Source: a virus. Taken from it: a DNA stretch of 38,421 nucleotides. Every line of letters starts with the position of its first letter. The stretch's first letter is position 1. Position numbers and translations under genes: made by a program. A model generated the notes under the pieces. It had not been told where the DNA came from. It made no database searches and was given only the letters and a program-made list of their open reading frames with translations. The stretch covers positions 1-38,421 of IMG/VR virus record IMGVR_UViG_3300035034_002034; one strand, given 5' to 3'. Shown one piece after another: positions 1 through 38,421 of this stretch.

Positions 1-732
1 AACATTACTATCAGTAGTTCCAAGATAAGCTAAGAAAGCTGGCTGATTAGGCTTCATAACCATACCAGCTATATAAGCCCTATCGATTTCACCACCCCCC
101 GTGCCATTCGTACCGAGGCGCATGACATTCGATTCGCCGACTACACCTTTGTTTTGAATCAAAATATTAGATGATTCTGAGGATGTATAGGCACCACCAG
201 TCATGAAATAGCATCCAGTACCTATTCCAATGTTAAAAGCCCCTGTAGTAAGCACACCAAGAGTTAATTCTCCGATCGCTATGTTCCTAGATGCACTCGT
301 TGCTGCTCTTAATGAGCCTTCACCAAACGCCTGGTTTTCTATCCCTTCAGTGCAAGACCTAAGAGCGTCAGACCCTATTGCAGTATTGCTCCTACCATCA
401 GTAAGAGAAGATAAAGCATCAGTACCTACTCCTACATTTCTACTACCAAAAGTAAGAGAAGATAAAACATTTTTACCTATTCCTACATTTGGTTCGAAGC
501 CCCTTGAAGTGGTATTACCAGCGTCTCTACCTATAAATACACTGTCTGGCCTATAGTCACTATAAGCATGAATAAATCTGTAACCATCAATCTTAATCTG
601 ACCAGTAGTTGATGTAGTTGAAGGTAAGTTTATATTACCTGACGTAACAGTTACATCACCAGTAGTTACTGTTAAGGTATCATCTACCGTTAATGTTCCT
701 GTTTTGTTACTTAGTGCATTTTGTGTACTCAT
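1..732 (-). CDS. Tail adhesin with YadA-like head repeats, C-terminus off the left edge
   Basis: I see 244 codons from an ATG preceded by AAGGAG; the frame is still open at base 1. After a short beta-rich N-terminus (residues 1-60) come repeats spaced about 14 residues apart with N-x-(A/V)-(I/V)-G cores (NVGVG, NTAIG, NIAIG, NIGIG). This is the left-handed roll signature of trimeric autotransporter heads, found in many phage fibres. A conserved ESSNILI...AYIAGM segment follows, then QPAFLAY, which in related fibres often opens a C1q-like cap. It is probably a trimeric receptor-binding fibre. The right-edge gene is a paralogue. If the window is circular, the next codon across the junction is TGA, so the cap would be missing. 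Receptor unknown. Confidence 0.85.
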   Translation of the reverse strand, partial: MSTQNALSNKTGTLTVDDTLTVTTGDVTVTSGNINLPSTTSTTGQIKIDGYRFIHAYSDYRPDSVFIGRDAGNTTSRGFEPNVGIGKNVLSSLTFGSRNVGVGTDALSSLTDGRSNTAIGSDALRSCTEGIENQAFGEGSLRAATSASRNIAIGELTLGVLTTGAFNIGIGTGCYFMTGGAYTSSESSNILIQNKGVVGESNVMRLGTNGTGGGEIDRAYIAGMVMKPNQPAFLAYLGTTDSNV

Positions 733-741
733 TATAGCTCC

Positions 742-3729
742 TTAAACGATTGTAAGATTTGAAATCGAAGAAGTTACATTCCATTCTAAGTTTGCTACAA
801 CACACACACATTCAATGGTATCTCGTTTAAGCACTGAAGATATAGAACCTCCAACACCTGTCGTTGTAGAAGCAGAACCAAAATGTATTTGCTGACTAGC
901 AGCTTGCGTAATCGTCCAACCAAGATCAGTGTTCATGCCAGTTACCCTAAACACATCGCCAACCGCTGAAGTTGTCGGAAGAGCGAGGGACAACAGTCCA
1001 ACTTTGTTGCAGATGTAACCGTTTAAAACTGCAATAGTTTGATCTACTGTAATAGCTGACCAGCTTAATCCACCACCGCCACCAGAAGGAATAGCTTGAG
1101 AACCAAGTTGGCCATTACTATCAACAGTAGCCATGTTTAATGTGCCACCAGGAGTGACACCGTAGATACCTGCTATATAACAAGCATCTTGTTCTGCATT
1201 GCCACTTCCTTGCGTACCAATTCTGATAATATTTGAATCTGTAGCAACTCCTTTACTACCAAGGCAAATATTTGAAGACTCCGTTGTTATATATTCTAGT
1301 CCAGCATCTTTACCTATAAGAGTGTTATAACTTCCATCAAGAATTAAACTTCCACTAAAAGCACCGAGTGCTGTATTCTCATCCCCTAAACAAGTTTGCA
1401 AAGAATAAGAACCGCAAGAAGTATTAGTTGAGCCTGTGGCATTATAAAGACTACTTATTCCAATAGCAACATTATCATCAGTTATAGTAACACCGCTTAA
1501 AGCGCTATCACCAACTGCCGTATTACTGCTTCCAGTCGTTATAGCCGAGCCTGTTAATGTTCCTATTATCGTGTTTCCTACGCCTTCTGTAATATCTACT
1601 CCACTATACCGTCCAACTGCAACGTTTCTTGTACCAGTTGTTAAATCTTCAAGGCTAAGACTTCCAATTCCAGTGTTTGAAATTCCAGTTAAAGTTCTAT
1701 TACCAGCACCGCCTATAAAGGTACTATTAGTTCCATAATTACTAATGAATTCAGTTGTTCCAAGAAAGATAAGACCTTTAGTTCCAGCAGCATTTGTATT
1801 AGGAATGGTTACCGTTCCAGAATAACTAGGACTTCCCGTCCAAGAAGGATTTGCGCCTGTATTGCCAACAAGTCCTTCACCCGTTGCTCCTTCTGCAAGA
1901 GCTTCTATTGCTCCTGCACCAGCACCAACGAGTACACCACCGTCAGTAAAAGTAGAAACACCAGTACCGCCATCAGCAACTGAGACATCTGTGCCTCCCG
2001 CTCTGTAAATATAAGAACTATTTATAGTAACAGTATCAGCAAGATCAAAAGTAGGAGGATTACCAGCCGTTAATGTACCAAAGGTAGTATAAGTTGCTCC
2101 TGCTGTGTCAAATGCTTGTAAAAGAGTTGTATCAGCTGCTGTCTTGTTGGTTCCAAGAGCTTCTGTTCCAAAGATTCCAATATCAGAAATGATAGTCTCT
2201 GCCGATCCAGCACCACTTTCTAATAAAGCACCATCAGTACGTGAAGCAAGAATATGAACTTCTGTAACAGCTGTAATGTTAGTTAAAACCTGAATATCTA
2301 TACTAGTTACAGTAAAGGAAGCTTTGCATGCACCAGCAGCTACACTATAAACTAATGTGCCACTATCAGATTCATCATGAACATGGTTACATAAAATATC
2401 TATGCTACCACCCGCTATTACACCAACTACTGTAGCAGCACCTGTCATGTGAATTACATCAACACGTATAAATATTTTACCTGCTGTCGCAGAACCTACT
2501 AAGAATCCTGTCGCAAGAGAGACTCGATATGTTCTTAAATATAAATCACCTGCTATACAAGCAATACCTATTCCTGCGCCTTCTACCGTTATCCTTCCAA
2601 TAATAAGCTTGGCAGAACCTCCAGCACTATTGAAGGTAAAACCAACCGTTGCAGTTGCAATAGTCGCACTTCCAAAGTCCCACTTATTGCCTGCGATAAT
2701 TGTATGAGCACCAGCAATATTACAATTAGGTGCATGTATATGGACATCAACTTGTCCAGTTAAGTTCTCTGTATACGTACCTTCATCAAAACAAACAACT
2801 ACAGCGGGTGCTATTGCAAAGGCAGCCGTTATAGCAGCACCAAACGTTAACTTAGCTTTTTGTATTGTTAAACCATCATTACCATCATTACCATGTTTAC
2901 CGACATATATGATATTGCTTTCATCAACACCAGCAGCATTAACGGTAATTGCACCTGCGGCATTTGAGATTGTTACACCTGTACCAGCAGTAAGTGTAGC
3001 TGGAACTGGATCAGCTCCTGTACTACCGATTGCAAGTTGCCCATTTGTCATTGCAGCAATAGATGTTAAAGATCCTGTAGCGTTACCAACTTGCAACGTA
3101 TGATCTGTAGTTCCATTAACTGCTAAGGTTACTGTTGAGCCTGCTGAGGTTGTTCCTATATTTGCTCCACCAGCAATTGTTAATACGCCAGCAGCGGGTA
3201 TAGCACTATTTGCATCGTCAGTAAGATAACTTGTAGCAAGCGTACCATCTGTAGTTATTGTTAATACATCGGCAGCTGCTGTTGTTGTTAATCCTCCAGT
3301 ACCATTAACATCGAGGACACCTAAGGTAGGAGTTGCGACGTTTGCATCGTCTGCTAAAAAATTTCTGGCTATATCTGGACCTACGACAAGATCAAGTGTG
3401 CTCGCTCCCAATACATAGACTATTGTTCCATTTGCTGAAGACAATGTAGCAAAGGCTGGGTCAGCTGCGCTAGCTCCAAGTAATACTTGTCCATTAGTAC
3501 CAATAGCTAACGAATCAAGGCTTCCTGAGGCATTACCTATCTGTACCGCATGTTCAGTTGTATCAGTTACATCTATAGTGAGCGTCTCTGTTGCAGCCAC
3601 ACCAGTTACCGTAACATTATTTCCACCAGCTAGGTTTATCGCTCCTGCTGCATTTGGAAGAACATCATCACCAATATCAGGTATAACTCTTCTTATAGTT
3701 CCAGAAAGATTGCTATGCACTTGGCTCAT
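742..3729 (-). CDS. Large tail spike/adhesin: beta-helix plus YadA-like head repeats
   Basis: 995 residues; ATG with a GGGAG site. Residues 1-270 hold imperfect repeats of the type TxHxxQxGNxxGSLxSIxxxTNGQLxxGSTGADP, common in phage fibres. Residues about 275-530 open with IYVGKHGNDGNDG and read like a right-handed beta-helix (pectate-lyase-like fold), with no catalytic set that I can identify. Residues about 650-850 carry NTxIG-type head repeats ending in ESSNICLG...CYIAGIYGVTP, homologous to the left- and right-edge adhesins. A Gly-rich linker (SGGGGG) precedes a roughly 100-residue C-terminal beta domain. Probably a trimeric structural spike on the virion tail. It lies 9 nt upstream of the left-edge adhesin in the same orientation. 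Confidence 0.85.
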   Translation of the reverse strand: MSQVHSNLSGTIRRVIPDIGDDVLPNAAGAINLAGGNNVTVTGVAATETLTIDVTDTTEHAVQIGNASGSLDSLAIGTNGQVLLGASAADPAFATLSSANGTIVYVLGASTLDLVVGPDIARNFLADDANVATPTLGVLDVNGTGGLTTTAAADVLTITTDGTLATSYLTDDANSAIPAAGVLTIAGGANIGTTSAGSTVTLAVNGTTDHTLQVGNATGSLTSIAAMTNGQLAIGSTGADPVPATLTAGTGVTISNAAGAITVNAAGVDESNIIYVGKHGNDGNDGLTIQKAKLTFGAAITAAFAIAPAVVVCFDEGTYTENLTGQVDVHIHAPNCNIAGAHTIIAGNKWDFGSATIATATVGFTFNSAGGSAKLIIGRITVEGAGIGIACIAGDLYLRTYRVSLATGFLVGSATAGKIFIRVDVIHMTGAATVVGVIAGGSIDILCNHVHDESDSGTLVYSVAAGACKASFTVTSIDIQVLTNITAVTEVHILASRTDGALLESGAGSAETIISDIGIFGTEALGTNKTAADTTLLQAFDTAGATYTTFGTLTAGNPPTFDLADTVTINSSYIYRAGGTDVSVADGGTGVSTFTDGGVLVGAGAGAIEALAEGATGEGLVGNTGANPSWTGSPSYSGTVTIPNTNAAGTKGLIFLGTTEFISNYGTNSTFIGGAGNRTLTGISNTGIGSLSLEDLTTGTRNVAVGRYSGVDITEGVGNTIIGTLTGSAITTGSSNTAVGDSALSGVTITDDNVAIGISSLYNATGSTNTSCGSYSLQTCLGDENTALGAFSGSLILDGSYNTLIGKDAGLEYITTESSNICLGSKGVATDSNIIRIGTQGSGNAEQDACYIAGIYGVTPGGTLNMATVDSNGQLGSQAIPSGGGGGLSWSAITVDQTIAVLNGYICNKVGLLSLALPTTSAVGDVFRVTGMNTDLGWTITQAASQQIHFGSASTTTGVGGSISSVLKRDTIECVCVVANLEWNVTSSISNLTIV

Positions 3730-3738
3730 CGTAACTCC

Positions 3739-4092
3739 CTATAATCCTGTATCGCCATAAATAACTGACAATGAAACATAACCAGTAGTTGGCGCAGCTA
3801 AGACTAATGGATGCTCTATAACATAGATTCGTGTTCCAATAGCAAACTCAAAGCCTCCCTCAGTAGTCTTGTTGCTTGCAAGATCGTAGACCAAGGTTTC
3901 GCCTGCTTCAACATCTATCCAATCAACTATTCCATCTTTAGAGAAAGAAAGAGCTACATCAGTAGCATTTTTTATAGTAACTATACGAATAGGATGCTTA
4001 AAAGCTGTTCCTACTCCCATATAAGCAGCGCCTATACTGCCAAAGGCTAACCTGCGTACTTCTTCAACTTCAGCTCTTATCGCTACTGACAT
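3739..4092 (-). CDS. Small beta-rich virion-associated protein, probable paralogue of next gene
   Basis: 117 residues, ATG with an AAAGGAG site. The core (residues 38-75) reads VTIKNATDVALSFSKDG...WIDVEAGETLVYD. It matches in pattern the IVNGSAVPVVISFDGG...ACIASGE segment of the upstream gene: one strand, a small-residue turn, S-F-x-x-D-G, then a second strand. The two are therefore likely diverged tandem duplicates. Proteins of this pattern sit in fibre regions of many podovirus-like genomes and may be fibre-base or decoration proteins. The role is inferred from position only. Confidence 0.75.
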   Translation of the reverse strand: MSVAIRAEVEEVRRLAFGSIGAAYMGVGTAFKHPIRIVTIKNATDVALSFSKDGIVDWIDVEAGETLVYDLASNKTTEGGFEFAIGTRIYVIEHPLVLAAPTTGYVSLSVIYGDTGL

Positions 4093-4105
4093 AACTCAAC
4101 TCCTT

Positions 4106-4435
4106 TTAATTATTTGGGCAGTAGAAGCCAGCAAGATAAACTAAACCAACACTTACTGTTCCTTTAACTGAAACTTTCGTACCTTTTGGAATCAACGGGA
4201 GTCCAATAGGATGAACACTGTCAGACCCTATAAAGCACTCTCCAGAAGCAATACAAGCTTCATGATCAGTAGTTCCGCCATCAAAAGAGATAACTACAGG
4301 AACAGCGCTACCATTAACTATATGTAGATAGTTACAGGCTTGTGCTATCCCTGTAGAAAGTTCTTTATAGGTTCCATCAAATGCAGCTGTATCCGTAGAT
4401 ACAAGCGTCAATGGTTTTAAAACATTTTTAAACAT
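4106..4435 (-). CDS. Small beta-rich virion-associated protein
   Basis: 109 residues. The start is an ATG overlapping the upstream stop region, where GTGGAGTAA supplies both the Shine-Dalgarno and the stop codon. No signal peptide or membrane segment. The IVNGSAVPVVISFDGG segment (residues 39-54) resembles the same part of the downstream gene, so the pair are probable paralogues. It lies between fibre genes in the late transcript and is probably a minor structural protein; no specific family recognised. Confidence 0.75.
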   Translation of the reverse strand: MFKNVLKPLTLVSTDTAAFDGTYKELSTGIAQACNYLHIVNGSAVPVVISFDGGTTDHEACIASGECFIGSDSVHPIGLPLIPKGTKVSVKGTVSVGLVYLAGFYCPNN

Positions 4436-4437
4436 TT

Positions 4438-4671
4438 TTACTCCACAAATTTAGGACGCTCTTCTTTAGAAGGTTCATCTTCTTTAGGAGCTGCCTTTTG
4501 AACAATCTCTTGTATAGCCTTATGTACAACCGACAATACCGTATAAGATGCATCATAAAGATCTCCTAACGAACTATCTGCATCGAAGACGAAGATGAAC
4601 TTCTTGCCATTCTTTTCAACAGAAATTTGTTTTCTTTCTACTTCTACAATTTCTTTAGCCTTATCTTCCAT
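4438..4671 (-). CDS. Acidic 77-residue protein of unknown function
   Basis: ATG preceded by AAAGGG. The N-terminal half alternates charged and hydrophobic residues (KKFIFVFDADSSLGDLYDAS). The middle is helical (VLSVVHKAIQEIVQKA) and the end is a charged tail rich in Lys, Glu and Pro. No cysteines or membrane segment. It could be a small chaperone or assembly factor for the flanking fibre genes, but nothing in the sequence shows this. Its TAA doubles as part of the next gene's ribosome site. Confidence 0.7.
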   Translation of the reverse strand: MEDKAKEIVEVERKQISVEKNGKKFIFVFDADSSLGDLYDASYTVLSVVHKAIQEIVQKAAPKEDEPSKEERPKFVE

Positions 4672-4712
4672 TAGAGACCCTTTGCTTTAAATTAAAATAT
4701 ATCGCTGATAGT

Positions 4713-4750
4713 GTAGCCCCCACTTAATAAAAGAACTAAGAGGGAGCTAC
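4713..4750 (-). other. Imperfect hairpin between two fibre-region genes
   Basis: GTAGCCCCC at 4713-4721 pairs with GGGAGCTAC at 4742-4750 with one mismatch and a 20-nt loop. No T-tract follows it on the minus strand, so it is a poor intrinsic terminator. It may act as an RNA processing or stability element between the 306-residue fibre gene and the 77-residue gene. Confidence 0.4.
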
Positions 4751-4765
4751 TGACGAATGAAAAAA

Positions 4766-5686
4766 CTATGAAACTAGCAAGTGGAATGACAATATAATAT
4801 CGCCATTTAGGGCTGCCGCACCGTTATTAACAACAGTAACTACAAATGAACCTGCTGCTGGTTTAACACGAGTGATTGTCATCTGCGCGTCATTGGTTCC
4901 CATTGTGTTTACCGAACATAAAACACCATAAGTAGCTGCTGCGCAATCACTGTTAGTAATGGTAAGTTCTTGTGAAGCTGCTGCCGCAGTTGTAAGTCCA
5001 GTTAGCGTAACAACACCTAGCATTGCGTTCAATGTTGCTGCTGCCGCTGCTGCTGAAACAGTTGCTGGCTGCATAAAGAGTTGGCCACCAGAATTGAGTT
5101 CTAAGCCTCCTGTTCCTGAATTAACAACGGTAGTAGAGGTTGTGTTAGTCGAACCAATAGTTGTTGTTTTTGCTCCGGCTCCTGTTGCAATATTAACTGT
5201 TGTAGCTGTTGCATCTGTGGAAATGTCTATTTGACCTGTTCCACTAGCAAGACTAATTGGTCCATCAGCAACTGTTAATGAGTAGCCACCTGTTCCAGCA
5301 AGAACACCTATATTGGTTGCTCCTGTTGCATTACCAATATTAATTGGCTTCTCAACGGCATCTGCACCGATATTAATTTCTCCAGTTCCTGTTTCTAATG
5401 AAAAGACAGTATTAGCATTAGAAATAAGTGGAGTTGTTACAGAAGTTGTTGCTGTAATGGTAGAGAAAGTAGAAGATCCACCAGCTACACTAAGCCATGT
5501 TGCGCTACCAGCTACAATTTTTAACATTATATGTATGTCATTAAGAACTGTATCAAGCCAGATAGTACCTATCTCGGCACGATCGCTTGTCGTAGGTGCT
5601 CTTTTTGAAATGATTGGTGAAGGGTAAACATCAACAGTGGGTTGCCCAATGCTGTATGCTCTTACTCGACGATTATCTGTCGACAT
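4766..5686 (-). CDS. Tail fibre-like protein, Gly/Thr/Ser-rich
   Basis: 306 residues, ATG with an AAGGAG site. Residues 1-75 form the attachment-like head, with RVRAYSIGQPTVDVYPSP followed by GTIWLDTV, a motif recurrent at the start of phage fibre proteins. Residues 80-210 are a low-complexity shaft of short T/S/G/A repeats (NIGNATGATNIG, TTTIGSTNTTSTT). Residues 215-306 form a compact C-terminal beta domain (NSDCAAATYGVLCS...). It has no NTAIG head repeats, unlike the other adhesins here. Likely a separate fibre or a fibre connector. Confidence 0.8.
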   Translation of the reverse strand: MSTDNRRVRAYSIGQPTVDVYPSPIISKRAPTTSDRAEIGTIWLDTVLNDIHIMLKIVAGSATWLSVAGGSSTFSTITATTSVTTPLISNANTVFSLETGTGEINIGADAVEKPINIGNATGATNIGVLAGTGGYSLTVADGPISLASGTGQIDISTDATATTVNIATGAGAKTTTIGSTNTTSTTVVNSGTGGLELNSGGQLFMQPATVSAAAAAATLNAMLGVVTLTGLTTAAAASQELTITNSDCAAATYGVLCSVNTMGTNDAQMTITRVKPAAGSFVVTVVNNGAAALNGDIILSFHLLVS

Positions 5687-5730
5687 AATAGTCTCCTTAT
5701 AGGTTGAACATTTTACCTAGACAGGAGACC

Positions 5731-5746
5731 ATAGCTTAAAAGCTAT
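5731..5746. repeat. 16-bp perfect palindrome upstream of RHH gene
   Basis: ATAGCTT-AA-AAGCTAT. It lies between the fibre gene start (5686) and the plus-strand ribbon-helix-helix gene at 5804. It may be a protein-binding site or a short RNA hairpin; no T-tract follows immediately on either strand. Confidence 0.5.
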
Positions 5747-5769
5747 ACCTAACTTTTAGAGAAGAAACG

Positions 5770-5787
5770 TATTATAAGTATTATAAG
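5770..5787 (+). promoter_or_regulatory. Tandem 9-bp repeat, candidate RHH operator and -10 region
   Basis: TATTATAAG occurs twice in direct tandem, 17 nt before the ATG of a ribbon-helix-helix protein. Each unit contains a TATTAT box that could act as a -10; the best -35 at 17-nt spacing, TTAGAG, is weak. Arc/CopG-type proteins bind direct or inverted short repeats in their own promoters, so autoregulation is the natural reading. This is inference from position and symmetry. Confidence 0.45.
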
Positions 5788-5803
5788 TTTCTGAAAGGTA
5801 GAT

Positions 5804-5953
5804 ATGAAAAAGAAGTTCTTTATATTCGAAATACCTATAGAAGTAAGAAAGCTCTTAAAGATAAGGGCTGCTGAGTTAAATATAACAATGCGCCGCTATG
5901 TATTAAGAGCAATCTTAGAAAAGCTAAAAAGAGACGAAGATTTCAATAATTAG
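5804..5953 (+). CDS. Small ribbon-helix-helix (Arc/CopG-like) DNA-binding protein
   Basis: 49 residues, ATG with a GAAAGGTAG site. The sequence has the RHH layout: a basic N-terminus and one beta strand (residues 4-10, KFFIFEI), then P-x-E-V-R-K-L-L helix A and N-I-T-M-R-R-Y-V-L-R-A-I-L-E helix B. The turn N-I-T between the helices is typical. It reads plus strand inside the minus-strand late block and converges on a 23-residue gene. It probably controls its own promoter and perhaps nearby late transcription. A second RHH protein lies at 28348. Confidence 0.75.
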   Translation: MKKKFFIFEIPIEVRKLLKIRAAELNITMRRYVLRAILEKLKRDEDFNN

Positions 5954-5958
5954 TAATA

Positions 5959-6030
5959 CTAATGCTTAATAATTGCATGTATTAATCCCATTCCAATACA
6001 TATCAAAGTCCAAAAAACCCTAGAAAGCAT
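5959..6030 (-). CDS. 23-residue hydrophobic membrane microprotein
   Basis: A short frame with a strong AAGGAGAATA-ATG start, 8 nt below the stop of the 481-residue ejection-type gene. Residues 4-20 (VFWTLICIGMGLIHAII) form one clear transmembrane helix flanked by Arg and Lys-His. The position in a packed late operon and the ribosome site make it a likely gene. A single-helix late protein could be a holin or lysis peptide, which the window otherwise lacks; this role is unproven. Confidence 0.55.
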   Translation of the reverse strand: MLSRVFWTLICIGMGLIHAIIKH

Positions 6031-6038
6031 TATTCTCC

Positions 6039-7484
6039 TTAAATTAGTCCTTCTTCTTCAGCTGCGTCACCTATTCTATTAAGAGCTTTTAACCCAAGGA
6101 CTTTATTATTTTTTCCAGCTGCTTTAAAAAACTCTAAAGTAGCCTTCTTCACTAAAGGAGAACGCCATGCTGCCGAAAGCCCTTTAACGAGTTCATTAGC
6201 GGGTAAATATGTTGCAGCTCCAAGAGCTGTTAAAGGTGCATTAGCTATTGCTCCTGGCGCAAGTGCTGAAGCACCTACAAGACCTCTAACTAAAGGATTC
6301 ATTTTATATATAGATTTAGAACCAGGTATTATCTTTGAGGCAAAGCTTGCAATAGATTCTGCACCAGTGATAGCACCAAACATTTCATCTGCTTTTGTAT
6401 AAGCATCTAAAAAGTCTGGGTTATAAGACTTACCATATCTTGTTATATATTCTTTTAAGCCTTTTACTGTTTTTAACATGTTGCTTATTGAATCACCCTG
6501 TCTTAACCGTTTTGACATCTCTTTATTCAATGCCTTTTTAACGTCGACCATGTGATTTATTGATATGAACCCACCTTTTTCTGCATTGGCTGCTTTTTCA
6601 ATTTGTTTAAATAAAGCTCCATTATCTCCGCCAGTAGGAACAGCTGCTTTAGCTTCTTCAGTCAAATCTAAAATATTCCTTCCAACACCTTTTTCACCAA
6701 TCTTAAAGCCTTTTACTCTAGCATTTTCTATACTTGCTTCAGCGTCTCCATAGAGGTCTTTCATTACATTTTTTGGTAGCTTACCTTTACTCATATAACC
6801 TAATGTTCCCACTAGACCAACAAGACCAGCTGCTTGAGATAAAACACCGTTTTCATTTTTAGGTGAAACGAAATAGTTAACAGCTTCTTTTGCGCCAGTT
6901 GAAACACCTGCTGCAATAGCGCTTTTACCAAACTGTATAGCTTTTTCAACTTTTCCTGCGGTACTTAGAATATTACCGCTAGATATTCCACCAAGAAAGT
7001 CTAAGAAATCATCCACTCCTGATTCAAACTTACTTGTAGGCTCTGCTTGGCTTTTAAGAAGAGGATCAATAACCTTTTCTTTCATTCCTTTTGAAGTAAG
7101 AATATCTGGAACATAATCAGCTGTATTAGTACCCTCTCCTTCATTAACACCAAGCTTTCTTGAAGCCCAGTCAACGCCCCTTGTAGCAAGATTTGCTAAA
7201 TCGCCAGGCATTCCTAAAGCTCCAGTTGCAAAAGAACCTGCGCCTCTAGCAGCTATAGCTAAAGGCTCTGGCAACATAGTTTCTGGCGCTTCACGAGCTT
7301 TATAAACTGCGTCCATGCCATACTGCTTAGGATCATAGCCTGGCTTAGAAGGCATAGCTTCTTCATCTTTTAAGTCACTAATCGAGCCAACTTGATAGCG
7401 GCCTTTTGGTGTTTCTTCTTGTGCTTGCTCATCAACAGGCGCATTCCCATTAGCATCAAGAGTTCCCATTGTATAACGTGCCAT
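6039..7484 (-). CDS. Probable ejection/internal virion protein
   Basis: 481 residues. The chosen ATG overlaps the previous stop (TAATG) with GGAG nine bases upstream; a start 15 nt further up has no good site. The N-terminal 80 residues are polar. Residues 80-110, 165-235 and 385-440 are Gly/Ala-rich with several possibly membrane-active helices (SIASFASKII, GLVGASALAPGAIA, LTALGAATYLPA). Length, composition and position after three similar genes fit podovirus DNA-ejection proteins (functional equivalents of P22 gp7/gp16/gp20). I recognise no specific family or lytic motif. Confidence 0.6.
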   Translation of the reverse strand: MARYTMGTLDANGNAPVDEQAQEETPKGRYQVGSISDLKDEEAMPSKPGYDPKQYGMDAVYKAREAPETMLPEPLAIAARGAGSFATGALGMPGDLANLATRGVDWASRKLGVNEGEGTNTADYVPDILTSKGMKEKVIDPLLKSQAEPTSKFESGVDDFLDFLGGISSGNILSTAGKVEKAIQFGKSAIAAGVSTGAKEAVNYFVSPKNENGVLSQAAGLVGLVGTLGYMSKGKLPKNVMKDLYGDAEASIENARVKGFKIGEKGVGRNILDLTEEAKAAVPTGGDNGALFKQIEKAANAEKGGFISINHMVDVKKALNKEMSKRLRQGDSISNMLKTVKGLKEYITRYGKSYNPDFLDAYTKADEMFGAITGAESIASFASKIIPGSKSIYKMNPLVRGLVGASALAPGAIANAPLTALGAATYLPANELVKGLSAAWRSPLVKKATLEFFKAAGKNNKVLGLKALNRIGDAAEEEGLI

Positions 7485-9004
7485 TATAAGTATCTCCAAT
7501 TGCCTCTTTTTGGAATAATTTTTCTACCAGTATGGGTGTCTATTAGATATTTACCTGGATTTTCCTTTTTCCATTTTGCAGCATTTGGCAACTGCTCAGT
7601 CATCTCTTTAATTTTTTCCTTCATCATAGGATCTTTAGCTGCCATCCTTTGCCTAAGCTTATATTCAAACCTTTGTGGAGGCTTTCCACCATTTTCTTCA
7701 TAAAGCTCCATAGCGGACTTATCTCTCTCTTGTTTTAGATAATCAAAAGCATCAGTCCAATCTAGGTTTGCTCTCATGGCTTTTTCATCATTAACTTCGT
7801 TAACAAAACCTTTCATAATAAGCTTTAACTCATTATAAGACCTGATAGCGCCACCAGCTATTTCTTTAGCAACACCTAAGCGCTTAGCAGAAAGTTTTGA
7901 AAATATTTGTGTAGCAGAAGAACTTAAAGCAACGCCAAAGCCTGGATATTTTTGCTCAAGAGTTTCAGCAAGAGCTGCTACTACTGGTTTTGACATGCCA
8001 CCTTCAAACAATTGATTTCTTTGCTCTCCAGTAATAGTCATACTTTCATCAGCAGCATCTTTAGCCTTAGAAATTTCTTTGAAAAGTTTCTCTGATTTAT
8101 TCTCTTCAGTTATTTCTCTTTTTTTAGCTGCTTCAGCTTTCCTAGAAAAGATATCTGCTTGTGTTTCATAATGTCTTTGAGCGTCATGTTGGCCATCTTG
8201 CATTGCCATTTTAGCAGCTGCTAAATTATCCTCATATTTTTTGCCATAATATTCTGATTCTAAGAAATCTGGCTTAACAGCTTGTTTTTCTTGTGGTTGA
8301 ACTGCTCCATCACCACCTTGAGGTTGGCCAAAGCCTTTTATTGGTGTTTGCATAGGAGGCTGCATAGGCTCTTGCATAGGCTCTTGCATAGGCTGCTGCA
8401 TAGGTTGCTGCATAGGAGGTTGTCCAGGTTGCTGTTGACCAAATCCTTGATCCATTTCTGGCATTTGTTGATTAAGCATTTCATCCATGCCACCAGGTTG
8501 ACCTAAGGCGCTAAGCATTTGCATTCTACTAGGCATTCCTTGCTCACCGCCCATTATTTTATTCATTAAATCTGCTCTCTGCTGTTGAGCGAGCATGCTT
8601 AATTGTGTTCCATAGTCTGCGGGTACCCGAGCCTGCGAAGCGGGTTGAGTTTGTTGAGTTTGTTCAGTTTTCTGACCACCTAATCCTTCCATTGAAGAAG
8701 CTAAATTAGTTTGAGGCGCAGTTGCTTCTGTTTCGGGACTTCCAGTCCCTCCATTCGCTCTATTGGCATATTTAGATAAATTTCTAGTATCAGTACCTTG
8801 TTTCATAAAAGTAGCAGCAAGCTTTTCTGGAGATCTTACAATCAACTCTGCTTCTTCTGGCGTATATTTATTAGTAGCGATTAAAGCTTCTTTAAACTTT
8901 CTCTTATCGGATCCCTTAGCAATACCTTGCGTAAGGTTATCCATTCCTTTATTAAATCCTTGGGCAAATCCTTCCCACGGGTTTCTTTCTTGTATAATTT
9001 GCAT
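7484..9004 (-). CDS. Gln/Pro-rich probable ejection or internal virion protein
   Basis: 506 residues, ATG with an AAGGATAGAG site, 2 nt from the upstream stop. Residues 1-30 are short and aromatic (NPWEGFAQGFNKGMDNL). Residues 85-245 are low complexity, rich in Gln/Met/Pro/Gly, and include a six-unit PMQx tetrapeptide repeat. Residues 250-500 are charged and helical (long Lys/Glu/Ala stretches with coiled-coil character). The C-terminal HTGRKIIPKRGNW is basic. The translational coupling to the next gene suggests a fixed ratio within one virion complex. Function inferred from context. Confidence 0.6.
   Translation of the reverse strand: MQIIQERNPWEGFAQGFNKGMDNLTQGIAKGSDKRKFKEALIATNKYTPEEAELIVRSPEKLAATFMKQGTDTRNLSKYANRANGGTGSPETEATAPQTNLASSMEGLGGQKTEQTQQTQPASQARVPADYGTQLSMLAQQQRADLMNKIMGGEQGMPSRMQMLSALGQPGGMDEMLNQQMPEMDQGFGQQQPGQPPMQQPMQQPMQEPMQEPMQPPMQTPIKGFGQPQGGDGAVQPQEKQAVKPDFLESEYYGKKYEDNLAAAKMAMQDGQHDAQRHYETQADIFSRKAEAAKKREITEENKSEKLFKEISKAKDAADESMTITGEQRNQLFEGGMSKPVVAALAETLEQKYPGFGVALSSSATQIFSKLSAKRLGVAKEIAGGAIRSYNELKLIMKGFVNEVNDEKAMRANLDWTDAFDYLKQERDKSAMELYEENGGKPPQRFEYKLRQRMAAKDPMMKEKIKEMTEQLPNAAKWKKENPGKYLIDTHTGRKIIPKRGNWRYL
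8351..8422 (-). repeat. Six 12-bp tandem units encoding PMQx
   Basis: Units of pattern CATAGGNNNNTG run without gaps, each encoding Pro-Met-Gln plus one variable residue (Gln, Glu, Pro or Thr) on the minus strand. Several units are identical, so copy number probably varies by slippage. The array lies in the disordered linker of the 506-residue virion protein. Confidence 0.85.
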
Positions 9005-9006
9005 CT

Positions 9007-9594
9007 CTATCCTTGGCTTAACTTATTACCTAAAGCTGTCATACCACCACCAAAAGCCGTTCCTAGCATCCCTGGCCACATACTTTGCTGTTTAGGCTTA
9101 TATAAAGGTTGAAACTGTTGATGGCCCAAACCTTGGCCTGCAAGCATTGAGTTGAAACCTTGTTGTTGGCCAAGACGTTGTTGACCGTACTGCATTTGTT
9201 GAGCAGCTTGGTTAGCTTCAAATTTTCCACCAAGTTGACCAAGGGCTAGAGGAAAAGCAGTTGTTCTAGCAGCATCTGGATTAGCGCCAGTGAACTGGTT
9301 AATGAATTCTGGCATCATTTCTTGATTGAACTCATTTTCTGCTTGATCTCTGTAAGGTTGATAACCTTTGTATATATCTTCCATTTGATAAGGGTAATTC
9401 TCTTCAACACCTTTTTGACCAAACTGCCCCATAGCGTCCGCTAAAGATTTTTGTTCTGGTGTCATTGTTGGCGTATAAGTCACAGGTGGATTTCTAAAAT
9501 CCCTTTTTTCCCGTCTCTTTTGTTTTTTAGCTGCTATACGCGAAGCTCCAAAGCCAAGAAGTCCCAATGCTCCACCTAAAATTTTTGTCCACAT
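9007..9594 (-). CDS. Small virion protein, probable ejection component, paralogue of next gene
   Basis: 195 residues from the ATG that has GGAG nine bases upstream; an ATG 24 nt earlier overlaps the previous gene and has no clear site. N-terminus: hydrophobic Gly-rich helix (WTKILGGALGLLGFGAS) then a very basic stretch (KKQKRREKR), an inner-membrane-type topology signal. The middle segment PTMTPEQKSLADAMGQFGQK...ENYP aligns with PTMTPQQSGLLATLSKLGLK...DLYP of the upstream gene, so the two are diverged tandem copies. Late Gln-rich tail. The four genes in this block probably form the ejection machinery. Confidence 0.65.
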   Translation of the reverse strand: MWTKILGGALGLLGFGASRIAAKKQKRREKRDFRNPPVTYTPTMTPEQKSLADAMGQFGQKGVEENYPYQMEDIYKGYQPYRDQAENEFNQEMMPEFINQFTGANPDAARTTAFPLALGQLGGKFEANQAAQQMQYGQQRLGQQQGFNSMLAGQGLGHQQFQPLYKPKQQSMWPGMLGTAFGGGMTALGNKLSQG

Positions 9595-9610
9595 AATTTT
9601 ATACTCCGAA

Positions 9611-10168
9611 TCAAGCACCCATTAAATTCATTCCAGCGTTCATAAGTCCACCTCCTATACTTCCCCAAGCACTGGGTGGTCGTTGGTGATATTGATCCTC
9701 AACTTGAGGTTGTAATCCTTGCCCTAAGAGTGAGTTAAGGTAATTCATTTGTTGATTACGCTGATTCATACCATAGTCAGAACCAAGAGCAGCAAGGTCA
9801 GTAGATAAGTTGCCACCTCCTGCTTTTATAAGCCTTTCAAACTGGCTGTTAGGATTCAACTTTCCATCGCCCATAGAAGAAAATCGTTGAGCTATAGTTG
9901 GCACTGTACGTTGATTAAAGTTTTGCTGTGCTTGTTGCTGTATAGGGGCAAAGCCAGCCATAGGATCGCCCATCATCCTTGGATAAAGATCTTCTTGTCC
10001 TTTAAGCCCAAGTTTAGATAATGTAGCTAACAACCCGCTTTGTTGAGGTGTCATAGTAGGTATATTAGACACAGTTCCGTATTTGTTCTTAGAATAAGTT
10101 GCTGATGGCTTAGAAGGTCCAGCCTTAGACTTACCTTTTAGAGAGCATTTTCCGCCCTTACATCCCAT
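9611..10168 (-). CDS. Small Gln/Asn-rich virion protein, paralogue of downstream gene
   Basis: 185 residues, ATG with a CGGGAG site just after a GC-rich hairpin. N-terminus MGCKGGKCSLKGKSK is basic with a CxxxxC pair. The shared PTMTP(E/Q)Q...(Y)P motif and the following helical Gln/Asn-rich region match the downstream 195-residue protein. It ends in Gly/Met repeats (GSIGGGLMNAGMNLMGA) that could be amphipathic. First gene of the ejection-type block; the plus-strand cassette at 10297 separates it from the tail genes. Confidence 0.65.
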   Translation of the reverse strand: MGCKGGKCSLKGKSKAGPSKPSATYSKNKYGTVSNIPTMTPQQSGLLATLSKLGLKGQEDLYPRMMGDPMAGFAPIQQQAQQNFNQRTVPTIAQRFSSMGDGKLNPNSQFERLIKAGGGNLSTDLAALGSDYGMNQRNQQMNYLNSLLGQGLQPQVEDQYHQRPPSAWGSIGGGLMNAGMNLMGA

Positions 10169-10181
10169 AGTGTTACTCCCG

Positions 10182-10198
10182 ACGGGGATACGCCCCGT
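10182..10198. other. GC-rich hairpin in leader of minus-strand gene
   Basis: ACGGGG (10182-10187) pairs with CCCCGT (10193-10198) around loop ATACG. On the minus strand it ends directly before the CGGGAG ribosome site of the 185-residue gene, so it could modulate translation. On the plus strand a short TTTAATT follows, a weak terminator at best. Confidence 0.5.
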
Positions 10199-10296
10199 TT
10201 AATTGTGATTAATCGCTCTAAGATTAGAACACTATAGGTAAGGTACAAAATTAGATTATTATAGAAGTATTGTTTAAAACTCATAAAGGGAAAAAA

Positions 10297-10566
10297 ATGA
10301 AGAAGCTTTTACTGTCACTTATGTTAATTATGCCTGCATATGCAATGCAAACACCTAGCAGTCCAATTAGATCGCCAAAGACACCTAAGGAATATGCCAC
10401 CTGTGCAGCTGTGAAACTCTTCAATAAAGAAGATAAAGAAGTTGTAAGCGTCTTCACACGCATAATAAGCAAAGATAAGAAGGGAAATACTGAGCTATTT
10501 GAAATGAGATGGAGAATACTCCAACGCCTTGAGGAACTTGAATGCGCAGAAGATTTATCGAAGTAG
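10297..10566 (+). CDS. Small exported protein with Sec signal peptide
   Basis: 89 residues from the ATG preceded by AAAGGG; an upstream in-frame TTG is unlikely. Residues 1-16 (MKKLLLSLMLIMPAYA) form a textbook signal peptide with cleavage expected after AYA, leaving MQTPSSP. The mature part has two Cys and is charged. It overlaps the next gene by 25 nt and reads opposite to the flanking late genes. Possibly a cargo gene acting on the host envelope, or one half of a spanin-like pair with the next gene; no family recognised. Confidence 0.7.
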   Translation: MKKLLLSLMLIMPAYAMQTPSSPIRSPKTPKEYATCAAVKLFNKEDKEVVSVFTRIISKDKKGNTELFEMRWRILQRLEELECAEDLSK

Positions 10567-10865
10567 GAATACTCTTTTGTCTCAACTTAAATGCAATGCA
10601 GTTAGTAGTTCCTGAAATAGTAATCAGTGATGATGTTGGCATTGTAGAGCGTATCCCTGCCCAATATAGAGAAGAAGAAAGCATTGATAGAATGCTAAGC
10701 CAGTGGATGGTCCGCGAGCTCATGTCTTCAAATCGAGAACTAGAAGAACAATTGAGAACTACAAAGAAAAAGTGGTATGTAGCAGCAGCGGGTTGCGTAA
10801 CTACAGTCATACCACTCGTTGTTTGCGGATTTGAGATCTATTTTAGATCAACAGAGTGTGATTAA
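10542..10865 (+). CDS. Exported/membrane protein with coiled coil and C-terminal TM helix
   Basis: 107 residues. ATG lies inside the end of the previous gene. N-terminus MRRRFIEVGILFCLNLNAMQ resembles a signal peptide ending A-MQ, like its neighbour. Residues 45-80 (SIDRMLSQWMVRELM, then NRELEEQL) are helical with coiled-coil character. Residues 84-103 (WYVAAAGCVTTVIPLVVCGF) form a transmembrane segment. A periplasmic coiled coil tethered by a membrane helix, overlapping another exported gene, is spanin-like in outline, but the C-terminal anchor is the reverse of classic Rz. Alternative: host-surface modifying cargo. Confidence 0.65.
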   Translation: MRRRFIEVGILFCLNLNAMQLVVPEIVISDDVGIVERIPAQYREEESIDRMLSQWMVRELMSSNRELEEQLRTTKKKWYVAAAGCVTTVIPLVVCGFEIYFRSTECD

Positions 10866-10895
10866 AGGATTCTTATAATAGAGGAGTTACCAGAA

Positions 10896-11264
10896 ATTGA
10901 TGTCCCTGTTCTTGTAGCTAAAGACGGGTCAGGCTATTCCAACGAAGAACATGCTTTTGTCGCTACAAGAATAGAGAAAGAGCACGTACCTTTAAGTGTC
11001 TTAAAAGATAAAATAGAAGAAGATAGCAATTGGGAATGGAATCTCAACAAAGAAGCGGGTTGGATACCAGGGGCTTGCTACGAGTTTGTAGAAGTTAACC
11101 ATATAGGATCTATAACAGGATCTTGTTACTTCCCAAAAGACGATTCATTTGCAGACATGTATAAGTTTTTACGTGGTGAACTTTCTCACTGGATGCCACT
11201 TCCTACTCTTCCTGAAGATGAAAAACCTACTGAGCAATCCACTCAACAACTAAATAAGTCTTAG
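10896..11264 (+). CDS. Hidden frame resembling DUF551, no standard start codon
   Basis: The frame is open from 10866, directly in phase after the TAA of the previous gene, to TAG at 11262-11264, and contains no ATG/GTG/TTG before residue 85 or so. Coding is convincing: ELPEIDVPVLVAKDG, then WIPGACYEF, and a final HWMPLPTLPEDE that matches the HWMPLPxPP ending of DUF551 phage proteins. A GAGGAG lies at 10881-10886, nine bases before an in-phase ATT (10896), so an AUU start is possible. Otherwise it is a readthrough product or a decayed gene. Its 3' end overlaps the convergent late gene by 38 nt. Confidence 0.5.
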   Translation: MDVPVLVAKDGSGYSNEEHAFVATRIEKEHVPLSVLKDKIEEDSNWEWNLNKEAGWIPGACYEFVEVNHIGSITGSCYFPKDDSFADMYKFLRGELSHWMPLPTLPEDEKPTEQSTQQLNKS

Positions 11265-11703
11265 TAAATCCGCTCATATTCTTGCCTACCTTAATGTTTA
11301 TGTTAGTAGCATCAAGCCAAACTTCAACGACATCGGCAGCAGTTGCAGACGCATAGGGCAATGGTATGAACTTAGTAGATGGGTCAGTAGCAGAGCCGTA
11401 TATGTTTGTTGTACTAAGATAGGCATCTATGGTTAAACCATGAGCTACCGTTAAAGTACCAGCTGCTGCGGGTAGAGTTCCAATATTAAATGTCTTACAA
11501 ACTTCTTGCCTTAAAGTAGGCGATTGAGCTGTTGAAGAAGTTAAGGCGGGGTCGGGAAACCAAACCCTTCCATTAACGAACTCAGTTAACGTTTGAAAGC
11601 CTGTAACTTTAGTATTAAGGATTGTAGCCATCTTGTTTATACGCTGTGGTGTGGGTTCACCCGTTGTAGGTACGAATGACCCTTGTATCTCTTTATATGC
11701 CAT
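11227..11703 (-). CDS. Small fibre or head-fibre-like structural protein
   Basis: 158 residues, ATG directly after the upstream TAA, with GGGGAGG as ribosome site. N-terminus: YKEIQGSFVPTTGEPTPQRINKMATILNTKV, polar then helical. The C-terminal 90 residues are a beta sandwich-like domain (VAHGLTIDAYLSTTNIYGSATD...YLVVEWIAQ) with the pattern seen in knob domains of phage fibres. The gene belongs to the adaptor/tail-hub cluster and probably encodes a short tail or head fibre. Confidence 0.65.
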   Translation of the reverse strand: MAYKEIQGSFVPTTGEPTPQRINKMATILNTKVTGFQTLTEFVNGRVWFPDPALTSSTAQSPTLRQEVCKTFNIGTLPAAAGTLTVAHGLTIDAYLSTTNIYGSATDPSTKFIPLPYASATAADVVEVWLDATNINIKVGKNMSGFTKTYLVVEWIAQ

Positions 11704-13914
11704 TTATTGAAGCCTCCCCGCTCTTTCTGTACTGATAATAAACGCATTAAGTTGAAAGTCTGCTTCAGATAATGACTTTAAAAGCATCTGTTCATCTGTC
11801 ATGAAGAATCTAAATTGTATGTAACTACCACGAGCTTGTAGATAATAAGCATGCCATAGTTGCTTTTGAAACTCTTCCATAGGTACAAGTTCATAAGCAG
11901 AGGTTTCAAGAATAGGCTCACCAAGATCACAACCTGTATCAATAGCATCATCAGACATCATAATACCAGTCGTAGAGGTTGAGTAGTCTACAGTTATCTC
12001 ACCGTTTTCCGTCTTATCTACGTTGAAATCTACACGGTTTACTGACATGTTACAGCCTTCATCTGAGTAGAAGTTGTATTGCTTGGTAAGTATATCTATA
12101 CGAGACACCTTAGTAAGTGTTCCGCCGCCTGTATAAGTCCCTGTAAAAGCACCAGGATAGTACAAAGTAAGCTCATTGGCCGAAGGTCCTATTGCATCTA
12201 CTCGTAGGATCTGATCGTTGAAAGCAGTTATACCCTTACAGGTTTCTACAAGAACATAGTCACCTACTTTAAGGTTGTGATTTCTTACAACAAGCGGTAC
12301 TGAGTTTAAAGTAGCAGCCGCTATAGAAGAAATGTAAGTGCTAGGGCAATTAGTAGGTTTATCAGCATCTACTATAAAGACAAATCCTTGTTGATTACCT
12401 GCGATTACATTACGGTTTTTAGGCTGCGAAGCAAGCCCACCGTCTTGAACTTCCCATGGCACTAACCAATCTGCCCACGAAGTAACCGTTAAATCAGCCC
12501 ATGTTACTTGCTTGTTACCTTCTTGGCAATAACCCCAAGCGGTAATAGTATCGTCAAACGTAGCCCATGTTCCAAGGTTGTAATTAAAGACAAGAACTTG
12601 ATCGGGAAACTTAGTTAAGGTAGTTCTATCCTTCGACGGAAACGTCCAAAATACTTGATCAGATACAAAGTCACGTATACCTGCAACCCTCTCAAGACCA
12701 GCATCTTTGTTATGAATATTAAATACCTCATCTGGGATTTTCTCATCAATGCGCTTAACACCTTGACCATCGCAAGCATGAATTCCTACATTTCCGACAC
12801 CGAGCACGGCGCCATCAAATGATATCTGTGAGAATGTTGATTCTGCGCCGAGTTCGGTGTTAATTTGTTGAAATTCAAAGGGGGCAAATGCGTTCATTCT
12901 AAAAACTAGCTCCCAAGTAGAACGTTCGCAATAAAAGATAACTCTATCTTTAAGGTGTTGTACGGTAACAATAGCCTCTTGTGTAGGCATATCTTTACCA
13001 GAACCCCTGCCAGGAATATCCTCGCGGAAAGCATTAACATCAAAAGGACTTCCCTCCCATGAAATACGAATGCGTGACTTATAAGTTACTGATGTACCTC
13101 CTACTTTTTCAGTAGTTCCACACAAAATAAGCCTGTTATGGAAAGATATTATACATTTGCATGTTTCAATAGTAGATCCTGCAGCATCGATAATGGGTTT
13201 GAAGCTTGAACCTGCGGGAGAAGCTGCCGAGTACCAAGTCATACCATCAGCTTCTACGTTATTTGTTATAAAAAGAGAATCCAGAGCAGCATCAGCACCA
13301 CGATGATTTTCGCCCCAAAAGAAATCATGATCACTACCAGTAAACTGTTTTGTTCCAAGTCTTAGCCACCCACTATCTTCGTAGTAATAAGCAAATTTTG
13401 TATCAAATGCATAAAGAGGTTCATCATTTATCTTAGAAAACTCGTAATTCATCAAGCCCATAACAGGCTCAGCTGGATAGTAGTAGACAGGCAATGTATG
13501 TTGTGACCCTGCTATTACTAAAGCACCAGAAGTAGTATCGAACGTGTGAGTAGTCGCAGTACCATTAGTTACTAAGGTCATAGGGCTGCCAGTTTCAAAC
13601 ACAGTAAAAAGATCAGTCCCGCAAGAGAACATTGACCCTACTTCAGCATTGGCAAGATCAGCGCCTGCCCCTACTGTAAGATCGCCCACTCCATCAGTAG
13701 AACCCACGCTAATACGCAACCGAGAAACAAGATACTCATAACCTTCTACCGCCCCATTTGTCGGCACCATAAGCCTTTCGCCGAATCTTTTCCTTATACT
13801 TCCTCTAAAAACATATGCATTGTTTAGTCTTTCAAAAGCATCATCTGGTAGCATGAACGGCTTGACGTTTTTCTCCTTACCAGAAGATAAAGGCCCAATA
13901 AAAAACTTGTCCAT
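11704..13914 (-). CDS. Large tail hub/stabilisation-like protein of a podovirus tail
   Basis: 736 residues. The N-terminus includes VKPFMLPDDAFERLNNAYVF then RGSIRKRFG, a conserved opening of large tail proteins in podovirus-like genomes with N4-gp56-type capsids. The rest is beta-rich with many Trp/Tyr and Gly turns and no membrane segment, compatible with a beta-propeller or barrel hub. Position just below the adaptor and a fibre gene fits a nozzle or P22 gp10-like role. The start ATG has only a weak AGG site but follows the upstream stop closely, suggesting coupling. Family assignment is from memory. Confidence 0.6.
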   Translation of the reverse strand: MDKFFIGPLSSGKEKNVKPFMLPDDAFERLNNAYVFRGSIRKRFGERLMVPTNGAVEGYEYLVSRLRISVGSTDGVGDLTVGAGADLANAEVGSMFSCGTDLFTVFETGSPMTLVTNGTATTHTFDTTSGALVIAGSQHTLPVYYYPAEPVMGLMNYEFSKINDEPLYAFDTKFAYYYEDSGWLRLGTKQFTGSDHDFFWGENHRGADAALDSLFITNNVEADGMTWYSAASPAGSSFKPIIDAAGSTIETCKCIISFHNRLILCGTTEKVGGTSVTYKSRIRISWEGSPFDVNAFREDIPGRGSGKDMPTQEAIVTVQHLKDRVIFYCERSTWELVFRMNAFAPFEFQQINTELGAESTFSQISFDGAVLGVGNVGIHACDGQGVKRIDEKIPDEVFNIHNKDAGLERVAGIRDFVSDQVFWTFPSKDRTTLTKFPDQVLVFNYNLGTWATFDDTITAWGYCQEGNKQVTWADLTVTSWADWLVPWEVQDGGLASQPKNRNVIAGNQQGFVFIVDADKPTNCPSTYISSIAAATLNSVPLVVRNHNLKVGDYVLVETCKGITAFNDQILRVDAIGPSANELTLYYPGAFTGTYTGGGTLTKVSRIDILTKQYNFYSDEGCNMSVNRVDFNVDKTENGEITVDYSTSTTGIMMSDDAIDTGCDLGEPILETSAYELVPMEEFQKQLWHAYYLQARGSYIQFRFFMTDEQMLLKSLSEADFQLNAFIISTERAGRLQ

Positions 13915-13916
13915 GT

Positions 13917-14486
13917 TTATAGACCTATGGCTAAGTAGTTAAATCCTACGTTCTTAGCTCCTGCCGTAGTTCTAGGAGATCCATAAACCCTAAAGGCAAG
14001 ATTAGTTCCACTTATAATCCTTATAGCACTGTTAGAATCAGTAATACCAGTATCACCAATAGTAAGCTGCATGCTTAAAAGTGTTACAAATGCAGGGATG
14101 TTTGCAGCAACGGGGAAAGTTATTGTGGCAAGACCATTAGCAGTTATTGTACCCCATTTCAGCAAGATTCCCGAAGATAAACGTGCCCAGGTAGCACCGT
14201 AAGCTATTTCATTCACGGTACCATTATTCTCTTTGCGTAAACAGAGTTCAGCTACACCAGTCAAGGCAGACTGACGAGAGAAGAGTGCTATTTCATTGAC
14301 CAGTGTTGCGGGAGATGCTGCTTGCTCAGGTAAAGAGACGTGTTTATGTTTTCCTTCGCTGGCATCTGAAAAAGTAGCGTGGTTTACATCTATAAGCGTT
14401 TTAATAGCAATAAAGTTGGCTAAGATGTCTGCCTGAGATGTAGCGGGTACGTCTGAGCTTTGTGGTTTGTTAGCATTATAAGCCAT
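13917..14486 (-). CDS. Tail fibre/receptor-binding-like protein
   Basis: 189 residues, ATG with an AAGGAG site. Residues 1-50 (NKPQSSDVPATSQADILANF) are an attachment-like helix, followed by an HKHV motif. HxH-type motifs in trimeric fibres often bind iron, but here only one short copy is present. Residues 100-189 (WARLSSGILLKWGTITANG, then TITFPVA) resemble the C-terminal putative tail fibre gp53-like domain with its LLxWGxI signature. Probably a short side fibre attached at the adaptor/hub. Confidence 0.7.
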   Translation of the reverse strand: MAYNANKPQSSDVPATSQADILANFIAIKTLIDVNHATFSDASEGKHKHVSLPEQAASPATLVNEIALFSRQSALTGVAELCLRKENNGTVNEIAYGATWARLSSGILLKWGTITANGLATITFPVAANIPAFVTLLSMQLTIGDTGITDSNSAIRIISGTNLAFRVYGSPRTTAGAKNVGFNYLAIGL

Positions 14487-14500
14487 GAGTAAACTCCTTT

Positions 14501-15451
14501 TTATCTATCAAATGGACTGAAGCTAGAAGATGTATTTGTAAATATAGTAGGCGCTCTTTCATCCATGTATTGGACTGTTGTGCGCCTTTCTGCAAGATTC
14601 TCTAATTCCTCAAAGCGAGGGTAAAGTTTTTCCAGCGTATCATCATCACCACGATCACGAAGAACTTCTATAGCTGCACCGTAAGCAATATACTTCCAAT
14701 TTTCCTGCAACATAGGCTCATCAGAATCAGCATCCCATAAGTCTGTAGGCCGACACTGTACCGTAAAGGTTATTTGGTAAATTCTATCTGGGATAGGCCT
14801 TACGGTGAATACATCAGCATAGTAAAGAATAGATGTAGGTTTATTAGCAACATAAGGGTGTACTTGAGCATAAATAGACGTACCAGTCTTAGGCGCTTCA
14901 GAAAAAGTAAGATAATAAGCACCAGTTGCATAGTCGATTATGTTCACTCCAATACCTGTATCACCTACTAAGCTACCATTACCGTCATCAGTTAATTTGA
15001 GTCCAGTGCCAGTAGATGTTGTAGCGGTAAATAAAACCTTATTCTTTTGTATGGGAAAATCTGCTAGCGTTCCACTAAAATAGGCTAGTGTACCATCAGC
15101 ACCTGCTATTTTAGTCTGAGTAGCCGTAGACGGCCATGAGGCAGTGAATTCGCTAATATCTTGCGAGTAAGAAGCGCTTACACCAGCAACGTAAAAAGGC
15201 GCATGCACGGTAAGGTTCTTTTGCTTAAAATCATCTAACTCGGTTGTGCTACCAGAGGCATACGAGCCAACATTAGGCTCAGTATAGAAAGAAAACTGTT
15301 TACGGAGGCTAAAGGTACGCATTCTTTCGGGCATATCGTTAAGAATGAAGTCGTTTACATAGTCTTGAATCTGCGCCTTCGTTAAATCAGATTTAGAAGG
15401 CGATTGAGTAATACGCCTTATTTTAGTCTCGATAGTAGAAAAGTCTGCCAT
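14501..15451 (-). CDS. Head-tail adaptor/tail tubular protein A-like
   Basis: 316 residues from ATG; GGGGTGAG lies just upstream, so the GTG nine bases earlier is probably only part of the ribosome site. Residues 1-50 are helical (IETKIRRITQSPSKSDLTKA, then YVNDFILNDMPERMR), typical of adaptor proteins that dock on the portal. Residues 55-220 are beta-rich. Residues 235-290 (QENWKYIAYGAAIEVLRDRGD) form the C-terminal helical part seen in podovirus adaptors. It lies 100 nt after the large terminase. Role assigned by pattern and context. Confidence 0.65.
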   Translation of the reverse strand: MADFSTIETKIRRITQSPSKSDLTKAQIQDYVNDFILNDMPERMRTFSLRKQFSFYTEPNVGSYASGSTTELDDFKQKNLTVHAPFYVAGVSASYSQDISEFTASWPSTATQTKIAGADGTLAYFSGTLADFPIQKNKVLFTATTSTGTGLKLTDDGNGSLVGDTGIGVNIIDYATGAYYLTFSEAPKTGTSIYAQVHPYVANKPTSILYYADVFTVRPIPDRIYQITFTVQCRPTDLWDADSDEPMLQENWKYIAYGAAIEVLRDRGDDDTLEKLYPRFEELENLAERRTTVQYMDERAPTIFTNTSSSFSPFDR

Positions 15452-15552
15452 AGCACTCACCCCGTAAATAACTAATTTTTATTACAGAGCGAGTGTACTA
15501 TGGCTTAATTAGAAGACAGAAAACTAATTCTCTTCTCTCTTAAATATTAAAA

Positions 15553-16917
15553 CTAGTACTTCCTTCCATATCTATTAGAAAAAGGTCCACCACTATATGA
15601 ATTTTCACCGTAGAGCGCTTCGTTTCTAATTCTAGCAACATCGTCAGCACTAATAGAGTCTCGTGTCTTAGAAAACGATAAACACAAGTATCTTAAAGCA
15701 TCAGCCATATGACTGTATTTATCATGAAGTGGTCGAGTATCGTAAACACCATTCTTCTCATTATAAACCTTGCGATAGTTAGCAAGAGACTCAAGAAGAG
15801 GCTTACAAGTATCCTCATTGATATACATGCGGCCTAATGTTGTACGAACGGCCTCAATGCCATCAATTATTTGTATGTTAGGCGCTAGTTCAAAGTCTAT
15901 ACCTAACTGGCTAGCCTTCTCCTGCCTAGATAAGCCAGTACCTAACTCACGCACCTTAATATCATGTGGGGCTATGTGAGTACCGTACATCTTATGCCAT
16001 GGCTTAGAGTTCAAGACCTCTATGTAATGCTCAATACCTCTATCGGTATTCTGATAAGTATCAATAACATGAACAGCAGAGCCTATAGTTTGGAAAAAGA
16101 TGATACTCATGCTATCACGCATGCCAAGATCCCAAGCAGTATGCACCTTAAAGTCATTCTCCCAAGGAACTCTACCCAATCTGCCGTCTAGCTCCATCTT
16201 ATCAAGGTATCGAGCATAGTACGAACCTTCAACACCAAGATTGAAGTCATTCCAGAACTCTTGACGAGCCATGTCTAAAGACATTTCACCATCTTCAACG
16301 AGCTTATCAATCTCTTCTATAGAGACATGCTTAGTATCCTCAACGGAAAGCTTGGAACAATACCAACTATCTGAGTCTTTAGCTATGTTATAAAGGTTAT
16401 ATAAATGGTTTTTACCACGAACCGTACTACAAAAAAGAGCAATTCCGTTATTAGCAGTCAAAATCGGTCGGATATACTGATAGGCACGCGGATCCTGTAA
16501 AGCATACTCAGAAAACACGCAAACAGAAGGATTTGTGCCCATAAGCTTGTCGTAGTCGGTGGATCCAACAAATTGTATGATGGAATTATTATAGAGCGTT
16601 ATTTTCATTTCCTGCTCATTCTTCCTAACAATTGTTTCAGGAGGAATATACGACAAGAATTTTTGCCCGTCATTCGTCATAGAATCAAAAAGTGCTTTAC
16701 GTGCTTGGCTATAAGTAGGGAAAATGTAGTAAGTGATTGTGGTACGCCGCAGCGCAAGGTTTATTACAAGATCCCAGATAGTTAGATCCTTACCTGCACG
16801 TCTAGGCCATATTACCAGTGCTTTCTTTAGGCCATCACGCATAATGGCGTCCCACAATCCCTGTTGATAGGGGCGACGTTTGAACTTATTTAGGTGTATT
16901 TGTGTCGTTAGGTTCAT
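15553..16917 (-). CDS. terL: Terminase large subunit (packaging ATPase-nuclease)
   Basis: 454 residues from the second of two adjacent ATGs, five bases after AAGGG; an ATG 42 nt upstream lies deeper in terS. ATPase domain: deviant Walker A WPRRAGKD (37-44), Walker B VCVFSE, coupling motif STVRGK. The RNase-H-like nuclease domain begins at HTAWDLGMRDS, with the later acidic HDKYSHMADALRYL segment holding the last metal-binding Asp. Powers DNA packaging through the portal and cuts concatemers. It overlaps terS by 32 nt, so the subunits are translationally coupled. Confidence 0.9.
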   Translation of the reverse strand: MNLTTQIHLNKFKRRPYQQGLWDAIMRDGLKKALVIWPRRAGKDLTIWDLVINLALRRTTITYYIFPTYSQARKALFDSMTNDGQKFLSYIPPETIVRKNEQEMKITLYNNSIIQFVGSTDYDKLMGTNPSVCVFSEYALQDPRAYQYIRPILTANNGIALFCSTVRGKNHLYNLYNIAKDSDSWYCSKLSVEDTKHVSIEEIDKLVEDGEMSLDMARQEFWNDFNLGVEGSYYARYLDKMELDGRLGRVPWENDFKVHTAWDLGMRDSMSIIFFQTIGSAVHVIDTYQNTDRGIEHYIEVLNSKPWHKMYGTHIAPHDIKVRELGTGLSRQEKASQLGIDFELAPNIQIIDGIEAVRTTLGRMYINEDTCKPLLESLANYRKVYNEKNGVYDTRPLHDKYSHMADALRYLCLSFSKTRDSISADDVARIRNEALYGENSYSGGPFSNRYGRKY

Positions 16918-17509
16918 CATCGCCCTTCGGTTTATCTTGATCATAGAAATGTAGGTCAAAGTTGCCCGACCTCATTCCGTCATCTTTTCTTAGACTAGCC
17001 TCCCACTCTCTCATGCTTCTAAAGCGTCGAGACTGTTGACCTTGATAATGTTTAATTTCTGAAGAATTCACTCGCTTCCCATTTATCTCCATAAACAGTG
17101 CCCCTTTTTCACGTCTAGCCATAATAGTATCAAGAGCAGTATCACGTGCTTCTTTTATTACTTCATGCCTTCTAGATAGAATTTCAAGGCTTGCTTCAGT
17201 GACGTCGTATTCCATGCAAAAGTCGGTTATTTCAACAGAGTCAGGGCGTAGTGACCAGAGTACTAGAGCTTCTGCCATATTATCTCTTTTTGACTGTATC
17301 ATTTCCTTATTATGGCTTGAACGATACCCCTTATAGAAGTCAATAACCTTTGTAGTTACGGGCACGACAGCTTTCTCTACTTTATTTCTCTTAATGATAG
17401 GCTTAGCGGTTTTACCTTCTAGTGCTTCTTTAGCTTTGATTAGTGAAGGATGTAATGATTTTGGTTTCTTCTTCGGTGAAATTCTCATCTCGGTGGTTTT
17501 CGTTGCCAT
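16886..17509 (-). CDS. terS: Putative terminase small subunit
   Basis: 207 residues, ATG with GGAG eleven bases upstream. Basic N-terminus (residues 1-45), then a helical block (SKRDNMAEALVLWSLRPDSV...FCMEYDVTEASLEILSRR) that reads like a DNA-binding HTH, a charged middle, and an acidic tail (KGDDEPNDTNTPK). Size, an HTH-like N-terminal half and direct overlap with terL support a DNA-recognition packaging subunit. Sequence similarity to a named TerS family is not evident by eye. It overlaps the rusA end by 80 nt. Confidence 0.7.
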   Translation of the reverse strand: MATKTTEMRISPKKKPKSLHPSLIKAKEALEGKTAKPIIKRNKVEKAVVPVTTKVIDFYKGYRSSHNKEMIQSKRDNMAEALVLWSLRPDSVEITDFCMEYDVTEASLEILSRRHEVIKEARDTALDTIMARREKGALFMEINGKRVNSSEIKHYQGQQSRRFRSMREWEASLRKDDGMRSGNFDLHFYDQDKPKGDDEPNDTNTPK

Positions 17510-17912
17510 GGTTATCTAGCTCCAGTAAAGAAAATACAGTTCGAGGGTTATTTGAGTAACGTTTACGTACTGATAGATCACATATTTGACAGTCATCTTT
17601 AAATAGTACGTTAGAACTTAGATCCATGACCCACTTTTGAAGGTTATCTATATCACTCTTACAGAAGTGATGAGTACCTTCCATTTCTGCCTTTTTACGT
17701 ATAGAGAACGATTTATTAATAGGCATATAGAAAGTCATGAATAGAAATAAAGGGCCTTCATAAAAGGGATTGGCGCCATGTTGATGCTCTAGTAGGAGTT
17801 TCTGTTGAATTCTTTCCATCTTCTGGCGGTCATAGATACAGGCAGTTTCGCGATTATAGCCAGCTCTTGCCCAAGGAATAGGGCGGCCTGGTATTGTATA
17901 GAGCATAGGCAT
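17430..17912 (-). CDS. rusA: RusA-type Holliday junction resolvase
   Basis: 160 residues, ATG with CAAGGAG. N-terminal IPGRPIPWARAG is the RusA beta-strand signature. CKSDIDNLQKWVMD (residues 84-97) and FKDDCQI (104-110) hold the catalytic Asp cluster (D87, D89, D106/D107). RusA dimers cut four-way junctions, which would remove branches from recombined concatemers before packaging. It is first in the late transcript, ahead of the terminase, matching that role. The last 27 residues lie in the unusually long 80-nt overlap with terS. Confidence 0.88.
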   Translation of the reverse strand: MPMLYTIPGRPIPWARAGYNRETACIYDRQKMERIQQKLLLEHQHGANPFYEGPLFLFMTFYMPINKSFSIRKKAEMEGTHHFCKSDIDNLQKWVMDLSSNVLFKDDCQICDLSVRKRYSNNPRTVFSLLELDNHGNENHRDENFTEEETKIITSFTNQS

Positions 17913-17984
17913 TAGTATTCTCCTTGTAATAGGGTGGCTATTACTTTATCGAATACTACTACTAGATCCGTGTTTTATCTAGCT

Positions 17985-18014
17985 TTTATAGAGTACTTGA
18001 CTTAATGCTGTCGT
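17985..18014 (-). promoter_or_regulatory. Candidate late promoter for rusA-terminase operon
   Basis: Read on the minus strand: ACGACA (18014-18009), 18-bp spacer, TATAAA (17990-17985), then about 72 bp to the rusA start. The -35 lies inside the spacer of the divergent early promoter, so the two polymerases could not bind together. The boxes are partial matches to the sigma-70 consensus. Confidence 0.4.
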
Positions 18015-18024
18015 ATGCTATCAT
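17997..18024 (+). promoter_or_regulatory. Early promoter 1
   Basis: TTGACT (17997-18002), 16-bp spacer, TATCAT (18019-18024) with an extended TG one base before. It drives the early block from 18061. The segment 18002-18031 matches 27323-27352 at 27 of 30 positions, including the spacer, so conservation exceeds what a housekeeping promoter requires. A repressor or phage factor site within the spacer is likely. Confidence 0.8.
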
Positions 18025-18060
18025 TGTAGTATATGAAAACGTATTAATCAGGAGAATACA

Positions 18061-18243
18061 ATGTATATCAGTCGCTTATATAAACCAAAAACACAACAAG
18101 CACTACGTAATAAAATCGATAAGCTAGAGGTCACTCTTTGCGCTATAGATGACTTCTTTACTCCAGACGATGTTTGCAAAAGAAAAGGCTTGCGCGAACA
18201 AATAACAACTTTAGAGAATCAACTCGCAGATATGCAAGGTTAA
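18061..18243 (+). CDS. 60-residue coiled-coil early protein
   Basis: First gene after early promoter 1; ATG with CAGGAG. Residues 1-10 are basic/aromatic. Residues 12-32 (QALRNKIDKLEVTLCAIDDF) and 42-58 (GLREQITTLENQLADM) are two amphipathic helices able to form a coiled-coil hairpin, joined by a short Cys-containing linker. The leading position suggests a small host-takeover or regulatory protein; no family recognised. Confidence 0.7.
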   Translation: MYISRLYKPKTQQALRNKIDKLEVTLCAIDDFFTPDDVCKRKGLREQITTLENQLADMQG

Positions 18244-18252
18244 AGGGATATC

Positions 18253-18588
18253 ATGGAAAAAGTTTTTTCAATGCTTTATAACGACAAGTTCAATAAAGTT
18301 AAACTATCAGACATTGGATTTTTAACATCTAAGAGAGAGCAAGAGCTAATACCTTCTCTAATTCTTGGAACAAAAAGCGAGGTTGTTAAAAACCAATTTT
18401 CTGGTGAAGAAATGGAGTTGTCTAAAGAGGCAGTTGCCATTTATGACATAATTATCGGTTCTGAGCTAGCTTCTAATAAAAAGTATGAGCTTGAACAAGA
18501 TAACGAAGAAGAAATTGACCGCTGCGATGCTGCTAAGTCTATTTTCCTAAGAAATTGGGCAAAAGCTTATTCAGTTCTTATAGATTAA
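18253..18588 (+). CDS. Early protein of unknown function (111 aa)
   Basis: ATG following AAAGGGATATC, 9 nt after the previous stop. Acidic, mainly helical, with two Cys-free helices in the N-terminal half and a final segment RCDAAKSIFLRNWAKAYSVL. No membrane segment, signal peptide or nucleotide-binding motif. Co-transcribed with neighbours from early promoter 1. Confidence 0.7.
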   Translation: MEKVFSMLYNDKFNKVKLSDIGFLTSKREQELIPSLILGTKSEVVKNQFSGEEMELSKEAVAIYDIIIGSELASNKKYELEQDNEEEIDRCDAAKSIFLRNWAKAYSVLID

Positions 18589-18603
18589 TAAGGAGGTTTA
18601 CAC

Positions 18604-18831
18604 ATGAAAATAGAAATAATAGGCGTTTCAAAAGAACTAGAGACTGTTGTTAAAAAGAAAATAATAGAAGGTTTAAAGCCTTCAGAAGCAACAGAGTGTT
18701 ATCATTGCGGATTAGAAATAGATGATGTTGATGATTGTGGCAGCGATATAGATGGCAATCTTTACTGCAATGATTGTTCAGATGAATTATTTACACATGG
18801 ACCTTTCTTTGATTGGTCAGATAGAGACTAG
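18604..18831 (+). CDS. Small zinc-ribbon protein
   Basis: 75 residues, ATG with AAGGAGG. After a basic helix (residues 8-30) comes CYHCGLEIDDVDDCG...LYCNDCSDE: two CxxC knuckles 19 residues apart with an acidic loop, the layout of a treble-clef or zinc ribbon. Ends FDWSDRD. Such proteins bind nucleic acids or host polymerase; the partner cannot be read from sequence. Confidence 0.75.
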   Translation: MKIEIIGVSKELETVVKKKIIEGLKPSEATECYHCGLEIDDVDDCGSDIDGNLYCNDCSDELFTHGPFFDWSDRD

Positions 18832-18839
18832 GGGGAATC

Positions 18840-18926
18840 ATGGGGCTTTTAGGCGCGATTATAGTTACCTACATTGTATTGTATGCTCTTTCAACTTTTG
18901 ACCAGGGGGACACATGTTATCAATAA
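18840..18926 (+). CDS. 28-residue membrane microprotein
   Basis: ATG with an AGGGGG site right after the zinc-ribbon stop. Residues 3-20 (LLGAIIVTYIVLYALSTF) form one transmembrane helix, with a short polar C-terminus containing one Cys. The next micro-gene starts inside its end. The packed arrangement and ribosome site argue that it is translated. Confidence 0.5.
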   Translation: MGLLGAIIVTYIVLYALSTFDQGDTCYQ

Positions 18927-18964
18927 CTTGCGGAATTATATTGGCAGCTATCATTTTAAGCTAG
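18914..18964 (+). CDS. 16-residue hydrophobic micro-ORF
   Basis: ATG with AGGGGGAC, overlapping the previous micro-gene by 13 nt. Sequence LSITCGIILAAIILS is entirely membrane-like. Too short for confidence from coding statistics; support comes from the ribosome site and the chain of overlapping small genes. Confidence 0.35.
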   Translation: MLSITCGIILAAIILS

Positions 18965-18975
18965 TGGATTAATAT

Positions 18976-19095
18976 ATGAAAATACCTAAACCTATATGGT
19001 TAGAGACTTCGAAAGTATTACCTCAACCAGGAATTGTTGTTTTAGCAGTATCTGGTAATGATGGTTATGGTCTGATTCTGCTTGGTTTGCAATGA
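18976..19095 (+). pseudogene. Truncated early gene 5' fragment, cut by repeat A
   Basis: 39 codons from ATG. Residues 1-32 (PIWLETSKVLPQPGIVVLAV) read as the N-terminal strand-turn of a DUF551-like protein (W..x..LP..G..VL). At 19072 the sequence switches abruptly to a 98-bp copy of the middle of the gene at 19439, out of frame, and stops. The upstream half of the gene is therefore intact and the rest lost by recombination. No strong ribosome site is visible. Confidence 0.5.
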
Positions 19096-19169
19096 GTGAG
19101 TTAGAGAGAGTCAAGACTCATATGGATGAAGTCCATGGCGGTAAAACTGATGAGTGTGAAGAAGGCTGC
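19072..19169 (+). repeat. Repeat A, copy 1 (98 bp)
   Basis: Identical to 19662-19759 over 98 bp. Here it links the truncated DUF551-like fragment to repeat B. Directly after it, copy 1 lacks four bases (TTTA) present in copy 2, then the identity resumes for about 17 bp. Confidence 0.95.
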
Positions 19170-19298
19170 AAGATTTTTCCCTTGAAGAGGGAATATCTTG
19201 CAGCCTTGGGCTTATTTAGACCACAGGTAAAGGAAAGAAAGAGCAAGAAGCAGATTAAGAAGCAACATGATGATTATATTAGTTACCGAGTAAAGTAG
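19092..19298 (+). pseudogene. Chimeric ORF built from two neighbouring genes
   Basis: The 68-codon frame joins the EGGK-containing middle of the protein at 19439 (repeat A) to the ALGLFRPQVKERKSKKQ end of the protein at 20539 (repeat B). Its ATG is an internal Met in the parental gene and has no ribosome site. A four-base deletion at the joint changes frame before repeat B. It is best read as a recombination remnant, though a translated fusion cannot be excluded. Confidence 0.6.
19187..19255 (+). repeat. Repeat B, copy 1 (69 bp)
   Basis: Matches 20727-20795 with one mismatch (C at 19197 versus A at 20737). Both copies keep the same reading frame for the encoded REY...ALGLFRPQVKE segment. Sequence diverges immediately after CAGAT. 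Confidence 0.95.
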
Positions 19299-19307
19299 AA
19301 GGGTAAT

Positions 19308-19436
19308 ATGGAATATCTTATTTTAGGTTTAATTTCTATCCAGATTTGCTTTGTAATACGCCTTCTTTGTGATATTTCTACATATTTAGGTGAGATAAAA
19401 GGTCTATTAATAAATAACCAAGAGATAAAGGATTAA
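19308..19436 (+). CDS. 42-residue membrane microprotein
   Basis: ATG with a GAAGGG site, 2 nt before the next gene. Residues 3-21 (YLILGLISIQICFVIRLLC) form a transmembrane helix; the remainder is polar (GEIKGLLINNQEIKD). N-terminal membrane anchor with a short cytoplasmic tail; function unknown. Confidence 0.6.
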   Translation: MEYLILGLISIQICFVIRLLCDISTYLGEIKGLLINNQEIKD

Positions 19437-19438
19437 TC

Positions 19439-19840
19439 ATGGAAAATAAGCCTAGATTTTATATTAGCGAAGAGAGCAGAAACGCAATTTTGTCCTTTAG
19501 ACAACGAAGAAAGAAGCAGAGGCTAGAGGAAGAAGAGAAGAAAAACAGCAAAAAGAATGACTCAATAGATTTCCAAGATGTTATGGATAGAGCTGTTGAC
19601 ATAGCTATGGATGAATTGTGTCCCTCTTATAAGAAACTACAAGAACATTTAGAAAAGTCTGCTGATTCTGCTTGGTTTGCAATGAGTGAGTTAGAGAGAG
19701 TCAAGACTCATATGGATGAAGTCCATGGCGGTAAAACTGATGAGTGTGAAGAAGGCTGCTTTAAAGATTTTTCCCTTGAAGACGGAAAAGAGTATATGCA
19801 AACAGTCTTGGAAGATTTAAAAAAAACTTTTAAGGATTAA
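19439..19840 (+). CDS. Charged helical early protein, source of repeat A
   Basis: 133 residues, ATG with AAAGG. Residues 14-40 are extremely basic/acidic (RQRRKKQRLEEEEKKNSKKN), residues 45-85 helical, and residues 80-110 (SELERVKTHMDEVHGGKTDE) are duplicated in the upstream chimera. A CEEGC pair lies near residue 108. It could be a nucleic-acid-associated regulator; no family recognised. Confidence 0.7.
   Translation: MENKPRFYISEESRNAILSFRQRRKKQRLEEEEKKNSKKNDSIDFQDVMDRAVDIAMDELCPSYKKLQEHLEKSADSAWFAMSELERVKTHMDEVHGGKTDECEEGCFKDFSLEDGKEYMQTVLEDLKKTFKD
19662..19759 (+). repeat. Repeat A, copy 2
   Basis: Parental copy, in frame within the 133-residue gene, identical to 19072-19169. Exact identity over 98 bp implies a recent duplication. 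Confidence 0.95.
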
Positions 19841-19906
19841 TCAATATTAAGTTTGACGATAAAGAAGAAGAAGATTCTATAAAAGTGTTTTGTACTATAT
19901 GTATAA

Positions 19907-20086
19907 AAGAGATGGAAAAGCATTTTAAAGACGGACAGTGAAAACTGGAACGTTGTTCTCAAAATCCAACAATTACTAGAGTCCTATAGTGTAGAGACAC
20001 AGCGGGCAATCTTTCTTGAAAAGCCCGAGCTATTGGAGTTCTTAAATTCCTTCATGGTGTTTTCCAGTGTATTAAAGGAGGTTTGA
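19907..20086 (+). pseudogene. Open frame without start codon before the 20088 gene
   Basis: Frame open from just after a TAA to TGA at 20084-20086, immediately before the next ATG. Its translation looks protein-like and helical (SENWNVVLKIQQLLESYSV, then IFLEKPELLEFLNSFMVF) but has no ATG/GTG/TTG in its first 40 codons. An adjacent frame (ending TGA 19939-19941) encodes DSIKVFCTICIKEMEKHFKD. The two may be halves of one gene broken by a frameshift near 19930. Nothing else is seen in 19841-20087. Confidence 0.35.
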
Positions 20087-20087
20087 A

Positions 20088-20432
20088 ATGACAGATTTTG
20101 AAATAGCTTGTTCTCGTTACTATTACCATGTTGTTGAGCCAATGAATCAAGTAAGACAAGTAGAAAAAGCATTAATTGATTGTGGTCATACTTTTGCGGA
20201 AATAATTCTGAATGATAGCGACCAGTTTGTCCTTCATAAAGATGAAATAACTGAAATTCCAAGATTTAGAAAAGTTTTATTTGTAGGCAAAGACGTTGTC
20301 TATAAAGAAATGAACGGTGAGTACGCACGGTATTTTGTTAAAAATATAGACGAGATTAAAGAGCAGCTTGCAAGTTTCATGATTTATTCAATTGAGTGTG
20401 ACATAAAAGAAGAAGAGACAAAAGAGTATTAA
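20088..20432 (+). CDS. Early protein of unknown function (114 aa)
   Basis: ATG with a near-perfect AAAGGAGG site. Mixed alpha/beta, acidic C-terminus (EEETKEY), three Cys, no membrane segment. The N-terminus FEIACSRYYYHVVEPMNQV is aromatic-rich. Its strong ribosome site implies high expression from the early transcript. No family recognised. Confidence 0.7.
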   Translation: MTDFEIACSRYYYHVVEPMNQVRQVEKALIDCGHTFAEIILNDSDQFVLHKDEITEIPRFRKVLFVGKDVVYKEMNGEYARYFVKNIDEIKEQLASFMIYSIECDIKEEETKEY

Positions 20433-20473
20433 TAAAACACATCTATTCTTAGTATGTGTTCTGTATGTGGTGG

Positions 20474-20503
20474 AGAATGGTCCCTCTTAGGGTGTCCCGT
20501 TCT
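20474..20503 (+). terminator. Probable intrinsic terminator or leader hairpin
   Basis: AGAATGG (20474-20480) pairs with CCGTTCT (20497-20503) and an inner CCCT/AGGG stem closes a three-base loop. It is followed by TCACTTTTATATATA, so a U-rich tail starts four bases after the stem. Likely a partial terminator between the 20088 gene and the SSB group. Confidence 0.45.
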
Positions 20504-20538
20504 TCACTTTTATATATAACATTTTAGAAGGGTAGAGA

Positions 20539-20838
20539 ATGGACTTTCGAGAGAAATCGCTAAAGCCACCATTAAGTGCAGCTGGTGTTAGAAAAAGATA
20601 CGTACTAAAGACCATCGAAGAAATGACCGAGGCGATGAACGAGGGCGATAGTGAGAGCGTGGAATACTTAGCCTCATATTTAAGCCGTAAAGAAGTAAAT
20701 ACTAATATTGGTACAGATGGAGTACTGAGGGAATATATTGCAGCCTTGGGCTTATTTAGACCACAGGTAAAGGAAAGAAAGAGCAAGAAGCAGATACGAG
20801 AGCAAGCATTAAGATTTAACTGCAAATTTAAGGGATAA
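20539..20838 (+). CDS. Basic early protein, source of repeat B
   Basis: 99 residues, ATG with GAAGGG. N-terminal basic segment (FREKSLKPPLSAAGVRKRYV), helical middle (KTIEEMTEAMNEGDSESVEY) and a basic Lys/Gln C-terminus (RPQVKERKSKKQ) which is duplicated upstream as repeat B. It sits two bases before the SSB gene, so it may act with it on DNA. No family recognised. Confidence 0.7.
   Translation: MDFREKSLKPPLSAAGVRKRYVLKTIEEMTEAMNEGDSESVEYLASYLSRKEVNTNIGTDGVLREYIAALGLFRPQVKERKSKKQIREQALRFNCKFKG
20727..20795 (+). repeat. Repeat B, copy 2
   Basis: In-frame parental copy inside the 99-residue gene; 68 of 69 bases match 19187-19255. Confidence 0.95.
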
Positions 20839-20840
20839 AG

Positions 20841-21110
20841 ATGGACGATTATAACAAAGTAATACTAATGGGTACTATCGCATCAGAAATATGGGAGATG
20901 GGTTCTGGTTGTACTTTCAACTTGGAGTACAGCAGTACATACGCCGACAAGACCAAAACAGAGACATTTATTATAAAAGCGTTTGGTGGTACGAAAACTA
21001 TGATCCATAAATACTTTGGCCAGGGTAAACGTATTCTCATTGAGGGCAGACTAGATGATGCTAGCGTGGTTGCTAACATGGTGACGTTTGTTGATGCCAA
21101 GGGAGAGTAA
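20841..21110 (+). CDS. ssb: Short single-stranded DNA-binding protein (OB fold)
   Basis: 89 residues, ATG with AAGGG. Begins DYNKVILMGTIASE, the canonical SSB first strand, followed by strands ending IIKAFGG, then YFGQGKRILIEGRLDD and VTFVDAKGE. The whole protein is the OB core; the acidic C-terminal tail (DDxPF) of bacterial SSBs, which recruits host repair proteins, is absent. It probably coats single strands for the ERF annealing proteins. Overlaps the next ATG by one base. Confidence 0.8.
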   Translation: MDDYNKVILMGTIASEIWEMGSGCTFNLEYSSTYADKTKTETFIIKAFGGTKTMIHKYFGQGKRILIEGRLDDASVVANMVTFVDAKGE

Positions 21111-21370
21111 TGTTAAAGATCGCTCAAAAAATTCGTAAAGAGAGTGCTTCGTTACTTACTAAAGAAGAAAAAAAAGTAATTAAGGGCTTAAAAGACGTAT
21201 TTAACAAGAACTTTATGGCACATATCAATAAAGTAGAAAAAGGCATTGTTGATAGTAATTCTATTGAGCTGCTTGCGATTAGAATGGCTCTAGGCGTTCA
21301 GAAGTTCAGTAACGACCTTATAGCTGATGCTGTAAAAAGCTTAAACACCATTATTAAAAAGAATAGATAA
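21110..21370 (+). CDS. Helical basic protein coupled to SSB
   Basis: 86 residues. The start overlaps the SSB stop (TAATG), so translation is coupled. Entirely helical with heptad-like patterns (VFNKNFMAHINKVEKGIVD), Lys-rich, no Cys. Coupling suggests a partner of SSB in replication or recombination. No family recognised. Confidence 0.65.
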   Translation: MLKIAQKIRKESASLLTKEEKKVIKGLKDVFNKNFMAHINKVEKGIVDSNSIELLAIRMALGVQKFSNDLIADAVKSLNTIIKKNR

Positions 21371-21404
21371 AAACTCATAAATGGGAAATATGGAGACCTC
21401 TTCA

Positions 21405-22328
21405 CTATGACTCGGCGATGTTTTTGCCTGAAAATAGAGCATCGAGTTCTTCATATTTCTCATGAGTAACAATAATTTTTTCGCTAACACTTTCACTGCT
21501 AATACTCATATCGTACCCAAAATCATACTCTTTCATATAATCACGCATGTTTATAAGCTTTTTAACATTCTGTGCGGTGATATTTATCTCTTTCTTAATA
21601 GCTTTATCTTTGTGAGGCTCTTCACTTTTAATCTTTACCTTAAATTTATATAAAGTACTTACTTCTTGTTCATGTGTAGGTGTAAGCGTTTTAAAACCGT
21701 CCATATACTCGTCTGGTACGTCTTTCCAAATTTCACATATTGTTTTCTTATAGGATACTTTATAGCGCTTGTTAATGCGTTCTGAAAAATGATAAGATGT
21801 CTTCCCTTTTAAGGTTAATAGCATGAGACCTATAAAGCGCTTACGGAAATAGTCATCATCAAAGCATGGGTTAACTTTATATCTATTAGGTGCATTTTTA
21901 TCAGAACTAAAACACCCCTTCTTTTGTATAATCCCAAGAGCATCTATCATATTGGTAAGTTTTGATATATCACCGACATGATAGACTTTCTCTTTATTTT
22001 CAAGCTTTAAACACAATTTTTGTACTCGCCTTTGTATCTCTAGCCTACTTAGCTTTCGTATTTTCTTGTTATTGAATGAGCAGAAGATCACATAAAAAAG
22101 ATTCGCTTGTGATCGATTCAAATACTTAGAGAGAAAAGAAAGCAAAAATAAGGGATCATTTGGAAAAGTAGGCCACAATCGTGATTCTAATGAGGATATG
22201 TCTATGTATCGATACTTACGATCATCATTTGCCTTGAAAAACCAAGATCTATGTTTGTATGAAAGAGGGTTTTTTCGCCTAGATACAGGCTTTTTTGTAG
22301 TTTTACTTGTTTTTGTTAGTAAATTCAT
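21405..22328 (-). CDS. Basic winged-helix-like protein, possible replication initiator
   Basis: 307 residues on the strand opposite the early genes. Residues 1-30 are very basic (KTSKTTKKPVSRRKNPL). Residues 85-150 look like a winged-helix domain (LSRLEIQRRVQKLCLKLENK...DISKLTNMIDALGIIQKKG), with NRYKVNP as the wing/strand. C-terminal 100 residues are Lys-rich helices. A 9-bp inverted repeat lies 40 bp upstream of its start. Arrangement (lone divergent gene plus repeats) resembles a Rep or regulator locus, but I cannot name a family; start has no clear Shine-Dalgarno. Confidence 0.6.
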   Translation of the reverse strand: MNLLTKTSKTTKKPVSRRKNPLSYKHRSWFFKANDDRKYRYIDISSLESRLWPTFPNDPLFLLSFLSKYLNRSQANLFYVIFCSFNNKKIRKLSRLEIQRRVQKLCLKLENKEKVYHVGDISKLTNMIDALGIIQKKGCFSSDKNAPNRYKVNPCFDDDYFRKRFIGLMLLTLKGKTSYHFSERINKRYKVSYKKTICEIWKDVPDEYMDGFKTLTPTHEQEVSTLYKFKVKIKSEEPHKDKAIKKEINITAQNVKKLINMRDYMKEYDFGYDMSISSESVSEKIIVTHEKYEELDALFSGKNIAES

Positions 22329-22367
22329 GGTATAATACTTTCGTCTTTTGGTGACATTACTACCCGT

Positions 22368-22392
22368 TAATAAATATGTTCAGTATTTATTA
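22368..22392. repeat. 9-bp inverted repeat upstream of winged-helix gene
   Basis: TAATAAATA, 7-bp spacer, TATTTATTA. Perfect dyad, AT-rich, 40 bp before the minus-strand start at 22328. A minus-strand TTGCTA at its right edge with 17-bp spacing to TTATTA puts a weak promoter across it. Candidate operator or replication-origin element for the adjacent gene. Confidence 0.5.
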
Positions 22393-22411
22393 GCAAGAAG
22401 CTGAAAATTAT

Positions 22412-22440
22412 AAAGAGTCGTTGGTTTCCAGCGGCTCTTT
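22412..22440. terminator. Bidirectional intrinsic terminator
   Basis: 13-bp stem (AAAGAGTCGTTGG with CCAGCGGCTCTTT, two G-U pairs) and TTT loop. AATTTT follows on plus and TAATTTTC on minus. It ends the minus-strand zinc-ribbon pair before the winged-helix gene. Confidence 0.8.
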
Positions 22441-22501
22441 AATTTTCATATGATTTTGATTTCAAACTTAAATTTAATCTATCTTATCTATAAAACGCGT
22501 A

Positions 22502-22708
22502 TTAATAAAGTATATATCGCTTTTTAGTCAAAACTTTTTTCTTATTCTCTCTTCTTGCTTCTCTACCTAAGTCCCCAAGCACATGCGATCGTTCTCTTCC
22601 CCAGTAAGATCTATAACATTCTGTTGAGCAAAACTTTCCTCTTTCGTATGCTCGTGCCTTAAATATTTGTTTGCACTCCTGACAAACAAATTCTTTCAAT
22701 GTCTCCAT
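22502..22708 (-). CDS. Small zinc-finger protein
   Basis: 68 residues, ATG with GGAGAGG. Residues 8-34 read VCQECKQIFKARAYERGKFC then STECY: CxxC and CxxxC knuckles around a basic loop, the FCS/HNH-like zinc knuckle found in phage small proteins. The C-terminus is basic (ARRENKKKVLTKKR). Probably nucleic-acid binding. Tandem with a similar gene at 22755. Confidence 0.7.
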   Translation of the reverse strand: METLKEFVCQECKQIFKARAYERGKFCSTECYRSYWGRERSHVLGDLGREARRENKKKVLTKKRYILY

Positions 22709-22754
22709 AAGCTACCTCTCCTTAAAAGTTTTTTGCTAGGGATATTAAAAAGTT

Positions 22755-22958
22755 TTACTCGTAGCTTACCGCTCTATTTTTTTGAGCCTTACGAGTGCTT
22801 TTGTACGTAAATTTTTCCGTACCATCTCTTCCAGTGTAGTACACACGTAGATCTGCGTGCTTACAAGCATCACTACAATGAAGACGATAACCCCTAATAT
22901 ATGATTGCTCCGAGACTTCAAACTCTTTCCCACACTTCAAACAAATTCTCTTAGGCAT
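22755..22958 (-). CDS. Small zinc-finger protein, paralogue of the next
   Basis: 67 residues, ATG with AAGGGAG. CLKCGKEFEVSEQSYIRGY then HCSDACKH gives CxxC...CxxxC with the same spacing as the downstream gene, so the pair are probable duplicates. C-terminus basic (TRKAQKNRAVSYE). Divergent from the methyltransferase across a 71-bp gap that must hold both promoters. Confidence 0.7.
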   Translation of the reverse strand: MPKRICLKCGKEFEVSEQSYIRGYRLHCSDACKHADLRVYYTGRDGTEKFTYKSTRKAQKNRAVSYE

Positions 22959-23029
22959 AGACTCTCCCTTTTTAAAGTTTTAACTTGAGTCACAACACTG
23001 TCTTTATACTACATAAAAAGGGGCTTTGC

Positions 23030-24304
23030 ATGTCATTTAATTTTATAGATTTGTTTGCAGGAGTAGGCGGAATAAGACTAGGGTTTGAAAGCGTTGGAGG
23101 TAAGTGTATTTTCTCCTCAGAATGGGACAAATATGCACAAGAAACCTATAAAAAGAATTTTGGCGATAAACCGTCAGGCGATATAAAAAAGGTTGCTGTC
23201 GAAGACATACCGAGCTTTAATGTGCTTGTAGCAGGATTTCCTTGTCAGCCATTTTCCCAAGCAGGATTAAGAAAAGGATTTGATGATACACGTGGAACTT
23301 TATTTTTTGAAATTGCGCGAATAATTAAACATCATAAACCAGAGGTAGTTTTCTTAGAGAATGTAAAAAATCTCGTAAGACACGACAAAGGAAACACCTT
23401 ACAAACAATAATTAAAACATTAGAAGAATCTGACTATAAAGTATTATATAAAGTATTAAACGCAAAAGACTTTGGATTACCACAAAATAGAGAGCGTATT
23501 TATATAGTAGCCTTTAGAGGAGAAACCGACTTTGAGTTCCCTAAACCGACAATGATGAAAACAAGAGTGGGAGATATCTTAGAAGATGAAGTTAATCAAA
23601 AATACTTCATATCTAATAAAATGTGGCAAGGGCATCAAGCAAGAAAAGCTAAGCACTTACTAAAAGGTTCTGGTTTTGGCTATTCATTGGTTACTGAAGA
23701 TACTGCAAACTCAAGAACCTTAACTGCAAGATACTATAAAGACGGTTCTGAAATACTTATAAAAGATACGGCTACGTTTTCCGATATAAGAAACGGTGAG
23801 AATACAATACATTCATGGGACATGATTAATACAAGTGAGCAAGAAAAACATATCTGTATGCTTTTATTAAAAAATAGGCGCAAGTTAAAATATAGTTCTA
23901 TTGATGGCGGTCCCATGTGCCTTCAAGATCTTCAAGAACTTGATAATAGTATTACTTATTTTGATTTAGAAGAACTCGTTAATAAAAAAATACTTAAACC
24001 AATAGGTGATAAATTCGATTTTATTAATTCACGAAACTCTCATGGTTTAAATGGCATTTATAGAATGCTTTCGCCAGATTCTGAATATTTTCCTACGCTT
24101 ACTTGTATGAAGTCAAAAGATTGTATAAATATTAAAAGCAATGTGCGTAGATTAACACCAAGAGAATGTGCACGGCTTCAAGGATTTCCAGACTCTTTTG
24201 TTTTTCCAGTAAGTGATACTCAAGCATATAAGCAGCTTGGTAACTCTGTAGCAATCCCAGTTATAAAAGCTTTAGCTAGAGAAGTAGTAAAAGTTTTAAA
24301 ATAA
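23030..24304 (+). CDS. C5-cytosine DNA methyltransferase
   Basis: 424 residues from the ATG with AAAGGGG; a TTG 45 nt upstream lacks a site. All core motifs present: I FIDLFAGVGGIRLGFE (5-20), IV GFPCQPFSQ with nucleophile C72, VI ENV (110-112), VIII QNRERIYIV (152-160), IX RRLTPRECARLQGFP, X QLGNSVAIP near residue 402. A roughly 170-residue target-recognition region lies between VIII and IX and contains HSWDMINTSEQEKH as in Dcm-like enzymes. Methylates cytosine to shield phage DNA; no cognate endonuclease gene is visible, so it is probably anti-restriction. Target sequence unknown. Confidence 0.95.
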   Translation: MSFNFIDLFAGVGGIRLGFESVGGKCIFSSEWDKYAQETYKKNFGDKPSGDIKKVAVEDIPSFNVLVAGFPCQPFSQAGLRKGFDDTRGTLFFEIARIIKHHKPEVVFLENVKNLVRHDKGNTLQTIIKTLEESDYKVLYKVLNAKDFGLPQNRERIYIVAFRGETDFEFPKPTMMKTRVGDILEDEVNQKYFISNKMWQGHQARKAKHLLKGSGFGYSLVTEDTANSRTLTARYYKDGSEILIKDTATFSDIRNGENTIHSWDMINTSEQEKHICMLLLKNRRKLKYSSIDGGPMCLQDLQELDNSITYFDLEELVNKKILKPIGDKFDFINSRNSHGLNGIYRMLSPDSEYFPTLTCMKSKDCINIKSNVRRLTPRECARLQGFPDSFVFPVSDTQAYKQLGNSVAIPVIKALAREVVKVLK

Positions 24305-24317
24305 AACTATCCTAAAA

Positions 24318-24358
24318 AAGAGGCCGCAGTGAGCGAGCAAGCAACACCTAGGCCTCTT
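24318..24358. terminator. Bidirectional terminator between convergent genes
   Basis: AAGAGGCC (24318-24325) pairs with GGCCTCTT (24351-24358), 25-nt loop. A run of A precedes it, giving a U-run on minus; TTAATAG follows on plus. It separates the methyltransferase from the minus-strand secreted gene. Confidence 0.65.
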
Positions 24359-24371
24359 AATAGTAAGCAGG

Positions 24372-24641
24372 CTATTTATCTTTATGCTTCTCACATCTCT
24401 TCTTAACAATACCCGTGTCTTGAGTAATCCAGATATTGCATACTAACTCTTTGCAGCCTTCTACGTCACACTTAAGATTTCTTATATTCTCAGGAGTTGA
24501 AACATCAACGGTAACGCACGTGATTACCATGTCCATAGCATCTATATACTCTTGCTGAGAAATGCCCTCACCGACGTCTGACCAGCCCGCAATCATAGGG
24601 GGGAAGGTTAGTAGTAGGCTTAGTAGTAATAACTTTTTCAT
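24372..24641 (-). CDS. Secreted cysteine-rich protein
   Basis: 89 residues, ATG with AGGAG. Signal peptide MKKLLLLSLLLTFPPMIAG with cleavage around residues 18-19. The mature 70 residues hold five Cys (positions around 42, 58, 63, 68 and 83) in a small disulfide-capable or zinc-binding layout. Exported early products often modify the envelope or block superinfection; no direct evidence here. Confidence 0.7.
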   Translation of the reverse strand: MKKLLLLSLLLTFPPMIAGWSDVGEGISQQEYIDAMDMVITCVTVDVSTPENIRNLKCDVEGCKELVCNIWITQDTGIVKKRCEKHKDK

Positions 24642-24681
24642 GGAAAACTCCTAAAAGGTGATTTTATTTAAGCTAACATGT

Positions 24682-25014
24682 CTAAATAAACGTAGCCAGA
24701 GCTAATTTATGTTTCTTTTCAAGCTCAGTTAAAATCCTAAGATTAGCCTCAGTTTCACCTAAATATTTAAACTCTTTCTCTAAAGAAATAACATAGTTTT
24801 CAAAGTAATTCTGGAAAGGATTCTTTTTCAAATACGGACTACTAAAGCCGCGCCTTTTTCTTTCCTCGAACTTGAAATACTCAACCACTTCATCTATTTC
24901 TTTTGGGGTATATTTATATCTTTTATAGAGACCTGAATCGGTCGATGACATAACTCTTGGTTGCTTCTTAAAAAGATCAAAGTGCTCTTTATCTGAATTG
25001 ACAGATTCAATCAT
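24682..25014 (-). CDS. Helical charged protein of unknown function (110 aa)
   Basis: ATG with AAGGGAG. Basic/aromatic middle (RYKYTPKEIDEVVEYFKFEE, KRRGFSSPYLKKNPF) and coiled-coil C-terminal half (YVISLEKEFKYLGETEANLR). No cysteines, no membrane segment. First gene of a minus-strand unit with its own good promoter, divergent from the ERF operon. Confidence 0.65.
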   Translation of the reverse strand: MIESVNSDKEHFDLFKKQPRVMSSTDSGLYKRYKYTPKEIDEVVEYFKFEERKRRGFSSPYLKKNPFQNYFENYVISLEKEFKYLGETEANLRILTELEKKHKLALATFI

Positions 25015-25040
25015 TTTTTCTCCCTTATTAATAAAGGAAT

Positions 25041-25069
25041 AGTATATAAAAGTTAATGCTCTTAATCAA
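25041..25069 (-). promoter_or_regulatory. Minus-strand sigma-70-type promoter
   Basis: TTGATT (25069-25064), 17-bp spacer, TATACT (25046-25041), 27 bp before the 24682 gene. The spacer holds AGCATTAA, reverse complement of the TTAATGCT core shared with both early promoters. Confidence 0.7.
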
Positions 25070-25090
25070 GTAGTAGTAAAACTTAAAATG

Positions 25091-25099
25091 TGCTATAAT
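25091..25099 (+). promoter_or_regulatory. Extended -10 promoter of ERF operon
   Basis: TGCTATAAT: consensus -10 (25094-25099) with the TGn extension; -35 is poor, which extended -10 promoters tolerate. Transcription should start near 25105-25106, exactly at the first base of the structured leader. Confidence 0.75.
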
Positions 25100-25104
25100 A
25101 CTTG

Positions 25105-25177
25105 TGCGCCGATCCTTTGCGGTGCAAAGCAGACACAAGACTCATACAAAAGTTGTCATGAAAATTTGATCGGCGCA
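25105..25177 (+). ncRNA. Structured 73-nt leader RNA (multibranch fold)
   Basis: TGCGCCGATC (25105-25114) pairs perfectly with GATCGGCGCA (25168-25177) as a 10-bp closing stem. Inside are a perfect CTTTGC-GGT-GCAAAG hairpin (25115-25129) and an imperfect second arm (GACA...TGTC, with ACT/AGT around a CATACAAA loop, 25132-25157). The promoter places the RNA 5' end at the stem base, and the fold ends 8 nt before the AAGGAG of the first ERF-operon gene. It could be a protein- or ligand-sensing leader, a stability cap, or a small RNA if cleaved. It lacks tRNA features despite its size. I recognise no known riboswitch. Confidence 0.65.
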
Positions 25178-25193
25178 TACAAAAAGGAGAACT

Positions 25194-25481
25194 ATGGAAC
25201 GATATTCAAAGCCACTATCTGGTCATGTTAGATTAGTTCACGAACACGCTGCTTTCTTAGTAGAAAGACTTTTAAAGTATAGCATACGTTTAAAAAGCGC
25301 TAAAAAAGACGACTATCAATCGGTAATACTCCATAAAATGAAGTCTATTCAAGAAGAACTTATGGTCATAGAAGACTATATTAAAGAGAATTGGCCAGGC
25401 ATTGTAGAAATCTTTGATATTTTAAAGAATGTTAAATGCGAAGAGGAAAAAGATGACGAGAATTTCGAGCAAAACGATTAA
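25194..25481 (+). CDS. Helical 95-residue early protein
   Basis: ATG with AAAGGAG, directly below the structured leader. Long amphipathic helices (HVRLVHEHAAFLVERLLKYS; SIQEELMVIEDYIKEN) and an acidic tail (EEEKDDENFEQND). First gene of the annealing operon; overlaps the next by 29 nt. Possibly a regulator or accessory factor of the ERF proteins. Confidence 0.7.
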   Translation: MERYSKPLSGHVRLVHEHAAFLVERLLKYSIRLKSAKKDDYQSVILHKMKSIQEELMVIEDYIKENWPGIVEIFDILKNVKCEEEKDDENFEQND

Positions 25482-25743
25482 ATGCATCTTAGAAGAACAC
25501 GCCTTAGGTCATAGAAACATCGACATATCAAAAAAACATAATCTTAATAGAAGCATTGTTTCTTATTATATCTGCAAAGAAAGACGCAACGTCTGGAACA
25601 TTAAAAATAAAACTAAAAAGAAGATCCTCAAAAAAGTAGTTAAGAAAAGCTTTATAGCTTTGTCAGACATAGCATTTTATCTTTGTATAGCCTTTGTGTT
25701 AGCTTCATGTGTTATTTCTTGGAGGTTGCACTTTGGAAGATAA
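25453..25743 (+). CDS. HTH DNA-binding protein with C-terminal membrane anchor
   Basis: 96 residues from the ATG with GAGG; an earlier ATG (25429) lacks a site. Residues 5-45 (KTIKCILEEHALGHRNIDIS...NLNRSIVSYYIC) form a resolvase/Hin-type helix-turn-helix. A highly basic linker follows (NKTKKKILKKVVKK). Residues 66-90 (FIALSDIAFYLCIAFVLASC) are a transmembrane segment. The DNA-binding head thus faces the cytoplasm next to the membrane. Membrane-tethered HTH proteins are uncommon in phages; possibly it localises replicating DNA or senses envelope state. Confidence 0.7.
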   Translation: MTRISSKTIKCILEEHALGHRNIDISKKHNLNRSIVSYYICKERRNVWNIKNKTKKKILKKVVKKSFIALSDIAFYLCIAFVLASCVISWRLHFGR

Positions 25744-26464
25744 TATACGTCGCTTAGAAGACAAGATTGATATTCTTACTAAGATAGTTTTAGAGAGAGT
25801 AGAGCCACTTTCTTATATAAAGAAAGTAAATCAATCAGAATCTACAATAGAGCTTTCTAAAGCATTAGCCTTAGCGCAAGGTGCCTATAAACCTATTAAG
25901 GAACTAGAAGAGAATAAGTATTCTGGTATAGCTTTTGCTAGCATTCAAGCTGTTATAGATGCTACAAGAGAGCCTCTTACTTCTAATGGTATTTCAGTAA
26001 TTCAAGTTATAAATGATTACTCGCATGATTCTTCTCAGATAATTCATACGCAGCTGAAGCATTCTAGTGGTGAATTTGTAGAAAGCCAAATGATAGTTAA
26101 GGCTAACGGTAATGATCCAGTCGCTCTTACAAGCTATATAAGCTGGCTTAAAAGAACGGCTTATTCATCTATAACTGGCTGTCATATACCTAGAGAAGAT
26201 GACGACTGCATACGCTATCAAAAAGGTTCTAATGAAAAGAAGCTTCTACGTGGTAGCGCTGCTAATAGAAAAGACGAATCATATGAACGTATCAATAAAG
26301 TTCAGTATGATGAATTAGTTGAAGAGTTAGATGGTTACCCAGACATGGCACAAATGATTATGGATGACCATGAAATAGACGATTTACATGAGCTACGTCA
26401 AAGCAAGTGGAAATCTGTTATAACAAAAGTAAGAACTAACAAGCAACTATTAAGGGAACGTTAA
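25733..26464 (+). CDS. ERF-family single-strand annealing protein, copy 1
   Basis: 243 residues from a TTG, seven bases after TTGGAGG; no in-frame ATG fits. Residues 1-20 form a coiled helix (RRLEDKIDILTKIV). The ERF core spans 45-160: AQGAYKPIKELEENKYSGIA, SIQAVIDATREPLTSNGISV, the variable strand region, then DPVALTSYISWLKRTAYSSI, equivalent to the conserved (G)SALTYARRY segment. C-terminal 60 residues are charged. ERF proteins pair complementary strands for recombination-dependent replication and genome circularisation. Next gene starts at its stop (TAATG). Confidence 0.85.
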   Translation: MEDNIRRLEDKIDILTKIVLERVEPLSYIKKVNQSESTIELSKALALAQGAYKPIKELEENKYSGIAFASIQAVIDATREPLTSNGISVIQVINDYSHDSSQIIHTQLKHSSGEFVESQMIVKANGNDPVALTSYISWLKRTAYSSITGCHIPREDDDCIRYQKGSNEKKLLRGSAANRKDESYERINKVQYDELVEELDGYPDMAQMIMDDHEIDDLHELRQSKWKSVITKVRTNKQLLRER

Positions 26465-27024
26465 TGGAAGAACAAGCTATTGCCGTTAGGGAAGAGCGCA
26501 CAGAAATAGTTGAGTATGGTGTAATAAAAAGAGCCTTAGCAGTAAGCCATGATAATTCTGTAGCTCTTAATAGACAGGTAGATGCTCTAAAGAAAGACGT
26601 TGCGGAGCTAAAAAAAGAGTTTGAATACGCACGCCAAAAAATGATATTTCCTGAGCACTCAGAAGAAACAAGAGATCTTGCTAAGTCTGTTAGTAAAGCT
26701 AAAGTCCAAGGACTTAAAGAACTAATAGCTAGCGGTAAAGGTCAACATGGAGATTATGAAAATTGGCCAGACTTACGTAGAGCTTTCGCAGAGCCTCTTG
26801 ATGACAATGGCCTTACCGTAGATTTCTTCCTTCAAGAGCGATGGGGTAGATTTGTTTTTATAGCTCGTATGGAGCATCCTGAATCTGGGCAATGGAAAGA
26901 GTGTATGATTGAGTTTGAAGAAGATAAAGATCTATCAGGAAAGATTAAGAATCCTGATCAGGCTTTAGGTGGAAAAATGACTTATCGTAAAAGACAGTCT
27001 TTCTCATTGTTGCTTGGCATATAA
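26464..27024 (+). CDS. ERF-like annealing protein, copy 2, lacking C-terminal tail
   Basis: 186 residues, coupled to copy 1 by TAATG. N-terminal coiled coil (residues 30-65, NRQVDALKKDVAELKKEFEY). The ERF core runs from residue 95: LRRAFAEPLDDNGLTVDFFL parallels the IDATREPLTSNGISV of copy 1. It ends DQALGGKMTYRKRQSFSLLL, the conserved closing helix where many ERF proteins continue with an acidic tail. Here the stop follows at once. Two different ERF cores in one operon suggest hetero-oligomers or a regulator/annealer pair. Confidence 0.75.
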   Translation: MEEQAIAVREERTEIVEYGVIKRALAVSHDNSVALNRQVDALKKDVAELKKEFEYARQKMIFPEHSEETRDLAKSVSKAKVQGLKELIASGKGQHGDYENWPDLRRAFAEPLDDNGLTVDFFLQERWGRFVFIARMEHPESGQWKECMIEFEEDKDLSGKIKNPDQALGGKMTYRKRQSFSLLLGI

Positions 27025-27043
27025 TTTAACCATTGAGGGTAGT

Positions 27044-27211
27044 ATGAAAGAAGCTGAAGAACTTATGACTATTACTCGGCATAGTCCTCCTAATGAAATG
27101 GATCAACTACCTCTTAATTCAATATGTTTAGTATCATATCAAGATGGAAGAGAAGAAACTTATTTGCAAAAAAGCTTGGATGATTTAAAACCTATATGGG
27201 TTCTGAAGTAA
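27044..27211 (+). CDS. 55-residue early protein of unknown function
   Basis: Start at the ATG with GAGGGT rather than an upstream TTG overlapping the ERF-like stop. Contains a compact beta pattern NSICLVSYQDGREETYLQ with acidic flanks. Last gene of the operon, followed by a strong terminator. Confidence 0.6.
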   Translation: MKEAEELMTITRHSPPNEMDQLPLNSICLVSYQDGREETYLQKSLDDLKPIWVLK

Positions 27212-27269
27212 TACTTAAAAATAGAAACCACTTACTTTGACTTTCATGTATCTTTCTTACGGGCGTTCT

Positions 27270-27295
27270 CCCCATTGTTGATTCAATGGGGTTTT
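27270..27295 (+). terminator. Intrinsic terminator of ERF operon
   Basis: CCCCATTG (27270-27277), loop TTGATT, CAATGGGG (27284-27291), then TTTTCG. Perfect 8-bp stem with a short U-run. Early promoter 2 begins 22 bp later. Confidence 0.85.
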
Positions 27296-27316
27296 CGTCG
27301 TCTTTATATTACCCCC

Positions 27317-27345
27317 TTGACATTAATGCTGTCATAGGCTATCAT
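27317..27345 (+). promoter_or_regulatory. Early promoter 2, near-duplicate of promoter 1
   Basis: TTGACA (27317-27322), 17-bp spacer, TATCAT (27340-27345). 27323-27352 matches 18002-18031 at 27 of 30 bases, and the leader downstream (ATATGAAACG...CAGGAGA) also resembles that of promoter 1. Drives 27388-28515. Confidence 0.85.
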
Positions 27346-27387
27346 TATAGTAGGAAATATGAAACGGACTAAATACAGGAGACTATT

Positions 27388-27711
27388 ATGAAAATTAATT
27401 CATTGTTTAAAGGTATGACTCAACGTAGAGAGAAGTGGTCTAAATCTGCTCTTGAGTTGTATAATCTCGAGTTACAGTACAAAGCCCTTAAAAAAATAAA
27501 GGACGAGAAGAAAGCTGAACTTGTTGAGCTTTCTAAAGGCGTAGCTTCTTATGATAAAAATGGCTTTGTTTTTAAGCCAACAGAAATTAGAGGTTCTGTT
27601 AACTATGGTTTAATACCTTATCTTAAAGAGATAGATCTTGAGCCATATAGAAGAGATGGGTTCACTAAATGGAAGGTCGAACAAGTTAAGTTAGTTAAAG
27701 AGGAAAAATAA
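27388..27711 (+). CDS. Early protein with coiled-coil N-terminus (107 aa)
   Basis: ATG with CAGGAG below promoter 2. Residues 12-52 form a long coiled coil (KWSKSALELYNLELQYKALK; DEKKAELVELSKG). The second half is mixed (VFKPTEIRGSVNYGLIPYLK...FTKWKVEQVK). Basic overall. Resembles small phage replication or host-interaction proteins in outline only. Confidence 0.65.
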   Translation: MKINSLFKGMTQRREKWSKSALELYNLELQYKALKKIKDEKKAELVELSKGVASYDKNGFVFKPTEIRGSVNYGLIPYLKEIDLEPYRRDGFTKWKVEQVKLVKEEK

Positions 27712-27902
27712 TGTCGTGGATAATGATTTTTTTAATTGCGCAAGCAATCGTTACATTTTGTTCATTGATAGCTGTTGAAGTAAGAATTTCATCACTCTAC
27801 AGAGAAGCAAATTTTTTAAGAATAAAGATACTGAAAGCAGAAAGACAGGTTGAGTTGGCTAGGTTTACTGCATATAAAAATGCTAGAAGCAAGGAAGATT
27901 AA
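27711..27902 (+). CDS. 63-residue single-pass membrane protein
   Basis: ATG overlaps the previous stop by one base. Residues 3-22 (WIMIFLIAQAIVTFCSLIAV) form a transmembrane helix, followed by a charged helical cytoplasmic tail (LYREANFLRIKILKAERQVE). N-out/C-in likely. A holin or membrane anchor role is possible but it is in the early block, so superinfection or host takeover seem as likely. Confidence 0.65.
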   Translation: MSWIMIFLIAQAIVTFCSLIAVEVRISSLYREANFLRIKILKAERQVELARFTAYKNARSKED

Positions 27903-28039
27903 TGATGAAAAGTGATGTTAAGGAACGAATAGCTGCAGCTAAGCGTTTAAAAAAAATTTATAAAGAATCATTCTCACTCTATATTGATGAAAGTTTTGAG
28001 AAGATAATATCAGATATAAAAGACGAATCAATAGATTAG
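27902..28039 (+). CDS. 45-residue helical early protein
   Basis: Starts at an ATG overlapping the previous TAA (TAATG), with a second ATG next to it. One long charged helix (VKERIAAAKRLKKIYKESFS) and an acidic end. The same frame stays open after its TAG until 28348, joining the frame of the next gene. Confidence 0.55.
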   Translation: MMKSDVKERIAAAKRLKKIYKESFSLYIDESFEKIISDIKDESID

Positions 28040-28159
28040 GGCATACTATCAATAAGAATATTATTACCTCTTTTAACATTTTCTCAGTCTTCATTTCCTA
28101 CTTTTTATTCTTTAATAGATGCGACTAAAAAAGAAAAAACTTCTTATTTTAAGTTTAAA

Positions 28160-28348
28160 ATGGCTAATGAAATATATGCTTTTGGAAACACTTATTTAAC
28201 TGCGTCTCGAGAGAAACTTAATGAACTAAAGAAAGAATTAATGGAACTTGAAGAAATAGATCCAACTATGAAAGAGATAATAGAAAGATGGTCAGCTGAC
28301 CATAAAAAAGAAATGGAAGCAAAAGAGGCTAAAACTAAGGAGAATTAA
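28160..28348 (+). CDS. 62-residue helical protein, start uncertain
   Basis: ATG at 28160 has no Shine-Dalgarno. The frame is open without a start codon back to the TAG of the previous gene (28037-28039), encoding LLPLLTFSQSSFPTFYSLID upstream. Either this ATG is used weakly, or the protein begins earlier by readthrough or an unusual start. The C-terminal helix (REKLNELKKELMELEEIDPT) is well formed and its stop overlaps the RHH gene's ATG. Confidence 0.5.
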   Translation: MANEIYAFGNTYLTASREKLNELKKELMELEEIDPTMKEIIERWSADHKKEMEAKEAKTKEN

Positions 28349-28515
28349 TGGCTAAATCTATACCTAAAAAAGGTACGTTAAAAATGTGTCTCTACTTAGA
28401 GCAAGATGTTATGGATGCTATTAGAACTTATGGAAAAGAGAATGATCGTAAAAACTCTTATGTCGCTAATAAGATACTGAGAGAGCATTTTTCTTTGAAA
28501 AAAGTTATACTATAA
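28348..28515 (+). CDS. Ribbon-helix-helix transcription regulator
   Basis: 55 residues, ATG coupled to the previous stop with AAGGAGAA. N-terminal Lys-rich arm, strand GTLKMCLYLE, helix QDVMDAIRTYGKEND, turn, helix NSYVANKILREHF: the RHH layout. It closes the second early operon and could bind the conserved 30-bp promoter core or the TTAATGCT/ATATGAAACG motifs nearby. Target not shown. Confidence 0.75.
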   Translation: MAKSIPKKGTLKMCLYLEQDVMDAIRTYGKENDRKNSYVANKILREHFSLKKVIL

Positions 28516-28551
28516 ATACGTTTCATATTAATGCTCTTCCTAGGAGCAAAG

Positions 28552-28579
28552 ACCCCGCTTCATCTCCTGATGGCGGGGT
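28552..28579. terminator. Bidirectional terminator at early/late boundary
   Basis: ACCCCGC (28552-28558), 14-nt loop, GCGGGGT (28573-28579), then TTCTTATTTTA on plus and TCTTTG on minus. It ends the early operon and the convergent minus-strand late block. Confidence 0.8.
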
Positions 28580-28582
28580 TTC

Positions 28583-28990
28583 TTATTTTATATCGCTAGG
28601 TTTAATAAATTTCTTTTCAGGTATAATTTCAGCTGTATAAAGATTTGGCTTCTCATCTTCATAATCATCTTCAGTAAATGATATGATTTCAAAGTTAAAT
28701 CTGTCTACAATATGCCCTATGCGAAAAGAAGGATTACCTTTTCCATCAATACAATGATCATGAACGGTATATTTTCCTTCTTTTTGTAAATGATTAGCTA
28801 TACCTCTTGGTATTGTATAGACAGCTCCATCGGTAAATTTCCATATCTTTATAGGTTCTTTCTTGTATTTTCTATAAGGAAAAACCAATGTATCCCCTGG
28901 CTTTTCAGGATATTTAAACTTACCTGTTACTGGCTTTGAGTCTCTTGCTCGTTGCTCGTCTATACTTAGCTTCTTCTTCATCTTCGCCAT
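28583..28990 (-). CDS. Late protein of unknown function (135 aa)
   Basis: Start at the ATG seven bases after GGAG; an earlier in-frame ATG overlaps a terminator-like hairpin. Basic N-terminus, beta-rich middle (DTLVFPYRKYKKEPIKIWKF, DGAVYTIPRGIANHLQKEGK) and a conserved-looking HDHCIDGKGNPSFRIGHIVDRFNFEII. The pattern is typical of small head-associated proteins encoded after the capsid gene. Last gene of the late block. Confidence 0.7.
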   Translation of the reverse strand: MAKMKKKLSIDEQRARDSKPVTGKFKYPEKPGDTLVFPYRKYKKEPIKIWKFTDGAVYTIPRGIANHLQKEGKYTVHDHCIDGKGNPSFRIGHIVDRFNFEIISFTEDDYEDEKPNLYTAEIIPEKKFIKPSDIK

Positions 28991-29009
28991 TGAACTACTC
29001 CATGAAAGA

Positions 29010-29032
29010 GGGGTGGCTATAATTACCACCCC
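29010..29032 (-). other. Hairpin upstream of last late gene
   Basis: GGGGTGG (29010-29016) pairs with CCACCCC (29026-29032), 9-nt loop. On the minus strand it is followed by TCTTTC, a weak termination tail, so it may reduce transcription between the 312- and 135-residue genes. Confidence 0.5.
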
Positions 29033-29069
29033 ATACTATCTCGTTAGTTAATTAAAGTTAAGAAGCTCT

Positions 29070-30008
29070 TTAGCATTCATCAGCTACGTAAGCAACCCAC
29101 TTAATAACATCTCCAGTATCGCCAGCCGGGCTAGTTGTTCCAGCTTTAAGAATAAGACCACGAGTAGCAGTGTTTCTTACAGGATTATAGACACTCATAT
29201 AATCTGAGTTTCCATCTTTTCCTGTAGGAATTGCTTGAGCGGGATCAAATCCACCAGCAACATCAGCAGTTAAAGGCCATGCAAATGCAGTGAATGCGCT
29301 TGAATCAATATCAAGAGTTACAGTTGCATCTGTTACGGCGGTAACTGTTCCTGTAAGACCGTTCATTTCAACCATGTCGAAAATAGTTGGAACAGACAAT
29401 TTAAGCTGTTGTCCAACTACATAGTCATGATCTACTGAGAAGGTAACTACAGCTGAAGTAGCGGCAGTAATAGCAGTAATGACACGTGTTGAAGGATAGA
29501 ACATAGGAGCAAATTTAAGAGGCCTCCATGATGCAGTTGTACCAGCAACGATTTGTGCCATGTTGGTAAGCGTAAATGTATCAGCTGATACCCAAGTGAC
29601 GGTAAAGTCTAGCCCACCCAATTGTTGGGCGCCTACTGGGTTGATTAAACGAATAACATCACCATCAACTAAACCATGAGCAATAGCTGTTACTACAGGA
29701 GTTGCAGCAGCAGAAATAGCTGTAATGGTTGAAACAATAGCTCCAACAGGCTCTGAAGAGCTGTCATAAGCAGTTATTCCACCACTTGCAATCATATCTG
29801 GTGAAATAGAATCATCAGCTGCAAGCTTCACATATTGTAAAGCTGTATCAGCTGCCATCGATGTATCCCATTCGAAGATAACACCTGTATCAGCACCACC
29901 AGCATCAATAACTGTTTGGTTTACAATTCGAATTCCATCAACATTTGTAGGAAACGCCAGATACTTAGTTTCTGCCGTCGATACAAATGAACCTTTAAAA
30001 ATAGCCAT
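29070..30008 (-). CDS. Minor head/decoration or head-fibre protein
   Basis: 312 residues, ATG with AGGAG, 13 nt after the capsid gene. Beta-rich with two similar modules: AHGLVDGDVIRLINPVGAQQ...DTFTLTN (residues 110-150) and HDYVVGQQLKLSVPTIFDMV...VTLDI (195-235). This pattern of small beta domains recurs in virion-surface proteins encoded beside capsid genes. Ends KAGTTSPAGDTGDVIKWVAY. Probably a decoration or head-fibre protein. Confidence 0.65.
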   Translation of the reverse strand: MAIFKGSFVSTAETKYLAFPTNVDGIRIVNQTVIDAGGADTGVIFEWDTSMAADTALQYVKLAADDSISPDMIASGGITAYDSSSEPVGAIVSTITAISAAATPVVTAIAHGLVDGDVIRLINPVGAQQLGGLDFTVTWVSADTFTLTNMAQIVAGTTASWRPLKFAPMFYPSTRVITAITAATSAVVTFSVDHDYVVGQQLKLSVPTIFDMVEMNGLTGTVTAVTDATVTLDIDSSAFTAFAWPLTADVAGGFDPAQAIPTGKDGNSDYMSVYNPVRNTATRGLILKAGTTSPAGDTGDVIKWVAYVADEC

Positions 30009-30021
30009 TTTATATCTCCTG

Positions 30022-30975
30022 TTATGGTCGGCGGGTGCAACGAAGTCTTACAATCCAAGATTCATGAAGAATCATAGATACGAAAGAAGTTTTCCAAGCT
30101 AAAGTTGCATTTTGATGCAATGCACCGCCAGCAATTTCTGGTCCTGTATAGAGCATTTGAGCATGGAACCCATCTTGATCAACGATGCCCATTGCTTCAA
30201 GGCCCATGCAGAAGACATCATAAACATCATTGCCAAGGTTTGAAGAAGTAGGAGTCATTTCACCAAGAGGACTCAACATAAAACGCAATCCTGAAAGTTG
30301 ACCCCATTCAGCTATAGAAATGTTAGCTTGTGAAGGATATTCACTAACATGTTTAAAGCCTGGAGTTTGTTCAAGATCAGCAGAAAGATCTGTTGAGGCA
30401 AGAGCTAAATAAGAATTCTTGACTGGCGCGGTTCCGTATTTATTAGCGCCGTCCATGCCAGAAAGCATACGTTTTGCAGATGAGCCAAGAAGGGTTGTAG
30501 TAATAGCGCTAGCATCAGATAAAGTTATTTCTGATGGCGTGTCACCATTTGTTCCACCAACGCAGTTAACCCAAGCAGCTGAAGAAGCCATCATGTTACG
30601 TGAAAGAACATCTTCAGTTTCTCTCAATTGAAGAGAAAGCACTTGTGTGTGATAATTCAAAACTTTGTCTTGGTTTTGAATTACTAATTGCTCATTGATT
30701 TCTGTGTATGAACCATAGAAATCAGGTCTTGCTTCGATATCAGCTACTGTGACGTTAGATGCAGGAGGATTTGAGCCTTTATTTCCTAACGGTACTAATG
30801 CAGGATTTAGTTTATTTGGACGACGGAATAACATAGAATAACCGCCACCTTTAGGTAAACTTTCTTTTAAAGCACCCATATTGTGAATTAAATCTGGATA
30901 TTCCAGAGAGAGCATTGTGGTCGCCAAGCTTTTAATAATTGGCGCCGATATGGTTGATGTCGTCGAGACTGCCAT
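30022..30975 (-). CDS. Major capsid protein, N4-gp56-like
   Basis: 317 residues from the ATG with AAAGGAT; a start 39 nt upstream would add a hydrophobic leader unlikely for a capsid. The segment RPDFYGSYTEINEQLVIQNQ, then LQLRETEDVLSRNMM, is the E-loop/spine region typical of the N4-gp56 major head family. A long helix, A-domain and GLEAMGIVDQDG follow. HK97-fold shell subunit. It has a terminator upstream and probably its own promoter and leader (31015-31174), fitting high expression. Confidence 0.8.
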   Translation of the reverse strand: MAVSTTSTISAPIIKSLATTMLSLEYPDLIHNMGALKESLPKGGGYSMLFRRPNKLNPALVPLGNKGSNPPASNVTVADIEARPDFYGSYTEINEQLVIQNQDKVLNYHTQVLSLQLRETEDVLSRNMMASSAAWVNCVGGTNGDTPSEITLSDASAITTTLLGSSAKRMLSGMDGANKYGTAPVKNSYLALASTDLSADLEQTPGFKHVSEYPSQANISIAEWGQLSGLRFMLSPLGEMTPTSSNLGNDVYDVFCMGLEAMGIVDQDGFHAQMLYTGPEIAGGALHQNATLAWKTSFVSMILHESWIVRLRCTRRP

Positions 30976-31174
30976 CGCATATCCTTTTATAATGAAAAAA
31001 CTATAAAACAACAAAACGAGAGTTGACGATGCTCCTTACGTCTGAAGGTTGCGAGGCTTCTTACGCAAGCTATTTAACCATAATAGCGAAGAAGTGGCGC
31101 CGATCTCACCAATACGGGCTGAAATAAGATATAGCACCCAATAAATGGAAGACAAAACTTAAAGAAAATAAAAA

Positions 31175-31205
31175 GGGCCACCTGCGCATAAAGTACAGGT
31201 AGCCC
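31175..31205 (-). terminator. Intrinsic terminator between scaffold and capsid genes
   Basis: GGGC-x-ACCTG pairs with CAGGT-x-GCCC (one mismatch). On the minus strand it is followed by TTTTTATTTTC, a strong U-run. The 31015-31174 leader below it contains a candidate minus promoter TTGTCT-16-TATATC for the capsid gene. Separate control of capsid dosage is likely. Confidence 0.75.
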
Positions 31206-31230
31206 AAGGTAGCAGTTTATTTGTATATTC

Positions 31231-32004
31231 TTATCTACTTCTCATAGCAGCGAAATGCCTTCTACGAGCCTCTTCCTTCATTTCCTTAGTAAGACCATTA
31301 GCGTAGTAGTTTGCTTGATCTAAAGGATTATTTGCTCTTTGAGGAGACAAAGAAGAAGAAGAGCGAGGTTTTTGTGAGTTTTTATGAATCTGTTTTTGCG
31401 TCTGAGCTACTTCAGGGTTTTTTTCTAAATTTAAACGCTTAATAGCTTTATAAGCAGCAATTGATTGTTTATAGAAATCTTGATCAAGATTTTTAATAGC
31501 CTCTGCAATTTCAGGTTCTTGCTCATTAAGAATTTGAACATTAGCAGGATTAATAACTTGATCAATGTCAGGGTATTGCATACGTAATACAGTCTCAGAT
31601 GAAACCCTAAGCGCCCTTGCTTCAGAAGCACGGCTTCTCTCTTCGCTCTCTTTTTGCAGCTTATTCATTCTCTTGTGAAGTTTAAGGAGATCTCTACCAG
31701 TTCCTATGTCGTCAGGGTCTATAACTATATTAAGATCCTCTTCAGGTTCTACTGGACGTTGATTACGCTCTAATGCTTCAAGCCTGCGTAAAGTCTCTCT
31801 CTCTCTGCTCTCAGCATTAAGCTTAGCTTCACGTAGAGCCTGCATGTTTTCTTGCACCTGAGAGCGTTCTTGTCGCTGTTTTTCTTGCTGAGCAACAGCA
31901 ACTTCCTCTTCTTCGTTTAGTTCTTCTTGCTCTACTTCTTCTTGTTCAATTTCAGTAGTTTCTTCAACAGTAGTCTCTTCGTTTACTTCATTTTCTTCAA
32001 ACAT
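31231..32004 (-). CDS. Scaffold-like protein
   Basis: 257 residues, ATG with AAAGGG. Residues 2-38 are almost purely Glu/Thr/Val; residues 40-130 are Gln/Glu/Arg coiled coil (ALREAKLNAESRERETLRRL); residues 155-195 are helical; the basic C-terminus (KEMKEEARRRHFAAMRSR) matches the coat-binding helix of scaffolding proteins. Position directly before the capsid gene supports the call. Needed for procapsid assembly, then removed. Confidence 0.75.
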   Translation of the reverse strand: MFEENEVNEETTVEETTEIEQEEVEQEELNEEEEVAVAQQEKQRQERSQVQENMQALREAKLNAESRERETLRRLEALERNQRPVEPEEDLNIVIDPDDIGTGRDLLKLHKRMNKLQKESEERSRASEARALRVSSETVLRMQYPDIDQVINPANVQILNEQEPEIAEAIKNLDQDFYKQSIAAYKAIKRLNLEKNPEVAQTQKQIHKNSQKPRSSSSLSPQRANNPLDQANYYANGLTKEMKEEARRRHFAAMRSR

Positions 32005-32014
32005 AAATTACCCT

Positions 32015-32515
32015 TTAATATAATAGGCCATCAAGCTCTAACGCTTTTCTATATAAACCGCCATCTCTAAAATCTATTACGGTGCGTAAAACATCGTAAT
32101 CTTCTGGTCCAACATATTCTGGATTGTTATAGAAAATTCTACATACATCACTGTTAGGAACAGACCAGAGAAATTCTAAGCGTTCATCTTTATAATGGTA
32201 CTTATAAGCCGTTTGTTCATTGCACGGCCTAGGGCACGTAAGTCTTATACCCCATAGATGCCTTATTACTTTACTTAAAGCTAACTCTCGCTTATGGTTT
32301 GTATAAATATAAAAATCCCTGCCAGGAAAATCTTTAAGCCCTCTTTCAAGAGTTATATGAAGATTCTTTTCATGAGCAGGCATACGAGATTTCGCAATTT
32401 CTTCTAAATTGTCCGTACAGTTATCATTAAGAGATTGCTTGTAAGAAATCTCAGACATAGTCTTTTTAGTAGGAGTCTTAAGTAATTCGCCTATAGCTTT
32501 TTTTTCATTCGTCAT
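32015..32515 (-). CDS. Late protein of unknown function (166 aa)
   Basis: ATG with only a weak AAAGA site. Basic N-terminus (residues 1-20). Core with FPGRDFYIYTNHKRELALSK, CPRPCNEQTAYKYHYKD and RLEFLWSVPNSDVCRIFYNN: mixed alpha/beta, four Cys, resembles small conserved proteins found between portal and scaffold in podovirus-like genomes. Function not deducible. Confidence 0.65.
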   Translation of the reverse strand: MTNEKKAIGELLKTPTKKTMSEISYKQSLNDNCTDNLEEIAKSRMPAHEKNLHITLERGLKDFPGRDFYIYTNHKRELALSKVIRHLWGIRLTCPRPCNEQTAYKYHYKDERLEFLWSVPNSDVCRIFYNNPEYVGPEDYDVLRTVIDFRDGGLYRKALELDGLLY

Positions 32516-32593
32516 GGCAAATCTTTCTTAAAGGAAGGAGGGGAGGAAGATAGGGGGCTATCAAGCAAAGGAGCTTATCCCCTCCAACTATTT

Positions 32594-32755
32594 CTATTTA
32601 ACGGCGCCTGTCATCGATTGACCCATAGCCCCTTTTCCACCAACATCAACAACTGGCTTAGCAGGTTTTCTTTGTCTAGTAGATTGATCTTTCTTCATGA
32701 TAGCATTAGCTATCTTTAAGAATCGATCGCTACTGTGTCGAATCATGACTGGCAT
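32594..32755 (-). CDS. 53-residue basic late protein
   Basis: Start at the ATG with AAAGGAAA; a longer form (60 nt upstream) overlaps the previous gene without a site. Sequence RHSSDRFLKIANAIMKKDQS then basic KPAKPVVDVGGKGAMGQS. Small Lys/Arg-rich protein between portal and scaffold; possible DNA- or capsid-associated. Confidence 0.6.
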   Translation of the reverse strand: MPVMIRHSSDRFLKIANAIMKKDQSTRQRKPAKPVVDVGGKGAMGQSMTGAVK

Positions 32756-32756
32756 A

Positions 32757-32963
32757 CTAGTTTCCTTTATCAGTCTTATTGATAGCTTTAAGAGTATTCT
32801 TAATTTGCTTATCAACGCCAGAAAGTGTCCCTACGTCTTTTCCAAGCCAAAGATCTTTACAAGGTACATCGCCAAGCATAATTTTCTTGGTTCCCGATGG
32901 AAGACCTTCATTTGAAGAAGGATTCAACTTCATAGGACCTTGATCTGAATATTTACGTGCCAT
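32757..32963 (-). CDS. 68-residue late protein
   Basis: ATG with AAAGGAG; stop is 1 nt from the next start. Polar and Lys-rich; MKLNPSSNEGLPSGTKKIML, then CKDLWLGKD. Unknown; conserved position below the portal suggests a minor head protein. Confidence 0.6.
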   Translation of the reverse strand: MARKYSDQGPMKLNPSSNEGLPSGTKKIMLGDVPCKDLWLGKDVGTLSGVDKQIKNTLKAINKTDKGN

Positions 32964-33052
32964 AATTAGGCTCCTTTAGAAACTACAGACCTATCTTTTG
33001 ATAGCTGCAAAGTGAATAAAATACACCCCTAACTCAAGGGACATCGGTAGTA

Positions 33053-35086
33053 TTACATAGGTTGATTAAAAGATTGCTGTGCTAATTCATTTATAGGTTG
33101 TGATTCTTTTTGGCTTTCTTTAAGAGGCTCATCAATTATTTTAGATAGCTGAACGAGCCTTTCTAGTTGGTTCAATGGTAATGATTCAAGTTCATTAAGC
33201 ATTTTTACATAGTTGAGTTTTGCTTGCTCAGTTGAAGAGTCACTTTGAGCTTGTTTTTCAGCTACATTAGCAATGTTAAGAACAGATCTTGTCTCGCGCT
33301 CATGAGCCAATGATTCTTGCTCCATAATTCGAGCTTCTGAAAGCTTAGAACGATTTTCAAGCTCTTGCATTGCAACTTGCTCTTGTTGTTGCTGCATTTG
33401 TTTCTCTTGTTGTTGTTGCTCTTCTATCATTTCAACAAGGTCTTTCTTATTCTGGATAGTAGAGTTCTCAATAATGAACTTCTCAGGAATATTTATACCA
33501 GCTTCACGCATGTGCATTGCTTGAGCAAAGGCAATTGCTCGCTGAGTTGAAGTATCATAGCCATCGGCGACAACACAGTCATATTCAGCCCAATTCTTAG
33601 TATAAAATTCACCTGATGGATCTTCGTTTATTATTCTTTTTACTTTTCCCGGTGTAAATGAAGCTTGTATTATCTTTACAAGCATCTTACCAAGAAGCTT
33701 TTGAGATCTATCAAGACCATCAAAGAGAGGTTGGAAAGTAACTAACGCTGCATTTTGCTTGAGCTGTGTATCATAACCAGATATAGTTTGCTCTCCAATA
33801 CCAAGAGCTGCCTCATTGATACCAGTTATTTGTTGCATATCTTGTTCAAGGCCTTTTGATACTTCAAAATATGAAGGTGGTATTTGAGGAGGCATTAATT
33901 GCTGGACATCAGTCATCTGAGCATTCTTTTTAAGTACAAGAACTCTTCCTTGGCCAGTCATATATGGTTGCTTAGGATCAACTAAAGTACCCTCTTTATA
34001 CATAATGCCCGTTGTTACTTGAGACTCGATCATATCAAGTTCAATATTTTTACGACGGTTATATAGATACTGAGCATCGCGTTGGCCACGAACCATTCCT
34101 TGCACTCTATCGGCCATAGTAGGCAAATCTGGTCTGAAGTAACAAAAAATTGGCACGAAAGGGAATTCGTCTATCCCTATAGGATTTATATCGTTATAAA
34201 AAACTTTTCCTTCAATAACGATAGCGAGGTTAACAGTTGGAATTGTGATTTCATCTACTTGAACAGAAGGATATTCAGCTAAGAACGCCTGTAAATTTTC
34301 TTCTTCATTAGAATTCCAATCTGTTGCTTCACCTGTCTCAGTATCAATGAGAATTCGTTGTTTACGTTGAGATCTATAGTAAAACTCATCATAGGAAAGA
34401 AGCTTACCATTTATCATATTGTTTGATTCTGGCATGTAAGGGAATTTGCCATCACTACCAGAACCGTTTGGAGACATATCAAGTATTTCATCTTTATATT
34501 TAGGATAAAGAGAAGCGCATCTATCGGGAGTTAAATAAGATCTGTTCCAAATAAAGTTACAGTCAGACAAGTCAAGCTTCTTAAAGAAAGGGTCCATGAT
34601 AACAGAGTTATAAGCGCAATAGTCCACCTTAGGATCACCACTTATAGGATCACGAGTATAGTCTATCCAAACCTTTAAAAGGCTCATGCCAGAGATAGTG
34701 CTACCTTCAAAAGCGTCTGAAATAGTAACACCAATACCCTCTTTTTGGTTGAGATGCATAAGTATTTTTGTGATTTGTGATGCGGTGTCTTCATCACCGT
34801 CTTCAGCTGGCTCTACTATAAAACTTTTTCTATTTTGTCTTTGATGGCCAGACAAGAGTAACTGGTTGCGTCGTATTCTATTGAATGAGAAAAGATTTCT
34901 ACGATTTAATGGCGCATCATACATCTCTGAAAAGACAGATTGATCCCCAGCTTCAAATCTAGCGTCAGTTGCTGCCTCATGACAATACCCCTGATACTCA
35001 CTCATAGATTTTACAGAACAATCTTCCATCATCTGGAGAATTTGTTGATCTTCTGGCCTTGTGTTTGATGTCGAAAATAATGCCAT
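33053..35086 (-). CDS. Portal protein, podovirus (P22-like) type
   Basis: 677 residues, ATG with GAAGGAT. N-terminal helical wing with FEAGDQSVFSEMYDAPLNRR and FNRIRRNQLLLSGHQRQNRK, conserved in P22-like portals. The clip/stem region includes RPDLPTMADRVQGMVRGQRD, YLYNRRKNIELDMIESQVTT, and QQITGINEAALG. A 100-residue Gln/Glu-rich coiled coil ends the protein (barrel-like extension). Forms the dodecameric DNA channel at one vertex and docks the terminase. Followed by small head genes, scaffold and capsid. Confidence 0.88.
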   Translation of the reverse strand: MALFSTSNTRPEDQQILQMMEDCSVKSMSEYQGYCHEAATDARFEAGDQSVFSEMYDAPLNRRNLFSFNRIRRNQLLLSGHQRQNRKSFIVEPAEDGDEDTASQITKILMHLNQKEGIGVTISDAFEGSTISGMSLLKVWIDYTRDPISGDPKVDYCAYNSVIMDPFFKKLDLSDCNFIWNRSYLTPDRCASLYPKYKDEILDMSPNGSGSDGKFPYMPESNNMINGKLLSYDEFYYRSQRKQRILIDTETGEATDWNSNEEENLQAFLAEYPSVQVDEITIPTVNLAIVIEGKVFYNDINPIGIDEFPFVPIFCYFRPDLPTMADRVQGMVRGQRDAQYLYNRRKNIELDMIESQVTTGIMYKEGTLVDPKQPYMTGQGRVLVLKKNAQMTDVQQLMPPQIPPSYFEVSKGLEQDMQQITGINEAALGIGEQTISGYDTQLKQNAALVTFQPLFDGLDRSQKLLGKMLVKIIQASFTPGKVKRIINEDPSGEFYTKNWAEYDCVVADGYDTSTQRAIAFAQAMHMREAGINIPEKFIIENSTIQNKKDLVEMIEEQQQQEKQMQQQQEQVAMQELENRSKLSEARIMEQESLAHERETRSVLNIANVAEKQAQSDSSTEQAKLNYVKMLNELESLPLNQLERLVQLSKIIDEPLKESQKESQPINELAQQSFNQPM

Positions 35087-35218
35087 TATTACAATCCTTC
35101 ACTAAATAGACCTTTATTCACGGCCTAAGTGTAGATTGGATTAGAAGCAAGACAAAATGCATGCGATAGATTTTTATAGTGTTACTTGATAGTATAAAAA
35201 ATAGCTTCATGAGTTGCC

Positions 35219-35249
35219 CCCGCTAGGTTTATTTTCTTGTCCTATTGGG
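35219..35249. repeat. Hairpin element H3 (degenerate copy)
   Basis: CCCGCTAGG (35219-35227) faces CCTATTGGG (35241-35249) with one mismatch and one wobble on plus (two mismatches on minus). Loop TTATTTTCTTGT resembles that of H1 and H2. It lies 130 bp above the portal start. Apart from a 10-codon micro-ORF, the rest of the 315-bp gap 35087-35401 shows no gene or convincing promoter. Confidence 0.6.
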
Positions 35250-35261
35250 AAATAATGCCAT
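35229..35261 (-). other. 10-codon micro-ORF echoing the portal start
   Basis: ATG with GAAGGA, encoding MALFPNRTRK then TAA. The 5' end of the portal gene is also ATGGCATTATTT (MALFS). A 13-base identity (AATGGCATTATTT) suggests a duplicated translation start. It may be a leader peptide overlapping hairpin H3, or a scar. Confidence 0.35.
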
Positions 35262-35401
35262 TGCAACTGTCCTTCAGATAAGTAATCTTTTTATATAGAC
35301 GATATTTTCGCCATATACTGTTACGAAAGACAGTTTAGAATAGAAAACAAGTAGAACAAAATAAGAAGCTTTATGCGAACTATAGATTAAAGTATATGTC
35401 C

Positions 35402-35809
35402 TTAGGATTTAAATATAACCAGCATGCTAGCAAATGGTGCAGCATTTAGGTGAATACCAAACTTCAACCTACCTTTTATAAACCTTATTTCTGATGCTTC
35501 TGGTAATACTACTTCATGAAACCATTTTACATCGGTATAGCCCGGCAATAAAAATACTGCTAGTTCAGTATTACCAATTTCTATCTCTTTTAATGCTTTT
35601 TCTAACCACGATCTTACTGCTTTACCATAAGGAGGGTTAATATAGCAACGTTTACCCCAAGATAGACTTAAACCATCTACTTCATAGTTAGGGTTTAAAG
35701 GACAAGGGTCAAAGTCAAAGTTAAACTCTTCATCTAACTGCTTATAAAAACCATCTGGAGTCTTTTCATTAACATTAAAAGTTTTATAAGTATTACTATT
35801 CTTTCCCAT
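35402..35809 (-). CDS. dam: N6-adenine DNA methyltransferase (phage Dam type)
   Basis: 135 residues, ATG with AGAGGA. TPDGFYKQLDEEFNFDFDPC opens the phage DNA N-6-adenine methyltransferase family. Catalytic NPPY at residues 58-61, followed by GKAVRSWLEKA and the FLLPGYTDVKWFH strand, ending FIKGRLKFG and ASMLVIF. All core motifs are present although the protein is short. Protects phage DNA from restriction or marks it. Late expression fits methylation before packaging. Preceded by hairpin H2. Confidence 0.9.
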   Translation of the reverse strand: MGKNSNTYKTFNVNEKTPDGFYKQLDEEFNFDFDPCPLNPNYEVDGLSLSWGKRCYINPPYGKAVRSWLEKALKEIEIGNTELAVFLLPGYTDVKWFHEVVLPEASEIRFIKGRLKFGIHLNAAPFASMLVIFKS

Positions 35810-35866
35810 AAATCCTCTAGTTTAATATTCTAAGAATTGGTAATCTACTCGTGGGTTTATGTCTTT

Positions 35867-35904
35867 CTTCCCAGTTAGGTTTTCTTGTTGTCCTAACTGG
35901 GGAG
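35867..35904. repeat. Hairpin element H2
   Basis: CTTCCCAGTTAGG (35867-35879) pairs with CCTAACTGGGGAG (35892-35904), 13 bp with one G-U, loop TTTTCTTGTTGT. On plus it is followed by TTCTTTT, so it could terminate antisense transcripts. On minus it lies 58 nt upstream of the Dam start. Compared with H1, one pair is swapped (A-T for T-A). Confidence 0.8.
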
Positions 35905-35922
35905 TTCTTTTAAAAAGTATTA

Positions 35923-36111
35923 CTATTTTTTTGATTTATCTTCTGGAGAGTTTGGCGTTAAATCAATATCAATATTAGTTTGATCTTTAATGTATTGTTC
36001 TGCTGTTTCTTCAACAACATTGTCATCAGGATACTTAGGCCAAAAATGCTTAACACCAGCAGTAAATGCTAAACCTAGTCCAATTATAGCCGCGACTAAA
36101 AAACTGTTCAT
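35923..36111 (-). CDS. 62-residue N-terminally anchored membrane protein
   Basis: ATG with AGGAG. Residues 2-21 (NSFLVAAIIGLGLAFTAGVK) form a transmembrane helix, then a charged acidic domain with WPKYPDDNVVEETAEQYIKD and IDIDLTPNSPEDKS. This type, one helix plus PDDNxVEE...LTPNSPE, recurs in podovirus-like genomes beside portal genes; function unknown. Possible i-spanin or membrane-associated virion protein. Preceded by hairpin H1. Confidence 0.7.
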   Translation of the reverse strand: MNSFLVAAIIGLGLAFTAGVKHFWPKYPDDNVVEETAEQYIKDQTNIDIDLTPNSPEDKSKK

Positions 36112-36143
36112 AGAGTATCTCCTAAAATTATTAATCTATTTCT

Positions 36144-36177
36144 CCCCTGTTAGGTTTTTTTGTTGTCCTAACAGGGG
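36144..36177. repeat. Hairpin element H1
   Basis: CCCCTGTTAGG (36144-36154) pairs perfectly with CCTAACAGGGG (36167-36177), loop TTTTTTTGTTGT, then TTCTTTTATTT on plus. On minus it separates the propeller gene from the 62-residue gene, 33 nt before that start. Flanks AAAAGAAC and AGAAA are shared with H2. Confidence 0.85.
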
Positions 36178-36208
36178 TTCTTTTATTTAGATTTAAAATA
36201 ATTATCAG

Positions 36209-37333
36209 CTAATACCAAAGACACATAACATATTCATAGACAGTTGGCCTTACTCCTGCAACAAGACCTCCATCTCTATTACAAGTGCTTCCTGTATTAG
36301 ACCCAGTAGCATATACAATATTATCTTTAGCCATATGTCGTCCGTTATTTCCAATAGTTAATAAAGTTACACCGCTGCTTCCTTCGTTTATAGAAGCGGT
36401 AAATGTTGAAGCATTGCCAGAACCACCAGTACCTAGATCTCCAGATGTTCCCAAACCAGTAGCAAATAAAGCATCGCTTTTTCTCATAATAGTATATTGA
36501 TAGCCTTCAACTACTTCTTCTACACCGCTTGTTCCCTCACCAATACAGGCAACCCAAGAAGTTCTTTGTGTTCCAGTACCATCACCTAATTGACCAAAAT
36601 AATTCCATCCACAACCATAAAGAACCCCTCCTTTTATGATGTGTGAAGCTTGATATCCAACAGAAATATAATCTACTCCAGATGCTGCAACGCCAGAACT
36701 TATGGTAAAGGAAGTCTTTTGAGCAGTCGAACCTATTCCTAAACAACCCTTAGCGTTGTAGCCAGCTCCATAAACAACACCACTTTTTAATATCAATGTC
36801 TCATAAGGTCCTATTGATACATTAGTCACTCCAGAAGAACCTGCTCCTGAACATGCTGTTAAAGTAGTTATGGAACTTGTTGTAGATCCAATACCTAATT
36901 GACCATTGCTATTATACCCGCAAGCGTATAATACACCTGATATTGAGATAATTGTTTGATCATGTCCAGCATATATAGCTGTTACACCACTAGAACCAGC
37001 TCCGCTCATAGCAGAATATGTTTTTGTAAAATTGCTAGAACCAGATGATCCATTTCCTAACTGTCCCCGATACCCAGAGCCAGAAATATAAGCTACGCCA
37101 GCTTTTAAATAAAGAGAGTGAGCTTTCCCCATTGCAATATCTGAGGCACCTGTAGTTATTTCAGTAAACGCTGGTGAAGTGCCAGGAGCATCGAACCCTA
37201 AAACTGAGTTGCTATAAGAAGTATCATCTATAGGAGTATTAGATCCTCCTCCATAAACTGCTCCAGTGTCAGTTAAAATAAGCGTATTATAACTGCCAGA
37301 TGCTATTTTTATTATATTTCCATCAATCGAGCT
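36209..37333 (-). CDS. RCC1-type seven-blade propeller domain, likely C-terminus of adhesin by +1 frameshift
   Basis: 374 codons in the +1 frame of the upstream adhesin. Repeats of about 50 residues with the RCC1 pattern (VxxIxxGxxxTxxxxxGxxYxxGxNxxGQLGxG): GYNSNGQLGIG, GYNAKGCLGIG, GWNYFGQLGDG, GLGTSGDLGTG. The first ATG (37132) lies inside a strand of blade two. Blade one (KIASGSYNTLILTDTGAVYG, 37307-37250 approx.) is encoded upstream with no ATG, GTG or TTG. Counting it gives seven blades, the RCC1 number. The final blade is partly degenerate. Probably a receptor-binding or host-interacting propeller displayed on the fibre. Confidence 0.75.
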   Translation of the reverse strand, partial: SSIDGNIIKIASGSYNTLILTDTGAVYGGGSNTPIDDTSYSNSVLGFDAPGTSPAFTEITTGASDIAMGKAHSLYLKAGVAYISGSGYRGQLGNGSSGSSNFTKTYSAMSGAGSSGVTAIYAGHDQTIISISGVLYACGYNSNGQLGIGSTTSSITTLTACSGAGSSGVTNVSIGPYETLILKSGVVYGAGYNAKGCLGIGSTAQKTSFTISSGVAASGVDYISVGYQASHIIKGGVLYGCGWNYFGQLGDGTGTQRTSWVACIGEGTSGVEEVVEGYQYTIMRKSDALFATGLGTSGDLGTGGSGNASTFTASINEGSSGVTLLTIGNNGRHMAKDNIVYATGSNTGSTCNRDGGLVAGVRPTVYEYVMCLWY

Positions 37334-37337
37334 AGGG
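37332..37337 (-). promoter_or_regulatory. Candidate +1 frameshift site CCC-TAG
   Basis: The adhesin ends GGA TGT CCC TAG. A proline tRNA on CCC can slip forward onto CCT when the stop is slow to be recognised, giving CCT AGC TCG, which opens the propeller frame. Listeria phage PSA uses CCC-TGA in the same way for structural proteins. Here the site is seen; use of the shift is inferred. Confidence 0.6.
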
Positions 37338-38421
37338 ACATCCTAGTAGCACTTTTAATGCAGCTATGGAGATTGTACCAAGTTTTTCTGTATTATCAGC
37401 GACTCCTATCTCTAAAGAACCCGCATCTACTGCTTCTTGGTATGTATCATTTAAATTAACGGTAACGGTTGATCCTGTTCCTGCTGTATTAACGTTCTGC
37501 CCACCAAGAACATTTAATGTTTCACCAGACGGTTGAGCTGTTCCAGAATCTGTTACAAAGTCTTCAGTAACATCACTATTAGTTGTTCCTAATCGACCAA
37601 ATTCATCGATAATGACTGTCTTAGAGTTAACGCTTGTTAAAGTTTCATCATATATACCTGCTATATAACAAGTATCTTGCTCTTTAACGCCAGTTCCCGT
37701 TACACCAATTCTTATAGTATTTGATTCTGCCGCTATACCTGGGCTTCCTATAAGTATGTTTGATGATTCTGTTGAGGTAAGAGATATTCCAGCATTATGA
37801 CCAATGAGAATGTTGTAGTCACCTTCCAGTAAGACTGAGCCAGTATAATAACCCAATGTTGAGTTGCTGCTACCTGTACAAAGTTGTAATGAATTACTAC
37901 CAACGGCCGCATTCTTTGAACCATCTATACAACTAAATAAACAACTCTCACCAACAGCAACATTATCATCAGAGGCAACAAGAGCTGATAGGGCACCATC
38001 GCCAAGAACTGTGTTATTCGAGCCAGTTGTTACAGCTTGGCATGCGAATGCTCCTACTGATACGTTCTTACTGCCTTCCGTAAGATATCTAAGGCTTTCT
38101 CCACCTAAAGCAATGTTTCTTGAACCGCTAGTTATGGCGGATAAGCTACTTTCTCCAACTGCTGTGTTATTTATTCCTGTTAAAGCTAAATCACCAGCAA
38201 GAGATCCTATAAATGTATTGTCGTCAGAGTCTGTAACATTAAGACTAACCGTAGTCCCCGTAGCAGTAAACAATACTGATGAACCACAACCTAGAGTAGC
38301 GTTATCAGCAACTATATTTATAATGCCCTCTACAGGAGTAGCGGTGCTTGCATCATCGCCAGTATAAATATCTGCAAAGGAAAGAAGATCTGTTAACAAG
38401 GCTACATCTGCACCAATATCA
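37332..38421 (-). CDS. Tail adhesin with YadA-like head repeats, N-terminus off the right edge
   Basis: The frame is open through base 38420; a TTG at 38399 is a possible but unlikely start. N-terminal 80 residues beta-rich (DDASTATPVEGIINIVADNA). About seven head repeats follow (NTFIG, NTAVG, NIALG, NVSVG, NTVLG, NVAVG, NAAVG) ending SSNILIG...CYIAGIYDETL. A C-terminal shaft with NVNTAGTGSTVTVNLNDTYQ and VLLGCP then meets CCC-TAG and the propeller frame. If the ends are joined, the start is ATG at base 5 (minus), overlapping the left adhesin's TGA by 8 nt. Paralogue of that adhesin. Confidence 0.85.
   Translation of the reverse strand, partial: DIGADVALLTDLLSFADIYTGDDASTATPVEGIINIVADNATLGCGSSVLFTATGTTVSLNVTDSDDNTFIGSLAGDLALTGINNTAVGESSLSAITSGSRNIALGGESLRYLTEGSKNVSVGAFACQAVTTGSNNTVLGDGALSALVASDDNVAVGESCLFSCIDGSKNAAVGSNSLQLCTGSSNSTLGYYTGSVLLEGDYNILIGHNAGISLTSTESSNILIGSPGIAAESNTIRIGVTGTGVKEQDTCYIAGIYDETLTSVNSKTVIIDEFGRLGTTNSDVTEDFVTDSGTAQPSGETLNVLGGQNVNTAGTGSTVTVNLNDTYQEAVDAGSLEIGVADNTEKLGTISIAALKVLLGCP

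What the first reader, a model, noticed from the sequence alone, without database searches (positions are those of the whole stretch)
36209..38421. YadA-like adhesin apparently fused by +1 frameshift to an RCC1 propeller
The adhesin frame ends ...TGT CCC TAG. The +1 frame, open from that exact point, encodes a complete RCC1 blade before the first usable ATG, and seven blades in total. The segment between stop and ATG has no ATG, GTG or TTG, and the ATG falls inside a blade strand. CCC-stop is a proven +1 slippery site in Listeria phage PSA structural genes. A stop-regulated mix of short adhesin and adhesin-propeller trimers would give two receptor-binding tips from one gene. RCC1 propellers are rare on phage tails.
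Basis: partly seen in the sequence, partly recalled or inferred. Interest (0 to 1): 0.88.

Follow-up and report, generated by a model that had tools for sequence, protein, structure and literature searches.

The report
Phage fibre gene with out-of-frame propeller
In an uncultured phage, the gene for a virus fibre stops exactly where related phages encode the fibre's receptor-binding tip, and a complete seven-bladed propeller tip follows in the next reading frame, so either ribosomes slip by one base there or the sequenced copy carries a one-base break.

Summary
On the minus strand a YadA-type fibre frame (38420-37332, 5' end cut by the contig edge) ends GGA TGT CCC TAG. The +1 frame (37342-36209) overlaps it by 11 nt and encodes a complete seven-bladed RCC1 propeller. 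It has no ATG/GTG/TTG before residue 71, and that ATG has no ribosome-binding site.

Relatives found by portal protein (44-53% identity) support a fused product. Every complete YadA-type fibre I could read there carries its tip domain in the same frame. In the closest relative, a tip follows the homologous stem exactly where the window's fibre stops. Stand-alone phage RCC1 proteins start with a 25-50 residue leader that this one lacks.

How the frames are joined is undecided. For a +1 slip: CCC before a stop is a proven slip site, and the layout arises from only about 0.8% of simulated one-base duplications. Against: no conserved shift, no significant Shine-Dalgarno-like stimulator, an unusually unstructured downstream region, and a single contig whose assembly breaks inside this gene. 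I give programmed slip and a one-base indel equal odds. The claim that RCC1 is rare on phages is wrong: it is common, and proven in virions.

The parts
37332..38420 (-). YadA-head fibre frame (362 codons), 5' end cut by the contig end; product of standard decoding
   Evidence: phrog_6002 5e-26, tail spike phrog_4636 6e-22
37374..37550 (-). stem segment of the fibre (residues 291-349), 50% identical to the stem of relative L090, after which L090 continues in frame into its tip domain
37332..37337 (-). CCC TAG (followed by C): candidate +1 slip codon and stop
   Evidence: the only CCC in the 735-residue joined reading
37332..37342 (-). 11-nt overlap of the two open frames, the only place where they can be joined
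36209..37342 (-). RCC1 seven-bladed propeller frame, +1 relative to the fibre, no start codon of its own; stop at 36209-36211
37244..37315 (-). first propeller blade (residues 10-33), upstream of the first ATG
37130..37132 (-). first ATG of the RCC1 frame, inside a strand (residues 68-71), no RBS
1..732 (-). second YadA-head fibre gene, 3' end cut by the other contig end
742..3729 (-). third YadA-head fibre gene with its C-terminal domain in frame
35923..36111 (-). small membrane-protein-like gene downstream; its homologue in L090 directly precedes the homologous fibre gene

Best explanation
The RCC1 propeller is the C-terminal (probably receptor-binding) tip of the YadA-head fibre, swapped in where relatives carry other tips. 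Its coding sequence lies in the +1 frame. A fraction of ribosomes reaching CCC_UAG slip forward one base (peptidyl-tRNA-Pro re-pairs from CCC to CCU) and make fibre plus propeller; the rest stop and make a tipless fibre. Shown: the two frames, the complete propeller, the missing start and RBS, the position of the tip relative to homologous stems, and the slip-type layout. Inferred: that slippage happens, at what rate, that short and long forms are both used, and that the tip binds a receptor.
For: Complete propeller only if the segment before the ATG is translated. No start codon and no RBS. In relative L090 the stem homologous to residues 291-349 continues in frame into a tip domain, whereas the window's fibre stops 13 residues later. 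Stand-alone phage RCC1 proteins carry a 25-50 residue leader before the first LWTWG-type motif; here that place holds propeller strands, as in the fibre-fused RCC1 of L003. CCC is 28 of 8,987 codons in the genome and occurs once in the joined reading, at the stop, in the direction that opens the propeller frame. A random one-base duplication gives an equally short overlap with a strong slip codon in 0.78% of positions. 3 of 1,808 genes have a start-less follow-on frame and 8 of 1,808 end in CCC. Precedents: CCC_UGA +1 shifts in Listeria phage tail genes, 15% shifting at pheL CCC_UGA in E. coli K12, and moved domains that land out of frame and are expressed by frameshifting (PMC5009743).
Against: No relative conserves a shift; their fibre tips are in frame. 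Anti-SD pairing 5' of CCC is ordinary (-4.2 kcal/mol; 15% of positions as good; prfB-type -10.6). The 60 nt downstream are less structured than 99% of the gene. The stop is UAG, not the UGA of the Listeria sites. One contig only, with no second allele. The contig ends inside this gene. One-base breaks do occur in such data (L010, L198).
Confidence: 0.42

Rival explanations
1. The gene is an ordinary in-frame fibre-propeller fusion, and the contig carries a one-base insertion or deletion within the 11-nt overlap: an assembly or sequencing error, or a real recent mutation that removes the tip.
For: All readable relatives have in-frame tips. Indel-broken genes occur in the same data: L198, a clade member, and L010, a phage RCC1 gene. 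The contig breaks inside this same gene, suggesting hard assembly or strain variation.
Against: Only about 0.8% of random one-base duplications give an overlap this short with a strong slip codon at the stop. Such broken genes are rare here, 3 of 1,808 by the start-less criterion including this one. No other broken gene was evident in the window.
Confidence: 0.42
2. The propeller is a separate gene whose start is non-canonical or was damaged; it would be a stand-alone virion protein.
For: Stand-alone RCC1 genes are common in phages. S-SRM01 has one overlapping a tail-fibre gene. Relative G001 has a separate WD40-type propeller gene with ATG and AGGAG right after a fibre gene.
Against: No ATG/GTG/TTG and no spaced RBS, while the other gene starts checked in the window have a recognisable RBS. 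The leader of stand-alone RCC1 proteins is missing. The fibre would then end in a bare stem.
Confidence: 0.1
3. A recombination event dropped an RCC1 tip out of frame and it is not expressed; the short fibre is the only product.
For: RCC1 is absent from the relatives searched, so it was acquired in this lineage. Out-of-frame landing of moved domains is described (PMC5009743).
Against: The 377-codon frame is intact and still folds as a propeller. The junction falls exactly at the domain boundary with a slip codon at the stop.
Confidence: 0.06

Closest known systems
Listeria phage PSA/A118/A500 tail gene tsh, +1 frameshifting at CCC_UGA (PMC5009743)
   Same: +1 shift codon CCC directly before a stop, tail gene, AT-rich genome in which CCC is rare, C-terminally extended second product
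   Different: UAG instead of UGA; fibre gene instead of tail tube; not tested experimentally; no conservation in relatives
Virion RCC1 proteins of phages GAP32 and W70 (phrog_4219; PMC5259590, PMC11370258)
   Same: same propeller family (window matches phrog_7220 and phrog_4219); proven virion proteins
   Different: there annotated as RCC1 genes of their own; here a start-less frame behind a YadA-type fibre
In-frame tailed fibres of the same uncultured podovirus clade (L090, L091, G001, G027, G056, G074 and others)
   Same: YadA-type heads, same neck and stem, C-terminal tip domain
   Different: tips are C1q-like, tail-collar or S74-like and in frame; none is RCC1
Bacterial prfB +1 frameshift cassette
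   Same: slip codon, stop and a following C in the same order
   Different: no strong Shine-Dalgarno; CCC_UAG instead of CUU_UGA

Membership tests
RCC1-like seven-bladed propeller | RCC1 repeat profile above cut-off | tested here: met
   PF00415 47 bits (cut-off 21.7), PF13540 46.9 (cut-off 22); PF25390 below its cut-off (112.8 of 150)
RCC1-like seven-bladed propeller | seven blades, fold matches solved RCC1 or UVR8 | tested here: met
   seven strand groups, pTM 0.78; UVR8 TM 0.77, E 1e-24 to 1e-23
YadA/Hep_Hag-type trimeric fibre | tandem NTAVG-type head repeats in a phage tail protein | tested here: met
   phrog_4636 tail spike and phrog_6002; tblastn to phage fibres; no Pfam head model reached E 0.01
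Programmed +1 ribosomal frameshift | slip codon at a slow or stop codon, with the correct new frame open | tested here: met
   CCC TAG, +1 frame open for 375 codons
Programmed +1 ribosomal frameshift | 5' Shine-Dalgarno or 3' RNA structure stimulator | tested here: not met
   anti-SD -4.2, not unusual; downstream MFE -3.8, among the weakest in the gene. Not obligatory: the review describes the Listeria tsh site by its stop codon rather than by a pseudoknot
Programmed +1 ribosomal frameshift | conservation of shift site and frame arrangement among relatives | tested here: not met
   tips in frame in clade relatives; no relative with RCC1
Programmed +1 ribosomal frameshift | fusion product detected, or reporter shift measured | not testable with these tools
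   needs mass spectrometry or a dual reporter
Stand-alone phage RCC1 gene | own start codon with RBS and N-terminal leader | tested here: not met

The most novel reading that the evidence does not exclude
One phage fibre gene yields two fibre forms, a tipless trimer and a trimer with RCC1 propeller tips, in a ratio set by +1 slippage at CCC_UAG. The shift arose when a swapped-in tip domain landed out of frame.
Probability: 0.35. Interest if true: 0.75.

Novelty: new variant of a known kind. Interest (0 to 1): 0.42.

Why it matters
If the slip is real, it would be a ribosomal-frameshift switch on a phage fibre tip, giving two fibre forms from one gene, and an example of how an out-of-frame domain swap can be rescued by recoding. 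Even if the frame break is an error, the locus shows an RCC1 propeller used as an exchangeable tip on YadA-type fibres, in a large uncultured podovirus clade whose fibre tips are otherwise C1q-like, collar or S74-like.

Tried and rejected
Close relatives by single proteins in viral contigs: portal none, RCC1 one distant hit, joined junction piece none, junction DNA with 0-2 free bases none; the tools may leave out near records. Known phages: only four distant RCC1 hits. prfB-like Shine-Dalgarno stimulator: looked attractive (AGGA three bases before CCC) but is no better than 15% of positions. 3' stem-loop or pseudoknot stimulator: none seen. Separate-gene reading: no start, RBS or leader. Closure of the contig ends: no direct overlap of 15 nt or more. 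Structure of the G001 in-frame tip: model useless (mean pLDDT 35), so I do not claim that it is a propeller. Genome contigs: only Bacteroidota-type YadA-like proteins, no informative relative.

Full report
WHAT IS THERE. The window is a linear IMG/VR record of 38,421 bases, 38% G+C, with a P22-type portal and no tRNA. On the minus strand a YadA-head fibre frame runs in from the right contig end (38420) and stops at 37332 with GGA TGT CCC TAG C. The +1 frame is closed by a TAG three codons earlier, is open from 37342 and runs 377 codons to 36209; the two open frames overlap by 11 nt. That frame matches phage RCC1 families phrog_7220 (7.5e-39) and phrog_4219 (2.5e-34) and Pfam RCC1 and RCC1_2 above cut-off, with one match at residues 10-36. 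The first ATG, GTG or TTG is ATG 37132 at residue 71.

IS THE PROPELLER COMPLETE ONLY WITH THE SEGMENT BEFORE THE ATG? Yes. An AlphaFold2 model built with 17 phage relatives (pTM 0.78) has seven strand groups; the first is residues 10-33 and the ATG lies in strand 68-71. Foldseek ranks UVR8, RPGR, HERC2 and RCC1 first, and phmmer aligns residues 7-287 with human RCC1. The ATG has no Shine-Dalgarno pairing (+0.4 kcal/mol), while seven other starts in the window have -5.5 to -9.3.

RELATIVES. Single-protein searches found nothing close. A profile of the three fibre necks (A2) found L089, L090 and L091, whose records carry portals 45-53% identical to the window's. A portal profile then gave at least 557 related loci, of which 80 were kept. 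In L090 the fibre gene next to the portal has a stem 50% identical to window residues 291-349 and then continues in frame for about 168 residues of tip domain. The window's fibre frame stops only 13 residues after that stem. In L091 the tip is a C1q domain (E 1.5e-11) and in G001 a tail-collar domain plus repeats. I read further fibre genes in nine more relatives; every complete one carries 120 residues or more after the neck in the same frame, and none ends in CCC-stop or is followed by a start-less frame. RCC1 was not found in the 50 related records searched or in the 18 searched earlier, apart from one weak match in a bacterial genome. So RCC1 is a lineage-specific tip swap, and the frame break is unique to this contig.

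STAND-ALONE OR FUSED? RCC1 genes are common in viral contigs (at least 425 loci). I inspected the start regions of the RCC1 frames in the 80 loci kept. Stand-alone ones mostly begin with a 25-50 residue leader followed by an LWTWG-type strand. In the window that stretch is itself propeller strand sequence, as in the fibre-fused RCC1 of L003. Relative G001 has a separate WD40-type propeller gene with its own ATG and AGGAG right behind a fibre gene, so the separate-gene layout exists in this clade, but the window lacks its marks.

SLIP OR BREAK? For a slip: CCC is rare here (28 of 8,987 codons) and occurs once in the joined 735-residue reading, directly at the stop and in the right direction. 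Simulating a one-base duplication at 20,378 coding positions gives an overlap of 12 nt or less in 6.0%, CCC as last codon in 0.9%, and both a short overlap and a strong slip codon (CCC, CTT, TTT, GGG) in 0.78%. Among 1,808 genes in 2.3 Mb of loci, 8 end in CCC and 3 have a long start-less follow-on frame, giving 0.013 expected coincidences; the window is the only gene with both. The choice of slip codons was made after seeing the site, so these figures are guides rather than strict probabilities. CCC_UGA is used for +1 shifting in Listeria phage tail genes, shifts at 15% in E. coli K12 pheL, and moved domains that land out of frame are sometimes expressed by frameshifting (PMC5009743).

Against a slip: anti-Shine-Dalgarno pairing 5' of CCC is -4.2 kcal/mol, matched by 15% of positions, versus -10.6 for the prfB sequence. 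The 60 nt after the stop fold at -3.8 kcal/mol, weaker than 99% of windows in the gene. There is no conservation. The contig ends inside this gene, where assembly is hard. True one-base breaks exist in comparable data: a replication gene in clade member L198 and an RCC1 gene in L010. I could not see reads or a second allele.

VERDICT. Fusion as the intended architecture: about 0.85 (inference from relatives, missing start, missing leader). Programmed slip and one-base indel: about 0.42 each. The probability that both short and long forms are used by the phage is lower, 0.35. The statement that RCC1 is rare on phage tails is not: RCC1 proteins are virion components of GAP32 (PMC5259590) and W70 (PMC11370258).

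Noticed in passing
L162/L163 (record of L091), contig about 19,780-21,600: The major capsid gene (homologue of window 30022-31014) is interrupted about three times by inserts sharing the same boundary sequences (5' AAATTTTCTCTGATTGACTTGGAA, 3' TAGGTCACAAAAGTAACAGAATTG). They look like several related introns in one capsid gene; Rfam found no known family.
   Followed up: partly
window 1-732 and 37332-38420: Both contig ends lie inside YadA-head fibre genes on the same strand, so the record may be a nearly complete circular map broken within the fibre repeats; no terminal overlap of 15 nt or more.
   Followed up: partly
L160:2516-4459 (-), record G001: Separate gene for a WD40-type propeller protein with strong RBS directly behind a fibre gene in a relative; PHROGs has no match.
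   Followed up: partly
window 25709-26464 and 26464-27024 (+): Two adjacent genes both match Erf-like single-strand annealing proteins over the same profile region: a tandem pair of paralogues.
   Followed up: no
L198 about 884-920: A replication-type gene in a clade member is broken by a frame change next to an A-run: an example of the base rate of one-base breaks.
   Followed up: partly
L010 about 2751-2784: A phage RCC1 gene in an isolate record is split into two frames compared with the intact gene of Clostridioides phage LIBA6276.
   Followed up: partly
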